Shown in pieces: positions 1-64,000 of a DNA stretch of 64,000 bases. The DNA is taken from assembly GCF_002879855.1 (NCBI RefSeq), contig NZ_PNYB01000009.1:1-64000 (forward strand). The letters are read 5' to 3'. The notes under the pieces are model-generated. The model was given only the letters and a program-made list of their open reading frames with translations. It made no database searches and had not been told where the DNA came from. The translations under genes and the position numbers were made by a program. Origin of the DNA: Trinickia soli (GTDB taxonomy: Bacteria > Pseudomonadota > Gammaproteobacteria > Burkholderiales > Burkholderiaceae). Each line of letters begins with the position of its first letter. Position 1 is the stretch's first letter.

Positions 1-1300
1 CATCCCGGCCCGCCCCGGCAAAGATGCGCTGGAAGATCGCGAACTGCAGCGGGTCGGTGTCCTGGAATTCGTCGATGAGCGCCGCCGGGTACCGCGCTCG
101 CAGCGTATCGGCCAGCCAGGGATGGTCCGTCAATGCGCCGTATAGATTGGCCAGCAGATCGTCGAACGAGGCAAGCCGGCGCGTGCGCTTCATCGCGGCC
201 AGCGCGTCGGGGGCCTGCTCGAGCCATAACGCGAGCAAGCCGAGCCAGCGCGCACGGTGAGTCGCCTCCGCCGTCTCGGAGGCCTTGGCGAGCGTGTCGG
301 CCAGCGCGAAGAACGGATGCTCGGGCGGCGCGAACTTGACTTTCGTCGCCTTGGCGAGCGCCGTTGCGGTCAGCTTCAGCGCTTCGCGCGGCGGCGGCGC
401 GTGGCAATCGCCTTCTGCTAAATAACGGCTCCATGCGTCGAGCGCCGCGCGCACCGCTTCGCTCTTGTGCGACGTTTGCTTTAGTCCCGCCTGGGCACTG
501 TCGAGCAACCGCGCGATCGCCTCGCGCTCCTCGCGCCAAAGCGCGCAGGCCGCGTCGAAATGAGTTCGCGCCTCGTCGTCGCCTTCGGGCTCGAGCGCGG
601 GCGCGCTGGCGCCCGCTGCCCCCCACCGCAGCTGCGCGAGCGGTTTCTTCAAGCGCCGGGCAAGCTGCGCATCGAGCGCGAGCGGCGTCGCGCCGCGCGC
701 CACGAGCCACGCGGCAAACGCCGGATACGCGGCCGCAACGGGTTCCACGCGCTCGCGCCAGAACCCGGCGGCGAGCTCGAAGCGCAGCGAGGCGTCGTCG
801 GCCTCCATCTCGAACGCGAACGGCATCGCGGCCGCAAACGGCGCCTCCTGCAGCGCGCGCTGGCAGAATGCGTGGATCGTGTGGATGGCCGCTTGATCGA
901 ACGTCGACAGCGCTCGCCGAATACGCTTGCCGGCCAGCTCGCGATCGAGCCCGCCAGGGCCGAGCGTCGTCGCGAGTAACTGCGCGACGAACGGATCGCC
1001 GCCGTCGTCGTCGATTTCGATCGCACGCGCGAGTTCGGCAAGACGCGTTCGAATGCGCTCGTGCAACTCGGCCGTGGCCGCCTTCGTGAACGTGACGACG
1101 AGAATCTGATCGGCGTTCAGATCGCGCTCCAGCAGCAGCCGGACATACAACGCGCAAATGTTCCACGTCTTGCCGGTGCCGGCCGAAGCTTCGATCTGAT
1201 TGACGCCCGCCAGCGCGCACGTGAAAACATCGAGCGGCTCAGGTGGCGACGGATCGAATGCGTGGCGATTGCGCCCGCTGTCGTAATCGAAGCCGCTCAT
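1..1300 (-). CDS. recB: RecB, exodeoxyribonuclease V beta subunit (N-terminal part; runs off the window)
   Basis: This is the helicase/nuclease subunit of RecBCD, which processes double-strand breaks for recombination. I read it by translating the minus strand from the ATG at 1300. About 433 residues are in the window and the frame stays open to base 1. The Walker A segment EASAGTGKTW lies at about residues 37-47, followed by the UvrD-type motif with TKAATAELHERI. The DEFQDTDP helicase motif II lies near residue 415, just inside the window edge. The C-terminal nuclease domain is outside. The start codon overlaps the recC stop as ATGA, so the two genes are translationally coupled. UvrD-family identity is certain and RecB follows from the adjacent recC. 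Confidence 0.93.
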   Translation of the reverse strand, partial: MSGFDYDSGRNRHAFDPSPPEPLDVFTCALAGVNQIEASAGTGKTWNICALYVRLLLERDLNADQILVVTFTKAATAELHERIRTRLAELARAIEIDDDGGDPFVAQLLATTLGPGGLDRELAGKRIRRALSTFDQAAIHTIHAFCQRALQEAPFAAAMPFAFEMEADDASLRFELAAGFWRERVEPVAAAYPAFAAWLVARGATPLALDAQLARRLKKPLAQLRWGAAGASAPALEPEGDDEARTHFDAACALWREEREAIARLLDSAQAGLKQTSHKSEAVRAALDAWSRYLAEGDCHAPPPREALKLTATALAKATKVKFAPPEHPFFALADTLAKASETAEATHRARWLGLLALWLEQAPDALAAMKRTRRLASFDDLLANLYGALTDHPWLADTLRARYPAALIDEFQDTDPLQFAIFQRIFAGAGRD

Positions 1301-4300
1301 GCGTCGCCTCCTGTCAGATGCGCGATCAGCGGTTCGAAGACAATGCGCGAGAGCGCGCCGAACGGCTCGTCGAGCGTCAGGTCGAGACCGCGCCAGGCGA
1401 TCTCGAGGGCAGCATCGTCCGATTCGCCGCGAACGCGATCGCTGATCCACACGCCCAGCGCCTCCGAATCGCCCCCGTTCGCCTTGGCCCATGCGCTCTT
1501 CGGGAAGAAGCGCAAAGGCAACCGGCGACCGGCGAGAAACAGCGCAACGAGCGGCGCGAGGTAAGCGAGCGGCGCCGCCACGCGCGAAAACGCGAAGCGC
1601 TCCGAGGCGCCATACCAAACCGTGCGGCACGGCCCGTCAGGCTGCGCCGCACAGTACGCGAGATGGGCGAGCCATGCGTGCAGATATTCGCGCGCGTTGG
1701 GACTCGCATAGCGATAGAGAATCTGGCCGGCGCCGGTCACCCGGTTCAGCGCGCCGTGCAACTGCACGGGCGCCGTTTCGCGCAGCGCCTCGCACAACCC
1801 CGCGTCGTGCTCGCCGAATAGCGCCACGCCGTCCGTGTCGGGCCAGCACGGGGCCACCGAGAGCGCAAACGGCACGCGTGCCGCGCCCGCGGCCAGGGCC
1901 GTTCGGACCTCGCCGGCCAGACGCGCGAGCGAACCGAGCTCGCGGCGCTTGAGCACATCGCCCGTCGCGCCGGCAGGCAGCTCGGGGCTCGTCTGCGCGA
2001 TCCGCCATGCGCGCGCACGCGCCGTTTCGTCGTCGCCGTCGATCAAACGCGGCAGCAGACGATCGGCGAGCGCATCGCGGCCCGCGTAGTCGAGTTCGAA
2101 CGGCTCGACTTCGAGCAACTCGCCCTGCGTCTTGTCGAGGACGACGCCCAGGCGCTCGCGCAGCAGCGTGCGCGCGGGGTGTTGCCAAAACCGTTGAAAG
2201 TCGACGAAGGCAATCGGCTCGGGCAGCTCGGGCGGCAACGGCTTGGCAAAGAACGCCGGCGCGACGGGGTCGGCCTCTTGCGCCAACCGCTCGGCAAGGC
2301 GTGCGCGCTCGGCATCGTAGGTGAAATGAGCGGGCGTGCCGCCGAAATAGGCCGCCGCAAACGGCTGCAGCGGATGCTCGACGATGAACGATTTGCGCGC
2401 AGCCTCGAACGCCGCGGGCGCGGCATCGGCGCCGACCTTCGCGCGGGCCAGATGATCGAGCAATTCATCGACGAGCGCCGCGGGCGGCAGCGGTGCGTTG
2501 TCGCGAATGCTGCGCCCCGTGTAGCTGATGAAGAAACGATCGCGGGCGGCAAGCAACAGATCGAGGAAGAGATTGCGCTCGTCGGCACGGCGCTGACGGT
2601 CGCCCAGCTGGGGCAGGGCCGCCATCAAATCGAATTCGTCGGCGCGCGCGAGACTGGGCAATACGCCGTCGTCCATGCCGATCAGGCAGATCGCGCGATA
2701 GGGCAATCCGCGCAGGCTGGTCAGGGACGAAAACGTGACGCCCCCCCAAGGCACGCCGCCGTGCGCGGCATCGTCGAGCGCCACCGTCAACGCTGCCCGC
2801 ATGACGGCCGCCGGGGCCGCGGCCTCGCGTGCGCCGTCGCGCATCGCATCGAGCGCCTGTTCGATCGCGTCGCGCACGTTCGCGAGCGCATCGGCAAACG
2901 GCGGCGCTGCGTCGAACATGCGGGCGAGCGCATCGGCCAAAAGTGCGCTCCAGCCGTCGCACGTCAACGGCTCGCGCAAGCGCCGCACGAAACCGTATAG
3001 ATCGTCGATGAAGCGGGCGAGCCGGCCCAGCAACGGCGCATCGCCGCCGCGCGGACCGGCGACCGGCAGCCAGGCGTCGACAGGATCGGCGTCGTCCGGC
3101 ATCGCGTAACCGAGAAACAAACGCGTCAACGCATCGGCGAAGGTGTGGCGCGCGCCCGTCACGGCATGGGCTGCGGGCTCGCTTTGTCCCTCCGGGGCCT
3201 CGCTTGCGAGCCCGCGTCGCGCGCCAGCTTGCGCGAGCCAGCTCTGCACGAGATCGAGCGCGACGGCATCGATCCCGTAGCGCGCCGCGACCGCGTCCAC
3301 GCGCAGCCATTCGACGACTTCGGGCGCCGTCACCCCGCGTTCGGCAAGCGCGAGCCAGTCGAGCAAAACGCGGGCAACCGGGTTGGCTTGCGACGGCGGC
3401 AGGCCCGTGATGCGATAGGGGATGCGGCTGCGTTCGTCGTTTTGCGTCGTGCCGAAGACGGCTTCGATGAGCGGCGCGGCCGCCGCGAGATCGGGGCAGG
3501 CAACGAGCACATCGGATGGCTGCAGCCCCGGCAGCGAGTCGCCCCGGCTTGCACGCGCCTCGTCGAACCAACCGAGAAGCCGATCGTGCAGCACTTCGAG
3601 CTGGCGCGACAGGCTGTGGCACACATGCACCTCGATACCGCGCGCGGCGCTTTGCGCCGCTTCGCTATCGTCATCAGGCGCACCCGATGCTTCCGGTGCA
3701 TCGGGTGCTTCCGGCACCAGATCGAGCATCGCGTTTTGCACGCGAGCAAGCCAATTCGCTTCTTCGTTCTCGCTATAGCGCGTCGCTTCTCCCGACGCCG
3801 CGCCTTCAGTCAGCTCGTGCAACAGATGCAGGTGGGCCTGCGTTTGCCGGCCCCATTGCGCGAGCAGCGGATGACCGACCTCGTGGAAATCGAGCGTATC
3901 GGCGGCCTGAAGCGCAAGTGCCCTGCCCTCGGTGACGATGTCGAACCAGAACTGGCGGCACGGGTTCATCACGTAAAGACGCACGTCGATCCAGCGCGAC
4001 AGCTCACGCAGCAGCGCAATGTAGAGCGGCGCGATCGTCGGCAGCGCGAACACGCTGACCGACGCGGGCCAGCGCGCCCGCATGACGGCGTCCAGATCGA
4101 GCGTGCGCACGAGTTCGAGGAAGCGATGCGCAGGCGGGGTGGCGTCGGCTACGCCTGCGACGCCGCTCGCGTCGGCGAGTTCGGTCAGCAGCTCACGCCA
4201 CAGCGCGGCTTGCCAGCCTTCGTCTTCACGCACCGAGCCCGTGGCGTTCGCCGCGGACAACGGCGCAAGCCCACCCGGACCGGCGTCGAAGATCGAACGC

Positions 4301-4797
4301 CCCTGCTGCCAGCGCGCCAGCCATTCGGGGCGGTACGTCAGGTAGTGGTCGAAGACGGTGGCCACGCGCCGCGCAAGCTCATATCGCATCGGCAGATCGG
4401 CTGCATCGAGATAGCTGCGAAGACGTGCAGACTCGAGCCACGCGGCATGGCCGCGCGCCGGGTCGCCGCCAGCGGCCGTCTCGCTCGGCCCCGCCTCGCC
4501 CTGCGCGAACAAGCGATAGCAGCGCCAGGCGAGCCGCTCGATGCCGAGCGGCGAATGTGTCGGCACATCGATGACGCCGCCGATCTGCGTCCATAGCCAC
4601 TGTGCAAGATAGCTGAAGTTGACGTTCGCGCAGATACCGCGCCGGGTGGCCAATTCAAGTTCCAAACGGCGACGCACGGCCGCGCTCGGCACAACGATCT
4701 CTTCGCTCGTCCAGGGATCGGACGGCATCGCGGCGAGGTCTTCGGTCAGCGCTTGGACGAGCGTTTCGTAGCGATTCGAATAGAAAAGCTGGAGCAT
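1297..4797 (-). CDS. recC: RecC, exodeoxyribonuclease V gamma subunit
   Basis: RecC is the Chi-recognising scaffold subunit of RecBCD. The 1166-residue product opens with MLQLFYSNRYETLVQAL, the characteristic RecC N-terminus, and includes an inactive helicase-like core with segments such as VTFSSLTSLRGLPYRAICLIGMDDG (seen in two pieces around residues 690-715). Its length is close to the family norm of about 1120. The gene is transcribed ahead of recB with a 4-bp ATGA overlap. The 217-bp gap upstream separates it from the divergent FUSC gene. A recD gene would be expected beyond the left edge but cannot be seen. Confidence 0.94.
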   Translation of the reverse strand: MLQLFYSNRYETLVQALTEDLAAMPSDPWTSEEIVVPSAAVRRRLELELATRRGICANVNFSYLAQWLWTQIGGVIDVPTHSPLGIERLAWRCYRLFAQGEAGPSETAAGGDPARGHAAWLESARLRSYLDAADLPMRYELARRVATVFDHYLTYRPEWLARWQQGRSIFDAGPGGLAPLSAANATGSVREDEGWQAALWRELLTELADASGVAGVADATPPAHRFLELVRTLDLDAVMRARWPASVSVFALPTIAPLYIALLRELSRWIDVRLYVMNPCRQFWFDIVTEGRALALQAADTLDFHEVGHPLLAQWGRQTQAHLHLLHELTEGAASGEATRYSENEEANWLARVQNAMLDLVPEAPDAPEASGAPDDDSEAAQSAARGIEVHVCHSLSRQLEVLHDRLLGWFDEARASRGDSLPGLQPSDVLVACPDLAAAAPLIEAVFGTTQNDERSRIPYRITGLPPSQANPVARVLLDWLALAERGVTAPEVVEWLRVDAVAARYGIDAVALDLVQSWLAQAGARRGLASEAPEGQSEPAAHAVTGARHTFADALTRLFLGYAMPDDADPVDAWLPVAGPRGGDAPLLGRLARFIDDLYGFVRRLREPLTCDGWSALLADALARMFDAAPPFADALANVRDAIEQALDAMRDGAREAAAPAAVMRAALTVALDDAAHGGVPWGGVTFSSLTSLRGLPYRAICLIGMDDGVLPSLARADEFDLMAALPQLGDRQRRADERNLFLDLLLAARDRFFISYTGRSIRDNAPLPPAALVDELLDHLARAKVGADAAPAAFEAARKSFIVEHPLQPFAAAYFGGTPAHFTYDAERARLAERLAQEADPVAPAFFAKPLPPELPEPIAFVDFQRFWQHPARTLLRERLGVVLDKTQGELLEVEPFELDYAGRDALADRLLPRLIDGDDETARARAWRIAQTSPELPAGATGDVLKRRELGSLARLAGEVRTALAAGAARVPFALSVAPCWPDTDGVALFGEHDAGLCEALRETAPVQLHGALNRVTGAGQILYRYASPNAREYLHAWLAHLAYCAAQPDGPCRTVWYGASERFAFSRVAAPLAYLAPLVALFLAGRRLPLRFFPKSAWAKANGGDSEALGVWISDRVRGESDDAALEIAWRGLDLTLDEPFGALSRIVFEPLIAHLTGGDA

Positions 4798-5014
4798 GAA
4801 CCCTTGGCGGTCGATGGAGCCTGGCGGCCTTCAGGCCTTGCCTTGAAGAGGCGCGCAAATGCGTCAGCATAGCAAACGCACCCGCCCTCGCGCAGGGCCG
4901 TCCGCCCCGCCCGGCCGGTTCGCCGCCGTCCATGGTGCCCGCGGCGCGGGAAATACGTTAGACTCCACGCCAACCCTTGTCCCTGCTCAGCCTGACTCCG
5001 CCGCCTCGAGATCG

Positions 5015-7288
5015 ATGCGCTACTCGAAAGAAATCGAAAAATTTCTCTACGGCCAATATTTTTTCGGGGGACTGCGCATGGCCGTCGGCGTTTCGCTGCC
5101 GGCCGTTCTGTGCCTCGTCGTGTTTCGCCAGGCCGAGCTCGGTTTCACGATCGCAACCGGCGCGCTGGGCGCCTGCGTCGTCGATATGCCGGGCCCGCTC
5201 AAATACAAGCACAACGAGATGCTCGTGTGCAGCGTGCTCGGCTTCGTTTCCGCGCTTGCAACCGGGCTGGCGACGTTCAACGTCTTCGCGCTCTGGGCTA
5301 CCGTCGTCGCGCTGACGTTCGCGCTGTCGCTGACGGTCGTCTACGGCAATCGCTGGCCGCAGATCAGCTTCGCGACGCTGTTCATGATGGTGATGACGCT
5401 CGAAGAGCACTTCACGCCATGGCATGCGCTCACGAATGCGGCCTGGATTCTCGCAGGCGGCCTTTGGTACACCTACTGGGCGACCTTCGTGTCGCAATGG
5501 CAGGCGCACCGGATCGAAAAGCAGGCGCTGGCCGAAAACGTGTTCGCCTGCGTCGACTATCTGCTGGCCCGGGCCGATTTCTACGACGTCGACGCGAACC
5601 TCGACGACTGCTACCGCAATCTCGTCGAACGGCAAACGACGGCGGTCGAGATGCAGGACGCCGCGCGTGCGATCGTTTTGCGCAATCTGCCGAAGCTGCG
5701 GCGCGGCAAGCTCGACGCGGGTCGCGTGAAGCTGTTCAACCTGTTTATCAACACGGTCGATCTGCACGAACTGTTCGTCGGCGCGCATACCGACTACCCG
5801 CTCCTGCGCAGCACGTTCGGCAATGCCGACGTGATGATGTTCTTTCGCGATTTGATCCGCAAAGCCGCGCGCGATCTCGAGGACGTAGGACTCGCTGTGC
5901 TGCACGACCGGCGGCCCGAAGCGCACGTGAACATGAAGGCGGAAATGCGCGCGATCGAATACGAGATCGAGCTCATGCGCAAGCAGGGGCTGCCCGAGCG
6001 CAACCCGGAGGCTTATGCGGCTGCCTCTTCCTCGTTCCGGCGCATCTGGAGCGGCGTCCGGTTCATCGACAAGATGAAAAAGAATCTCGCGGCCGAAACG
6101 CCGGTTGCCCAAACCGAGCTGCGCATCGACCATAAGTTGATGCGGTTCCTGTCGGGCAGGCGCGTGCCGCTGCGGCAAATCTTTTCGAACCTGACGATGG
6201 CATCGCCGAGCTTTCGGCACGCACTGCGCGTGACGATCGCCGTCGCTCTCGGCTTTTGGCTCGGCCGGCTGCTGCCGCTCACGAACGCGTACTGGATCGT
6301 CATGACGACGCTGATCATCATGAAGCCCGGCTATTCGCTCACCAAGCAGCGCAATACGCAGCGGATCGTCGGCACGGCGATCGGTTGCGCGGCGAGCCTC
6401 GGACTGATCTGGTTCGTCAAATTGCCCGCGGTGCTGCTCGTTTTCATGTTCGCATCGATGGTGATGAGCTACAGCCTGCTGCTGTTCAACTACGCGGCGA
6501 GCGTCGTATTCACCTCCTCGTACGTGCTGCTGCTGTTCCACCTGCTCGCGCCAGGCAGCATGCGCATCATCGGCGAGCGTGCGATCGATACCGTCATCGG
6601 TTGCGCGCTCGCGATCGCGGCGAGCCATTTGTTTCCCTATTGGGAATATCGGCTGATGGGCAATCTTGTCGAGGAGATGCTTGCCGCGACGCGCCAATAT
6701 CTGGACAGCGCCTGGTGGTGGGGCAACGTGCGTCATGTCGCGGGTGGCAAGGCTGCCGAAATGCCAACGAGCGAGACGCCGCGCGACACGGTCAACGCGG
6801 ACGAACGCGACTTCGGCTATCGGCTCGCGCGTAAGAACGTCCACATCGCATTCGCGAACCTCGCGCAGGCATTCCGACGCATGATGCTCGAACCGAAGTC
6901 GCAGCAACGCTTCGTGCCCGAGTTGAACGACCTGCTGGTGCAAAGCCATGCACTGGCCGCGCACATCACGGCCGCCGCGCCGCTGTTGCGCAGCATGGCG
7001 CAGCACGAGCCCGACGGCTCGCAGGCGCTGCAACGCGCGCTATCGGCCGTGCGCGAGAACCTTACGCGCGCGCAGGCGGGCAAGCCGCTGCCGACCGATC
7101 AGGGCGAAACGACGAAATTGCTCAAGCGCGACCTCGATACGATGGTGGTCGAGATCGAGCGAGCCGGCACCCAAACCGCTGAGTTCGTCGGCGAAATCAA
7201 GCTGCTCGCGCTGCAATGCAAGCAGATGCTGGCCGCATCGCTGCTGATCCGCAAAGACGTCGAGGTGATTCGTCTGCCGCAAACTTAA
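5015..7288 (+). CDS. FUSC-family inner-membrane protein (YccS/AaeB-like)
   Basis: A 757-residue integral membrane protein with two similar hydrophobic blocks, at about residues 20-150 and 400-530, each followed by a long soluble helical region. This is the FUSC (fusaric acid resistance) layout of YccS, YhfK and AaeB. The family is thought to export aromatic acids, but no substrate can be read from the sequence. I chose the ATG at 5015 (MRYSKEIEKFLYGQYFFGG) because the family resemblance begins there. The frame is open further upstream to 4859, but that stretch has no membrane-protein character. It is divergent from recC and convergent with the next small gene, so it is probably monocistronic. 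Confidence 0.85.
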   Translation: MRYSKEIEKFLYGQYFFGGLRMAVGVSLPAVLCLVVFRQAELGFTIATGALGACVVDMPGPLKYKHNEMLVCSVLGFVSALATGLATFNVFALWATVVALTFALSLTVVYGNRWPQISFATLFMMVMTLEEHFTPWHALTNAAWILAGGLWYTYWATFVSQWQAHRIEKQALAENVFACVDYLLARADFYDVDANLDDCYRNLVERQTTAVEMQDAARAIVLRNLPKLRRGKLDAGRVKLFNLFINTVDLHELFVGAHTDYPLLRSTFGNADVMMFFRDLIRKAARDLEDVGLAVLHDRRPEAHVNMKAEMRAIEYEIELMRKQGLPERNPEAYAAASSSFRRIWSGVRFIDKMKKNLAAETPVAQTELRIDHKLMRFLSGRRVPLRQIFSNLTMASPSFRHALRVTIAVALGFWLGRLLPLTNAYWIVMTTLIIMKPGYSLTKQRNTQRIVGTAIGCAASLGLIWFVKLPAVLLVFMFASMVMSYSLLLFNYAASVVFTSSYVLLLFHLLAPGSMRIIGERAIDTVIGCALAIAASHLFPYWEYRLMGNLVEEMLAATRQYLDSAWWWGNVRHVAGGKAAEMPTSETPRDTVNADERDFGYRLARKNVHIAFANLAQAFRRMMLEPKSQQRFVPELNDLLVQSHALAAHITAAAPLLRSMAQHEPDGSQALQRALSAVRENLTRAQAGKPLPTDQGETTKLLKRDLDTMVVEIERAGTQTAEFVGEIKLLALQCKQMLAASLLIRKDVEVIRLPQT

Positions 7289-7303
7289 GGCATGAGGCAA
7301 GCG

Positions 7304-7516
7304 CTACTGTGATGCGCCGCTCGAGCTTGCGGCCGCGACGCCGCTCGCCACCTGGGCTGCCGTCGACGTGGCCGCGGCATTCTGCTCGTCGTATTCGCGC
7401 TTGCCTTTGATTGCGTTGTAAAGGAACGTGCCGATGACGATCAGCACGATAACGACGACGAGCACGGCGACGCGGGTTGTCGGATTAGGTTTGTTCGGTT
7501 GGCGCGGATCATTCAT
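7304..7516 (-). CDS. Small single-pass membrane protein (70 aa)
   Basis: A short polar N-terminus (MNDPRQPNKPNPTTR) leads into one strongly hydrophobic segment at residues 16-34, followed by a Lys/Arg-rich turn and an Ala/Ser-rich tail. The positive residues just after the membrane segment make orientation uncertain. I chose the ATG at 7516, because upstream in-frame sequence is unlike a protein start. No clear Shine-Dalgarno sequence is visible. The gene converges with the FUSC gene 15 bp away. I do not recognise a function. Confidence 0.6.
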   Translation of the reverse strand: MNDPRQPNKPNPTTRVAVLVVVIVLIVIGTFLYNAIKGKREYDEQNAAATSTAAQVASGVAAASSSGASQ

Positions 7517-7630
7517 GGGAAGAGGTCTCGACGGGCATCGACAGGCCGCCGGAAAAATAAGAGATAAGGCGGAAGCCGGCATTCTACGCGCATCGGCACG
7601 GCGCCGACGCCGCCGCCGAAATGGCGCGCA

Positions 7631-8089
7631 TCACCGCACCGGCAACGCCGTCGAGTACTTGATCTGCTCCATCGCAAAGCTCGAACTGACGTCGAACAGC
7701 GCCACCTCCCGGATCAATTGCTTGTAGACCCTGTCGTAATCGTCGATGTCCGACACGACGACGCGCAGCAGATAGTCGGTCTCGCCGCTCATCCGGTAGG
7801 CCTCCACGACTTCGGGAATATCGCGCACGGCCTGCACGAACCGGCTCGCCCACTCTTCCGTATGCTGATTCGTGCGCACGGCGACGAACACGGTGGTGCC
7901 AACGCCCAGCTTGCGTGCGTCGCATAACGCCACCTGCGCACGAATCACCCCTTCCTCTTTGAGCCGCTGCACGCGCTTCCAACAAGGCGTTTGCGACAGA
8001 TTGACACGGCTCGCCAACTCGGCGATCGGCAGCGTCGCATCGGCCTGGAGCAGCTCGACTAGCTTCCGGTCGATTGCATCCATTCCCAT
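7631..8089 (-). CDS. Lrp/AsnC-family transcriptional regulator
   Basis: A 152-residue protein of standard Lrp length. The N-terminus MDAIDRKLVELLQADATLPIAELASRVNLSQTPCWKRVQRL (given here only as a description; helix-turn-helix at residues 17-45) is typical. The rest is an RAM/AsnC effector domain with the G-E-T-D-Y motif near residue 105. The start at 8089 has GGAG about 7 bases upstream. It is divergent from the cupin dioxygenase gene, and a perfect Lrp-type box lies between them at 8103-8117. It therefore probably autoregulates and controls the dioxygenase, with a sulfur amino acid as a plausible but unproven effector. Confidence 0.9.
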   Translation of the reverse strand: MGMDAIDRKLVELLQADATLPIAELASRVNLSQTPCWKRVQRLKEEGVIRAQVALCDARKLGVGTTVFVAVRTNQHTEEWASRFVQAVRDIPEVVEAYRMSGETDYLLRVVVSDIDDYDRVYKQLIREVALFDVSSSFAMEQIKYSTALPVR

Positions 8090-8102
8090 TTCGATCTCCA
8101 GA

Positions 8103-8117
8103 TAGAAAATTTTTCTA
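8103..8117. promoter_or_regulatory. Lrp box between the Lrp-type regulator and the dioxygenase gene
   Basis: The 15-bp sequence TAGAAAATTTTTCTA matches the E. coli Lrp consensus YAGHAWATTWTDCTR at every position and is nearly palindromic. It ends 14 bp upstream of the regulator's start codon and lies 126 bp upstream of the divergent gene. The surrounding 150 bp are strikingly AT-rich for this genome. Binding by the neighbouring regulator is inferred. Confidence 0.8.
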
Positions 8118-8242
8118 CATTTGCCCGCTATCGTGAAATTATAGGGAAACTCTTTTTATCGATAAAACGATATAAATGCTCCATCGATCAATCGGACGTA
8201 AGCCGTCGTGCGGCGCGTCCCGCAACAAAAGGCACGAAACCC

Positions 8243-8911
8243 ATGGGCCAACACTTCGAATCGTTATCGCCGTCACCCGTTGCGTCGTTCAATACGCGCG
8301 GCGTTGCCGTCCAACGCGCGCCGGCGGACGTTCACGCGGAAGCCGCCGCCGCAATCGACCGGTTGCGAGACGCGCTGGACGCCGCGTTCGCGGCGGTCCC
8401 TGACGGCGCCGATCCGGCCGAAGCGCAAGGCGCCGCGTTTGCGCAACGCATGCGAAACGCCCTCGCCCAAGCCGCTGCCGAGGAGGTCCTGCTCACACCG
8501 GAGCAATCCGAGGGCGCCGCGAACTGTTACCGGCGTCATCTGTTGATCGCCGATCCGCAAGGCCGTTACGCCGCGGCGGCGCTCGTGTGGCAGCCGGGGC
8601 AGGCGAGCCCCGTGCATGGCCATCACACCTGGTGCGGCTACACGGTACTCGAAGGCGTACTGCAGGAAACGCTCTACGAATGGGACGACGCCACGGACTG
8701 CGCCTCCGCGCTAAGGACGCAGGCGCGCGCCGCCGGCGCCGTTTCGTACGTCCGCGCCGGGCTCGCGGCGATACACCGGCTCGCCAATACGGGCACGCGG
8801 CCCGCAGTGTCATTGCATGTGTACGGCGTGCAGGGCGAGCGCATTGCCACGCACGTCAATCGCCTCGTCGCGACAGCGGTGGAACCCTCGCTCGACATGG
8901 GCGTGCGCTAG
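8243..8911 (+). CDS. Cupin thiol dioxygenase-like protein (cysteine dioxygenase family)
   Basis: A 222-residue protein of the cysteine dioxygenase/3-mercaptopropionate dioxygenase cupin family. The metal-binding HxH sits in SPVHGHHTWCGYTVLEG at about residues 115-131, and the third histidine is in SLHVYG near residue 193. The Cys after the first histidines (HTWC) occupies the place of the Cys-Tyr crosslink residue found in many family members. The predicted reaction is oxidation of a thiol such as cysteine to the sulfinic acid with Fe(II) and oxygen; the substrate is not certain. It is divergent from the Lrp-type regulator, the usual arrangement for a regulator and its target. The first 50 residues are variable. 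Confidence 0.82.
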   Translation: MGQHFESLSPSPVASFNTRGVAVQRAPADVHAEAAAAIDRLRDALDAAFAAVPDGADPAEAQGAAFAQRMRNALAQAAAEEVLLTPEQSEGAANCYRRHLLIADPQGRYAAAALVWQPGQASPVHGHHTWCGYTVLEGVLQETLYEWDDATDCASALRTQARAAGAVSYVRAGLAAIHRLANTGTRPAVSLHVYGVQGERIATHVNRLVATAVEPSLDMGVR

Positions 8912-8958
8912 CGCCCACGTGGCGCCGCTTTCGGGGGCGACCGTTTCGCGCGCTTCGA

Positions 8959-9603
8959 TCAATAGGCCGCCGTCGCAATGCGACGAACGAACCGGCCTGC
9001 TTCGATTTCATCGACGAACGCGATCGCGTAATCTTCAGCGGAAACCTTGCTTTCGCCATTCGCATCGACGATCAGCGTATCGGTTCCGGTGCGGAACGCG
9101 CCCGTTTTGGCGCCCGGCGCAATCAGCGCGGCCGGCGCAAAGAAGGTCCAATCGACATCGGTTACCGTTCGATAAAACGCCAATGCCTCGCGATGTGCCA
9201 GGGCCTGCGGCTTGTAGGCATCCGGGAACCCTTCGGTATCGACCAACTGTTTGCCTGGCGCAACTTCCAGCGAGCCCGCCCCGCCCACGGCCACCAGCCG
9301 CTTGACTCCTGTCGTGCGTGAGAGCGCCACCAATGCGCGGGTCGCGTCGACGACCTTCGCGGCTTCGGTACGCGGCGGAGCGTAGGCGCTGGCGATCACA
9401 TCAAAACCCCGCACGCGCTCGGCACTCGCAGCCGCGTCGAACAAATCCGCGGCGATCACCGCCAGCGTGGGCAGCCCATCGATCGGGCGGGGGTGCCGCG
9501 CGAGCGCCGTCACTTCATGTCCGCGTGCAAGCGCTTCGGCCGCAATACGCGACCCGATCATGCCCGTCGCGCCGAAAAGGGCGATCTTCAAAGTTTTTTG
9601 CAT
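8959..9603 (-). CDS. NAD(P)H-binding Rossmann protein (SDR/NmrA-like reductase)
   Basis: A 214-residue protein whose N-terminus KIALFGATGMIGSRIA has the GxxGxxG dinucleotide-binding motif of atypical short-chain dehydrogenases (YwnB/NmrA/SDR_a5 type). Segments VKRLVAVGGAGSLEV and DWTFFAPAALIAPG are typical. The start at 9603 has GGAG at proper spacing, so the longer open frame to 9729 is rejected. It lies downstream of the Rrf2 gene on the same strand and carries its own copy of the Rrf2-type dyad at 9627-9647. In other bacteria such reductases are common Rrf2 targets; the physiological substrate is unknown. Confidence 0.85.
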   Translation of the reverse strand: MQKTLKIALFGATGMIGSRIAAEALARGHEVTALARHPRPIDGLPTLAVIAADLFDAAASAERVRGFDVIASAYAPPRTEAAKVVDATRALVALSRTTGVKRLVAVGGAGSLEVAPGKQLVDTEGFPDAYKPQALAHREALAFYRTVTDVDWTFFAPAALIAPGAKTGAFRTGTDTLIVDANGESKVSAEDYAIAFVDEIEAGRFVRRIATAAY

Positions 9604-9626
9604 GGCACAGCTCCTGTCAGAATGAT

Positions 9627-9647
9627 ATGTAACTATATCGATTACAT
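9627..9647. promoter_or_regulatory. Rrf2-type operator upstream of the reductase gene
   Basis: An inverted repeat ATGTAA-N9-TTACAT of 21 bp lies 24 bp before the reductase start codon. The same architecture recurs at 10235-10255 before the Rrf2 gene. The AT-rich tract around it is likely the promoter. Confidence 0.7.
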
Positions 9648-9761
9648 TTTTTGCGTTAAAAAAAGAGGCCTCGCCTCTTGCCTGGTACCCGCCCGGCGGG
9701 CGTTCATCGCCTCGCCTCTCCCATCTCATCCCGCTGCAAGCCCCCCGGTGCCCGAGCGCCT

Positions 9762-10214
9762 CTACCTGCCCGCCTGCCCTGCGTTCGCCGCGCTTTCAGC
9801 CGCGATGACACCGGCAGTGACGTCGGCCAGCGTACGCGAGCCCAGCGACGCCTCCATGGCGAGCTGTGCATCATCGACGATACCGACAAGCACCTGCTGA
9901 ATGTGCCGCCCGACCAAACAGGCCGGATTCGGTGTGTCGCGGTGAAGCCCGAACAAACGCGCCTCGTCGACAGCGCGATACACCTCGACAAGCTTGATCG
10001 CACTTGGCGCGCGCGCGAGCAATGCCCCCCCGCCCGCGCCGAGCTGCGACGTAGTCAGCCCTGCCTGCGCCAACATCGACAAGAGCCTGCGGATCAGCGC
10101 CGGATTGGTGTTGACGCTGCCGGCAATGATTTCCGACGACAAAGGCTCGCCCTGCTGCAACGACAGCAACGCCAGAATATGGACGGCGTAGGCGAAGCGA
10201 CTGCTCGTATTCAT
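9762..10214 (-). CDS. Rrf2-family transcriptional regulator
   Basis: A 150-residue winged-helix Rrf2 protein: MNTSSRFAYAVHILALLSL, then the recognition region NTNPALIRRLLSMLAQAGL and the G-rich wing GAGGGALLARAP. It has only one cysteine in the central region (NPACLVG), so it lacks the three-cysteine Fe-S cluster of IscR or NsrR. It resembles the YwnA-type members, which may sense redox or electrophiles by a single thiol. I chose the ATG at 10214, where the family similarity starts. The dyad just upstream suggests autoregulation. Confidence 0.88.
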   Translation of the reverse strand: MNTSSRFAYAVHILALLSLQQGEPLSSEIIAGSVNTNPALIRRLLSMLAQAGLTTSQLGAGGGALLARAPSAIKLVEVYRAVDEARLFGLHRDTPNPACLVGRHIQQVLVGIVDDAQLAMEASLGSRTLADVTAGVIAAESAANAGQAGR

Positions 10215-10234
10215 GTTCGACCGACGGCTCAAAA

Positions 10235-10255
10235 GTGTAACCATCATAATTACAT
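10235..10255. promoter_or_regulatory. Rrf2-type operator upstream of the rrf2 gene
   Basis: GTGTAA-N9-TTACAT lies 21 bp before the Rrf2 start codon. The half-sites, 9-bp spacing and distance to the start codon nearly duplicate the element at 9627-9647. Confidence 0.7.
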
Positions 10256-10395
10256 TTTAACGGCGATGCAAGGGCGACCGAAACGCGCATCGCCCGACGA
10301 CGCGATCTGGTCACGCGCGAGGAGTACACTGCCCCTTCGCTCAACGTCTGTGCAAGCTGATTCCGTTTGTCCCCTCACCTGGAAAGGAGAAGGTC

Positions 10396-10977
10396 ATGGC
10401 TGCGAAGAAGATTCTGTTTCTGACGGGCGATTTCGCCGAAGATTACGAAACGATGGTGCCGTTCCAGGCCTTGCAGGCGGTCGGACACACGGTAGACGCC
10501 GTGTGCCCCGGCAAGAAGGCAGGCGAGAAGGTGAAAACAGCAATTCACGACTTCGAGGGCGACCAGACTTACACCGAAAAACCGGGCCATCAGTTCACGC
10601 TGAACGCGAGCTTCGACGATGTCGATGCGAGCAGCTACGACGCGCTCGCCATTGCCGGCGGCCGTGCCCCCGAATACCTGCGGCTCAACCCCGGCGTGAT
10701 CGAACTCGTGCGTCATTTCGCGCAGAACAACAAGCCGATAGCGGCGATCTGCCATGCCGCGCAGTTGCTCGCGGCGGCCGACGTGATTCGCGGCAAACGC
10801 ATCTCGTGCTATCCGGCCTGCTCGCCCGAAGTCCGGTTGGCGGGCGGCGAGTATGCCGATATCCCCGTCGATGCCGCCGTGACCGATGCGCCGTTCGTCA
10901 CCGCCCCGGCTTGGCCCGCGCACCCCGAGTGGCTGCGCCAGTTCCTCGTCTTGCTCGGTACGCGCATCGAACTTTGA
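10396..10977 (+). CDS. DJ-1/PfpI-family protein
   Basis: A 193-residue protein of the PfpI/YhbO/DJ-1 superfamily. The nucleophile elbow is [10 protein letters not shown] with Cys near residue 119, and the conserved glutamate lies in the N-terminal strand [11 protein letters not shown]. These proteins act as glyoxalase III or deglycase-type stress proteins; protease activity is doubtful. A clear AAGGAG ribosome-binding site precedes the ATG. Its 3' end faces the hybrid kinase gene 18 bp away. Its neighbourhood with an Rrf2 regulator and a reductase suggests electrophile stress, by inference only. Confidence 0.88.
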
Positions 10978-10995
10978 GCGCGCGCGGCGGCTGCG

Positions 10996-12633
10996 CTATG
11001 CGCCGTCTGCGAACGCCGTCGTGCGCCCCGCCAAGGCGGCCACGACGACGACAAGCTCGAGCGGATCGATCGGCTTGGCCAAGTGCGTCTGGAAGCCGGC
11101 CAGCAACGCGCGGCGCCGGTCTTCGCTGCGCGCGAAGGCCGTCAGTGCAGCGGCCGGCGTCGTGCGACCTCGCTGCGCCTCCGACGTGCGCAAGCGGCGC
11201 ATGAACTCGTAGCCGTCGACGCCCGGCAGTCCGATGTCGCTGACGATGACGTCGGGTGCATCCTTCAGGCACGCGCTCAAGGCCTCGGTGGCGGAAGCGA
11301 ACACGAGCGTCTGAGCCCCCCGCTCCTGCAGTACGCGTTCGACGAGCTCGCGCGCGTCGGGCTCGTCTTCGAGCACGAGCACGCGCAACCCTTCGAGCGC
11401 GGGCGGCGTATCGAGCGGCAGCGGCTCGCCGTCACGCGCGCGCGCGAGCTCGGCGCCCGCCGCCGGCAATGTCACGACGAACGTCGCGCCGCGGCCCGTG
11501 CCATCGCTGCGCGCGGCGATCCTGCCGCCGTGCATCTCGACGAGTTGCCGCGCGATGGAAAGCCCCAGCCCGAGCCCGCCATGCTGGCGCGCGATCCCGG
11601 CGTCCTCCTGACAGAAACGTTCGAAGACGTAAGGCAGGAACTCCGCAGTGATCCCCTGCCCGGTGTCGGCAACGGTCAGCTCGACCTCGCTTTCGCCCCC
11701 GCGCAACCCGACTTCGACGAGCCCGCCTTTGCCGGTGAACTTGACGGCATTCGACAGCAGATTCCAGACGATCTGTTGCAGACGGGACGGATCGCCCAGC
11801 ACGGCCGCGCCTGCATCCAGCGAGGAGACGATCCGAATGTCCTTGGCCTGCGCAGCAGGCTCGACTGAGCGGATGACGTATTCGAGCACGTCCACGAGAT
11901 CGACGCGCTCGGTCTCGAGCCGCAGCTTGCCCGCCAGAATGCGCGAAAAATCGAGCAGATCGTCGACCATCCGCGTCTGTGCGCGCGCGTTCCGATCGAT
12001 GACGTCCAGGCCCTTGCGCTGCGACTCCGACACGTTCGCATCGCGCAGCAAGAATTGCGTCCACCCGACGATCGCATTGAGCGGCGTGCGCAACTCGTGA
12101 GATAGCGTTGCGACGAACTCGTCTTTCATTCTCGACGCGCGCTCGGCTTCGGCGCGCGCCGCACGCTCGGCGGCGAGCAGCGCTTCACGCTCTTCGGCCA
12201 GCGCGCGAAAATGCGCCTCGCGCTGCTGAGCACGCTGCGCCTGCGCCAGCTGTCGCTCGATGCGCCGCTCGCGCAGCACGCGCTCGATCGCTTCGGGCAG
12301 GTAGTCGAGATAGCCTTCGCTCTTGGGTACGACATCGGCCACGCCCGAGCGCAGCGCCTCGATGACGCGCGCCTCGTCGGCGAACCCGGTGCATAGAATG
12401 GCCGGCAGCACGGGGCCTTGCGAACGCAGCGCGCGTAAAAAATCCAGGCCTGTCTCGGGGCCGCCTAGCGCATAGTCGATGACGATGACATCGGGCGCCT
12501 CGACCGCGATGATCTGGCGCGCGGCCGCCGCGCTCGCGGCGACGCTGACGCGATAGCCGGCTCGCGTCAACGAACGCGAAGCCAGCCGCAGCAAGCCTTC
12601 GTCGTCGTCGACGAACAATGCGTGTGGGTTCAT
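10996..12633 (-). CDS. Hybrid sensor kinase: receiver - HisKA - HATPase - receiver
   Basis: A cytoplasmic 545-residue protein without membrane segments. The N-terminal receiver (residues about 4-120) has the DDDE acidic pair and the phosphoacceptor in DVIVIDYALGG. A helical coiled-coil linker follows (about 125-175), then a HisKA domain with SHELRTPLNAIVGW near residue 180, a HATPase domain (GLGLGLSIARQLVEMHGG) and a second receiver (VLVLEDEPDARE, DVIVSDIGLPGVDGYEF). Its start overlaps the preceding response-regulator stop as ATGA, so it is the last gene of a three-gene phosphorelay operon. The signal is presumably relayed from the upstream membrane kinase. Confidence 0.9.
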   Translation of the reverse strand: MNPHALFVDDDEGLLRLASRSLTRAGYRVSVAASAAAARQIIAVEAPDVIVIDYALGGPETGLDFLRALRSQGPVLPAILCTGFADEARVIEALRSGVADVVPKSEGYLDYLPEAIERVLRERRIERQLAQAQRAQQREAHFRALAEEREALLAAERAARAEAERASRMKDEFVATLSHELRTPLNAIVGWTQFLLRDANVSESQRKGLDVIDRNARAQTRMVDDLLDFSRILAGKLRLETERVDLVDVLEYVIRSVEPAAQAKDIRIVSSLDAGAAVLGDPSRLQQIVWNLLSNAVKFTGKGGLVEVGLRGGESEVELTVADTGQGITAEFLPYVFERFCQEDAGIARQHGGLGLGLSIARQLVEMHGGRIAARSDGTGRGATFVVTLPAAGAELARARDGEPLPLDTPPALEGLRVLVLEDEPDARELVERVLQERGAQTLVFASATEALSACLKDAPDVIVSDIGLPGVDGYEFMRRLRTSEAQRGRTTPAAALTAFARSEDRRRALLAGFQTHLAKPIDPLELVVVVAALAGRTTAFADGA

Positions 12634-13121
12634 CTGGCGCCCGCAGGCAACTTCACCACCTGCAAGAAAAACCCGAGACGCCGCACCGCCTCGATGAACG
12701 CGTCGTACTCCACGGGCTTGGTGACGTAGACATTGCAGCCGAGTTCGTAGCAGCGTTCGATCTCGCGCGGATCGTCGGTCGTCGTCAGCACGATGACAGG
12801 CAGCGACGCCGTGCGGCGATCGGCCTTGAGCCTCCGCAGCACCTCGAGACCGTCGATGCGCGGCATCTTCAGGTCGAGCAGGATCACAGACGGCGGCAAC
12901 TCTTCGCGCGCGAACGCCGAGGTCTCGCTGAAGAAATAATCGAGCGCTTCCTGGCCGTCCGAAAAGCGCGTGAAGCCGTTCGTCAAGCCGGCCCGCCGCA
13001 GGTTGCGCTCGATCAGCGTGGCGTGACCGTCGTCATCTTCGATCAGGATGATGCCGACCGATTGCCCCGGAGTCGGCAGCGCCGTCGCGCTCTGGCCCGC
13101 GGGCCCGGTTGGGTTGTGCAT
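12630..13121 (-). CDS. Single-domain response regulator (Rcp1/CheY-like)
   Basis: A 163-residue stand-alone receiver: acidic pocket in IILIEDDDGHATLIERNL, phosphoacceptor Asp in VILLDLKMPRIDGLEVL, and the conserved Thr and Lys in VIVLTTTDD and VYVTKPVEY. There is no output domain. This matches the Rcp1 type, which shuttles phosphate between kinases. It lies 19 bp after the membrane kinase gene and overlaps the hybrid kinase gene by 4 bp. The start at 13121 gives a short N-terminal extension of about 20 residues rich in Pro/Gly/Ala. Confidence 0.9.
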   Translation of the reverse strand: MHNPTGPAGQSATALPTPGQSVGIILIEDDDGHATLIERNLRRAGLTNGFTRFSDGQEALDYFFSETSAFAREELPPSVILLDLKMPRIDGLEVLRRLKADRRTASLPVIVLTTTDDPREIERCYELGCNVYVTKPVEYDAFIEAVRRLGFFLQVVKLPAGAR

Positions 13122-13140
13122 GGTGTGCTTCCTCTGTTCG

Positions 13141-14742
13141 TTAAGCGGCGACGACCTGTTTGGCCGCTTCCGGCAGCGATAGATAGAACGTGGTGCCCTC
13201 GCCCTCCGTCGACTCCGCCCACACGCGGCCGCCATGGCGCTCGACCATGCGGCGCACGAGCGCAAGCCCGATCCCTTCGCCCGCGGCAATGCTGCCGTGC
13301 AGCCGCTGGAAGGCGTTGAACAGTCGGGGCATGGCCCCGGCAGGGATGCCGAGCCCGTTGTCCTTCACGTAAAAGATCCGCAGCGTGCGCACACCGGGCG
13401 GCGCGGGCAGCGCGCCGATCTCGATGCGGCCCGGCCGGTCGGGGTCGAGGTAGTTGATGGCGTTGCCGATCAGATTGGCGAAAATCTGCTCGAGCGCCGT
13501 CGGATCGCCCCAGACAGGCGGAAGTTCCTCGACGACGATCTCGGCATGACAATCGCGAATGGAGGCCTGCATGGCATCGAGTACGTGGCGGACCACCGAG
13601 CCGACGTCGACTTCCTGGCGCCGGTATTCGACGCGCCCCACGCGCGAAAGACGCAGCAGCGAATCGATAATGTGGGCCGCACGCAAAACGGCACTTTGCA
13701 GAAAGCGCAACGCCTCGCCGATATCTTCGTCGATGACCCGTTCGATACGTTCGCGCTCGTTCGGCGCAAACGACGATGAGCGCACGGCCTCGCGCAGATC
13801 GTCGCACGCATGGGTGAGCTCCTTCGAGAAACCCTGCAGGTTCACGAGCGGCGCGCGCAGATCGTGCGAGACGCTGTAGATGAACATCTCGTTTTCCTGC
13901 GTCTGCTGATGCAACGTCTCGTTCGTACGCGTGAGCTCGTCGGCGCGGCGCGCCAAGTCGCTCTGAAACCGCGCTTGCAACCGTTCCGACTCGAGCAGGC
14001 GCCGGCTCGTATCGTGCAGGATCTCGTCGAGCTGCGCGATCTCGTCGTTGCCCGACGACGGCGGACCGAGCGGCGAGCTCTCGGCCAAACGTTCGGCATT
14101 GTCCGACAAGCGCGCGAGCCGCCCGCGCAAGCCGCGCGTGAACAGGAACACGGCGAGCGCCGTCATCACGATCGAGCCGACGACGACGGCCGCCGTCAAT
14201 TGCTGCTGCTGAGCGAGCGCATCGGCCGCCTGCACCGAGCGCACGGCGTCCATGCGCAGCTCCTCGTTCTGGAACGCGGCGAGCTGGGCGCGGAAGCGAT
14301 CGACGACGTCGACGCTGGCCTGGCTGCGGAAACGTTCGAGCACGTCCTCGCGCCGGCCCGTGCGCAGCAAGTCCTGCACGCGATCCGACCACTGCCGATA
14401 GGCCTGGATCGTCTGGCGGATCTGCGCCGCGCGTTCGACCTGGACCGGATCGTCGGCGACGAGATCGACGAGGCGGTCGATGCGGCGATCGAGATCGATC
14501 CACAGCGTCACGGGTGTGGTCGACGAACGCTCGTTCTTCAGCACGGCGCCGCGCATGCGCACCGATTCGATCAGCACGGGCTCCAGGATGGCGCTCGTCT
14601 GCCGCAATACGTCCTTGCTATGCAACGACCATTGCTCCGCCTGCTCGGCGTCGTTTTGCGCTTTCATGAGCCCTGAAAGCAACGCGACCTCGACCAGCGT
14701 CGGAATAGCGATCAGCAACAGCCCTTTGGTTGTCAGTCTCAT
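13141..14742 (-). CDS. Membrane sensor histidine kinase with periplasmic CHASE3-like domain
   Basis: A 533-residue kinase. A first membrane segment (residues 7-25) is followed by a helical periplasmic region of about 150 residues that looks like CHASE3, then a second membrane segment (about 182-203) and a HAMP linker. The HisKA domain has SVSHDLRAPLVNLQGFSKEL near residue 295, and the HATPase domain has NLIGNAINY and GEGIGLALVRRMVERHGGRV. This catalytic core resembles that of bacteriophytochrome kinases, which pair with Rcp1-type regulators like the next gene. It is the first gene of the operon. Confidence 0.9.
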   Translation of the reverse strand: MRLTTKGLLLIAIPTLVEVALLSGLMKAQNDAEQAEQWSLHSKDVLRQTSAILEPVLIESVRMRGAVLKNERSSTTPVTLWIDLDRRIDRLVDLVADDPVQVERAAQIRQTIQAYRQWSDRVQDLLRTGRREDVLERFRSQASVDVVDRFRAQLAAFQNEELRMDAVRSVQAADALAQQQQLTAAVVVGSIVMTALAVFLFTRGLRGRLARLSDNAERLAESSPLGPPSSGNDEIAQLDEILHDTSRRLLESERLQARFQSDLARRADELTRTNETLHQQTQENEMFIYSVSHDLRAPLVNLQGFSKELTHACDDLREAVRSSSFAPNERERIERVIDEDIGEALRFLQSAVLRAAHIIDSLLRLSRVGRVEYRRQEVDVGSVVRHVLDAMQASIRDCHAEIVVEELPPVWGDPTALEQIFANLIGNAINYLDPDRPGRIEIGALPAPPGVRTLRIFYVKDNGLGIPAGAMPRLFNAFQRLHGSIAAGEGIGLALVRRMVERHGGRVWAESTEGEGTTFYLSLPEAAKQVVAA

Positions 14743-14832
14743 GCGCGGTCAAAGCGAATCGGAGGCCCGGCCGGTCGAGCGCCGGCGATTGACGCATTAT
14801 GTCGACCTTTTAAGAGAATGACAAAGAGCGCG

Positions 14833-15590
14833 TCAGTTCTTCAATCGGTAACCGGTTTTGAATATCCATGCCACGATGCCGGTAAAAATGGCAAGAAATA
14901 CGGCTGTCATCGCCAGGCTGACGCCCACATGCACATCGGCGATGCCATAAAAGCTCCATCTGAATCCGCTGATCAGATAGACGACCGGGTTCGCCAGCGC
15001 GATCGTGCGCCAGACCGGCGGCAAAATGCCGATCGAATAAAAGCTTCCGCCCAGGAATGTCAGCGGCGTCACAATCAGGAGCGGGACCACTTGCAGTTTC
15101 TCGAAGCCGTCGGCCCAGATTCCGATCACGAATCCGAACAGGCTGAACGTGACCGAGGTCAGGACGAGAAAAACGATCATCCAGAACGGATGTTCGATAC
15201 GCAGCGGGACGAAAAATGCCGCCGTCGCCAGGATGATCAGCCCAAGCACGATCGACTTCGTTGCGGCCGCGCCGACGAAGCTCACGACGAGCTCGAAGTA
15301 TGAAACGGGCGCGGCCAACAGTTCGTAGATCGTGCCCGTGAATTTCGGGAAGTAAATGGCGAACGACGCGTTGCTGATGCTCTGCGTCAGCAGCGAGAGC
15401 ATGACGAGCCCCGGCACGATGAACGCGCCGTAGCTGATCCCGTCGATCTCGCGGATGCGCGAGCCGATCGCCGCGCCGAACACGACGAAGTAAAGCGAAG
15501 TCGAAATAACGGGCGAGATCACGCTTTGCATCAAGGTGCGCCAGGTGCGCGCCATTTCGAAACGGTATATCGCGCGCATCGCGTGATAGT

Positions 15591-15594
<4 letters not shown>
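14833..15594 (-). CDS. ABC-2 type transporter permease (YadH-like)
   Basis: A 253-residue inner-membrane permease with six hydrophobic segments and the ABC-2 signature region [19 protein letters not shown] near residue 170. It pairs with the ATPase gene just upstream (ATGA overlap). The YadGH type is an exporter family whose substrate is not established. It is followed by a 90-bp gap and then the histidine kinase gene on the same strand; no clear terminator is seen between them. Confidence 0.88.
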
Positions 15595-16526
<932 letters not shown>

Positions 16527-16707
16527 GGAACTCCGCGAAAGGGAATCGCAGTGGTCGCCCGAGCACCGGCTCGAGCAGAGAGCGACGATAGCAGAAGCGT
16601 GCCGCGGCTGCCGGGAACCCATGCGCCATGCATTCGAGCGGGAACCCCGCGCGCGGCCAGCAGCCAAACAGTGATCGCCGCGACCCGTGCGCCATGCCGA
16701 ACGCGCG

Positions 16708-16739
16708 AAAAAAAAGGCGCCACGTTGCCGTGGCGCCTT
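16708..16739 (-). terminator. Intrinsic terminator of the candidate small RNA
   Basis: Perfect 11-bp stem AAGGCGCCACG (16714-16724) with CGTGGCGCCTT (16729-16739), a 4-nt loop, and eight U residues on the minus-strand transcript (A-run at 16708-16715). No protein-coding gene lies upstream of it on that strand. Confidence 0.85.
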
Positions 16740-16866
16740 AAAGAAGTTCTAGCCATTCCGAGGGCCGTGCTAGAACCTGAGAGACGGTATTTCGAACCTG
16801 AGATCTCTGCCGTGGCAAGCCGCCGGCCCGATCTGGCATCGCTTGGGACGCCTCGTTTCGAAATCA
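16708..16866 (-). ncRNA. Candidate small RNA with own promoter and intrinsic terminator
   Basis: The minus strand between the ABC and IclR genes has a complete small transcription unit and no convincing reading frame. A -35 TTGACT (16896-16901) and a -10 AAGAAT (16873-16878) are 17 bp apart, which puts the start near 16866. The transcript of about 159 nt would hold a direct repeat, TCTCAGGTTC, twice at a 21-nt period (plus-strand copies at 16773-16782 and 16794-16803), an 8-bp hairpin GTTCTAGC/GCTAGAAC (16746-16776), and a strong terminator at 16708-16739. It could instead be an attenuated leader of the ABC operon, which starts 182 bp downstream. I do not recognise a family. Confidence 0.55.
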
Positions 16867-17063
16867 GATTCCATTCTTTCCCTTTCGGCTGACGAAGTCA
16901 AGATAATTTTTTCCGAAAAGGTAACAGGAAGCCCGAAAACGGAAACGATTTCACACTCTGAAAACGGCAAATATTACCTAATGCTGAGTTGATAGGCTTG
17001 GCGTAGACTCAGTGATAACCTCAGACTTGAAATCCAATTTCAAAAAACTGTCACGAGCCCACT

Positions 17064-17900
17064 GTGTCGACACCTTCCGACCCATCCGCCCGAGCCAAAG
17101 CCGACAAGGCCAAGGAAGGCTCCAGCGACGAGATCATCGCCCTCTCCCGCGGTCTGACGCTGTTGCGGCGCGTCGCATCCGCCGACGCGCCGATCAGCAA
17201 CCGCGAGTTGGCCGAATTGACGGGCATCCCCAAGCCGACCGTCTCGCGCATCACGGCCACGCTCGTGAGCGCCGGCTTTCTCTTTCAGTTACCCGACAGC
17301 GAACGATTCGTGCTGACGGCCTCGGTGTTGGAATTGAGCAACGGCTTCTTGCGCAACTTCGACATTCGCGCGCGCGCCCGGCCGTTCCTGATCGATCTGG
17401 CCGAACGAACGTCGCTGTCTGTTCACCTGGGCGCCCGCGACCGGCTCGATATGGTCGTCATCGACGCCATTCGCCCGCGTTCGGCCGTCCTCGTGTCGAG
17501 GCTCGAAGTCGGCTCGCGGATGGACCTGACGAGGACGGCCGTCGGCCGCGCCTACCTGGCGGCACTGGCCGAGCCCGAGCGCCGGGCGCTGATGGCCGGG
17601 CTGCAAGCGGCATTGGGCGACGACTGGCCGCATATCCACGCACGCCTCGCCGCTTCGCTCGAGGAAACGCGGGCGCTCGGCTTCGCCATCGCCACGGGCG
17701 AGTGGTATGCGGATCTGAACGCGATCGCGGCGGGCTTCGTCGGCCCGTCGGGCGAACGCTATGCGATCAACTGCGGGGGCGCGGCTCACCTCTGCCCCCG
17801 CGAATGGCTCATCGAGCATGCCGCACCGGCCTTGACCGAGTGCGTCGAGCATATCGTCCGCGAAATCGGCGGGGCGCCGCACCAACGGCTGCGCGACTGA
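17064..17900 (+). CDS. IclR-family transcriptional regulator
   Basis: A 278-residue regulator with a winged helix at about residues 25-85 (LSRGLTLLRRVASADAPISN, then PKPTVSRITATLVSAGFL) and the IclR effector domain, including LSVHLGARDRLDMVVID and TRTAVGRAYLAAL. The start is GTG at 17064. Its neighbours give no catabolic partner: the ABC exporter and candidate small RNA lie upstream on the other strand and mdtABC lies downstream. Control of mdtABC is possible but unproven. A 6-bp dyad CTGAGT/ACTCAG sits at about 16984-17012, near its likely promoter. Confidence 0.9.
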   Translation: MSTPSDPSARAKADKAKEGSSDEIIALSRGLTLLRRVASADAPISNRELAELTGIPKPTVSRITATLVSAGFLFQLPDSERFVLTASVLELSNGFLRNFDIRARARPFLIDLAERTSLSVHLGARDRLDMVVIDAIRPRSAVLVSRLEVGSRMDLTRTAVGRAYLAALAEPERRALMAGLQAALGDDWPHIHARLAASLEETRALGFAIATGEWYADLNAIAAGFVGPSGERYAINCGGAAHLCPREWLIEHAAPALTECVEHIVREIGGAPHQRLRD

Positions 17901-18007
17901 CCGATGGCGGCCCGCCATCGCCGCGCCGGTCTGTAACGCCCGTAAGAAACCGAAAGATCCGGGGCTGGACTGGCCGCGACGGCGGGACGTAGCATCTTGC
18001 ATCGGTG

Positions 18008-18031
18008 GGCTGTCCCAGCCGGCCCTTTTTT
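18008..18031 (+). terminator. Possible terminator after the IclR gene
   Basis: A short stem GGCTG/CAGCC (18008-18020) is followed by GGCCC and six T residues ending at 18031, about 107 bp after the IclR stop. The gap between stem and T-run makes this a weak call. Nothing else was recognised in the 242 bp before mdtA. Confidence 0.35.
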
Positions 18032-18142
18032 CGTCGGCCTCGTTGCGCCGCACGGAACGCCCACCGACCATGCCTGCCCTCGCGCTGCCCACGCCGTCAG
18101 CTCGCACGCTCCGCCGTTTTGCACTCCGCTTGAATACATCCG

Positions 18143-19531
18143 ATGGCCGAACAAGAAAACCGCTCATCCTCGAACGAAACCGCTCCGCGCACCGAGCCGC
18201 CCGCCGCTGATGCCAACGCGTCCGCGCTACGGCGTGCGCGGACGCGGCGCCGCGTCGTCACGGCCGTCGTCCTGGTCGCGCTCGCCCTCGCCCTGGTGCT
18301 TTGGCTGCGGCACCGGAGCCAGACCGGCCCGAGCGGCCCGGGCTCGGCTGCAACGGCGCGCCAGGGCGGATCGGGCCGTCGCGGCGCCCTCGCGGGCGCA
18401 CCGCAGCCGGTTCATGTCGCCAGCGCGGCGACGGGCGAGATGCCGATCGTGTTGACGGCGCTCGGCACCGTGACGCCGCTCGCCACCGTCACCGTCAAAA
18501 CGCAGCTTTCGGGCACGCTTCAGAGCATCGCGTTCCGAGAGGGCCAACTCGTCAAAGCCGGCGACGTCCTCGCGCAAATCGATCCGCGGCCCTATCAGAT
18601 CTCGCTCGAAAACGCCGAAGGCGCCCTGGCCAAAGACAGCGCGCTGCTGCAAACGGCGCGGCTGGATTTGAAGCGCTACCAAGCCCTGCTGGCGCAGGAC
18701 TCGATTGCGCGGCAACAAGTCGACACGCAAGCCTCGCTCGTCAGGCAGTACGAAGGCCAGGTGCAGTCGGACCACGCGACCATCGACACCTACAAGCTCG
18801 ACCTCACCTACGCACGTATCACGGCGCCCGTGTCGGGCCGCGTCGGCTTGCGTCAGGTCGATCCCGGCAACTACGTGACGCCGTCGGATGCGAACGGCAT
18901 CGTCGTCATCACGCAACTGCAGCCGATCAGCGTCGTCTTCACGACATCCGAAGACAACCTTCCCGCGATTCTCACGCGCATGCGCGCAGGTGCAAAGCTC
19001 TCGACCACGGCCTACGACCGCAACAACACGGTCTCGCTCGAAGCGGGCTACCTTGAAACCGTCGACAATCAGATCGATACGGCGACGGGGACCGTCAAAT
19101 TGCGCGCGCTGTTTCCGAACACGGAGCAGATGCTGTTTCCGAACCAATTCGTCAACGCGCGGTTGTTGATCGACACGCTCCACCAGGCCGTCATCGTGCC
19201 GAGCTCGGCCGTGCTGAACGGCGCCAATGGCCCGTTCGTCTACGTCGTCAAGCCAGACAGCACGGTCACGGTGCGCCCCGTCAAGGTCGGGCCGATCGAC
19301 GGGGAGCGCACCAGTATCGCGTCGGGGCTGGCAGCGGGCGAACGCGTCGTGATCGACGGTTCCGATCGTCTGCGCGAGGGCGTGAAAATCACCGTCGCGC
19401 CCGATGCCGCGAGCGTCGTGCGCGGCGCATCGGGCGCACGCGGGCATGGCGCGGCCGGGGCGTCGGGCGCCTCCGCCGCATCGGCTCACCGTCACCGTCC
19501 CGCCTCCGCCGGCAGCGACGGCGCGCAATAA
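18143..19531 (+). CDS. mdtA: RND efflux periplasmic adaptor (MdtA)
   Basis: A 462-residue membrane-fusion protein. The N-terminal anchor segment lies at about residues 33-55, and the biotinyl-lipoyl half-motifs flank a coiled hairpin (LSGTLQSIAFREGQLVKAGD and LDLTYARITAPVSGRVG). The beta-barrel region follows (TSEDNLPAILTRMRAG). The tail from residue 425 is low-complexity Ala/Gly/Ser/His. It links the inner-membrane RND pump to an outer-membrane channel. The next gene starts 24 bp later, so the three genes form an operon. Confidence 0.92.
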   Translation: MAEQENRSSSNETAPRTEPPAADANASALRRARTRRRVVTAVVLVALALALVLWLRHRSQTGPSGPGSAATARQGGSGRRGALAGAPQPVHVASAATGEMPIVLTALGTVTPLATVTVKTQLSGTLQSIAFREGQLVKAGDVLAQIDPRPYQISLENAEGALAKDSALLQTARLDLKRYQALLAQDSIARQQVDTQASLVRQYEGQVQSDHATIDTYKLDLTYARITAPVSGRVGLRQVDPGNYVTPSDANGIVVITQLQPISVVFTTSEDNLPAILTRMRAGAKLSTTAYDRNNTVSLEAGYLETVDNQIDTATGTVKLRALFPNTEQMLFPNQFVNARLLIDTLHQAVIVPSSAVLNGANGPFVYVVKPDSTVTVRPVKVGPIDGERTSIASGLAAGERVVIDGSDRLREGVKITVAPDAASVVRGASGARGHGAAGASGASAASAHRHRPASAGSDGAQ

Positions 19532-19555
19532 CGACGGCCCCGGCCCCGCACCCGC

Positions 19556-22500
19556 ATGAATCCGTCCCGCGCCTTTATCCTGCGCCCCGTCGGCACGGCC
19601 CTGCTGATGGCCGCGATCATGCTCGTCGGCCTGGTCGCGTTGCGCTTTTTGCCGATCTCCGCGCTGCCCGAGGTCGACTACCCGACGATCCAGGTCCAAA
19701 CGTTCTACCCGGGTGCGAGCCCCGAAGTCATGACCTCGTCGGTCACGGCGCCGCTCGAGCGGCAGTTCGGCCAGATGCCTTCGTTGAACCAGATGTCGTC
19801 GCAAAGCTCGGCCGGCGCTTCGGTCATCACGTTGCAGTTCAGTCTCGATCTGCCGCTCGACATCGCCGAGCAGGAAGTGCAGGCCGCGATCAACGCAGCG
19901 GGGAACCTGCTGCCCGCCGACCTCCCCGCGCCGCCGATCTATGCGAAGGTCAATCCGGCCGATGCGCCGATCCTCACGCTCGCCATCACGTCGAAAACCA
20001 CGCCGCTGACCGACATCGAGGACCTCGCCGACACGCGGCTCGCCGAAAAGATCTCGCAAGTGGCGGGCGTCGGTCTCGTCAGCATCAGCGGCGGCCAGCG
20101 GCCCGCGGTGCGGATTCAGGCGAATCCGCTCGCGCTGGCTTCGTACGGGCTCAATCTCGACGATCTGCGCTCCACCGTCGCGAACCTGAACGTGAACACG
20201 CCGAAGGGCAACTTCGACGGCCCCACGCGCAACTTCACGATCAACGCCAACGACCAGCTGACCGACGCCCGCGCCTACAACGACGCCGTCGTCGCCTACA
20301 AGAACGGCCGCCCCGTCATGTTGACCGACGTCGCGAAGATCGTCGACGGCGCGCAGAACACGAAGCTCGGCGCATGGGTCGGCACGGGCGGCGCCGTCAC
20401 GCCGGCGGTCCTGGTCAACATTCAACGCCAGCCCGGCGCGAACGTGATCCAGGTCGTCGACAGCGTGAAGGCGCTGTTGCCGCAACTGCAAGCCTCGCTG
20501 CCCGCCTCGATCGACGTGTCCGTCATCACGGATCGCACGACGACGATCCGCGCCTCGGTGCGCGACGTGCAGTTCGAACTGGGCATGTCGGTCGTGCTCG
20601 TCGTGCTCGTGATGTATCTGTTCCTCGCCAACATCTATGCGACCGTTATCCCGAGCCTGTCGGTCCCGCTCTCGCTGATCGGGACGCTGGCCGTGATGTA
20701 TCTGTGCGGCTTCTCGCTCGACAACCTTTCGCTGATGGCGCTGACGATCGCAACGGGCTTCGTCGTCGACGACGCCATCGTCATGATCGAAAACATCGCG
20801 CGCTACGTCGAAGAAGGCGACACGGCGCTCGAAGCCGCGCTCAAAGGCTCGAAGCAGATCGGCTTCACGATCATCTCGCTGACGGTATCGCTGATCGCCG
20901 TGCTGATTCCGCTGCTCTTCATGGGCGACGTCGTCGGCCGGCTGTTTCATGAGTTCGCGATTACGCTCGCGGTCACGATCGTGATTTCGGCGATCGTCTC
21001 GCTCACGCTCGTGCCGATGATGTGCGCGAAGCTGCTCAAGCACACGCCGCCGCCCGAGAGCCATCGCTTCGAAGCGAAGGCCCACGCCGTGATCGACGCC
21101 GTCATCGCACGGTACGCCGTGGCGCTGCGCTGGGTGCTCGCGCGCGAGCGCGCGACGCTGGTCGTCGCCGTGTTGACGCTCGTGCTCACGGCCCTGCTTT
21201 ACGTGCTGATCCCGAAGGGCTTCTTCCCCGTGCAGGACACGGGTGTGATTCAGGCGATCACGCAGGCGCCGCAGTCGATCTCGTACCGCGCGATGGCCGA
21301 GCGCCAGACAGCGCTCGCCGATGCGATCCTCAAAGATCCGAACGTCGAAAGCCTGACCTCGTTCATCGGCGTCGACGGCACGAACATCACGCTCAACAGC
21401 GGCCGCATGCTGATCAACCTGAAGCCGCACAGCGATCGTTCCGAAAGCGCGACGGAAATCATTCGCGACCTCGAAAACGAAACGGCGAAGGTCGCCGGCA
21501 TTTCGCTGTATTTGCAGCCGGTGCAGGATCTGACGATCAATTCGACCGTCAGCGCCACGCAATATCAGTTCATGCTGACCGACCCGAACCCCGACGAATT
21601 CTCGACCTGGGTGCCCAGGCTCGTCGATCGCCTCAAGCAAGCCCCTGAACTCGCCGATGTCGCGACGGATCTGCAGGAAAGCGGCTCATCGGTTTTCGTG
21701 GAAATCGATCGGGCGACGGCCGCGCGCTTCGGCATCACGCCCGCCACCGTCGACAACGCCCTCTACGATGCATTCGGTCAACGCATCATCTCGACGATCT
21801 TCACGCAGTCGAACCAATATCGCGTGATTCTCGAAGCCGATCCGGGCATGCAGCACTACACCGATGCACTCAAGTCGATCTATCTGCCTTCGTCGCAAGG
21901 CACGGGGCAGCAAGTGCCGTTGAGCTCGATAGCGAAGTTCACCGAGCGCCCCGCCCCGCTGCTCGTCTCGCACCTCGGGCAGTTCCCGGCCACGACGGTC
22001 TCGTTCAATCTCGCGCCGGGCGCATCGCTCGGTGCGGCGGTGAAGGCGATCGAGCAAGCGCAGCGCGAGGTCGGTCTGCCCGCTTCGTTCCAGACGCGCT
22101 TCCAAGGCGCGGCGCTCGCATTCCAGGCGTCGCTCGCGAACGAGCTGTTCCTGATACTTGCGGCCATCGTGACGATGTATATCGTGCTGGGCGTGCTTTA
22201 TGAAAGCTTCATCCATCCGATCACGATTCTGTCGACGCTGCCGTCGGCCGGCGTCGGCGCGCTGCTCGCACTGATGCTGTCGGGACACGACCTCGACATC
22301 ATCGGCATCATCGGTATCGTGCTGTTGATCGGCATCGTGAAGAAGAACGCCATCATGATGATCGACTTCGCATTGGAGGCCGAGCGCGAGCAAGGCAAGA
22401 GCGCGCGCGATGCAATCTATCAGGCCTGCTTGCTGCGCTTTCGTCCCATCCTGATGACGACGCTGGCGGCCTTGCTCGGCGCCTTGCCGCTGATGCTCGG

Positions 22501-22684
22501 GACCGGCGTGGGATCGGAGTTGCGCCATCCGCTCGGCATTGCGATTGCCGGCGGGCTCGTGGTGAGCCAGATGCTGACGCTGTTCACCACGCCCGTGATC
22601 TACCTCGGCTTCGATTCGCTGGCGCGCCGTATCCGAACCCGGTTCGGGCACGGCCGCGCCGAAGCCGGCGACGCAGGGGCCTAA
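19556..22684 (+). CDS. mdtB: RND efflux transporter subunit (MdtB)
   Basis: A 1042-residue HAE1/RND inner-membrane pump with twelve membrane segments. The proton-relay aspartates are in [20 protein letters not shown] (segment 4), and the matching lysine is in [18 protein letters not shown] (segment 10). MdtB and MdtC form a B2C heterotrimer in E. coli, where the complex exports bile salts, novobiocin and similar compounds. The order mdtA-mdtB-mdtC is kept here. No outer-membrane factor gene is in the window, so a TolC/OprM partner must come from elsewhere. Confidence 0.92.
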
Positions 22685-22736
22685 CGATGGAACATTGCCT
22701 GGGCAGATCCTCGTTCGCGCCCCGCGCGCAGGCCTC

Positions 22737-25700
22737 ATGAACCTCTCGCGACCGTTCATCGCCCGCCCCGTCGCGACCACGCTGCTCGCGATCGGGGTCG
22801 CGCTCGCCGGTATCTTCGCGTTCGCGAAGCTGCCCGTCGCGCCGCTGCCGCAGGTCGATTTCCCGACCATTTCCGTGCAGGCGCAACTGCCAGGCGCCAG
22901 CCCCGAGACGGTCGCGACCAGCGTGGCCAGCCCGCTCGAGCGCCATCTCGGGCAGATCGCCGATGTCACGGAAATGACGTCGATGAGCGGTGTCGGCCAA
23001 ACGCGCATCACACTGCAGTTCGGCCTGAACCGCGACATCGACGGCGCCGCACGCGATGTCCAGGCCGCGATCAACGCCGCCCGCGCCGATCTGCCGACGA
23101 GCTTGCGCAGCAATCCGACGTACCACAAGGTCAATCCGGCCGACGCCCCGATTCTCGTGCTTTCGCTGACGTCCAAGACGATGCGGCCGGGTCAGCTCTA
23201 CGATGCGGCGTCAACCGTCCTGCAGCAGGCACTCTCGCAGGTCGACGGTATCGGTGAAGTCGATGTGAGCGGCTCGGCGAATCCGGCCGTGCGCGTCGAG
23301 CTCGAACCGCAAGCGCTGTTCCATTACGGGATCGGACTGGAGGATGTGCGCGCGGCGCTCGCGGCCGCCAATGCGAACAGCCCGAAGGGCTCGATCGAGT
23401 TCGGCGAACGGCGCTTTCAGATCTACACGAACGACCAGGCCAAGGCGGCGGCGCAGTACAAGGATCTCGTCATCGCCTATCGCAACGGCGCTGCGGTCAG
23501 GCTATCGGACGTGGCTCAGGTCGAGGATTCCGTCGAAGACCTGCGCAACCTCGGTCTGATGAACGGGCAACGTTCGGTCCTCGTCATCTTGTACCGGCAG
23601 CCCGGTGCGAACATCGTCGCAACGATCGATCGCGTGCTCGCGATGCTGCCGCAACTGCAGGCCTCGGTGCCGGCTGCGATCGACGTCACGCCGGTGGCCG
23701 ATCGCTCGACGACGATCCGCGCGTCGCTGAGAGACACCGAGCGCACGCTGATCGTCGCGGTACTGCTTGTCGTCACCGTCGTGTTCCTGTTTTTGCGCAA
23801 TTGGCGCGCGACGCTGATTCCGAGCGTCGCCGTGCCGATCTCGATCATCGGCACCTTCGCGGCGATGTACCTGCTGCACTATTCGATCGACAACCTTTCC
23901 TTGATGGCGCTGATCGTGGCGACGGGGTTCGTCGTCGACGATGCGATCGTCGTGCTCGAAAACATCACGCGTCATATCGAAGAAGGCGTGCCGCGCATGC
24001 GCGCCGCCTATCTGGGCGCCCGCGAAGTCGGCTTCACCGTCACCTCGATCAGCATCTCGCTCGTGGCCGTGTTTCTGCCGATCCTGCTGATGGGCGGCAT
24101 CGTCGGCCGGCTCTTTCGCGAGTTTGCCGTCACGCTCTCGCTCGCGATCGCCGTGTCGCTCGCCGTCTCGCTGACGGTCACGCCCATGATGTGCTCGCGC
24201 CTGCTCGCCGACAGCACGCACAAACCGAAGCAGGAAGGGCCGTTCGCACAACGGCTCGAGCGCGCGTTCGCCCGCCTGCAGGCCGGGTACGGTCGCACGC
24301 TCGGCTGGGCGCTCGCGCACCCGCTGCTGATTCTGCTGACCCTTATCGCGACGATCGCATTGAACGGCTATCTCTACGTCGTCGTACCGAAGGGCTTTTT
24401 CCCGCAGCAAGACACGGGGCGTCTCGTCGGAGGAATTCAGGCCGATCAGGCCACGTCGTTCCAGGCGATGAAGGTCAAATTCTCGGAGATGATGTCGATC
24501 GTGCAGCGCAATCCGAGCGTACGCAACGTCATCGGCTTCACGGGCGGGCGTCAAACCAATTCCGGCTTCATGTTCGTCACGCTCAAGCCCAAGACCGAAC
24601 GCAAGGCGTCGGCCGACCAGGTCATCGCGCAGTTGCGCGGGCCGTTGTCGCACGTCGCCGGTGCACAAACCTTTCTGCAGGCGGTGCAGGACATCCGCAT
24701 GGGCGGACGCGCGTCGAACGCGCAGTATCAATACACACTGCTCGGCGATTCGAGTGCCGAAGTCTACAAGTGGGCGCCGCTGCTGGCCGAGGCGCTCAAG
24801 CGGCGTCCCGAGCTGGCGGATGTCAACTCCGATCAGCAGCAAGGCGGCCTCGAATCGTACGTGACGATCGATCGCCAAAGCGCCGCGCGCCTGAAGATCA
24901 CGCCGTCGCAGATCGACAACACGCTCTACGATGCGTTCGGCCAACGGCAGGTATCGACGATCTTCAACCCGCTCAATCAGTACCACGTCATCATGGAGGT
25001 CGCGCCGCGCTACTGGCAGGACCCCTCGATGCTCAATCAGATTTACGTGAGCACGTCCGGCGGCAGCGCGGGCGGCACGAAATCGACGAATGCGGTGGCC
25101 GGCACTTACTCCGCCGCGCCGGGCAACGGCGCCGGCGGCGCGACCGGTTCCAGCGCCGCGGCGATCGCCACCGATGCCGCGCGCAATCTCGCGACGAACT
25201 CGATCGCGCAAACGGGCAAATCGAGTGCGTCGACCGGTGCGGCCGTGTCGACGTCGAAGGAGACGATGGTGCCGCTATCGGCGATCGCCTCGTTCGGTCC
25301 CGGCAGCACACCGATCGCCGTCAATCACCAGGGCCCGTTCGTCGCCTCGACGATTTCGTTCAATCTGCCCGTCGGCAAATCGTTGTCGGATGCGACACGC
25401 GCGATCAACGAGACGGCCGCCGAAATCGGCATGCCGGCAACCGTTCATGGCAGTTTTTCGGGCACGGCGCAGGCCTTTCAGCAGTCGAATCGCGACATGC
25501 CGCTGTTGATCCTGGCGGCCCTCGCAGCGGTATATATCGTGCTCGGCATGCTCTACGAGAGCTACATTCATCCGATCACGATCCTGTCGACGTTGCCTTC
25601 GGCCGGCGTCGGGGCGCTGCTCGCGTTGCTGCTGTTTCGTTCGGAGTTCAGCATCATCGCCCTGATCGGGGTCATTCTGCTGATCGGCATCGTCAAAAAG

Positions 25701-26033
25701 AACGCGATCATGATGGTCGATTTTGCAATCGAGGCGTCGCGGCAGGGGATGTCCTCGTTGGAGGCAATTCGCCGCGCCTGCCTGCTGCGCTTCCGCCCTA
25801 TCATGATGACGACCTGCGCGGCCATGCTCGGCGCGTTGCCGCTCGCGTTCGGACACGGCGAAGGCGCCGAGTTGCGCTCGCCGCTCGGTATCTCCATCGT
25901 CGGCGGCCTCTTGGTCAGTCAGGTTCTGACGCTTTATACGACGCCCGTGGTCTACCTCTACATGGACCGGCTGCGCGTCTGGCGCGAACGGCGGCGCGCC
26001 GGTCATAGTGCGACGCAGCAGGGCGCCGGGTAA
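22737..26033 (+). CDS. mdtC: RND efflux transporter subunit (MdtC) with a large docking-domain insertion
   Basis: A 1098-residue RND pump. I chose the ATG at 22737 ([20 protein letters not shown]), because the RND N-terminus starts there; the frame is open from 22695. The proton-relay aspartates are in [20 protein letters not shown] and the lysine in [17 protein letters not shown]. The protein is longer than E. coli MdtC (about 1025) because residues about 775-841 form a Gly/Ala/Ser/Thr-rich insertion in the second docking loop, between YVSTS and [12 protein letters not shown]. It is the last gene of the operon. Confidence 0.92.
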
Positions 26034-26157
26034 GCCGCCGAAACCTGCCGAAACAATTTTGACGGGGCTCGATATGGCGTTCGGATCGGCGATCGCCTAG
26101 CCTTGAAAGAGTCCCGCCGCCACGGGGGCGGCGACGAACCCCGGAAAGGAGCTCATC

Positions 26158-26541
26158 GTGCGACGGCTCAATGCTGCTTCCCTCGCACTCGCTTGCGCTT
26201 GCGCCCTCGGTGCAAGCGGTGCCGCTCAGGCGGCGCACTGGCGCGTCGGCGTTTATATGGGCGGACCCGCCTACCCGTATTACTACGGCCCCGTTGTCCC
26301 GGCGCCCTACTACTACGCGCCCTATCCGCCGCCGGTGATCATCGCGCCTGACGCGCCCGAGACGACTTACATCGAGCGCTCGCAGGAAGCCGACGATCAG
26401 CAGGATGGCCAGGCCGGCACACAGCCCCCGCAAGGCAGCTGGTGGTACTGCGACAAGACCAGGACTTATTACCCGTACGTCAAACAATGCGCGAGCGGCT
26501 GGCGCGAAGTGCCAGCCACCCCGCCCGCCCCTCGCCGGTGA
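26158..26541 (+). CDS. Small secreted protein with C-terminal C-x12-C / YYPYV motif
   Basis: A 127-residue protein with a signal peptide (about residues 1-25, ending GAAQAAH), a Pro/Tyr-rich middle, and a C-terminal motif WWYCDKTRTYYPYVKQC followed by GWREVPATPP. The start is GTG with AAAGGAG just upstream. The same C-terminal motif, with identical C-x12-C spacing, occurs in the protein at 40077-40907. It is 125 bp after mdtC and 5 bp before a lipoprotein gene. The two cysteines may form a disulfide in the periplasm. Function unknown. Confidence 0.8.
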   Translation: MRRLNAASLALACACALGASGAAQAAHWRVGVYMGGPAYPYYYGPVVPAPYYYAPYPPPVIIAPDAPETTYIERSQEADDQQDGQAGTQPPQGSWWYCDKTRTYYPYVKQCASGWREVPATPPAPRR

Positions 26542-26546
26542 CGAAC

Positions 26547-27062
26547 ATGAACGCTTCTTCGCTCCAGCGCGCCAGGCGGCGCGCGATATGGCTGCCGCTC
26601 GCAGCGATTCTCGGCCTTGGCGCCTGCACGGTAATGCCGACCGGCCCCAGCGTCATGGCGCTGCCCGGCACAGGCAAAAGCTTCGATCAATTTCGTGTAG
26701 ACGACTCCAACTGTCGTCAATATGCGCTGGGCCAGGTGGGCGGCGTGAGCGCCAGCCAAGGGGCGACCGCGGCCGGTGTGGGCAGCGCCGCGCTCGGTAC
26801 GGCGGTGGGCGCAGCGGCCGGTGCGGCGTTCGGCGGCGGACGAGGTGCGGCGGTTGGCGCGGGTGCGGGGTTGCTGACCGGCAGCGCGATCGGCATGGGC
26901 ACCGCCCAAGGCTCGGGCTACGACATCCAACGCCGCTACGACTACGCGTACCTGCAGTGCATGTATGCGGCGGGCGAGCGCGTGCCCATGCCGGCCGGCA
27001 CCATCGAAGACCGGCCACGACGGTATTACACGCCGCCGCCTCCGCCGCCGCACGGTTATTGA
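26547..27062 (+). CDS. Glycine-zipper lipoprotein
   Basis: A 171-residue protein. The N-terminus MNASSLQRARRRAIWLPLAAILGLGACTVMP has a lipobox (LGAC), so Cys at about residue 27 is the lipid anchor. Residues about 65-115 form a Gly/Ala glycine-zipper of the kind that inserts in or spans membranes, and the C-terminus is Pro-rich (PPPPPPHGY). A central pair of cysteines (SNCRQYA, YLQCMYA) flanks the zipper. It is probably co-transcribed with the preceding secreted-protein gene. Such proteins often respond to envelope stress. Confidence 0.82.
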   Translation: MNASSLQRARRRAIWLPLAAILGLGACTVMPTGPSVMALPGTGKSFDQFRVDDSNCRQYALGQVGGVSASQGATAAGVGSAALGTAVGAAAGAAFGGGRGAAVGAGAGLLTGSAIGMGTAQGSGYDIQRRYDYAYLQCMYAAGERVPMPAGTIEDRPRRYYTPPPPPPHGY

Positions 27063-27073
27063 GGCACGTTGCG

Positions 27074-27637
27074 CTACTGCGGCCGATGCTGCTTGTCCCA
27101 GTCCTTGACGGCGTTCAGCGTATTTCGAACGTGCGCGTCGGGCGACAGGCTCGTGTATTCGTAGATGATGGTGCTGTCCGGTGCGATCACATAGGACACG
27201 CGATTGGCCATCGTTTTGATGAGCGGCATTGCCGCGTCATACGCATCGATAATGTGCCGCTGGGGGTCGGCGGCGACGGGGAATTTGCTGCGGCACTCGC
27301 TGACTGAGAATTTCTTGAGCGTATCGATGTCGTCGTGCGAGACGCCAATCACCGTCGCGCCGTAGTGCTTGTATTGATCAACGGCGTCGGCAAACTCGTG
27401 CGCTTCGATCGTGCAGCCTTTCGTAAACGCAGCGGGATAGAAATAGACGACGACTGGGCCTTTCTTCAACGCGTCGGCGAGCGAATAGGAATAGGTTTTA
27501 CCGCCGAGCGAAGCCTCGGTCGTGAAATCGGGCGCCTTGTCGCCCACCTTCAGAACGGCCGACGCATCGAACGAAACAGCGGACAGTGCCGTGCATAAAG
27601 CTGCCGCGAGCGCGATGCGGCGCGTACTTCGTGTCAT
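27074..27637 (-). CDS. Periplasmic peroxiredoxin (BCP/AhpC-TSA family)
   Basis: A 187-residue thiol peroxidase with a signal peptide ending near SAVSFDASA (about residue 27). The peroxidatic Cys is in VYFYPAAFTKGCTIEAHEF, where the usual P-x3-T-x2-C motif is kept as PAAFTKGC, near residue 75. A second cysteine (SECRSKF) about 40 residues later could be the resolving residue. It would reduce hydroperoxides in the periplasm. Its 3' end faces the lipoprotein gene 11 bp away. Confidence 0.87.
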   Translation of the reverse strand: MTRSTRRIALAAALCTALSAVSFDASAVLKVGDKAPDFTTEASLGGKTYSYSLADALKKGPVVVYFYPAAFTKGCTIEAHEFADAVDQYKHYGATVIGVSHDDIDTLKKFSVSECRSKFPVAADPQRHIIDAYDAAMPLIKTMANRVSYVIAPDSTIIYEYTSLSPDAHVRNTLNAVKDWDKQHRPQ

Positions 27638-27763
27638 GGGTCTCTCCTCGGAACGCGGGCGCGCCGGGTCTCGTCCGCTCGGTCAATGACGCTGCGGGAC
27701 ACTGCGGGGACCCTGCGCGCAAGGGCTTCTATTGAACCACGACCGCGCAATCGGCGCTCGCGA

Positions 27764-29074
27764 TCACGCTGGGTCGTGCGCGCGCCCCCAGGTCGCGGCT
27801 TCGAGATTGATTTCAGCCACCGCTGCGGGCGTGAGAGCCTCCAGCTCGGGATGGGCGTGGCGCGCTGCGCGCGCGGCCTCATCGGCTACGCCGGCCTCGG
27901 CCGCTTCCGCGATCGCCAGGATCGCCCCGAGCAAGCCGACGCGATGCACGATCGCATCGCCGATCTCCGCAACGAGGCCAACCTGCACCAGCGCTTCTCC
28001 GGGGACTGCATCGCCAAGCAGCACATGGACGAGCGAAAACACGCCGGTCATGAAAGCGGCATCGACGAACCGCTCGTCAGTAGGCCGCACACGGCTTGCC
28101 GCGAGTTCCATGAAGCGTGAGCGCGCACCGGCCAGCTGTGCGAGCGGGTCCCGGCGCCAGGACAAATCGCCGCTCGAGGCATACAGCAGCAATTGCGCCC
28201 ACCGGGCGATCTGCCGCGTGCCGGCGGCGAGGATCGCCTCGCGTACGGACGCGATACGCCGCCCGAAGCCAAAGGCGCTCGAATTGGCGAGCTGCAACAG
28301 CTGCATGACAACGGCAGGGCTGCGCTTGAGCTCGGTCTCGAGCTCGATCAGCGGCGCTTCGGATGCAATCAGGGCGAGCATGCGTAGCAGTGACTCTCGC
28401 GACGGATCGCCGCGCCGAACGGAAAGCACCTGCGGACGCGCGAAGAAATACCCCTGAAACAAGTCGAAGCCAAGGCCGTGCGCGAGCGCATAGTCGTCCT
28501 GCGTTTCGATCTTCTCCGCCACGAGCGTCCTGCCGTGTTCTTGCACGGCCGCCGCGAGCGTCGGCAGCCGCTCCCGGTCCACGTGCAGGAAATCGATCTT
28601 GACGATGTCGATGTGCGGCAGCAGCGCCACGAGCTCGTCCGACAGCTCGCAGATGTCGTCGAGCGCGATCCGAAACCCCGCGCGGCGCAGCTTGTCGATG
28701 CGCTCGAGCAGCAACGCATCGACCGTCACCGTTTCGAGCACTTCGAGCACGAAGCGCTCGGGCGGCAGCAGCATGACCATGTCGTCGAGCAACATCTCGC
28801 GACAGACATTGACGTAGCCGCGACGCGTTCCGAGCGTCGCCGCCACGCCGATGCTGCACATCGCGTTGGCTACAACGCGGGCCGTGGCGCGTGCGTCGTG
28901 ATCGATCAGAGCGCGGTTGGCATTGCTGCCGCGAAACAACAACTCATAAGCCTCGAGTGCGCCGTCCCGGGTCAGGATCGGCTGACGTCCGAGATAGAGG
29001 CATTCGACTTCGCAGGCGGCGCGCGCCTCGCAAAACGGCGACGCATGAGTCCGTACGGTTGCAGATTCGGCCAT
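27764..29074 (-). CDS. EAL-like/HDOD signalling protein (YuxH/CdgJ type)
   Basis: A 436-residue protein. The N-terminal half is a degenerate EAL domain, with AYELLFRG in place of the catalytic EALxR and ALDDI in place of the DDFG motif. The C-terminal half is an HDOD domain (VMQLLQLANSSAFGF, ARWAQLLLYAS). Such proteins lack phosphodiesterase activity and act through protein interactions on motility or c-di-GMP networks. A close paralogue in domain order lies at 33815-35155. It is divergent from the GGDEF-EAL gene, with 275 bp between their start codons. Confidence 0.88.
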   Translation of the reverse strand: MAESATVRTHASPFCEARAACEVECLYLGRQPILTRDGALEAYELLFRGSNANRALIDHDARATARVVANAMCSIGVAATLGTRRGYVNVCREMLLDDMVMLLPPERFVLEVLETVTVDALLLERIDKLRRAGFRIALDDICELSDELVALLPHIDIVKIDFLHVDRERLPTLAAAVQEHGRTLVAEKIETQDDYALAHGLGFDLFQGYFFARPQVLSVRRGDPSRESLLRMLALIASEAPLIELETELKRSPAVVMQLLQLANSSAFGFGRRIASVREAILAAGTRQIARWAQLLLYASSGDLSWRRDPLAQLAGARSRFMELAASRVRPTDERFVDAAFMTGVFSLVHVLLGDAVPGEALVQVGLVAEIGDAIVHRVGLLGAILAIAEAAEAGVADEAARAARHAHPELEALTPAAVAEINLEAATWGRAHDPA

Positions 29075-29190
29075 GGATCACCTGGTTCAGCTTCGGTCAA
29101 GCAGTGGCGGCCATTGTCCACAAAAAGCGTCGCCCGCGCTGCTCGGGCCAATCCCGAGGTAAATTCCGCATAATTTCGCAGGGTCGCCCC

Positions 29191-29217
29191 TAAAGAATCG
29201 TCGTAGCCTGCCGATAT
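29191..29217 (+). promoter_or_regulatory. FliA (sigma-28)-type promoter for the GGDEF-EAL gene
   Basis: TAAAGAAT-N11-GCCGATAT matches the sigma-28 consensus TAAAGTTT-N11-GCCGATAA at 13 of 16 positions with exact spacing. Transcription would begin near 29224. That makes the GTG/ATG pair at 29224-29229 unusable with a leader and supports the downstream start at 29350. Confidence 0.75.
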
Positions 29218-29349
29218 AAAACCGTGATGGGAGGTCTGGCGGCGACGGAACGTAGCGCAATCGGGACACTCCGCGCATGTCGCCCGGCGAACCGGCGCGT
29301 CGGACACATCGTCGGCCGGCCCATCGACCTCAGTCGGCAGCGAGAACGA

Positions 29350-31182
29350 ATGCAAGCAAAATCAAACGGCGCATCGCGCCGCAGCACCTGGCGCGCCGCC
29401 CTTGACCTGTTGCGCGGCCGCACGGTTGGAGCGCGCACGCCGGCGCCCGCCCCGTCAGGCGGCGCCGCGCACGGCGCATGGCGTTTGCAGCTCGAACAGA
29501 CGCTCGGCGCGGTCGACTTTCTTGCCCATATCGATGGCGACCTGCGCTTTCTGTACGTCTCCGATGCCAGCGTGCGCTTTATCGGCTATCGCCGCGAATA
29601 CCTGCAAACGGTCACGCTGCACGAACTCGTGCCGGGCGGCGAGGCGGCGGCGCTCGATGCGCTGCTGGCCCGCGCGAAAGACAGCGGTCGCGTCGAGCGC
29701 GCGACGCTGCACCTCATGAAGTCGCTGACCTACCCGATCGCCGTCGAGCTGCGCGTCGTCGCCAGCACCCATCTGGGCCGGCCGGGATTCGCGATCAGCG
29801 CGTTCGACGTTTCCGACTGGCGCGCCAACGAGGAGCGCCTGACCTACGAATTGCACAGCGACCCGCTGACCGGGCTGCCCAACGCCCGCGCGCTGCGGGC
29901 TGCCGTCAAGCGCGCCCAGGACAGTGCCGATGCCGACGGCACGGGCGCCGCCCTGCTGCTGTTGGATCTGGACGACTATCAGCGCGTGAATCGCGCCCTC
30001 GGTTATGACGCAGGCGACACGCTGCTGCGCGACACCGCGCGGCGCCTCGAAGCGCTCGTCACACCCGACGAGACGCTCGCGCGCGTGACGAGCGACGAAT
30101 TCGCCGTGCTGTTACGGGCCAGCACACGCGAGCGCGCGGCCTTGGCCGCGGAGGCGCTCGGCCGCCGCTTCATGACGGCGGTGCAGCAACCGTACTCGGT
30201 GGACGGTCAGCCGGTCCACCTTTCCGCCAGCGTGGGCGTGGCGCTTTACCCGGACGCCGCCTTCGACAGCGGCGCAGCCGGCTACCACGATCAATTGCTG
30301 CGACATGCCGACCGGGCGCTCGCGCAGGCCAAGGCGTCGGCCAGCAACACGTTGGCGTTTCATACGCCCCACGCCGACCCGGCGGACGCGGAGCGCCTGA
30401 AGCTCGAAGCGGATCTCTACGACGGCGTGCGCAACGGCGAGTTTTCGCTCCATTTTCAACCGATCACCAGCAGCCAGACCGGCGGCGTGGTCGGCGTCGA
30501 GGCGCTGATTCGCTGGCATCACCCGGTGCATGGGCTCGTGCCGCCGTCGACATTCGTGCCGCTGGCCGAATCGATCGGCCTCATCAATTACCTCGGCAAC
30601 TGGGTGCTGAAAATCGCCTGCATGCAGCTTGTGCAGTGGGACGCCCAGGGCATTGCGCTGCAATATGTCGCAGTGAACGTATCGCCGCAGCAATTTCGCG
30701 ATCCGCGTTTCATTCAGAACGTGCGCGACGCGCTGGCCTTGACGGGCGTCAAGGCCGATCGGCTCGTGTTCGAGATCACCGAATCGCTGCTGATGCAGGA
30801 TCCGGCTCACGCCAAGGTGTTGCTGGAGCAGTTGACGACGCTTGGGATCCGCTTCGCCGTCGACGATTTCGGCACCGGCTACTCTTCGCTGGCGTATCTG
30901 CAACGTTTTCCGCTGGCCAAATTGAAGATCGACCGCAGTTTCGTCGAGAACCTGCTAACCTCTCGCAACGATCAGGCGATCGTCTCCGCCGTGGTCGGGC
31001 TCGCCCAGACGCTCGAGCTCGAGCTCGTGGCGGAAGGCGTGGAGACCGAAGCGCAACGCGAACTGCTGACGGCGATGGGTTGCGATCACATCCAAGGTTG
31101 GCTGGTCTGCAAGGCGCTGCCGTCGGACGAGCTCGCGAAACGGTTCGAGGATCGCGTGCTTCGCCTGCACGAGGTGGCATGA
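29350..31182 (+). CDS. PAS-like - degenerate GGDEF - EAL c-di-GMP phosphodiesterase
   Basis: A 610-residue cytoplasmic protein: a PAS-like sensor (about residues 40-160, LGAVDFLAHIDGDLRFLYVS), a GGDEF domain whose active-site loop reads TSDEF at residues 247-251, and an EAL domain. The EAL domain keeps its catalytic set: E384-A-L in GVEALIRW, VNVSPQQF, FEITESLL, VDDFGTGYSSLAYL, LKIDRSF and LVAEGVET. It should therefore degrade c-di-GMP, while the GGDEF part is probably inactive as a cyclase and may bind GTP. I chose the ATG at 29350 because the FliA-type promoter starts transcription near 29224; upstream in-frame codons are open. Confidence 0.85.
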   Translation: MQAKSNGASRRSTWRAALDLLRGRTVGARTPAPAPSGGAAHGAWRLQLEQTLGAVDFLAHIDGDLRFLYVSDASVRFIGYRREYLQTVTLHELVPGGEAAALDALLARAKDSGRVERATLHLMKSLTYPIAVELRVVASTHLGRPGFAISAFDVSDWRANEERLTYELHSDPLTGLPNARALRAAVKRAQDSADADGTGAALLLLDLDDYQRVNRALGYDAGDTLLRDTARRLEALVTPDETLARVTSDEFAVLLRASTRERAALAAEALGRRFMTAVQQPYSVDGQPVHLSASVGVALYPDAAFDSGAAGYHDQLLRHADRALAQAKASASNTLAFHTPHADPADAERLKLEADLYDGVRNGEFSLHFQPITSSQTGGVVGVEALIRWHHPVHGLVPPSTFVPLAESIGLINYLGNWVLKIACMQLVQWDAQGIALQYVAVNVSPQQFRDPRFIQNVRDALALTGVKADRLVFEITESLLMQDPAHAKVLLEQLTTLGIRFAVDDFGTGYSSLAYLQRFPLAKLKIDRSFVENLLTSRNDQAIVSAVVGLAQTLELELVAEGVETEAQRELLTAMGCDHIQGWLVCKALPSDELAKRFEDRVLRLHEVA

Positions 31183-31257
31183 GGGTTATAGTCGAGCGAA
31201 AGCAGGCAATGCGCGACACTCAAATATAAACATCGGTATGGTTCGAACGGGATTCAC

Positions 31258-32712
31258 ATGGTAAAGGCGGCGCTGCTCGATAAGCTATGGGCGCGTATGA
31301 GCGAGCGCGGCGACTTCCCGATGCTGTCGCAGTCGCTGCGCACGACGATGGCCGCCATGAAGAACGACGATCTCGACTTCACGGGACTCGTCCAGGTCGT
31401 CCTGTCGGATTTCGCGCTGACGCAGAAGGTGCTACGTCTGGCGAACTCGGCCATGTACATGGCATTCGGCGGCAACATCACCACAGTCACGCGCGCCCTG
31501 ATGGTGCTCGGCATGGACGCCGTCGGCCATCTCGTCGTCGGACTGAAGCTCGTCGATCACTTCCAGCACAGCGCGCCGCATCGCATCGACGCCAAGCTCG
31601 AACTGAACCGCACGATGCTCTCGGGCTGCGTGGCCCGCAAGCTCACCGAGCGCGGCGATCTGCGCGAGGGCGAAGAAGCTGTCGTCTGCACGCTGATGCG
31701 CCAGGTGGGCAAGCTGCTCGTCGTCTTCTACCTCGAAGCGGAATGGGAACAGATCCGGCTAAAGATGCGCTCGGGTGGGCTCGACGAAACCGCCGCCTGT
31801 GCCGCGGTGCTGGGCGTCTCCTATGAAGAGCTCGGCCAGGAAGCCGCGACCAGGTGGCGTCTGCCCGACACGATTCGCGCGGGCATGGGCACCTACGAGT
31901 CCGAGGATCAAGGCCCGCCGCAAGTCCAGTGGCTGCGCGCCGTCACCAATTACTCAACCGAAGTGGCCGATGCGCTGAGCACGGCCGGCGTCTCGGAACA
32001 TGCGTGCGAAACGCGCATCGCCGAATTGGCGCACCGCTACAGCCGTGCGCTGGCAACGGACGCGGAAGAACTCGCCGCGATAAGCGTGGCGCTCGCGCGC
32101 GAAGAAGCGGGCGAAGGCTTCATGAAAGAGATCGACGAGTTGCGCGCGAATGCCGACGCCATCGCGCGCGCCAGCGTCGACGCCGAAACGCGCATCGAAG
32201 CCGGGCTGGAGGATTTGCGCGCGCTGCCCTCGGAGAACGCACTCGCGCCTGTGCTGGCGCTCGCCTCCGAAACCGTGCTGGCGGGGTTGAGTTTTACCCG
32301 CACGGTCGTGTTCGTTCGCCAGTCGTCGGGCGTGTATAAAGCACGCCTTGGGTTTGGTCGCGACGTGGAACAGGCTCTGCCTTCGCTGTTCTTCAAGGAA
32401 GCGTTCGAGCCCGATGTCTTCCATTTGGCGATCGCCAATTCGGTCGGTATCTTCATCGAGAATGCGCGCGAGCCGAAGATGATTGCACGGCTGCCGCTGT
32501 GGTACCGGCATGCGTTCGACGATGCACGCTCGTTCGTGCTGCTGCCCGTGATCGCGCACCAGTCGACGGTTGCGCTGCTCTACGGCGATTGGTCGCTGGC
32601 GCAGGAACCGCGCAAGATCTCGCAAACGCAGATGGGAGCGCTCAACGAACTTGCGCGCGAACTCGGGAGATTCTTCGCGCACGCGCCGGCCACGGCGGTC
32701 GAGACGCTCTAA
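31258..32712 (+). CDS. HDOD-domain signalling protein with C-terminal GAF-like region
   Basis: A 484-residue protein. The HDOD domain covers about residues 15-210 (MLSQSLRTTMAAMKNDDLDF, VLRLANSAMYMAFGG, VGKLLVVFYLEAEWE). A helical segment at about 260-330 leads to a C-terminal region with the feel of a GAF domain (SFTRTVVFVRQSSG, FVLLPVIAHQSTVALLYGDW). HDOD proteins of this type occur in Gammaproteobacteria and Betaproteobacteria next to c-di-GMP genes. It lies 75 bp after the GGDEF-EAL gene and may be co-transcribed. Its stop overlaps the stop of the next, convergent gene. Confidence 0.85.
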   Translation: MVKAALLDKLWARMSERGDFPMLSQSLRTTMAAMKNDDLDFTGLVQVVLSDFALTQKVLRLANSAMYMAFGGNITTVTRALMVLGMDAVGHLVVGLKLVDHFQHSAPHRIDAKLELNRTMLSGCVARKLTERGDLREGEEAVVCTLMRQVGKLLVVFYLEAEWEQIRLKMRSGGLDETAACAAVLGVSYEELGQEAATRWRLPDTIRAGMGTYESEDQGPPQVQWLRAVTNYSTEVADALSTAGVSEHACETRIAELAHRYSRALATDAEELAAISVALAREEAGEGFMKEIDELRANADAIARASVDAETRIEAGLEDLRALPSENALAPVLALASETVLAGLSFTRTVVFVRQSSGVYKARLGFGRDVEQALPSLFFKEAFEPDVFHLAIANSVGIFIENAREPKMIARLPLWYRHAFDDARSFVLLPVIAHQSTVALLYGDWSLAQEPRKISQTQMGALNELARELGRFFAHAPATAVETL

Positions 32713-33632
32713 GGCTGTTGCGCAGTAGGCAGCTCCGGCGCCTCGGCCATTTGCCGCGTGCGGAGTGTATGCGGCTTACGGCGCCTCAGCCAATTGTCCG
32801 CGTGCAGTTCCGCCTTGTCGTCACCATTGTCGGCATAGTATTGCAGCTGGATACGATGTAAGTTGGTGCGCTCGTTTTGCAGCCTGGACAGGAAAGCCTC
32901 CAGATCGCTCTCCGTCGGCGCATAGTGGCCGCTGTAACTCGAAATGACGGTGATTCGAAGCGCGGCATCGGTCTTGAGCGTACCGGCCATTCGCACCGGG
33001 GCGCCTGCGAAAAACGACGTGTGCTGAAATTGATGCACCCGCTTCGGGGCAGCATAAAGTTGATGATTTTCATCGACCACGAAGATCAACTGGTCCGAAC
33101 GCCCCCCGACCTGCGCCAGATAATCTCTTACCGCGAGCGCCGATGGGGACAGGAAAATGCGACCGCGATCGATCCTGGCTTTGTACAGATGCCGGTCGGA
33201 CGCATCCAGATACTCGACCCCACCGCGAGCGGTCGGCGCAAGCTTGTCTTCGTGCTTGTCCAGCCAATCGAAAAACGATAGACGCGGCTTGCGCCTCCTT
33301 GTGAAGGCTCGAAACAGCGAGCGAAACAGCGATAGCCCCTTTTTTCCCGAGTGGTTGACATGCTGGTCTAGCCAGATACGGTGCAGCCGCTCCAATTCCA
33401 GCCCGTATCGGTGCTTTTTGTCGATTCTTTCCAGGTAGTAATCGCGCTCGACCCGCCTGCCGCTCTTCGAAAAATCGTCGAAGTAAGGCTCCAACGCAGC
33501 GGCCAGTTTTCTCCAATTCTTTTGGGCTTCGAGGATGCGACGCCATTCGGGGCTACGCTTTTCGACGTGATTTCGCACCCTCTGCCAGCGTTCGGCCGCG
33601 CGAGTGGTTGCGATAGGCGGGTGAGTCGACAT
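32709..33632 (-). CDS. IQM-like protein (plant/fungal calmodulin-binding family domain)
   Basis: A 307-residue protein without signal peptide or membrane segment. It follows the conserved block order of plant IQM proteins and their fungal relatives: LERIDKKHRYG (residues 67-77), FFDWLD (120-125), YLDASDRHLYKA (141-152), LIFVVDENHQLY (182-193), FQHTSFFAG (202-210) and SGHYAPT (234-240). Plant IQMs read IDPRHRYG, PFFYWLD, YLGPKER-x-Y, FQHSSFLAGG and SGHYRPT in the same order. The IQ calmodulin-binding motif itself is not visible. The biochemical role of this domain is not known. Codon use looks less GC-extreme than in neighbours. It sits between c-di-GMP/HDOD genes but points the other way. Confidence 0.7.
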   Translation of the reverse strand: MSTHPPIATTRAAERWQRVRNHVEKRSPEWRRILEAQKNWRKLAAALEPYFDDFSKSGRRVERDYYLERIDKKHRYGLELERLHRIWLDQHVNHSGKKGLSLFRSLFRAFTRRRKPRLSFFDWLDKHEDKLAPTARGGVEYLDASDRHLYKARIDRGRIFLSPSALAVRDYLAQVGGRSDQLIFVVDENHQLYAAPKRVHQFQHTSFFAGAPVRMAGTLKTDAALRITVISSYSGHYAPTESDLEAFLSRLQNERTNLHRIQLQYYADNGDDKAELHADNWLRRRKPHTLRTRQMAEAPELPTAQQP

Positions 33633-33814
33633 GAGAGCCCCCTATCGGGCAAGAGAACGCGCCAGGGCGACGAGCCGATGGCCACCAACGAAGAGGTATA
33701 ACGTGACCGCCCGCTGCCGGTAAAGCGAATGGGCGGAGCACGGCGTGTCATGCGCTCATCCTGCTCACAGTGTGGACAACCCGCGGCGGTAAGCGCCGCC
33801 TTGCCAGACGGCGC

Positions 33815-35155
33815 TCACTCCTCGAAACGCTCGAGCCCCGCGTTGTCCTTGCTCTGATCGGCCGTGCTGGCCCAGGCGGCCGCGGTAATCGCGATCTGCG
33901 CCAGTTCACCCGAAGTCAACGGCGCAAGGGCCGCGCTCGCAGCGTCGAGTGCTTCCCAATCGCCGCGTTCCAGCGCTTCCATGGCGTGCAGCAACGTGCC
34001 GAGCTGCCCTTCGCGACGCAGAATCGCGGCACGAATGTGCGTGGCGAGCGTCAGCGCGTCCAAGGTGTTTTCCATCGTATCGCCGAACACGGCGTCGACG
34101 AGCGAGAACACGCCCGTCAGGAACGCGCCGTCGACGATCTTGCGGTTCGCATGCGAGAGCCGCATCGCCCCCAGTTCCATGAAGCGTGCGCGCGTCGCTG
34201 CCAATTGCACCAAGGGATCTTCTTCGAGGCGCACCTTGCGCCCATCGGCGTAGAGCAGCAATTGCGTCCAGCGCGCGATACGGTTCGTGCCGGTCGCGTT
34301 GATCGCATCGCGCAATGTCGCCACCTTGCGCCCGATGCTCATTTCGCCCGAATTGGCGAGGCGCATCAGGTGCATGACGAGAACCGGGTTGAGCTTGAGC
34401 TCGGCTTCGAGCTGCGCGACGCTCGGATCCGACGAGAGCAGCCGTAGCAGATTGAGCAACGCCTGACGCGGCGCATTGACGCGGCGAGCGCTGTGCTTGC
34501 TGCCGCGCGCAAAAAAATAGCCTTGGAACAGGTCGAACTGCAACGCCTTCGCTTGCTCGAACGCTTCATGCGTTTCGATATTGAGAGCGATCAGCAGCTT
34601 GCCGGCCGATTTGAGCGCCGCCGTCAACCGCTGCAGCAATTCGGGCGCGACGCGGGCCGGGTCGATCTTGATCGCCTGGACGTAGGGCAGCAGCTTCGCG
34701 AAGGCTTCGTCGGGCTGGCGCATGTCGTCGATCACGAAGCGGTAGCGCTTTGCATGCAGCGTCACGAGGCGTGCGATCAGGTCCGCATCGACCGGCTGCT
34801 GCGGCGAGATCTCGAGGTAGAAGCGGTCTGGAGCGAGCCGTGCGATCGCATCGGAAAACAACAGCGGACGGCTGACATTGAGATAGCCGGGATGGCCGGA
34901 AAGCGCGGTGCGGACGTCGCTCGCGCCGAGCGCCGCGAGCAATTGCGCTGCGGCGGCATCCGCTGCCCGCTTTGCATCGGGCTCGTCGCCTTCGGCAACA
35001 GGTACTTCGCGAAGATGCAACTCGAAGCCCCGCAGCAGGCCATCGGCATCGACGATCGGCGCTCTGGCGGGATATTGCACGGGGCGAGCGGGCGCCGCAT
35101 CGAATCGGCCTTCGGCGCCGGCCGGGCGCTGTGCCTCGTCGGTCATCGTCCCCAT
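33815..35155 (-). CDS. Degenerate EAL/HDOD signalling protein (second copy)
   Basis: A 446-residue protein of the same layout as the one at 27764-29074: a degenerate EAL half (GFELHLREV instead of EALxR, VIDDMRQPDE instead of DDFG) and an HDOD half (VMHLMRLANSGEMSIGRKVA, ARWTQLLLYADG). The shared string QFDLFQGYFFAR/GFDLFQGYFFAR marks them as paralogues, though they are well diverged. The start at 35155 has AGGAGA 8 bases upstream. A perfect -10 TATAAT (plus-strand 35239-35244) lies upstream without a clear -35. It probably acts through protein-protein contacts. Confidence 0.85.
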   Translation of the reverse strand: MGTMTDEAQRPAGAEGRFDAAPARPVQYPARAPIVDADGLLRGFELHLREVPVAEGDEPDAKRAADAAAAQLLAALGASDVRTALSGHPGYLNVSRPLLFSDAIARLAPDRFYLEISPQQPVDADLIARLVTLHAKRYRFVIDDMRQPDEAFAKLLPYVQAIKIDPARVAPELLQRLTAALKSAGKLLIALNIETHEAFEQAKALQFDLFQGYFFARGSKHSARRVNAPRQALLNLLRLLSSDPSVAQLEAELKLNPVLVMHLMRLANSGEMSIGRKVATLRDAINATGTNRIARWTQLLLYADGRKVRLEEDPLVQLAATRARFMELGAMRLSHANRKIVDGAFLTGVFSLVDAVFGDTMENTLDALTLATHIRAAILRREGQLGTLLHAMEALERGDWEALDAASAALAPLTSGELAQIAITAAAWASTADQSKDNAGLERFEE

Positions 35156-35336
35156 CGCCCCTCTCCTTTTTCTTCTTACGTTTGTCAGCGGCGCGACGTT
35201 GGTCCGACGTCTTGGTTGCGCGCGGTAAGTTGGGGGCGATTATAACCGCAAGGGACGTCTGAAAACCGGACGCGCGGCGCGCGTTCGACGCGGTTTCCAC
35301 CGCCGCCGGACGCCACGCGCGCGCCGCACTCGACAC

Positions 35337-36134
35337 TTACTTCAGCACGACTTTGACGTCGAAGTATTTGGCCGCGATCTTGTCGATCGTGCCATCGGCC
35401 TTCAGTTCCTTGAGTGCCCCGTTGAGCTTGTCGAGCAACGCTTTGTCGCTCTTGCGCACGCCGTAGCCGACGCCGGAGCCGAGCAGCTTTTCATCGGCAA
35501 CGGTCGGGCCGGCGAAGTCGAAGCCCGCGCCTTGCGGACGCTTCAGGAACCCTTTCGAGGCTGCTTCCGAATCCTGGAACGCCGCGTCGAGCCGGCTCGA
35601 GGCGAGGTCGGCATAGACCTGATCCTGGGTTTGATACGACACGACGTCGACACCGGCGCTCGCCCACTTCGCCTTCGCGTACGTTTCCTGAATCGTGCCT
35701 TGCAGCACGCCGACGTGCTTGCCCTTCAGCGATGCCGCGCTCGGCTGCAGCCCGCTGCCTTTCTTCGCGATCAACTGATTGGGAATCGTGTAGATCGGAT
35801 CGGTGAAAGCGATGGCTTGTCTGCGCTGTTCGGTAATCGTCATGTCCGAGTTGATCGCATCGAACTTGCGCGCTTGCAACGCCGGAATCAGTCCGTCGAA
35901 GTCGTTCTCGACCCAGACGCATTTGACTTGGAGCTTCGCGCAGACGGCGTTGCCTACGTCGATGTCGAAGCCTTGCAACTGGCCCGACGCCGTCTTCGAT
36001 TCGAACGGCGCATAGGACGCTTCGACGCCGAAGCGAAGCTCCTTCAAATCAGCGGCAGACACGCTGCCGGCCGCGCACGCGGCTGCCACCGCGACGAGCG
36101 CGAGCGATACCTTCTTCCTCAAGTTCATTTCCAT
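35337..36134 (-). CDS. aotJ: Periplasmic amino-acid-binding protein (lysine/arginine/ornithine type)
   Basis: A 265-residue ABC-transporter binding protein of the ArgT/HisJ/AotJ family. It has a signal peptide (LRKKVSLALVAVAAACAAGSVSA), then ELRFGVEASYAPFES, GFDIDVGNAVC and DFDGLIPALQARKFDAINSDMTIT, which hold the ligand Arg/Asp region of basic amino-acid binders. The window has matching permease and ATPase genes at 49.6-51.9 kb with no binding-protein gene beside them, so this is the likely AotJ, separated by about 13 kb. The start at 36134 has AGGA upstream; 36128 is the alternative. Confidence 0.82.
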   Translation of the reverse strand: MEMNLRKKVSLALVAVAAACAAGSVSAADLKELRFGVEASYAPFESKTASGQLQGFDIDVGNAVCAKLQVKCVWVENDFDGLIPALQARKFDAINSDMTITEQRRQAIAFTDPIYTIPNQLIAKKGSGLQPSAASLKGKHVGVLQGTIQETYAKAKWASAGVDVVSYQTQDQVYADLASSRLDAAFQDSEAASKGFLKRPQGAGFDFAGPTVADEKLLGSGVGYGVRKSDKALLDKLNGALKELKADGTIDKIAAKYFDVKVVLK

Positions 36135-36465
36135 TCGTCGAATCCTAGACAGTTGATACCGTGAGCCGAACCTCGCGCGCATCGTGGCTCGGCCAAAAAA
36201 GCGGTTCAAACACGGGCCGCGCGCGTGGTGCGCCGCACAAGGGCGACGGGACGGGGATTGTACGGGTAGCGCGCGCCTGCGCGGGCTCAGGTGCGCAGCG
36301 CGACGCGCGCCCGCGGCGCATCGGCAGGCGGTATGCGCTCGACCGCGAAGACGCAATTGCGTGTCGCACCGGGGCAAGCCGGGGAAGACGGATTCAACGA
36401 GGAGGACGACTGGACGATGCGCGGCGCGCACAGCCCGCGCGCCGGCTTTTTCGAGATGAAGAAGG
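36135..36465. other. Intergenic region between aotJ and the azoreductase gene
   Basis: 331 bp, very GC-rich. Apart from the plus-strand terminator-like hairpin near its right end and the presumed aotJ promoter at its left, I see no gene. Overlapping short open frames on both strands have no convincing start signals. Confidence 0.5.
36422..36451 (+). terminator. Orphan intrinsic terminator on the plus strand
   Basis: An 8-bp stem CGGCGCGC (36422-36429) with GCGCGCCG (36437-36444) is followed by GC and five T residues. No plus-strand gene lies upstream within reach, since both flanking genes are on the minus strand. It may end an unannotated short RNA. Confidence 0.55.
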
Positions 36466-37101
36466 CTAGAGCGCGCGTGCCAGCATGGCCGCCTGGCGGC
36501 GTGCCTCTTCCCGCGCGTCCGAGTCGACCTGTGGGCCGAACAACGTCTTTTCGACGACGATCGACGCGATGTCCTCCACGCCGATAAAACGCAGCCACGC
36601 CTCCACGTAGGGCTGTTGAAAATCGAACGAATCCGCAGGCGTGCTTGAATGTTTGCCGTAGTCGAGCCCGCGCGCATAGACGACGACGGCGCGCTTGCCC
36701 TTGAGCAACCCGCCGAAACCGATGTCCGGGTCGAACGAAAACAGCACATCCTTTTGTGAAACGACATCGATGAAGTGCTTGAGTTTGTACGGAATCGAAA
36801 AATTCCAAAGCGGCACTGACAGCAACAGGATGCCGGCCTCGTGCAACGGTCGCGCGAGCGCATGGATCTGGTCCCACGCCGCCTGCTGACGCTCGGTCAA
36901 CGGGGTACCGCTGAGCCCCGCATGCTTTGCGTCGAGCGCTTCGCCATCGAACTCGGGGAACCGCGTGCTCCAAACGTCCAGCGTCTCAATCGACGCGCGG
37001 GGGCGCGAGAGGCGAAAGGCGTCGATGAACGCATGGGCGGTTTCGAGCGAGGCCGATCGCTGCTTGCGCGGCGATGCCTCGATGTGCAGCAAATCGGCCA
37101 T
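36466..37101 (-). CDS. azoR: FMN-dependent NADH-azoreductase
   Basis: A 211-residue flavodoxin-like enzyme of the AzoR family. It has MADLLHIEASPRKQRSAS at the phosphate-binding loop, LSVPLWNFSIPYKLKHFID (the PMYNFxIP-type flavin motif) and VVVYARG. These enzymes reduce quinones and azo compounds with NADH through FMN and protect against thiol-reactive quinones. The gene is divergent from a LysR gene, the usual arrangement for LysR control, with a dyad in between at 37179-37218. Confidence 0.88.
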   Translation of the reverse strand: MADLLHIEASPRKQRSASLETAHAFIDAFRLSRPRASIETLDVWSTRFPEFDGEALDAKHAGLSGTPLTERQQAAWDQIHALARPLHEAGILLLSVPLWNFSIPYKLKHFIDVVSQKDVLFSFDPDIGFGGLLKGKRAVVVYARGLDYGKHSSTPADSFDFQQPYVEAWLRFIGVEDIASIVVEKTLFGPQVDSDAREEARRQAAMLARAL

Positions 37102-37178
37102 GCTCTTTCTCCTGCTTCGGTGGGCTAAATGCCTACATGTGGCGGCGTGGGATAGTCGTTATCTGAACATAGTCGTGT

Positions 37179-37218
37179 TTGAATTGGAAACGAAGTATTC
37201 TTCTGCTATTCAATTCAA
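37179..37218. promoter_or_regulatory. Candidate LysR operator between azoR and lysR
   Basis: A perfect 8-bp inverted repeat TTGAATTG (37179-37186) and CAATTCAA (37211-37218) surrounds a smaller, nearly concentric dyad GAAG-TATT-CTTC (37192-37203). The region is AT-rich and abuts the LysR start codon. This is the layout expected for a LysR-type divergent promoter; the binding protein is inferred. Confidence 0.55.
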
Positions 37219-37233
37219 TTCTCACTGAATCGC

Positions 37234-38073
37234 GTGTTCGACAGCACCCTACTCCGCTCCTTCGTCACCGTTGCCCAGGAAGGCAGCTTCACGCGCGCCG
37301 CCACGCGTCTGCATTTGACGCAATCGGCCGTCAGTGCGCATCTGCGCCGGCTCGAGGAACAGGCGGGCGCTGCGTTGGTCGAGCGCACGACGCGCTCGCT
37401 TGCGCTGACGCCCGAAGGCGAGGTGCTGCTTGGCTATGCGCGGGCAATCCTCGCCCTCAATCGCGACGCGCGGGCACGCCTGCAACGTCCGGCCGGCGAA
37501 GGTCCCGTGCGAATCGGTCTGTCCGATGATTTCGCGCATCCGCGCGTCATGGAGCGACTGCATGCATTCGGGCTGCGGCATCCGGGCGTCGACGTCAGTT
37601 TGACGGTGGGCATCCCCGGCACGTTGATACATGCGCTGGATCGCGGCGAACTCGATTTCGTCATGGCCGGGCGATGTCACGGGGAACGCCCCGGACGATC
37701 GCTATGGCGCGAGGCGCTCGTATGGGCAGCAGCCCCGTGGCAGGCAATCAATCTGGGGTTACCGTTGCCGCTGGCCGTGTTCCCCGAGCCTTGTCCGTAC
37801 CGGGACGCTGCGCTCGCCGCGCTGGCTCACGCGGGCGTCGACTTCCGCGTCACGGTTGTCTGCCCTGGCAGTGCGGGGGTCCATGCCGCGGTGCAAGCGG
37901 GGCTGGGCGTTGCACCGATGCCTAAAAGCCGCGTCGACGGCTCGCTTGCGATTGTCGGCGAAGCGGCTGGGTTGCCAGCGTTGCCCGAAGTCGAGTTCGC
38001 GTTATTCGGCGCAGCGAGCCCCGCAGCGCTGGTTGATGAACTTTGCGAAGCGGCTCGGCGGGATCTGGGTTGA
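37234..38073 (+). CDS. LysR-family transcriptional regulator (LrhA/HexA-like)
   Basis: A 279-residue LysR protein with the N-terminal helix-turn-helix (SFTRAATRLHLTQSAVSAHLRRLEEQAG, residues about 18-45, quoted in shape only) and a substrate-binding domain (GPVRIGLSDDFAHPRVMERL). The N-terminal pattern with SAVSAHLRRLEEQ resembles LrhA-type members. The start is GTG at 37234. It is divergent from azoR and lies 100 bp before an MFS transporter gene, both plausible targets. Confidence 0.87.
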   Translation: MFDSTLLRSFVTVAQEGSFTRAATRLHLTQSAVSAHLRRLEEQAGAALVERTTRSLALTPEGEVLLGYARAILALNRDARARLQRPAGEGPVRIGLSDDFAHPRVMERLHAFGLRHPGVDVSLTVGIPGTLIHALDRGELDFVMAGRCHGERPGRSLWREALVWAAAPWQAINLGLPLPLAVFPEPCPYRDAALAALAHAGVDFRVTVVCPGSAGVHAAVQAGLGVAPMPKSRVDGSLAIVGEAAGLPALPEVEFALFGAASPAALVDELCEAARRDLG

Positions 38074-38109
38074 GGGGAAGCGCTTGTTGATTGGCCTCGG
38101 TTCCCGCTC

Positions 38110-38125
38110 CTATTCAGGTGAATAG
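38110..38125. promoter_or_regulatory. Palindrome upstream of the MFS gene
   Basis: CTATTCA-GG-TGAATAG forms 7-bp perfect arms with a 2-bp spacer, 48 bp before the proposed MFS start. The half-site CTATTCA also occurs inside the azoR-lysR operator region at 37206-37212, so the same regulator could bind both. Confidence 0.4.
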
Positions 38126-38173
38126 TCAAGCTTCCGATTTATTTACACGCGGGGGAATCTCCGGTTACATTTC

Positions 38174-39481
38174 TTGCGAATAAGGCCTTTCTCACTCCAC
38201 TTATCGCCATTGCATCAAAATCACTCAAGCGAAGGAATCGCAGCCCCCTCGGTTTTTTTCCTTTTGCTCTGCTTGGCCGCCGCCAATTTTTTCCGTATCG
38301 GTTGTCAACTTGTGTTGACCGCCTGGTCCGCGGTCCAGATCACGGGCCGTCCCGAATCGGTGGGGCACGTCCTATTGGTTTCGAGTGCGACTAACCTGAC
38401 GCTTTCACCACTTATCGGCGCGTTCGTCGATCGCTGTACGCGCAAAAAACCCTTGGTGCTGGCAGGCCACTTCGGCATCGCGGTCTGCGGAGCCACGCCG
38501 CATATGCTTGCCCTGGCGCTGCCGCACGCGGCGCCGTTTTTCTCGCTGGTGATCACCGCGTTCCTCTCGAGCGTTTCGGGCATCGTGCTTGCCTGTACGA
38601 TGGATTACTTCGTCAAGCAAGCAATCGCCGCGGCGTCAAGAACCAGAAAGCTGGCGCTCATCAATACGGTCTCGCAATCGACACTGATCGTCGGTACGGC
38701 CTTTGGCGGATATCTTGTTTCCTATGCGTCCTGGCGCGACGCATTCCTGTTGATCGGCGGTTGCGGCTTGGTGCTTGCCTCGTTTTCAGGCTGCCTTCTC
38801 CCTTCTTTGATATTTGAAGCGCGCGAGCGACGCAGCTCGCATCACGTCGGTCCCGCGCTCTATTGGAAACACCCTCGCCTTTTTGTGATTGCATCATGCT
38901 CCGCGCTGGCCTTTGCTGTTGGCCAAGTGACGAACACGTTATTGCCGGCCTTCGTGAGTTTGGATCTGAAATTCTCAGGCACGCGTTATTCGCTTATAGA
39001 GGCGGCCTGGTCTATCGGCGCACTCAGTGCGAGCGCCGTCCTGGCCAAAGTGGCGAAGGATCGGTCAGGCCCCATCCATCGAGAACTTTTGGTCATTCTC
39101 GTCATCTCCGGGCTCTTATGCCTGGTCCCACGGCTTTCTGCACTCACGGCGCTGCTCGCGATCCATCTGGCGCTTGGGGTCGGCTTCGCGGTCGTTCGCG
39201 TGCGCGCCGAGGTCCGATTTCTGACGGAGTGCCCAACTCACCTGCTGGCTCGCTTCAGAGCAAACAGCGTATTTCTCAGTAGCGCAGTCAGTGCGATCGT
39301 CTTTATCTCGCCGAGCGTGTCGCACGACGTCGGCGTGCCCGCACTGTACTCGCTGCTCTCCGCGGCAATCGCGGTGTCGGCAACCATGCTCATACGCTTC
39401 ACGCGGCCCCGGCAAGCGCAGCGATCCACACGACAATCGGTAGCGAAACTGCCGTCCGAAACAATGACGTCGGATGAATAA
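38174..39481 (+). CDS. MFS transporter
   Basis: A 435-residue protein with about twelve membrane segments of the major facilitator superfamily. The loop after segment 2 is GAFVDRCTRKKPLVLAG, a form of the G-x3-D-x-R-x-R/K motif A. The start is uncertain: TTG at 38174 is the longest option and TTG at 38210 an alternative, with no good Shine-Dalgarno at either. Codon use is less GC-rich than in the surrounding genes (Ser, Cys and AT-ending codons are common), which may mean recent transfer. Substrate unknown; the LysR gene just upstream may regulate it. Confidence 0.75.
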   Translation: MRIRPFSLHLSPLHQNHSSEGIAAPSVFFLLLCLAAANFFRIGCQLVLTAWSAVQITGRPESVGHVLLVSSATNLTLSPLIGAFVDRCTRKKPLVLAGHFGIAVCGATPHMLALALPHAAPFFSLVITAFLSSVSGIVLACTMDYFVKQAIAAASRTRKLALINTVSQSTLIVGTAFGGYLVSYASWRDAFLLIGGCGLVLASFSGCLLPSLIFEARERRSSHHVGPALYWKHPRLFVIASCSALAFAVGQVTNTLLPAFVSLDLKFSGTRYSLIEAAWSIGALSASAVLAKVAKDRSGPIHRELLVILVISGLLCLVPRLSALTALLAIHLALGVGFAVVRVRAEVRFLTECPTHLLARFRANSVFLSSAVSAIVFISPSVSHDVGVPALYSLLSAAIAVSATMLIRFTRPRQAQRSTRQSVAKLPSETMTSDE

Positions 39482-39534
39482 AGGAAAGCGACAAAGCCAA
39501 CTTCAGAACGACAACGCGCAAGGAAGACCCGCCC

Positions 39535-39786
39535 TCACCGCCCATCCACGCGGACGCAGCACATGGCAGGACGGGTTTCGGGAGGGGGAAACACGCACCA
39601 CGAACCGTCGCCGTGGCGGAAAAGGAAGATGGAACGCGGGCCCGTGGCCGCTTGCATGGCGACACAAACGAAGCGCGCGCGATTATTGGCCATGCGGCCC
39701 GTGCGCATCACTCGCGCAGGCGTTGCGGCCGTCGGCGCCAGCCACTTGTCGACCAATGCGCGCAGGGAAATCTTGTCTGCACCCAT
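39535..39786 (-). CDS. Short conserved-looking orphan protein (83 aa)
   Basis: An 83-residue basic, soluble protein, MGADKISLRALVDKWLAPTA at the start and FRHGDGSWCVFPPPETRP near the end. The start codon has an almost perfect Shine-Dalgarno, AGGAGGTG, 5 bases upstream, which makes it very likely to be translated. The pattern LVDKWLAP ... FRHxDGxWCVFPP recalls short uncharacterised proteins of Burkholderia. I recognise no domain and assign no function. It is convergent with the MFS gene. Confidence 0.65.
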   Translation of the reverse strand: MGADKISLRALVDKWLAPTAATPARVMRTGRMANNRARFVCVAMQAATGPRSIFLFRHGDGSWCVFPPPETRPAMCCVRVDGR

Positions 39787-40076
39787 GGCTCACCTCCTGA
39801 AACGTGGGTGGGCCGCCCACTGCAACCAGACCGGCTAGCCCTTGAGAACAGTATCGACAAGAGCGCAGCCGATAAAAATCAGCGCTGGCCGAGAATCGCG
39901 TCAAGCGTTGCCACTGCCTGTCGGATATGGACTACATGAGCCCACGTCGCACACGAAGTTGCCGCTCGCGGCGCCGGCCGAATTGCCCCGCCGGGCCGCC
40001 GTTGATGGCTATCAATCGGCTTTGCCGATAAACGCCTATTCTGGGAGGTAGGAACGAGGCATCCAGGGAGAGCGTC

Positions 40077-40907
40077 ATGATCGCAAGAACCGTCGTCGCA
40101 CTCGCTGTGGCCGGCCTGACCGGCATGTCGGCGATCACGGGACTCGCGCAGGAACGCGAGCGCGGCCATGAGTCGGCGCGCGGACCCAGCGCCGCGCCCA
40201 TGCAAGCGCCAGGAGCCGGGGGACCCGGCTTCCAGGCGCCGAACCAGGGGCGCGCCGAGGGCCGCCAACGGCAACCGGGCGGCGGCGCCGAAAGACGAGG
40301 CGGCGAGGGCCCGCCCCCTCGAGGCGCCGGGCCGGCCATCGGCGGCGGGGCTGTTCAGGCGCCGCAAGCGCCGGGGTTCGGCTTACGGCCCTCGCAGCAG
40401 TTTCCGGCGCCGGCTCAGGGCCAGCGCGAGGCTCCGAGGCCGAACTACCGGCCCGAATACGGTCACCGCCCGATGGCCCCTGCACCGGGTCAGATTCAGC
40501 GGCAGCCGAACGGCCCGGGCGCCGGCCAGCAGTTCGGACATCGGCCCGGCGCCGAGCCACGGGCGCCGCTCAATCAACCGCCGCGCGCTTATGGGCGGGT
40601 GCCCGCCCCCTATCGCGGCGATATCCATCGTTTCGTCGATCTCGACGCACGCGTCTGGCGAGGGGGCCGCTGGCGCCATTCGCACCATGACGGACGGTTT
40701 GGCTGGTGGTGGGTCGTCGGCGGCCTCTGGTACCTCTATCCCCAGCCGGTCTACCCCTACCCGGATCCGTTCGCTCCCGGCGAAGTCGTTTACGAGTACG
40801 GCGGCGCCGGTGACTACTGGTACTACTGCGAGTCGGCCGGTCAGTACTATCCGTACGTGACGGAGTGCCCCGAAGGGTGGCAGGCGGTCATACCTGAAGA
40901 TGAGTGA
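40077..40907 (+). CDS. Secreted Pro/Gly-rich protein with C-terminal C-x12-C / YYPYV motif
   Basis: A 276-residue protein with a signal peptide (about residues 1-24, ending GLAQ), a long disordered Pro/Gly/Gln/Arg-rich middle (about 25-180), then RVWRGGRWRHSHHDGRFGWWW and the terminal motif YYCESAGQYYPYVTEC with GWQAV. This end matches the protein at 26158-26541, including the C-x12-C spacing. AGGGAG lies before the ATG. It is probably envelope-associated. Function unknown. Its 3' end faces astE. Confidence 0.78.
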   Translation: MIARTVVALAVAGLTGMSAITGLAQERERGHESARGPSAAPMQAPGAGGPGFQAPNQGRAEGRQRQPGGGAERRGGEGPPPRGAGPAIGGGAVQAPQAPGFGLRPSQQFPAPAQGQREAPRPNYRPEYGHRPMAPAPGQIQRQPNGPGAGQQFGHRPGAEPRAPLNQPPRAYGRVPAPYRGDIHRFVDLDARVWRGGRWRHSHHDGRFGWWWVVGGLWYLYPQPVYPYPDPFAPGEVVYEYGGAGDYWYYCESAGQYYPYVTECPEGWQAVIPEDE

Positions 40908-40943
40908 GCATCGACTCGGCGGCAATAGACGAAATCGCCCCGC

Positions 40944-42002
40944 CTATAACCCCAATGCCGCCAGCGTTTCACGCGTCGTTTCGACGACCGTCAGCCCCGC
41001 ACGCAGCCCGGGCTTGACCGTGCGATTCGGAAACACGATCCGTTCTTCGTCGTGCGAAACCTCATAGCGATAGGCACCGTCGCATGCGAGCACGGCGCCT
41101 CTCGCAAACGCGGTGAAATTCGGGACGTCGTCGGCCATAAGAAGCTCAAAGGCGTCGCTTTTCTTTGTGATTTGTCCGATGACTGAAAACACGCGCGGCA
41201 AGGGCGAAACGCCCCGGCGCTCCGCTCCCGCCACAAGCTCACGCACGGCCCGGTCGGCGCCCGCAAAACGCGAGAGGTCGTTTTCTCCGAACGGCCGCAC
41301 CTTGCCGAGTTCGAGCGTACATGCTTGCGCGCCGAACGCTTCGGCCGTGAAGTGCGTGAAGGTATTGCCTTTAGCCGTATGCAGCAAGACGGCTTCGATG
41401 CCGGCGTCTGCCAGCCACTCGAACATCGCGCGCGAAAGCGGCGCGCCCGTGTGCGGCAGCAGCGCGAAACGCTCGAATACCGATGCACGGATGGCCGTAT
41501 GCATATCGATGTGCCAACGCGTGTGCGGAGCCTGGGCAGCGCCGGCAAAAAAACGCTCCGCCGCTCGTTCGAGAGCCTCGGCGCGCGGCGCTTCGCGGCT
41601 TTGCGCGAGCTGTGCATACCGACCGCAAAAGAGCCGATTCAAGTCGTCGTCGACATAGCGGCAACCGGCTCGCATGGCTGCCACGTTGCCGAATACGATG
41701 CCGACGCGGCAAGCCAACGGCGCCGCCCCGCATGCGATGTCGGCAACCATGCGCGACAGCAGTTCGATCGGCGCAGTCTCGTCGCCATGCACGCCTGCCG
41801 AGACGAGCACGCTGCATAAAATTTGCGGGTCGGGCGCCGCGGCCGGTGTCAGTTCGAGTACGCCTTCCCCTTGCCATGCATAGCGGACGCCGCCGACGCA
41901 CTGTCCTTGCCGATCGGCTGCGCCGGGCAGCCGGCCGCTCAACGTGAAGGCGAGAAAGTCGGCCAGCATTGCCGGCGTAGACGCGTCAACGTTGGAAGTC
42001 AT
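40944..42002 (-). CDS. astE: Succinylglutamate desuccinylase
   Basis: The last step of the arginine succinyltransferase pathway: N-succinylglutamate to glutamate and succinate. The 352-residue zinc enzyme shows the AspA/AstE metal motif HGDE in [19 protein letters not shown] (HxxE) and the third ligand in [10 protein letters not shown]. The start at 42002 overlaps the end of astB by 17 bp. It is the last gene of the operon. Confidence 0.93.
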
Positions 42003-43326
42003 AGAGCGAACCGAGCCCGAGAATCTGCGTGAGTTCGTCGAGCGCCGTGCGCGATTCGTCGAGCAACTTCGGATCGGCCAGGTCGCTCGGCGCGAGCCGG
42101 TCGCGATAGTGCTTGCCGATCCACGCGTCGAGCCGCCCAAACAGCGCATCGTCGATCCAGACGCCGGGAGCCACGGCCTGGCGCTCGGCCTCGTTCAGCA
42201 CGACACGCAGGCGCAGGCAAGCAGGCCCGCCGCCGTTCTTCATGCTCTCGCGCAACTCGAACACGAGCACCTCGTCGATCGGCCCCGCATTGACGACGAG
42301 GTCGTCGAGATAAGCGGCCACACGCGGATTTTCGCGGCATTCCTGCGGGACGACGAGCACGTCGCGACCATCGGGGCGCGTCAGGAGCTGACTGTTGAAC
42401 AGATACGACGTGACGGCATCGGCGACACTCACGCGCGCATCGGGCACTTCGATGACGTTCAGCTGAGCGCCTGCCTTCGATAGTTGTGCGCCCAACTGAT
42501 CATAGACGGCGCTTTGATCGACGAATGCGCGTTGATGGCAAAACAGCGTCTGCCGATTGCCCACGGCGATCACGTCGTTGTGGAACACGCCCGCATCGAT
42601 CACTTCAGGACTTTGCTGGGCGTAGACCGTCCCGTCCTCGCTCAACCCGTGACGCTGCGCCACGGCGCGGCTCGCCTCGAACGTTTGGCGCGCCGGGTAG
42701 CGCACGGGCTCCGGACCGCGCCGATATTCGCTGCGCCCGTAGACGAAGAACTCGACGCCGCGCTCGCCGTACTGCGAACAGAAGCGCGTGTGATTGGCCG
42801 CCCCTTCGTCGCCGAGTGCCGGAGTGCCGGGCAACGCTTCATGGACGGTGAAATGCGCCGGATCGGCGAAGATTGCCTGCAGCGTGCGGCGCGTGGCTTC
42901 GTGCTCGATCGCGCGGTGCAGTTTGCTGGTCAGGTTGGCCGGCGTGAAATGAACCCGGCCGTCGCGCGTATCCGCCGACGGACTCACCGTCGCGGCATTG
43001 GCCGTCCACATCGCGGACGCCGAACTGGCCGCGGCCAACAGTTCCGGGGCATCTTTCGCCGCACGCTCGATCACAGCCGTATCGGAACCCGAAAATCCGA
43101 GCTCGCGCAATAACCGCAGCGACGGCCTTTCCTGTGGCGGCAGCACGCCCTGCAAGAAACCGAGGTCGGCGAGCCGCTTCATTTTCCGCAGACCTTGCTT
43201 GGCGGCGGCGAGCGGATTGGCGACCGATTTCTCGTTCGTCTGCGAGGCCACGTTGCCGAACGACAGTCCCGCGTAATTGTGCGTCGGACCTACGAGTCCG
43301 TCGAAGTTGGCTTCCCGTGCTTGCAT
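41986..43326 (-). CDS. astB: N-succinylarginine dihydrolase
   Basis: Converts N-succinylarginine to N-succinylornithine, CO2 and two ammonia. The 446-residue protein opens with the typical [20 protein letters not shown] and has the catalytic Cys in [15 protein letters not shown] near residue 370, as in the amidinotransferase-fold family. I chose the ATG at 43326, since upstream open sequence overlaps astD. It sits between astD (20 bp gap) and astE (17 bp overlap). Confidence 0.94.
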
Positions 43327-43346
43327 CGTCGATCCTTGCTCGATCC

Positions 43347-44822
<1,476 letters not shown>

Positions 44823-45857
44823 TCAATCCTTGTTCTGTTTCGTCACAAGCGCGAGCACGCGCACGGCATCGCCTTCGCGCACGTCGAGCGCGGCTGCATC
44901 GACCGCCGACAGCATCATCGATCCGCCCTCGACGGTGCCCGCCGCCACACCGACGCGAAAGCCCGCCATCGACGTATTCGAGACCAGCGAGCGCACGCCT
45001 TCAGGTGCGAGGGTTTCACCGATGACGACCGGCACCACCACGCTCTCGCGCACGGTGCGCAGATCGTTGATATGGCATTCGAGCACCGGGCCCGCGTCGA
45101 AGATATCGACGTGGTTCTGATACCGGAGCCCTTCGGCTTCGAGCATCTTGCGCGCCGGCGCCGTGTCGCGATGCGTATGCCCGATGACGTCCCGCGCCTC
45201 CTGCGGCAGCAAATCGGCGTAGACGGGGTAGCGCGGCATCAATTCGGCAAGGAACGACTTGCGTCCATGCGCGCTGAGGTAATCGGCCGCGTTGAAGTCG
45301 ATCTGATAGAAGTGCGAACCCACGGCGCGCCAGAACGGCGAAGTGCCGTCCGCGTCGAAATGGCCCCGCAGTTCCGCGCAGAGCCGTTCGGGAAATTGAT
45401 CGCGGAACTGCGCCATGAACATGAAGCGCGAGCGCGACAGCAAGCCGCCGACGCCATGCGCGCGATAGCGCGGCGACAAGAACAGCGAGCACACTTCGGC
45501 ATAACCCGTGAGGTCGTGCGAGATGTTGAGCAGCGACATCTTCGTCCAGACGCCGAGCTCCTGGCTCGCATGCACGACCGTGCTCACGCGATAGTTGTAG
45601 AACGGCTGTTCGAGGCCCACTTGAACTTCGATACCGCACACGCCCGCGACATCGCGGGTGGCCGTGTCTTCCATCACGAAGAAGTAGCCGGCCTCATGCG
45701 GCGCCGCGCGCCCTTCCATCGTTTTCCTGGCGCGACCGATGCGCGCGGCCAATGCGTCGCGATCGGGCTTGAACGTCGTCAGGCCCGGGCCCGTTTCCTG
45801 TGCAAGCGACACGAGCGCGTCGAGGTCTTCCGTCTTGACAGCGCGAACGACGATCAT
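44823..45857 (-). CDS. aruG: Arginine/ornithine succinyltransferase, beta subunit (AruG)
   Basis: A 344-residue AstA-family acyltransferase: MIVVRAVKTEDLDALVSLA at the start, then TEVCSLF-type LSPRYRAHGVGGLLSRSRF, DGTSPFWRAVGSHFY and FDAGPVLECHINDLRTVRES. With AruF it forms the heterodimeric enzyme that transfers succinyl from succinyl-CoA to arginine or ornithine. Having two AstA-type subunits is the Pseudomonas/Burkholderia state; enterics have one AstA. ATGA overlap with aruF. Confidence 0.92.
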   Translation of the reverse strand: MIVVRAVKTEDLDALVSLAQETGPGLTTFKPDRDALAARIGRARKTMEGRAAPHEAGYFFVMEDTATRDVAGVCGIEVQVGLEQPFYNYRVSTVVHASQELGVWTKMSLLNISHDLTGYAEVCSLFLSPRYRAHGVGGLLSRSRFMFMAQFRDQFPERLCAELRGHFDADGTSPFWRAVGSHFYQIDFNAADYLSAHGRKSFLAELMPRYPVYADLLPQEARDVIGHTHRDTAPARKMLEAEGLRYQNHVDIFDAGPVLECHINDLRTVRESVVVPVVIGETLAPEGVRSLVSNTSMAGFRVGVAAGTVEGGSMMLSAVDAAALDVREGDAVRVLALVTKQNKD

Positions 45858-47032
45858 CGCCGATCTCCCGAGGGATGAGTCTGGGTGGTCGAATACGAAT
45901 CGGGGTAGCTGTCGTTGCCCTCCTCCGCTTCGGCTTGCTCGGCGCCACGGTGCAGCGGCACGCAGCGCACGGGATCGCCGTGCATCACATCGAGCGCCGC
46001 GCGCGCGTGCCCGGCGAGCGGCGCGTCGCTGTGACCCGCACTCGGCAGCTCGGCCAACACGCAGCGAAAATCGCCGCCGCGATTGCTGGCCACGAGATAG
46101 GTGGTGCATGCGCCCCGCTCGTCGTGCACGGCACCCACGGCGCTCGTGGCACTCATGGCACTCATGGCACTCATGGCGCTCTCGCTGGCTTCGCGCACGG
46201 TCCGTGTTTCGTTGAATGCCACGCATGCGCTGCGATCGACCTGCGCCGTCAAGACGGGGCCCGCATCGAAGATGTCGACGAATCGATCCGGCTCGAAACC
46301 CTCTTCGAGATGAATGTCGTACGAAAGCAGCGCCTTCGCGTTCGGCTCGCCGATCACGCGCTGCGCCGCATCGGGCAGCAGCGGCACATAGAGCGGATAG
46401 CTGGGCATGACTTCGGCGATGAACGTGCGGCTGCGGCCGCCCGAGGCCATTTCGATCTGCGCGAAATCGCGGCCGAAGAACCTGCGGCCGACGGCTTCCC
46501 AAAACGGCGACGTCCCCTCCTCGTCGGTCACGCCGAGCAGCAGCGAAAACACCTCGGGGGTGAAGCGCCGGCGGTTGGCCGCCACGTACATCATGCGTGC
46601 GCGCGAGAGCAGATGCGCCGCGGCGTCGCCGCGCAGCGACGGATCGATATAGAACCCCGCGAGCCGGCTCTTGCCCGTCAGTTCGTGCGACATCGTCAGC
46701 GCGTGAATCTTGCGGTTGACGTGCAGTTCGCGCGACGCATGAATCAACGCGTCGTTGCGGAACACGTAAAACGGCTCGGCATAGCCGGCTGCTGCGACGA
46801 CGCTCGCCGTGCCCAGCAGCTTACCCGTCGCGCCCTCCTCCAGCACGAAGAGATAGACCTCCTCGCCCGGGAAATCGACATCGGCGCGAAACGAGTCCTC
46901 CGACAGCGCGACGCGCGCTTCGAGCGCACGCCGATCGTGCGGCAGCGAGTGCAGCACGGGGCGCGCCGCCCGCGCCATGTGCTCGAGCGCGTCGAGATCC
47001 GAAAGTCTTGCGGGGCGTACGAAGAGCATCAT
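45854..47032 (-). CDS. aruF: Arginine/ornithine succinyltransferase, alpha subunit (AruF)
   Basis: A 392-residue AstA-family subunit (MLFVRPARLSDLDALEHMA; GTSPFWEAVGRRFFGRDFAQIE; FDAGPVLTAQVD). It is longer than usual because a segment near residues 285-300 has a tandem Ser-Ala-Met repeat encoded by 9-bp units (46146-46181). This sits after FNETRTVREAS, close to the C-terminal end of the conserved domain. It overlaps aruG by 4 bp and follows astC by 21 bp. Confidence 0.92.
   Translation of the reverse strand: MMLFVRPARLSDLDALEHMARAARPVLHSLPHDRRALEARVALSEDSFRADVDFPGEEVYLFVLEEGATGKLLGTASVVAAAGYAEPFYVFRNDALIHASRELHVNRKIHALTMSHELTGKSRLAGFYIDPSLRGDAAAHLLSRARMMYVAANRRRFTPEVFSLLLGVTDEEGTSPFWEAVGRRFFGRDFAQIEMASGGRSRTFIAEVMPSYPLYVPLLPDAAQRVIGEPNAKALLSYDIHLEEGFEPDRFVDIFDAGPVLTAQVDRSACVAFNETRTVREASESAMSAMSAMSATSAVGAVHDERGACTTYLVASNRGGDFRCVLAELPSAGHSDAPLAGHARAALDVMHGDPVRCVPLHRGAEQAEAEEGNDSYPDSYSTTQTHPSGDRR
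46146..46181. repeat. 9-bp tandem repeat (four units) inside aruF
   Basis: Four adjacent units read GTGGCACTC, ATGGCACTC, ATGGCACTC and ATGGCGCTC on the plus strand. They encode Ser-Ala-Thr/Met steps in AruF and keep the reading frame whatever the copy number. Confidence 0.85.
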
Positions 47033-47053
47033 CGTTCCTTCAGAGCGGGCCGC

Positions 47054-48289
47054 TTAGCGCGTGTGCGCGTCGGCCGTGGCGCCTACGATCTGTTCGATCG
47101 CCTTCGTGAGGCGTGCGAAGCCCTCGTCCAGATCGGCCTCGGCAATCACGAGCGACGGCGCAAAGCGCAGCACGTTCGGCCCCGCGATCAGCAGCATGAC
47201 GCCCTGCGCAGCCGCGGCGTTGACGAAATCCTTCGCGCGCCCTTCGTAGGCCGCGGACAGCTCCGCGCCGATCAGGAGGCCCTTGCCGCGCACTTCCTTG
47301 AACATCGCGAAGCGTTCGTTGAGCTGGGCGAGCCTCGCCGTGATCATCTCGCCGCGACGCTTGACGCCTTCGAGCAGCGCCGGCTCGCTGACGAGTTCGA
47401 CCACTTTGTCGGCCACGGCCGCGCCGAGCGGATTGCCGCCATAGGTCGTGCCATGAACGCCGACCTTGAAATGCGCTGCGATCTCCCTGGTGGTCAACAT
47501 TGCGCCGATCGGGAAACCGTTGCCGAGCGCCTTGGCGGAGGTCAGGATGTCGGGCGTCACGCCCGTATCCATATAGGCGTAGAAAAAGCCCGTACGGCCG
47601 ACGCCCGTTTGCACTTCGTCGAAGATCAACAGCGCGCCGTGGGCATCGCAGGCCTCGCGCAGCGCACGCAGGAACGCCGGATCGGCCGGAATCACGCCGC
47701 CCTCGCCCTGGATGGGTTCAACGATCACGGCGCAGGTTTTCGGGCCGATGGCGGCGCGCGCGGCTTCGATGTCGTTGTAGGGCAGATGAATGATGCCCGC
47801 GGGCACGGGGCCAAACCCTTCGGCGTATTTCGGCTGGCCGCCGACGCTGACCGTGAAAAACGTCCGGCCGTGGAATGATTGCTTGAACGAGACGATTTCG
47901 ATCTTTTCGGGGCCATGACGCTCGATCGCGACGCGCCGGGCCAGCTTGAGGGCGGCTTCGTTCGCCTCGGCACCCGAGTTCGCGAAGAATGCGCGATCGG
48001 CGAAAGTCAGCGATTCGAGCCGCTTGGCAAGGCGCAGCACGGGCTCGTTCGTGTAGGCGTTGCTGACGTGCCAAAGCGTTTCGCCCTGTTCGCACAGCAC
48101 CCGCACGAGCTCGGGGTGGGCGTGACCCAGGCCTGTCACGGCAATCCCGCCCGTGAAGTCGACGTAATCGCGGCCCTGCGTATCCCAGACCCGCGAGCCC
48201 TCGCCGCGCACCGGCACGAAAGACGCAGGCGAAAAGACCGGCACCATGACTTCGTCGAAAGTCTGGCGGTTGACAGCGAATTCGTTCAT
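47054..48289 (-). CDS. astC: Succinylornithine/acetylornithine aminotransferase
   Basis: A 411-residue class III PLP aminotransferase (AstC/AruC/ArgD). The PLP lysine is in [16 protein letters not shown] near residue 250, the Asp in [15 protein letters not shown], and the substrate loop in [18 protein letters not shown]. In the AST pathway it converts succinylornithine to succinylglutamate semialdehyde, with 2-oxoglutarate as acceptor; it can also use acetylornithine. I chose the ATG at 48289 ([15 protein letters not shown]) with GAGG upstream. First enzyme gene of the catabolic set, 159 bp after argR. Confidence 0.92.
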
Positions 48290-48447
48290 GGCGAAGCCTC
48301 GCAAGGTAAGGGGAATGAATACACGCTAGTTTAGAAAACGTTACGCCGTGTCGTCTTGCCTGTTGGCGACGCGATCTATCGCCTATCGGGTCCATTGGCG
48401 TTCGTCGGACTTCGCCGGCAGGGCTCCTGCGCGTCCGACGGCGGCCG

Positions 48448-49497
48448 TCAGACCTCGTCAGGCGGCTCGATCATGGCTCCCGCCCGTGGCTCGCCCGCAT
48501 AGGGCAGGCCCGCTCCGTGCTGCTTGGCGATCCAATTGCGGCGCTCCTCGCGCGGCGTCACGCCGAAGCGCTCGCGATACGCGTTCGAAAAATGGGCGGC
48601 CGACGAAAATCCGCACGCGAGGCTGACCTGCACGATCGATTTGCTCGTCCGTTGCAATTGCATGCGCGCCTTCGAAAGCCGCAAGCCGAGGTAGTACTTC
48701 GACGGCATCGCCCCCAGGTACTGCCGAAACAGCCGCTCGAGCTGACGCCGCGAGACGCCGACGAGGCCCGCGATGTCATCGGTCGTCAACGGATCTTCGA
48801 TGTTCGCTTCCATCAGCAGCAACGCGTCGTTCAGCCGCGGATGCCGCTCGCCCGGCGCCGTGACATAGGGAATCCGCTGACGTTCTTCGCCCGAGCGCAG
48901 CACGCCCACGCCGAGCGCATCGGCGATGCGTTCCGACAATTCTGGCCCATGTTCGCGCGCAATCATCGCCAACATGAAATCGACGTTGGCCAAACCGCCC
49001 GCGCACGTGGCGCGATCTCGATCGATCTCGAAGATCTGCTGCGTAACGATGGAGCGCTCGAACTGTTCCGCGAACTGCTGATAGGTCTCCCAATTGACGC
49101 TGACGCGATAGCCCGAAAGCTGCCCCGCCATCGCCAGCCACCAGACGCCATGATGGATACCCGTGACGAGCGCGGTGCGTTGGCCCACACGAGCAAGGCT
49201 GGACAGAAACAGCTTGTAGTCGGCGAACTGCTGAAACCGCTCGGTGGCGACGATGAGCCAGTCGCAGCAGAGGCCGTCGCCGAACGCATCGTCGACGGGC
49301 AGCGTCGCCCCACCCGCGAGCGGCACGGCCCGGCCATCCCACGAGAGCACTTGCCAGCGGTATAGCGCGCGGCCGTCGATTTCGTTCGCGAGCCGAAGCG
49401 CGTCGATCAGCGGCGCCACGCCCGACATCGACACGGGCGGCAGCACGACGATCGCCACTTGCGTCGTTTTGGCCTGGGCCGATTGCGTACGCGGCAT
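48448..49497 (-). CDS. argR: ArgR, AraC-family arginine-responsive regulator with GATase1-like sensor
   Basis: A 349-residue regulator. The N-terminal 190 residues form a DJ-1/GATase1-like effector domain (VAIVVLPPVSMSGVAPLIDALRLA in shape), and the C-terminus has the double helix-turn-helix of AraC proteins (VGVSRRQLERLFRQYLG, ACGFSSAAHFSNAYRERFG). This is the Pseudomonas aeruginosa ArgR type, not the E. coli ArgR. There it activates aot and aru genes when arginine is present. It lies between the aot and ast genes on the same strand. The start is the ATG at 49497; a TTG one codon earlier is also in frame. Confidence 0.9.
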   Translation of the reverse strand: MPRTQSAQAKTTQVAIVVLPPVSMSGVAPLIDALRLANEIDGRALYRWQVLSWDGRAVPLAGGATLPVDDAFGDGLCCDWLIVATERFQQFADYKLFLSSLARVGQRTALVTGIHHGVWWLAMAGQLSGYRVSVNWETYQQFAEQFERSIVTQQIFEIDRDRATCAGGLANVDFMLAMIAREHGPELSERIADALGVGVLRSGEERQRIPYVTAPGERHPRLNDALLLMEANIEDPLTTDDIAGLVGVSRRQLERLFRQYLGAMPSKYYLGLRLSKARMQLQRTSKSIVQVSLACGFSSAAHFSNAYRERFGVTPREERRNWIAKQHGAGLPYAGEPRAGAMIEPPDEV

Positions 49498-49597
49498 CAA
49501 TGCGCCCCGCTCGCGCGACGCGCAGCGGTTGCGCGCGCGATATACGTTGCATGGGCCCTGCGCGCCTGCCCGATCATTGCGTCCACGCGCATGCCTC

Positions 49598-50395
49598 TTA
49601 CTTCAGGCTACCCGAGAGGAACTGCTTCAAGCGCTCGCTGTCGGGCTGCGCAAGCACGACGGCGGGATCGCCCTCTTCCTCGGTACGGCCTTGATGAAGA
49701 AACATCACGTGATTCGAGACGTTGCGCGCGAAGCCCATTTCATGCGTGACGACGATCATCGTGCGCCCTTCTTCGGCCAGCTTCTGCATGACCTTCAGCA
49801 CTTCGCCGACCAGCTCGGGATCGAGCGCCGACGTCGGTTCGTCGAACAACATCACATCGGGGTTCATCGCCAGCGCGCGCGCAATGGCGACGCGCTGCTG
49901 CTGCCCGCCCGACAAGTGCGACGGGTACTGCTTTTCGAGTCGCGGCGCGAGGCCGACCTTCTCCAGGTACATGCGGGCGCGCTCCTCGGCCTCGCGTTTC
50001 GAGAGACCGAGCACATGCACGGGCGCCTCGATGATGTTCTCGAGCACGTTCATATGCGCCCACAAGTTGAAATGCTGAAACACCATCGCCAGCTTCGTGC
50101 GGATGCGCTGCAGCTGCTTGTGATCGGCCACTTCGAGGTTGCCGGCGCGATCGGCTTTCGTGCGCACCGTTTCGCCGTCGACGACGATGCTGCCCGCGTT
50201 GGGCCGTTCGAGGAAGTTGATGCACCGTAAGAACGTGCTCTTACCCGAGCCGCTTGCGCCGATGATGCTGATGACGTCGCCGGCTTTCGCCTTCAGCGTC
50301 ACGCCTTTGAGCACCTCGTTGTCGCCGTAGCGCTTATGGATGTCGAGCGCCGCGAGCTTGACTGCGGCGGATTGAGAAGTCGCTTCGAGCACCAT
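49598..50395 (-). CDS. aotP: Arginine/ornithine ABC transporter ATP-binding protein
   Basis: A 265-residue HisP/AotP-type ATPase: [19 protein letters not shown] (Walker A), [17 protein letters not shown] (signature), [20 protein letters not shown] (Walker B) and [10 protein letters not shown] (switch His). The start at 50395 is the first Met before the conserved region. Together with the two permease genes just upstream it forms a polar amino-acid importer. The order permease-permease-ATPase-argR matches P. aeruginosa aotQM-P-argR. Confidence 0.9.
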
Positions 50396-50447
50396 GCTCT
50401 CCCGTATGATTCGATGGCGTTGGTTCAAGGCCGGCGGCAGCGCGGCG

Positions 50448-51161
50448 TCAATGGCGGCCGACGGCCAGATAAGCAAGCCAGTGCCGCTCGGCGCGCCGGA
50501 ACGCCGCGACGAGCGCGAACGATACCGCAAGATAAATCAGCGCGGCGATGCCGAAAGCCTGGAACGACATGTACGTGGCCGAATTGGCGTCGCGGGCGAC
50601 CTTCAGCACGTCCGGCACCGTCGCCGTGAACGCCACGGTTGTCGCATGCAGCATCAGGATGACCTCGTTACTGTACAACGGCAGCGCCCGGCGCAGCGCC
50701 GAAGGCAAAATGATGCGACGGTACATCGTCCAACGGCTCATGCCGTATGCGCGCGCCGCTTCCACCTCGCCGTGCGAGATCGCGCGAATTGCGCCAGCGA
50801 AAATCTCGGTCGTATACGCGCCCGTGTTCAAGCCGAACGCGAGAATCGCGCAATGCAGGCCGCTGCGAAAGAATTCGTTGAGCACGGCGTGCGCACGCAC
50901 GAACTCGAGGCTGTATACGCCGCTATAAATCAGCAACAGTTGCACGTAGAGGGGAGTGCCGCGAAACACATACGTGTAGCCGCGCACCGGCGTAGACAGC
51001 CAGCGATTCTTCGACACGCGCGCCACCGCGAGCGGCACGGCCATGCAAAAGCCGATGACGAGCGAAGCGACGAGCAGCCACAATGTCACCACAAGGCCCG
51101 ACAGGCCCTGGCCGTCGTAATAGATGAACGCGCGGCCATACTGCGACAGGATTTCGATCAT
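50448..51161 (-). CDS. aotM: Arginine/ornithine ABC transporter permease (HisM/AotM type)
   Basis: A 237-residue inner-membrane permease with the transport signature [30 protein letters not shown] (EAA loop, residues about 148-178, quoted by position) and [20 protein letters not shown] near residue 65. It is of the HisM type and pairs with the HisQ-type permease 15 bp upstream. It lies 52 bp before aotP. Confidence 0.88.
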
Positions 51162-51176
51162 CTTGCGTGGGCTCCT

Positions 51177-51878
51177 TCAAAGTTCCGCATGCCGGACGCC
51201 GATGGAATAGCGCCTGTCGAGCCACAGCAGCACGACGTTCGAGGCGGTCGTGATTGCCAGATAGATCAAGGCCGCGACCAGGATGAAAAAGAACATATTG
51301 AAGGTGCTCTTGCCGGCGTCTTGTGCCGCCTTGACGACATCAGCGAGACCGATGATCGACACGAGCGCCGTCGCTTTGACCAACACCTGCCAATTGTTGC
51401 CGATGCCCGGCAGCGCGAAGCGCATCATCTGCGGAAACAGAATGCGCGAAAAGACGCTGATACCGCTCATGCCATAGGCGCTGCCCGCTTCGAGTTGGCC
51501 GCGTGGCACCGAGAGAAATGCGCCGCGAAAGGTCTCGGTGAAATACGCACCATAGATGAACCCGAGCGTCAGCACGCCCGCGACGAACGGATCGATGTCA
51601 ATCTGGTCCATCCCGAGCGCGTCGGTCAGTTGATTGACGGCGATCTGAATGCTGTAAAACAGCAGCAGCATCAAAACGAGATCGGGCACCGAGCGGATCA
51701 ACGTCGTATAGGCGGTGGCCACGCCCGCGACTGCACGGTTGCGCGAAAGCTTGGCACACGCGCCAACGAGCCCGAGCAACACCGACACGGCAAGCGAGAG
51801 CACCGACAACTCGATCGTCTTGATCGTGCCGGCGAGAAGGATCGGGCCGAAGCCATATAAAAGCACGCGCGTCTCCAT
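51177..51878 (-). CDS. aotQ: Arginine/ornithine ABC transporter permease (HisQ/AotQ type)
   Basis: A 233-residue permease of the HisQ type: YTTLIRSVPDLVLMLLLFYS near residue 60, and the EAA loop QLEAGSAYGMSGISVFSRIL near residue 135. I chose the ATG at 51878 (METRVLLYGFGPILLAG), since sequence upstream lacks permease character. First gene of the aot-argR-ast one-strand block. Its promoter should lie in the long gap upstream. Confidence 0.87.
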   Translation of the reverse strand: METRVLLYGFGPILLAGTIKTIELSVLSLAVSVLLGLVGACAKLSRNRAVAGVATAYTTLIRSVPDLVLMLLLFYSIQIAVNQLTDALGMDQIDIDPFVAGVLTLGFIYGAYFTETFRGAFLSVPRGQLEAGSAYGMSGISVFSRILFPQMMRFALPGIGNNWQVLVKATALVSIIGLADVVKAAQDAGKSTFNMFFFILVAALIYLAITTASNVVLLWLDRRYSIGVRHAEL

Positions 51879-52545
51879 TCGAATAGGCTTTGTTCGCGTT
51901 GGCGCATAGCGCGCCGCGAGCAGCGACCGCGGCGCATTTTGCACCGGGCCGATACTCGCAAGCGAATCCGGATTATTCAAACAGGACGCGGGCGTTTGCT
52001 GCGCCGCAACACAAACGATTTGCACGGCCGCGCATAGCCCGAAACCGCTTGTTAGGGCAGATGACGGGCGCGAGCGCGCCCGCGCGTCCCACAGGAGCGG
52101 ACGGCGGTTTTGCAAGTTTCCGGTCGCATTTTCGATATTCCGGAAAGCGACGGCGCTCAGCGAATACGCACGATCTTTGAACACCGAGCCCATAAAAACA
52201 GAACCGGCCGTCACGCAAAGTGAACGGCCGGCAATCTTGATGGCGCGCGACGCAAGAACGTCGGCAAAACAAGCCGAACACCACAGAGCGACGTCGTCCC
52301 TTGCGCTGCGTCATTGGCCTGCGTCCGCCCGCCCGTGCAATGCACGTGACGTCCGATCGCCCCCCGTGGCCGGCGCTGCGCTGCGTCCCCTGACCCTTAA
52401 CCGTTTCTATATATTCGATATGACGTGTTCGGTGGATGTAATGTAGGACGAGACGTGGCCTGAAGACAAAGCGTGTTTACGCTCATAGGGAAGCTCTGAG
52501 GACCAAACCGCGGGGGCGCGTGCGCGGGCGAACGGACGCGCGATC
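51879..52545. other. Intergenic region between aotQ and hpnL
   Basis: 667 bp without a supported gene. It must hold the aotQ promoter near its left end. A strong hairpin at 52204-52231 with a T-rich tail on the minus strand is listed separately. A weaker stem AGCGT-N4-ACGCT (52470-52483), followed on the minus strand by TTGTCTT, is a poor terminator candidate for hpnL. The short minus open frame across 51973-52314 runs through the hairpin and is not credible. Confidence 0.55.
52191..52231 (-). terminator. Intrinsic terminator after the hopanoid operon
   Basis: CCGGCCGT-CAC (52204-52214) pairs with GTG-A-ACGGCCGG (52220-52231) with one bulged A. On the minus strand it is followed by TTCTGTTTTTATG. 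It lies about 310 bp beyond hpnL and would insulate the aot genes from hopanoid-operon read-through. Confidence 0.6.
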
Positions 52546-53604
52546 TCAGCGCGTCAGATCGAGGTCGTGGGTCTTACGGCGATCGCGCGTGGACGTCGAG
52601 GCTGCAGGATCAGTGGTGGTGTGCGCGCCCGGTGCGGGTGCATACCGGCGCGCGCGTGCGACTTCGGCAAGCTGCCAGGAACCGAGCGCGATACAGCCGA
52701 AGACAACCTCCCGCATACGCTTGACGAGCGCAAGCGAAAGCCCCACTTCGCGGTCGATGCCGAACATTTGCGCAAGCAATACCACCGCCACTTCCTGCAC
52801 GCCGAGGCCCGCGGGCACCATGAAAGCCGCGTGCCGCACGGCTTGCGTCAGCGCTTCGATGGCGATCGCGCCGCCGATCGATACGGGATGACCGAGCAGC
52901 GCCAACGCCCAATACGTTTCGAATGCACCGATGAGGTAGCCGGCGAATTGCCACGCGAACGCGCTTAGGAGCACGCCGGTGCGCGTCATCAACGCGTCGA
53001 TTTCGGCATCGAGCCTGGCCCCGTCGATGCCCTGCAAGAACCGATGCTCGCTGCCGAGCGCCCTCGCCGCGAACCGCTCGATCGCAAGAAAAACGCCGCC
53101 GCGACGCAACAGCAGCGCGGTAATGATGGGCAGCGGCAAGGACAGCACAAGCGCGAGCGCAATCGTCTTCGCGTGGTCGCTGCCTGTCGCCGACAAGATC
53201 AGCACGACACCGAGGGCCGAAAACGCGTACTGGACAGCGATCGTGACGAGCACTTCGACAATGACCGACGCGCTGACGCAACTCGCGTCGCGCACACGCC
53301 ACCGCGCCAGCCGAATCCCGACGATCTCTCCGCCCACGGCCAAGACAGGGAGCAAGCGGCTGACGGCCTCGCGCACGGTGGCAACCCACCAGAGAAAGCC
53401 GAGCGACACACGGCCGCGCAGCAACACGCGCCAGCCGTAGGCGTCGAGCAGCAACGGAAGCGCATGAAACGGTACCAGCCACAGCAACGCAGGGCCGGCC
53501 TGACCGATGACATGGGCGACGTCGGCCGCCCCTTCACGCACGATCAGCGCGATGAAGATGCCAATGCCGAGCGGCCAACCGGCCCATTTGAGCCACTTTG
53601 TCAT
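52546..53604 (-). CDS. hpnL: HpnL, hopanoid-associated membrane protein
   Basis: A 352-residue polytopic membrane protein with about eight hydrophobic segments and the conserved GGEIVGIRLARWRV and ALTQAVRHAAFMVPAGLGVQE. It belongs to the HpnL family (related to the membrane part of MprF-type flippases, UPF0104). A role in moving hopanoid precursors across the membrane has been suggested for the family but is not shown here. ATGA overlap with hpnK. Confidence 0.86.
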   Translation of the reverse strand: MTKWLKWAGWPLGIGIFIALIVREGAADVAHVIGQAGPALLWLVPFHALPLLLDAYGWRVLLRGRVSLGFLWWVATVREAVSRLLPVLAVGGEIVGIRLARWRVRDASCVSASVIVEVLVTIAVQYAFSALGVVLILSATGSDHAKTIALALVLSLPLPIITALLLRRGGVFLAIERFAARALGSEHRFLQGIDGARLDAEIDALMTRTGVLLSAFAWQFAGYLIGAFETYWALALLGHPVSIGGAIAIEALTQAVRHAAFMVPAGLGVQEVAVVLLAQMFGIDREVGLSLALVKRMREVVFGCIALGSWQLAEVARARRYAPAPGAHTTTDPAASTSTRDRRKTHDLDLTR

Positions 53605-54515
53605 AGCGACGAGCCTCGCCGAGCAACATCATGACCACGCTTGAGATGCGCATCGGTCGTGCCACCTGCGCTCGCACCGCCGCCGAATCCGTCGGCGAAT
53701 ATGTCTGCGAATCCGCCGCAGGGCAACCCCGCGGCGGCGATCGCCGCGGCCACGCGCGGCGACAGCAACGCGTCGAGTTCGTCGAGGTGACGATACGCCT
53801 GCATCGAAGCGGTGATCGGCCCCTCGCCTGCTTCGGCCGGATGGCAATAAATTTCAGCGACTCCCTCGGCCGGCATCCGAGCGAGCGCATCGAGCAGCGC
53901 GGCTTCGTCCATCCCGCCCGTGTGCTCGATACCCGCCACGTAGTCGTTATAGGCAATGCCGGCCCGGGCGAGCCTGCGCCGCATGAGTGCGATCCAGGGC
54001 CTTAGCCACCAGGGCGCGTTCGCTTCGAACGGCAAACGCACGGCACGCAGCCCGAACTCGCGGCCGATCGAGAGCACGAGGGAAAGGACGGTCGGGTGAA
54101 GATGAAAATGCTTGTGAGCGTTGACGTGATCGAGCGGCAGGCCCGTTGCCGCGAACGCTTCGAATTGGGCGCGGATTTCGCGGGCCAGCGCTTCTCGCAC
54201 GGCCGGCAGAAAGAAGAAGCGAAACCCGTCGCGCACCATGGCATCGCCGAAGCGGCCGTCCGGCCCAACGAGCGCCGGAATTTGCACAGCGGGCAGCGTG
54301 GCCGGGCCATCGGCGAGCACGAGGTGCAGACCCACGCGCAAATTGGGCAAGCGCCGCGCACGCTCGACGGCGTCCCGCGCCGCCGGCGCGCCCACCATCA
54401 GGCTCGCGGCCTTGAGCACACCGTCCCGATGCGCGCGCTCGACGGCCGCATTCACGCGTGGATGCAACCCGAAATCGTCAGCGGTGACGATCAGGGCGCG
54501 GCGGCCCGAGCGCAT
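53601..54515 (-). CDS. hpnK: HpnK, hopanoid-associated deacetylase (YdjC family)
   Basis: A 304-residue YdjC/ChbG-type carbohydrate deacetylase: the metal-site Asp pair in IVTADDFGLHPRVNAAVE, the histidines in HVNAHKHFHLHPTV and the C-terminal YCHPAEAGEG. HpnK removes the acetyl group from GlcNAc-bacteriohopanetetrol made by HpnI, giving glucosaminyl-BHT. The start is the ATG at 54515; a GTG one codon earlier is possible. It follows hpnJ by a few bases. Confidence 0.9.
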   Translation of the reverse strand: MRSGRRALIVTADDFGLHPRVNAAVERAHRDGVLKAASLMVGAPAARDAVERARRLPNLRVGLHLVLADGPATLPAVQIPALVGPDGRFGDAMVRDGFRFFFLPAVREALAREIRAQFEAFAATGLPLDHVNAHKHFHLHPTVLSLVLSIGREFGLRAVRLPFEANAPWWLRPWIALMRRRLARAGIAYNDYVAGIEHTGGMDEAALLDALARMPAEGVAEIYCHPAEAGEGPITASMQAYRHLDELDALLSPRVAAAIAAAGLPCGGFADIFADGFGGGASAGGTTDAHLKRGHDVARRGSSL

Positions 54516-54522
54516 CACGAAT

Positions 54523-55944
54523 TTACGCCTCGTGCGCGCGCAGGAAGCGGAAGAACTCGACGCCTTCGCGCAGACGGCGCTTCATCATGTCCCAGCTCGT
54601 CAGCATCTCGCGCACGATCTCCCAGATCTTCGAGGGCCGGAAATAAAACTGACGATAGAACTGCTCGAGATGGTGGTAGATCTCATCGCGCGACAGATGC
54701 GGATAGCCGATCGCAGCGAGCTGCACGCCTTCCTTGCTGACGAGGTTGATCGTCTTGTTCTCTTCCATCCAGCCGTTTTCGACCGCTTGCTTGTAAAGCG
54801 TCGTACCGGGATAAGGCGCGGCGAGCGAGACCTGGATCGTGTGCGGATTGATTTCCTTCGCATACTCGATCGTCTTCTTGATCGTCTCTTGCGTCTCGCC
54901 CGGCAAGCCAAGAATGAAGGTGCCGTGAATCTTGATGCCGAGCTTCTTGCAGTCCGCACTGAAGCGGCGCGCGAAGTCGGTGCGCACGCCCTTCTTGATG
55001 TTCACGAGGATCTGATCGTCGCCCGATTCGAAGCCCACGAGCAACAGGCGCAAGCCGTTTTCCTTCATGACCTTGAGCGTCTTGTACGGGACATTCGCTT
55101 TTGCATTGCACGACCACGTCATGCCGAGCTTGCCCAGGCCGAGCGCGATCGCTTCGGCGCGCGGCAGGTCGTCGGTGAACGTGTCGTCGTCGAACATCAG
55201 TTCCTTGACTTCGGGCATGTTGTCGCGGATCCACTTCGCTTCCTCGAGCACGTTCTCGACCGAGCGCGTGCGATAGCGGTGACCGCTGACCGTCTGCGGC
55301 CACAGGCAGAACGTGCAGCGCGACTTGCAGCCGCGGCCCGTATAGATCGACACGTACGGGTAGTTCAGATAGCCGATGAAGTAGTTCTCGATCTTCAGGT
55401 CGCGCTTGTAGACGGGCGCGACGAACGGCAGCTCGTCCATGTTCTCGAGAATCGGACGCGCTTCGTTGTGCTCGATCGAGCCGTCCTTGGCGCGCCAGCT
55501 CAACCCCTTGATCTCGGCGAACGGCTTGCCTTCGGCCAGCTCCTTGCAGGTGAAGTCGAATTCCTCACGGCAGACGAAGTCGATCGCTTCGGACGCCGTC
55601 AGCGAGTTGTGCGGATCGACCATCACCTTCGCACCCACCATGCCGACGATCAGCGACGGCTTGCGCTTCTTCAGATCCTGCGCAAAAAGCGCGTCGGTCG
55701 GGAACGACGGCGTGCTCGTATGGATGATGATGAGTTCGTAGTCGTCGCAAATCTTCAGCGTTTCTTCGACCGACAAGCCGTCGGCCGGCGCATCGATCAC
55801 GCGGCTTCCGGGAATGAGCGCCGCGGGCTGCGCGAGCCACGTCGGATACCAGAACGAGCGGATTTCGCGCTTGGCCTGGTAGCGCGAACCGGCTCCGCCA
55901 TCGAAGCCGTCATAAGACGGGGCCTGCAAGAACAGCGTTTTCAT
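54523..55944 (-). CDS. hpnJ: HpnJ, radical SAM enzyme for BHT cyclitol ether
   Basis: A 473-residue B12-binding-type radical SAM protein. The 4Fe-4S motif CKSRCTFC (CxxxCxxC) lies in IYTGRGCKSRCTFCLWPQT near residue 208, with a cobalamin-like N-terminal domain before it (LIIIHTSTPSFPTDA) and HGTFILGLPGETQE after it. HpnJ converts the glucosamine head group into the cyclitol ether of bacteriohopanetetrol. The ATG at 55944 has GGAG 9 bases upstream. About 100 bp separate it from hpnI. Confidence 0.92.
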   Translation of the reverse strand: MKTLFLQAPSYDGFDGGAGSRYQAKREIRSFWYPTWLAQPAALIPGSRVIDAPADGLSVEETLKICDDYELIIIHTSTPSFPTDALFAQDLKKRKPSLIVGMVGAKVMVDPHNSLTASEAIDFVCREEFDFTCKELAEGKPFAEIKGLSWRAKDGSIEHNEARPILENMDELPFVAPVYKRDLKIENYFIGYLNYPYVSIYTGRGCKSRCTFCLWPQTVSGHRYRTRSVENVLEEAKWIRDNMPEVKELMFDDDTFTDDLPRAEAIALGLGKLGMTWSCNAKANVPYKTLKVMKENGLRLLLVGFESGDDQILVNIKKGVRTDFARRFSADCKKLGIKIHGTFILGLPGETQETIKKTIEYAKEINPHTIQVSLAAPYPGTTLYKQAVENGWMEENKTINLVSKEGVQLAAIGYPHLSRDEIYHHLEQFYRQFYFRPSKIWEIVREMLTSWDMMKRRLREGVEFFRFLRAHEA

Positions 55945-56044
55945 GGATGAAGCTCCGGCAACCTGTTGGGTGAAGCAAATCATGTAAGACGACGGCCGAA
56001 CCCGCATGGCCATCGACAAAAACCTGAAAGACTAATACGTTCGC

Positions 56045-57223
56045 TTAAGAACCGTCCGATCCTTCGGCGATTCGCGCGACGACGGGCATACGCGCGCCGC
56101 GCCAAACGACGTGCGAGCCGAACGCCGCGATGAACCATTGCGCGGCCAGCAGCGCATCGCGCAGCGGCACGAGCGCTAGATCGCGCCAGAACTCGCCGCG
56201 CTCGCGCGAGGCTCGCGCATGCAGGCCGACGCGCGCCGCGATCCCGAGCGCCGACGATACGGTCAGCGCCCTTCCGTACGCGCCAGCGCCGCCGTGGACG
56301 GCGAACAGCGCACCGGCGAGCAGCCACGGCGACGTGAACGTGATGAACAAGAACGCGAAGCCGAGCGGATTGATCGAGCGGATCGTGCGCAGCCAGCGCG
56401 TCTCGCGCAACCACAGCGTGCCGAAATCGGGCTCGATGACGTCGGTGTCGACAACGACTTCCGAGAGCACCGTGGTCATGCCGCGCTGGCGCGTGTGCTC
56501 GGCCAGCCAGTAGTCGTCGGCCAGGCAATCCTTGAGCGCGTCGAAGCCGCCGATCTCGGCCAGCACCGAGGCACGCAGCGCGAGCGTCGCGCCGAAGCCG
56601 AAGCTGCGCGAACCGCCCGCATGCGCAATGCGCACCGACGGCGCAAACCATTCGTTAATGAACAGCGCGCCCACGCGCGTCCAGAACCCGCCGACGCTTT
56701 TCGCGTGATAGAGGCAGGTCACGATGCCCACCTGAGGGTCGGCCAGCGGCGCCGTCACGGCTTCCAGGTAATCGGGCGCGACGGCGATATCGCTATCGGC
56801 CAGCACGATCAGCGCATGCTTGGCGCGCGCGGCCAGATTGATCAGATTACTGACCTTCAGGTTGTGCCCATGCACGCGCGAATCGACGACGAGCACGATA
56901 TCGCGCTCGGGGAACGCCGCTTGCAACCGGCGCACGACTGCGATCGCCGGATCGGACGACGACGACACGCCGAACAACAACTGATAGCAAGGATGCGTTT
57001 GCGCGCAAAACGTCGAAAGGTTTTCGTAAAGCCTCGGCTCGGCGCCGCACAGCGGCTTGAGCACGCTTACCGGCTGTGCGGGCCGCCCGTCGAAGCCGCG
57101 CACGCGTTTGGCGAGCGAGCGCGCCGACGGCAACGCAAGTGCGGCGACCACGGCGTAGGCCGTCGCCACGCAGCACAATGCGACGAGCAGCCAATCCCAG
57201 AGCGTGGCAGGCGAAAACGTCAT
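56045..57223 (-). CDS. hpnI: HpnI, glycosyltransferase adding GlcNAc to bacteriohopanetetrol
   Basis: A 392-residue family-2 glycosyltransferase with an N-terminal membrane segment (about residues 10-32) and C-terminal membrane segments near 300-325. The catalytic motifs are VSVLKPLCGAEPRLYENL, the DSD in VLADSDIAVAPDYLEAV, and DDYWLAEHTRQRG with LRETRWLRTIRS, in the position of the QxxRW motif. It resembles ceramide glucosyltransferases, as HpnI does. I chose the ATG at 57223. First gene of the hpnIJKL block; squalene-hopene cyclase and hpnG/H are not in the window. Confidence 0.9.
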   Translation of the reverse strand: MTFSPATLWDWLLVALCCVATAYAVVAALALPSARSLAKRVRGFDGRPAQPVSVLKPLCGAEPRLYENLSTFCAQTHPCYQLLFGVSSSSDPAIAVVRRLQAAFPERDIVLVVDSRVHGHNLKVSNLINLAARAKHALIVLADSDIAVAPDYLEAVTAPLADPQVGIVTCLYHAKSVGGFWTRVGALFINEWFAPSVRIAHAGGSRSFGFGATLALRASVLAEIGGFDALKDCLADDYWLAEHTRQRGMTTVLSEVVVDTDVIEPDFGTLWLRETRWLRTIRSINPLGFAFLFITFTSPWLLAGALFAVHGGAGAYGRALTVSSALGIAARVGLHARASRERGEFWRDLALVPLRDALLAAQWFIAAFGSHVVWRGARMPVVARIAEGSDGS

Positions 57224-57729
57224 CGGACGCCGCCGCCGTAAGCCGCGCGAGCCCATGCAGCGCCCGCACACCGGCGGCGCACGCAGGACCCGTGGGATGA
57301 GACGCTTGCTGGCACGTTCGCTACTCCTTCGTTATTCTCGGCGCTGCGCGAGCGCCACGCCGGAACGCGCGCGGCGCCTCTCAAGGCTCGCTTTGGAAAC
57401 AGGCAATTGTAGCAGCGCGGCCGGCAGAACGCTTCGGGGCCGGCCAGGAACGCGGATTTCGTCGGCCGCAAGCAACGGAGCATTGGCGCAGACGTGCAGG
57501 TCGACGCCGCTTCGGCGACATTGAGGGACAGGTCAGCTGCATCACCGCCGCGCATAAGTGCTACCGACTGCGTTGCAACCGATGACGCGACGCAGCAAGT
57601 CCTGTATCTTGATAGCGTCGGTGCGCTGCGCCAAAGGGCGCGGCGAATGCGCGCAAAACCGAGCGCAAAACCCGGCGAAACGGCCCGCCCGGCTCGAAAG
57701 AGGCGCGTGTTTACGCGAGCGAAGTCATC
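57224..57729. other. Intergenic region between hpnI and the pdxY homologue
   Basis: 506 bp between divergent genes. It must carry both promoters, but I see no convincing -35/-10 pair, terminator or coding frame. A short GC-rich dyad GGCCGGC/GCCGGCC lies near 57419-57446. Confidence 0.45.
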
Positions 57730-58602
57730 ATGAAGAACGTCTTGAGCATTCAACCGCACGTCGTGTTCGGCCATGCGGGCAATAGTGCCGCCGTCTTTCC
57801 GATGCAGCGGCTGGGGGTGAACGTCTGGCCGCTGGACACGATGCAGTTTTCGAACCACATGCAATACGGCCATTGGGCAGGCAGCGCGATCGACGCACCG
57901 CAGATGGCCGAGCTCGTCGAAGGCATCGGCGCGATCGGCATGCTCAGGCGCTGCGATGCGATCCTTTCGGGCTATCTCGGCGCCAAGCTGCACGCCCAGG
58001 CCGTGATGGACATCGTCCGCACCGTGAAGGCGACCAACCCGGAAGTCTGGCACTTCTGGACGCCCGTCATCGGCGCCGGCGCCGGCGCGAGCGTCGACGA
58101 ATACCTGCTCGAAACGATGCCCGCGCTGGCCGACGGCCTCTCGCCCACGCACGACACGTTGCAAAAGCTCGTGGGCCGCGCCATCGATAATGTCGACGAA
58201 GCCGTAGCGGCCTGCCGCGAGTTGATTCGCCGCGGCCCGCAGATCGTGCTCGTCAAGCAGCTGGTCGACCGCCATAGCCCGGCCGACCGCGTCAACCTGC
58301 TGCTCGTCACGGAACGGGAAGCCTGGATGACGCAACATCCGCGCTACCCGTTCGCTCGTCAACCGGTCGGCGTCGGCGAGCTCATGAGCGCGACCTTCGT
58401 CGCGCGGCGCTTGAACGGCGATTCGTTGCGGACCGCCTTCGAGCACGCCGTCTCGGCCGTCCACGCCGTGCTTAAAGCGACCTACGCCGCGGGTCGCTAT
58501 GAACTCGAACTGATCGCCGCACAGGACGACATTGCGCGGCCGCGCGAGTGGCTTGGCGCCTGGACCGTCGATACGGCGATCGAACGTCGCAAGCGCCCCT
58601 GA
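57730..58602 (+). CDS. PdxY-like protein lacking pyridoxal kinase catalytic residues
   Basis: A 290-residue protein of the PdxY/PdxK (ribokinase-like) fold. The first 75 residues are almost textbook PdxY ([31 protein letters not shown]). Key positions are changed, however. The Ser of AIQSH is Pro9. The CDPVMG motif reads WTPVIG (W110, T111). The APN Asn is Thr140, KHL is KQL (Q177), and the catalytic base of GVGD is Glu217 ([11 protein letters not shown]). The loop after WTPVIG is also shortened. The frame is intact. It is probably not an active pyridoxal kinase; a new or regulatory role is possible. Confidence 0.8.
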
Positions 58603-58682
58603 CGGCGAGGCAGGCCCACCCTCGCGCCCGGATCGGCGGGTCAGCTTCGCGCGATCACCCCGCGCCCCACGGTCCGCTCCGC

Positions 58683-60485
58683 TCAATCGAGCTTGAACTG
58701 CGCGACGGCCGTCGCCAGATTGACCGCCTGCGTCTGCAACGCCGCTGCAGCCGCCGCCGATTGTTCGACGAGCGCCGCGTTTTGCTGCACCATTTCGTCG
58801 AGTTGCGAAACGGCGCGATTCACTTCCTGAATGCCGCGTGTCTGCTCGCCGGCCGCATGCGTGATTTCGGACATGATCGTCGTCACGCTCGACACGTTCG
58901 AGACGATTTCCGTCATCGTGTCGCCCGCACGTCTGACCTGGCTCGACCCCGACGAGACGCTGTCGATCGTCGATTCGATCAACGACTTGATCTCCTTCGC
59001 TGCTTGCGCGCTGCGCTGAGCCAGGCTGCGCACTTCGCCGGCCACGACCGCGAAGCCGCGGCCTTGCTCGCCCGCACGCGCAGCTTCGACGGCCGCGTTC
59101 AACGCAAGGATGTTCGTCTGGAACGCGATGCCGTCGATCACGCCGATGATGTCGCCGATCTTGCCCGAGGCCGATTCGATCGTTCCCATCGTCGTCACGA
59201 CTTCCGAGACGACCTGACCGCCGCGCGAAGCGACTGTCGAGGCCGATGCGGCCATGTCGTTCGCCTGCCGCGCCGAACTCGCCGATTGCGTGACCGTCGA
59301 CGTAATTTCTTCCATCGACGCGGCCGTCTCCTGCAAGCTCGCCGCCGCCGATTCGGTGCGGCCCGACAGATCGAGGTTGCCTGCGGCGATTTCGTCGGCC
59401 GCCGTACGTACCGATTCGCTCGTATCGCGAATGTGCCGCATCACGTCGCGCAGCTTATCGACGAACGTATTGAACGAGCGCGCGATCTGCGCCACTTCGT
59501 CCCGGCCGTCAGCCGGCAATCGACGAGTCAGGTCGCCCGTGCCGGAGCCGATCGCATCCATCGCGTCGCGCACGAGCGACAGACGCTTGAACGAGTGCGA
59601 CGTCACGGCCGAGACGATCGCCGCGGCCAGCGCGACGATGATGACGAGCGCGATCGCCGACGTCGTGAGGAACGAGCGAATGCCCGCCTTCGCTTCGCTT
59701 TCGTCGAGCGCGACGACGACGGTCCAATCCGTGCCGGGCACATTCATTCCGCGCAGCAGCACCTGGTGACCGTCCGCGTCGGTCGCGAGCGGCGCTGAAG
59801 CACTGCCGAGCGAGGCGATCGTCGCCGCACTCATGCGCGGCATCAACGTCGAAATGGGCTTGAGCGTGAGCTTGGCATCGGGGTGCGCGACGATGTCGCC
59901 CGCGCCGTCGACCAGCAAGCCGAAGCTCGCCGGGGTCGGATGAATCGACTTCACGTTCGCGATCACGCTATCCATGTTGACGTCGCCTGCCACGACCGCT
60001 TTGAGGCCGCCGTCGCGCACGATCGGCACGGCGAACGTCACCACGAGCTTGCCGGAGCCCGCATCGACGTAAGGCGCCGTCCCCACGGGCTTGCCGGCCG
60101 CGGCGGCTTGCTTGTACCAGGGACGCTCTGTCGGATCGTACGTAGGCGGCACGCCCGTCGGATCGCCAAATTTGGCCGTCTTGTCGGCATAGCCCGCATA
60201 GACATTCACGAACCCGCCCGAAGCCATGATCTGCTTGAAGGTCGGAATGGGATCGGCCGCGCTCAGCGCGACGTCTTGCAACGCGGCCACGGCCGCGGTC
60301 TTGGACGACACCCATTCGCCAATACCGGCGTCGTGCCCGTTTGCGAGTGCGACGAGGTTGTTATTGATCGTGTCGTTTTCGTGGGAATTGACTACAAAGA
60401 AGTTCAGGGTCGCGTTGACAATCAGAGAACCGACCACGATGGCAAGACAGGCCGCGAGCACGCGGCCGCGAATTGACGCAAACAT
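58683..60485 (-). CDS. Methyl-accepting chemotaxis protein with amino-acid-type dCache domain
   Basis: A 600-residue chemoreceptor: membrane segments at about 7-30 and 282-305, a periplasmic dCache_1 domain between them, HAMP (about 308-360) and a signalling domain whose tip includes [20 protein letters not shown]. The ligand pocket shows Y116-x4-R121-x-W123-Y124, Y139-x-D141 and D168, the amino-acid signature dCache_1AA with the spacing I recall for P. aeruginosa PctA. The start at 60485 has AAGGAAA upstream and follows a FliA-type promoter at 60541-60567. No pentapeptide tether is seen at the C-terminus (VAQFKLD). Confidence 0.92.
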
Positions 60486-60989
60486 TGAAACAGTTTCCTT
60501 CAGACGAATGGGTTGCGAGGATTCGTAGTCCCCGATCAGGTAAACGGCATACCGCACTGCAACTTGACGCTCTTCCTGCTAGGGAATATGCCGAGTGCTA
60601 TTTACCATCCATTGCGCATTGCACTGCAAAAATACGACTAATAGGAGGTTTTAGCGGAATTGGCGCAGGCGTATTTCTCCCGATTGCCCCTGGTCAACCG
60701 GCTGTGCCGAAATGCGCATAGGAAGCGTCGCGAAAGGTCAAGACGGGGCCATATTGGCTTTCTATAGTCCCATCGAGCGATCGCAATGGCGCTTCTCTCG
60801 CCTAGCGGTTCGATCAATACAACGCCTTGCAGGAGGGATGCCGCCACACGCCGGACCATACGAACAAGAGACGTGCATCGAGCGCCCGCCTCGAAAGCGC
60901 GAGCGCCGCCAGAGAGCCGCACAAAAGCGGCGTCAGCGGCGCATGCACGCCACAGCACTACATTCATGCTTGCCGACAAAGGAAACAAC
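60486..60989. other. Intergenic region between the chemoreceptor and the livK-like gene
   Basis: 504 bp between divergent genes. The left end holds the FliA-type chemoreceptor promoter. A Shine-Dalgarno-like AGGAGG at about 60641 precedes only a 30-odd-codon frame with no protein character. The livK-like gene may have a long leader, but no terminator or known riboswitch was recognised. Confidence 0.5.
60541..60567 (-). promoter_or_regulatory. FliA (sigma-28)-type promoter of the chemoreceptor gene
   Basis: On the minus strand TCAAGTTG-N11-GCCGTTTA matches TAAAGTTT-N11-GCCGATAA at 12 of 16 positions with exact spacing. It gives a leader of about 50 nt before the start at 60485. Confidence 0.72.
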
Positions 60990-62138
60990 ATGCGTTTTGC
61001 GAAGAACTTCACCCCTGTCGCAGTTGCAGTTGGAGCACTTCTCGGGCTTGCCCCGCTCGCCTCTCATGCAGATACCGTCGTAAAGATCGGCTTTGCCGCT
61101 CCGCTCACCGGGCCTAATGCCAATTACGGCAAAGATCTGGAAAACGGCGTCAAGATGGCGCTCGACGATGCGAAGGCGCAAGGCATCAAGATCAACGGTC
61201 AGCCGGTTTCGTTCGAACTCGTCGCAGAAGACGACCAGGCGGACCCGCGCGTGGGCGTGCAAGTCGCGCAAAAACTCGTGGACGAAGGCGTCTCGGTCGT
61301 GGTCGGTCACTTCAACTCGGGCACGACGATCCCCGCTTCGGAGCTTTATGAAAAAGCAGGCCTGCCCGATATCGACCCGGCAGCCACGAACCCCATCATC
61401 AGCGGCCGCGGCTACAAGAACGTCTTCATGGTGATTTCGAGCGACGCGCAAAATGCCGGCACGGCCGGCACCTATGCGGTAAAGACAATGGGCAAGAAGC
61501 GTATCGCCGTGATCGACGACCGCACCGCATTCGGGCAAGGAGAAGCCGACGAATTCGTGAAGGCCGTGAAAGCGCAAGGCGGCGCTATCGTCGATCGCGA
61601 ATACACGACGAATCAGGCGACCGACTTCAAAACGCAGCTCACGAACATCAAGGCGAAGAATCCTGATCTGATTTTCGTCGGTGCGCTCAATCCGCAGGCT
61701 GCCGGCATCATGAAGCAGATGAACCAACTCGGCATCAAGGCGCAATATGTCGGCGGCGGCGGCGTGAAGGACATCGACTTCATCAAGCTCGCAGGCGATG
61801 TATCCGAAGGCGCGATGGCATGGGAATACGGGCGTCCGCTCGATAGCACGCCAGTCGGCGCGAAATTCGCCGAACGCTTCAAGCAGAAGTTCGGCGAAGA
61901 CGTGCTCTCCTATGCGCCGTTCGGTTACGACGCGGCGTGGGCCGCCATCAAGGCCATGCAGGCAGCCAATTCGACCAAGCCCGACGACTATCGCCCGAAG
62001 CTGCAAAGCATCAGCTTCGATGGCATCACGGGCCATATCGCTTTCAACGCAAACGGTTCGTTGAAGAATGGCTCGTCGACGGTCTATCAGGTCAAGGGTG
62101 GTCAATGGGTAACGGTCAAGACGGTCACCGGTCTCTGA
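60990..62138 (+). CDS. Branched-chain-type amino-acid-binding protein (LivK family)
   Basis: A 382-residue periplasmic binding protein: signal peptide (FTPVAVAVGALLGLAPLASHA), then VVKIGFAAPLTGPNANYGKDLENGV, VVVGHFNSGTTIPASELY and YKNVFMVISSDAQNAGTAG in the order of the Leu/Ile/Val/Thr family. The start at 60990 has AAAGGAAA upstream; the open frame from 60786 is rejected because it lacks a signal peptide. No LivHMGF genes lie beside it. A strong terminator follows at 62178. The ligand may be a branched-chain or other amino acid. Confidence 0.88.
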   Translation: MRFAKNFTPVAVAVGALLGLAPLASHADTVVKIGFAAPLTGPNANYGKDLENGVKMALDDAKAQGIKINGQPVSFELVAEDDQADPRVGVQVAQKLVDEGVSVVVGHFNSGTTIPASELYEKAGLPDIDPAATNPIISGRGYKNVFMVISSDAQNAGTAGTYAVKTMGKKRIAVIDDRTAFGQGEADEFVKAVKAQGGAIVDREYTTNQATDFKTQLTNIKAKNPDLIFVGALNPQAAGIMKQMNQLGIKAQYVGGGGVKDIDFIKLAGDVSEGAMAWEYGRPLDSTPVGAKFAERFKQKFGEDVLSYAPFGYDAAWAAIKAMQAANSTKPDDYRPKLQSISFDGITGHIAFNANGSLKNGSSTVYQVKGGQWVTVKTVTGL

Positions 62139-62177
62139 TCCACTGTTAAGCTCTGCGCACTTTTGCGCAGGCTATCC

Positions 62178-62207
62178 GCGCGGCGCCTGACGGGCGCCGC
62201 GCTTTTT
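62178..62207 (+). terminator. Intrinsic terminator after the livK-like gene
   Basis: A perfect 10-bp stem GCGCGGCGCC (62178-62187) with GGCGCCGCGC (62193-62202), a 5-nt loop and five T residues, 40 bp after the stop codon. Confidence 0.9.
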
Positions 62208-62253
62208 GATTTTGTGTTTTACCGGAAATTTCTTTGGATGTTTTGGAGTCCTA

Positions 62254-63426
62254 ATGATTTCGAAAATCGTCGTCGTGGGTGGCGGTGTGATCGGCAGCGC
62301 CGTGGCGTATTTTCTCCGCAGCATGGATACGAGCGTCGAAGTGACGGTGCTCGAACGCGACCCGAGCTACGCGCGCGCCTCCTCGGCGCTGTCGGCGGCG
62401 TCCATCCGGCAGCAGTTCTCGACACCCCTTTCCGTGCAGATGTCGCTCTACGGCATCGGGTTTTTGCGCTCGATCGGCGAGCGGCTTGCCGTCGGCGGCG
62501 AAGCGCCGTCGATCGATCTGCATGAAGGCGGCTACCTCTTTCTGGCCACTCCCGCGGGCGAAACGATCCTGCGCGAGAATCACGCGCTGCAAACGTCCCT
62601 CGGCGCACAGATCCGTTACCTGCAAAAGGATGAACTGCAAGCGACGTTTCCATGGCTGAACACGGAAGACCTCGTCGCGGGCACCTATGGCGTGTCGGGC
62701 GAAGGTTGGTTCGATGGCTATGGGCTCGTGCAAGCGCTGCGTAAAAAAGCGCAATCGCTCGGCGCGCGCTACCTGCCGGTCGAAGCGACGGGACTGCGCC
62801 GCGACGGACGACGCGTGACGCAGGTGCTGACCTCCGCCGGCGATGCGCTCGATTGCGACGTGATGGTCAACGCTGCCGGCCCCTGGGCCCGGCGTATCGC
62901 GCAACTGCTCGACATCGACCTGCCCGTCTACGCACGCAGGCGCAGCATCTTCAACGTCAGCTCGCCTGCGAAGCTCGAGCGCTGCCCGTTGTTGATCGAT
63001 CCGACCGGCGTCTACTTTCGACCCGAAGGTTCGACCTATATTTGCGGGACGTCGCCGAGCGCCGACCGCGATCCCGACGACCTGCCGCTCGACGAAGTCG
63101 ATCATGCGCTGTTCGACGACGTGATCTGGCCGACGCTCGCCCATCGCGTACCGCAATTCGAGGCGCTGCGCGTGCAACATGCATGGTCCGGCTACTACGA
63201 ATACAACGTATTCGATCACAACGCCATCATCGGCTATCACCCCGACGTCGATAATTGCGTATTCGCGAACGGATTCAGCGGCCACGGCTTACAACAAGGC
63301 CCCGCTACGGGGCGCGGCGTTGCCGAACTGATCCTGCAAGGACAATTCGCTTCGCTCGACCTCTCCCCACTCGGTTTCGCGCGCGTGCTCGAAAACCGCC
63401 CCGTCATCGAACGCAACGTCGTTTGA
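62254..63426 (+). CDS. FAD-dependent oxidoreductase (DAO/sarcosine-oxidase-like)
   Basis: A 390-residue flavoprotein of the D-amino-acid oxidase/FOXRED1 family. The FAD-binding N-terminus is KIVVVGGGVIGSAVAYFL, and the C-terminal part has ANGFSGHGLQQGPATGRGVAELI. Substrates in the family are secondary amines or amino acids; none can be assigned. The start at 62254 has GGAG 8 bases upstream, and the longer open frame overlaps the terminator of the gene before. It is convergent with the partial LysR gene, which may regulate nearby amino-acid genes. Confidence 0.87.
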   Translation: MISKIVVVGGGVIGSAVAYFLRSMDTSVEVTVLERDPSYARASSALSAASIRQQFSTPLSVQMSLYGIGFLRSIGERLAVGGEAPSIDLHEGGYLFLATPAGETILRENHALQTSLGAQIRYLQKDELQATFPWLNTEDLVAGTYGVSGEGWFDGYGLVQALRKKAQSLGARYLPVEATGLRRDGRRVTQVLTSAGDALDCDVMVNAAGPWARRIAQLLDIDLPVYARRRSIFNVSSPAKLERCPLLIDPTGVYFRPEGSTYICGTSPSADRDPDDLPLDEVDHALFDDVIWPTLAHRVPQFEALRVQHAWSGYYEYNVFDHNAIIGYHPDVDNCVFANGFSGHGLQQGPATGRGVAELILQGQFASLDLSPLGFARVLENRPVIERNVV

Positions 63427-63494
63427 CGCGCAGGACAGGAACCGCGTAAGCCCGAGTACATTTAAGGCACGGGTAGCGGACACGCCGGCTCCGA

Positions 63495-64000
63495 TCAGGC
63501 CACGTTGCGCGCTGCCTCTTCATGAAGCCATCGACGTAAAGCGTCGATGGCTTCATGCTTTGCGCTATCCGCACGCCAGACCACGTAATGGGCGTAGATG
63601 TCGGTGACGCTGCGCTTCCATAGCCGCATGAGACGACCCTCGGCCACATCCCGCTCGACGAGCGAGCCGCGTGCGAGCGCAACGCCCTGCCCGTTCGCCG
63701 CTGCTTCGAGCAAGGCGTTCGCGTCGTCGAACAGGGGGCCGCCACGCGGCTCGGTGAAGTCGAGTCCCACGGCCTGAAACCAAGGCTCCCATGGCTGCGA
63801 GCGATGCCTGAGCAGCGTGCAATGGGCGAGATCGGCGAAGCGGCGCGGACGTACGCCGTTGCGATAGATCGGGCTCATCACGGGGAAGATCGCTTCGTCC
63901 ATGAAATGGTCCGCTTGGACGCCGGGCCATGTACCGGGGCCGTACCGCAGCGCTACGTCGATGCCGTCGCGTCCGTTCAAGCGCGCAAGCGCGACGTCCC
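63495..64000 (-). CDS. LysR-family regulator, C-terminal part (runs off the window)
   Basis: The effector-binding half of a GcvA/DsdC-type LysR protein. The sequence RDGIDVALRYGPGTWPGVQADHF, with DLAHCTLLRHRSQPWEPWF further on, matches the GcvA-like pattern (given in short pieces). About 168 residues are inside the window. The frame stays open to 64000, and the helix-turn-helix lies outside. The last 30 codons contain a perfect 16-bp inverted repeat at 63521-63557. Its 3' end faces the FAD oxidoreductase gene. Confidence 0.88.
   Translation of the reverse strand, partial: DVALARLNGRDGIDVALRYGPGTWPGVQADHFMDEAIFPVMSPIYRNGVRPRRFADLAHCTLLRHRSQPWEPWFQAVGLDFTEPRGGPLFDDANALLEAAANGQGVALARGSLVERDVAEGRLMRLWKRSVTDIYAHYVVWRADSAKHEAIDALRRWLHEEAARNVA
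63521..63557. repeat. Perfect 16-bp inverted repeat within the LysR 3' end
   Basis: CATGAAGCCATCGACG (63521-63536) and CGTCGATGGCTTCATG (63542-63557) are exact reverse complements around a 5-nt loop. The element is coding (KHEAIDALRRWLHEE) and ends 24 bp before the stop codon on the minus strand. No T-run follows. Confidence 0.85.

Follow-up and report, generated by a model that had tools for sequence, protein, structure and literature searches.

A putative accessory effector-like protein of Trinickia soli with a toxin-type domain seemingly shared with IQM proteins

Introduction

IQM proteins are reported to bind calmodulin (PMC6008652), and IQM1, an interaction partner of CATALASE2, to raise the activity of the latter (PMC8435237). 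iqm1-1 plants are described as better resisting the biotrophic Pst DC3000 (PMC8435237), the family as plant-specific (PMC8469326, PMC10887524) and the IQ calmodulin-binding motif as having the form [ILV]QxxxRxxxx[RK] (PMC8469326). For bacterial type III effectors, the hrpII box is given as TTCG-N16-TTCG (PMC3878972, PMC11261895).

Here, we study the gene P0001 of Trinickia soli. It lies in a window of 64,000 nucleotides (contig NZ_PNYB01000009.1), i.e., the whole stretch of DNA that was analysed. The original prediction framed P0001 as an IQM homologue among c-di-GMP genes. Sequence comparison shifts this frame to a toxin-type domain, seemingly shared with IQM, in a protein that is accessory and effector-like.

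Results

The gene and its product

P0001 and its two regions are located as follows.

32709..33632, minus strand: P0001, 307 aa, putative accessory effector-like protein (from open reading frame, translation and relatives)
33255..33449, minus strand: N-terminal region (residues 62-126) with the blocks Y-Y-L-E-x-x-D-x-x-H-R-Y-G and F-F-D-W-L-D, common to a subset of relatives (alignment A8)
32817..33218, minus strand: core domain (residues 139-272) with YLxxxxR, FxH[ST]SFxxG, AG and SGHYxP, from 36 aligned copies and the confident part of an AlphaFold2 model

The open reading frame claimed for 32709-33632 is real, with the strand, left unstated before, being minus; the plus-strand reading of this interval is not open. 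The 307-codon frame comes with an AGGGGG ribosome-binding-like stretch. All five motif blocks are found in P0001 in the claimed order, i.e., IDKKHRYG (residues 70-77), FFDWLD (120-125), YLDASDRHLYK (141-151), FQHTSFFAG (202-210) and SGHYAPT (234-240), and about 38 residues trail the core. The IQ motif is missing, as had been said: neither [ILV]QxxxR nor the longer form occurs in P0001, and there is no Pfam IQ row at E <= 1. P0001 has zero matches in NCBIfam and nothing over the cut-off in Pfam, where the sole row (PH_GEF_YEL1, E 0.053) is far below it. PDB sequences gave no credible match, with the rows being chance. No Pfam or NCBIfam model covered the domain in any copy scanned.

Spread of the family

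Searching with P0001 as a single sequence, relatives were found in 7/61 genomes (own included; best foreign E-values 8.9e-15 and 6.3e-11) and, within the genus, in 3/11 genomes, again including its own. Loci L002, L003 and L010-L012 are reached from P0001 alone. Among plasmids, matches were obtained in Nocardia (9e-9), Eleftheria (2e-6) and Nostoc (5e-5), while a fourth in Listeria (E 0.6) is likely chance. The scan of genome contigs yielded 17 loci out of 44 candidate stretches. As labelled, their taxa are Pseudomonadota, Bacteroidota, Actinomycetota, Acidobacteriota, Planctomycetota, Cyanobacteriota and Bdellovibrionota, plus one Verrucomicrobiota MAG (L024) whose label is doubtful. The latter shares near-identical genes with a Zoogloea MAG (L027), pointing to a misbinned contig.

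Using the family profile, 17/299 Burkholderiaceae genomes match, three of these in part only. For 398 genomes of the phylum, 5 match including the own one, and the four foreign matches are partial only. Three scans of viral contigs, with pattern matches in 31, 0 and 19 stretches, yielded no relative. The family is sporadic. Alignments A4, A5 and A8 include the window sequence, such that E-values of P0001 under the respective profiles hold by construction.

Some relatives differ in their layout. Legionella jamestowniensis (L028) has two core-domain genes in tandem (5569-6834 and 7065-8405) and no immunity-like gene at the locus. A looser relative, in which mainly AG and SGHYxP are recognisable, matches four times each in genomes G382 (L080, L083, L084, L085) and G154 (L045); by eye, some of these G382 proteins have signal-peptide-like starts. 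L007, L009, L003 and L028 have, again by eye, a similar-looking region N-terminal to the core, which is nearly the same in L007 and L009 and may be a delivery domain.

Toxin carriers and immunity-like genes

To look for carrier domains, we ran the Pfam and NCBIfam models on 16 relatives of nearly full length. A recognised carrier domain is over the cut-off in 5/16 relatives.

L015: PAAR, 3.3e-15 (T6SS)
L016: Rhs_assc_core, 1.3e-10
L014: Rhs_assc_core, 5.1e-19
L026: eCIS_core, 1.4e-27
L027: Fil_haemagg_2, 2.3e-62; three core-domain copies

Two further relatives, L010 and L013, show WXG100_2 at 25.0 and 24.3 bits, i.e., below the 27-bit cut-off; in L010, two genes annotated as WXG100 lie upstream. 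The remaining nine of the 16 have no carrier domain in either collection, and the same holds for P0001. The core forms the C-terminal tip of the PAAR and RHS proteins and is internal in the eCIS-core and filamentous-haemagglutinin proteins. In 12/20 loci (L010-L029) it ends at most 5 residues from the stop, while 48 to 222 residues lie beyond it in the other 8, including L026 and L027.

A homologous small gene is found directly downstream of the core in 6/20 loci, all six among the 12 with a C-terminal core; the RHS protein L014 is one of them. Among the downstream open reading frames, blastp links L011, L014, L018, L019 and L021 with each other and, separately, L010 with L013. A profile of four partner genes was run against the 2503 open reading frames of L010-L029 and the window. 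It matches genes in L020 (7.2e-23) and L021 (9.3e-7), both directly behind the domain. The four seeds were picked by blastp among the downstream genes, where L021 was already weakly linked and the L020 gene was absent from the list. Beyond that, L015 is matched at 0.16 and otherwise only the profile's own seeds up to E 5. In L020 (Burkholderia multivorans), two bases separate the toxin stop from the start of the partner gene. No Pfam family covers the partner gene. These downstream small genes have the anatomy of predicted toxin/immunity pairs, in Burkholderiales as well as in Bacteroidota.

The partner gene was not found in the 20 Burkholderiaceae family-profile loci nor in 7 loci from the 398-genome phylum sample; these 27 loci include the window, and several repeat L002-L009. 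Since the partner is present in Burkholderia multivorans, Burkholderiaceae hold both sorts, with and without it. The gene next to the 3' end of P0001 is a convergent HDOD gene.

These data bear on the strongest alternative, namely that P0001 is an antibacterial toxin, or the orphan of one, which is delivered into bacteria by a T6SS and from which the producer is protected otherwise. We consider this rather unlikely but worth keeping in view. Related domains tip PAAR and RHS proteins, the immunity-like gene stands at six loci with Burkholderia multivorans among them, and the own genome encodes four T6SS sheath (VipB) genes. However, P0001 is without a carrier domain, the partner profile matches no open reading frame of the window and none in the own genome (the latter scan being without positive control), and none of the relatives sharing the N-terminal blocks of P0001 has an immunity-like gene.

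Type III marks

An hrpII (HrpB-type) box was found at 5/17 Burkholderiaceae loci (L030, L036, L037, L040, L043). The scan covered 500 bases before the stop-to-stop frame and the first 120 bases of the frame, requiring an exact match. Partial matches (L044-L046, L079-L085) were left out, and L035 has just 1 base upstream. The 17 loci include the window (L034) and the near-copies L031/L033 and L038/L039/L041, none of which has a box. In dinucleotide shuffles, the count averages 0.33 with a maximum of 4, such that 0/300 reach 5, and 17 other spacings yield 0-2 loci. The whole window holds 6 boxes vs. 7.0 expected.

Possible protein starts are MGNCFSGC in L037 and MGSCISS in L040. Starts of the MGNC/MGSC type are typical of lipidated effectors. 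P0001 has no such start and no hrpII box within 500 bp upstream.

SctV is over the cut-off in 5/5 genomes of the box-bearing loci. This is consistent but not telling, given that 12/17 family-positive vs. 13/17 family-negative genomes have it, where the latter were hand-chosen (eight from the genus, nine from the family). The own genome has one FlhA and two SctV over the cut-off, with a third SctV below it (661.9 / 677.3 bits; cut-off 692.25). The option of a host-directed protein, raised in the original prediction, gains from kin with type III marks; P0001 itself has neither mark.

Possible relation to IQM proteins

For comparison with IQM, we used provisional strings for a plant IQM and an ascomycete IQM-like protein in place of database sequences. 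Against the bacterial profile, which contains the window as 1 of 22 rows, they score E 7.2e-34 and 2e-35, respectively, while the best of 400 shuffled strings reaches 0.15. Against P0001 alone, the values are 6.7e-14 and 4.4e-18 (small set). The sequence collections that we searched are genomes, plasmids and viral contigs, and not of plants or fungi. A literature search for the IQM motif strings turned up no plant sequence. Another, on links between IQM or calmodulin binding and polymorphic toxins, or on such a toxin domain, led nowhere in a literature that leaves most subscription journals uncovered.

Little doubt would be left about IQM homology if the provisional strings are sound; we treat it as a lead. 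As such, the claimed kinship survives on the strong match of the strings to the profile. As a frame for P0001 it does not, since the verified relatives are bacterial toxin/effector modules, some of them with immunity-like genes.

Conserved residues and structure model

We compared 36 aligned copies of the core domain, i.e., matches of the A5 profile (which contains the window) with E <= 1e-15 and at least 90 model positions. The three L024 copies were dropped from this tree and residue set; because one of these is identical to the first copy in L027, the latter went as well. H204, G217 and H236 are invariant in 36/36 copies, and S234, G235 and Y237 are retained in 35/36. P0001 conserves H204, S206, G210, A216, G217, S234, G235, H236, Y237 and P239. 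It deviates from the family consensus at G190, G200 and G224, and sits unplaced on a long branch of the domain tree. Within the N-terminal region, Y65, E68, R75 and W87 are invariant in alignment A8 (7 sequences), which also shows variants of the HRYG and FFxWLD blocks in other bacterial relatives. The AlphaFold2 model is confident for the core, with a weaker stretch at 161-180, and of low confidence in the N-terminal region that holds the first two motif blocks.

P0001 could also imitate IQM by binding only, i.e., dock to a host partner without catalysis. The reported calmodulin binding of IQM proteins and the interaction of IQM1 with CATALASE2 (PMC6008652, PMC8435237) would agree with this, as would the match of the provisional strings to the bacterial profile. 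Nevertheless, we find it improbable: elsewhere the domain is the tip of PAAR and RHS proteins, one of which has an immunity-like partner, and two histidines, serines and a tyrosine are among the best-conserved positions. More improbable still is a decaying or silent effector remnant. The long branch and the departures at G190, G200 and G224 would be expected of one, but the 307-codon frame is open and has a ribosome-binding-like stretch, and H204, S206, G217, S234, G235, H236 and Y237 are all kept.

Genomic slot

We compared the homologous block across 10 other genomes of the genus. P0001 sits in a slot between two conserved genes.

32713..33814, no strand: accessory insert, the slot between the HDOD and EAL-HDOD genes (tblastn comparison with 10 congeners)
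31258..32712, plus strand: HDOD-domain protein, conserved neighbour (HDOD 2.4e-35; in 10/10 congeners)
33815..35155, minus strand: partial EAL + HDOD protein, conserved neighbour (HDOD 9.7e-06; in 11/11 genus genomes)

The 3' end of P0001 overlaps the end of the convergent HDOD gene by 4 bases. Further out in the block are a PAS-GGDEF-EAL gene and a second EAL-HDOD gene (27764-29074). In both EAL-HDOD proteins (27764-29074, 33815-35155), the EAL profile is matched only from about position 112, which indicates that the half with the EAL signature is absent or degenerate.

In 8/10 congeners the slot spans only 14-86 bp between the tblastn ends, while its neighbours show 64-91% identity. The other two have contents of their own. 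In G003 (L069 1438-4128), there are two other genes, by eye a D-serine dehydratase and a LysR regulator; the slot seemingly takes up cargo repeatedly. In G008 (L070 1397-2407; also L002, L042), it holds a distant homologue of P0001 with 336 aa and 26% identity in opposite orientation. By eye, the N-terminal unit of this homologue (HRYG-like + FFDWL) is seemingly present twice in tandem. No direct or inverted repeats of more than 7 bases were found between the 90-100 bases at both insert ends. By base composition, P0001 (GC 0.581, GC3 0.682) is less G+C-rich than four c-di-GMP neighbours (0.643-0.668 and 0.790-0.815).

P0001 is thus an accessory gene within a conserved block. The c-di-GMP setting, which the original prediction named, looks incidental and says little on function, as the slot is empty in 8/10 congeners. 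That P0001 is an internal component of the c-di-GMP pathway tied to its EAL, HDOD and GGDEF neighbours is hardly credible: it does lie between the HDOD and EAL-HDOD genes, on the same strand as the latter, but the neighbours are kept where the slot is empty, the G008 homologue is inverted and the base composition of P0001 differs.

Discussion

The explanation we favour, if with little more than even confidence, is that P0001 is an accessory injected effector built on a delivered-toxin domain and probably enzymatic. It would belong to the partner-less sort, alongside Burkholderiaceae kin of which some have type III marks. The host receiving it would be a eukaryote, i.e., a plant, fungus or protist, with injection by one of the bacterium's own type III or type VI systems. 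There, some host molecule would be modified at a probable active site made up of H204 and H236, together with S206, S234 and Y237. The domain seems to recur in IQM proteins of plants and fungi, such that the IQM pathway may be what P0001 targets or mimics. In Arabidopsis, this pathway promotes CATALASE2 activity, and resistance to a biotrophic bacterium rises when IQM1 is lost. A biotroph aided by an injected IQM-like protein would fit this, although that is speculation.

A wider scenario is possible but rather doubtful. Here, a superfamily of bacterial toxin/effector enzymes would have the plant IQM proteins as its eukaryotic members. Its delivered toxin domain, with the conserved His-Ser / Ser-Gly-His-Tyr site, would have been taken up or lent by plants and fungi, with an IQ motif added for calmodulin control. 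Host-associated bacteria, P0001's included, would inject copies to push the same host pathway.

If true, one domain would connect a plant family active in defence and seed germination with injected host effectors and with interbacterial toxins that have immunity partners. IQM biochemistry would become directly testable through the bacterial copies, which would provide a first biochemical lead for the IQM family, and a candidate effector family would be named in Burkholderiaceae.

Comparison with known systems

Among folds compared with the core of P0001, Stay-Green (7y5y; 10% identity) and cytidine deaminases score at the level of common arrangements, and gelsolin/ADF and PPK1 rows score much like them.

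Within Burkholderiaceae, members of the domain family resemble HrpB-regulated type III effectors in having hrpII boxes or MGNC/MGSC starts, while P0001 differs in having neither mark.

Plant IQM proteins are described as plant-specific, and P0001, unlike them, has no IQ motif. By the provisional strings, plant IQM and fungal IQM-like proteins have the same motif blocks as P0001 in the same order.

Finally, P0001 differs from the immunity-paired tips of bacterial polymorphic toxins (on T6SS PAAR, RHS and similar carriers) in that it is free-standing, with no recognised carrier, no immunity-like gene and about 38 residues after the core. The core itself and its invariant residues are the same in these tips and in P0001.
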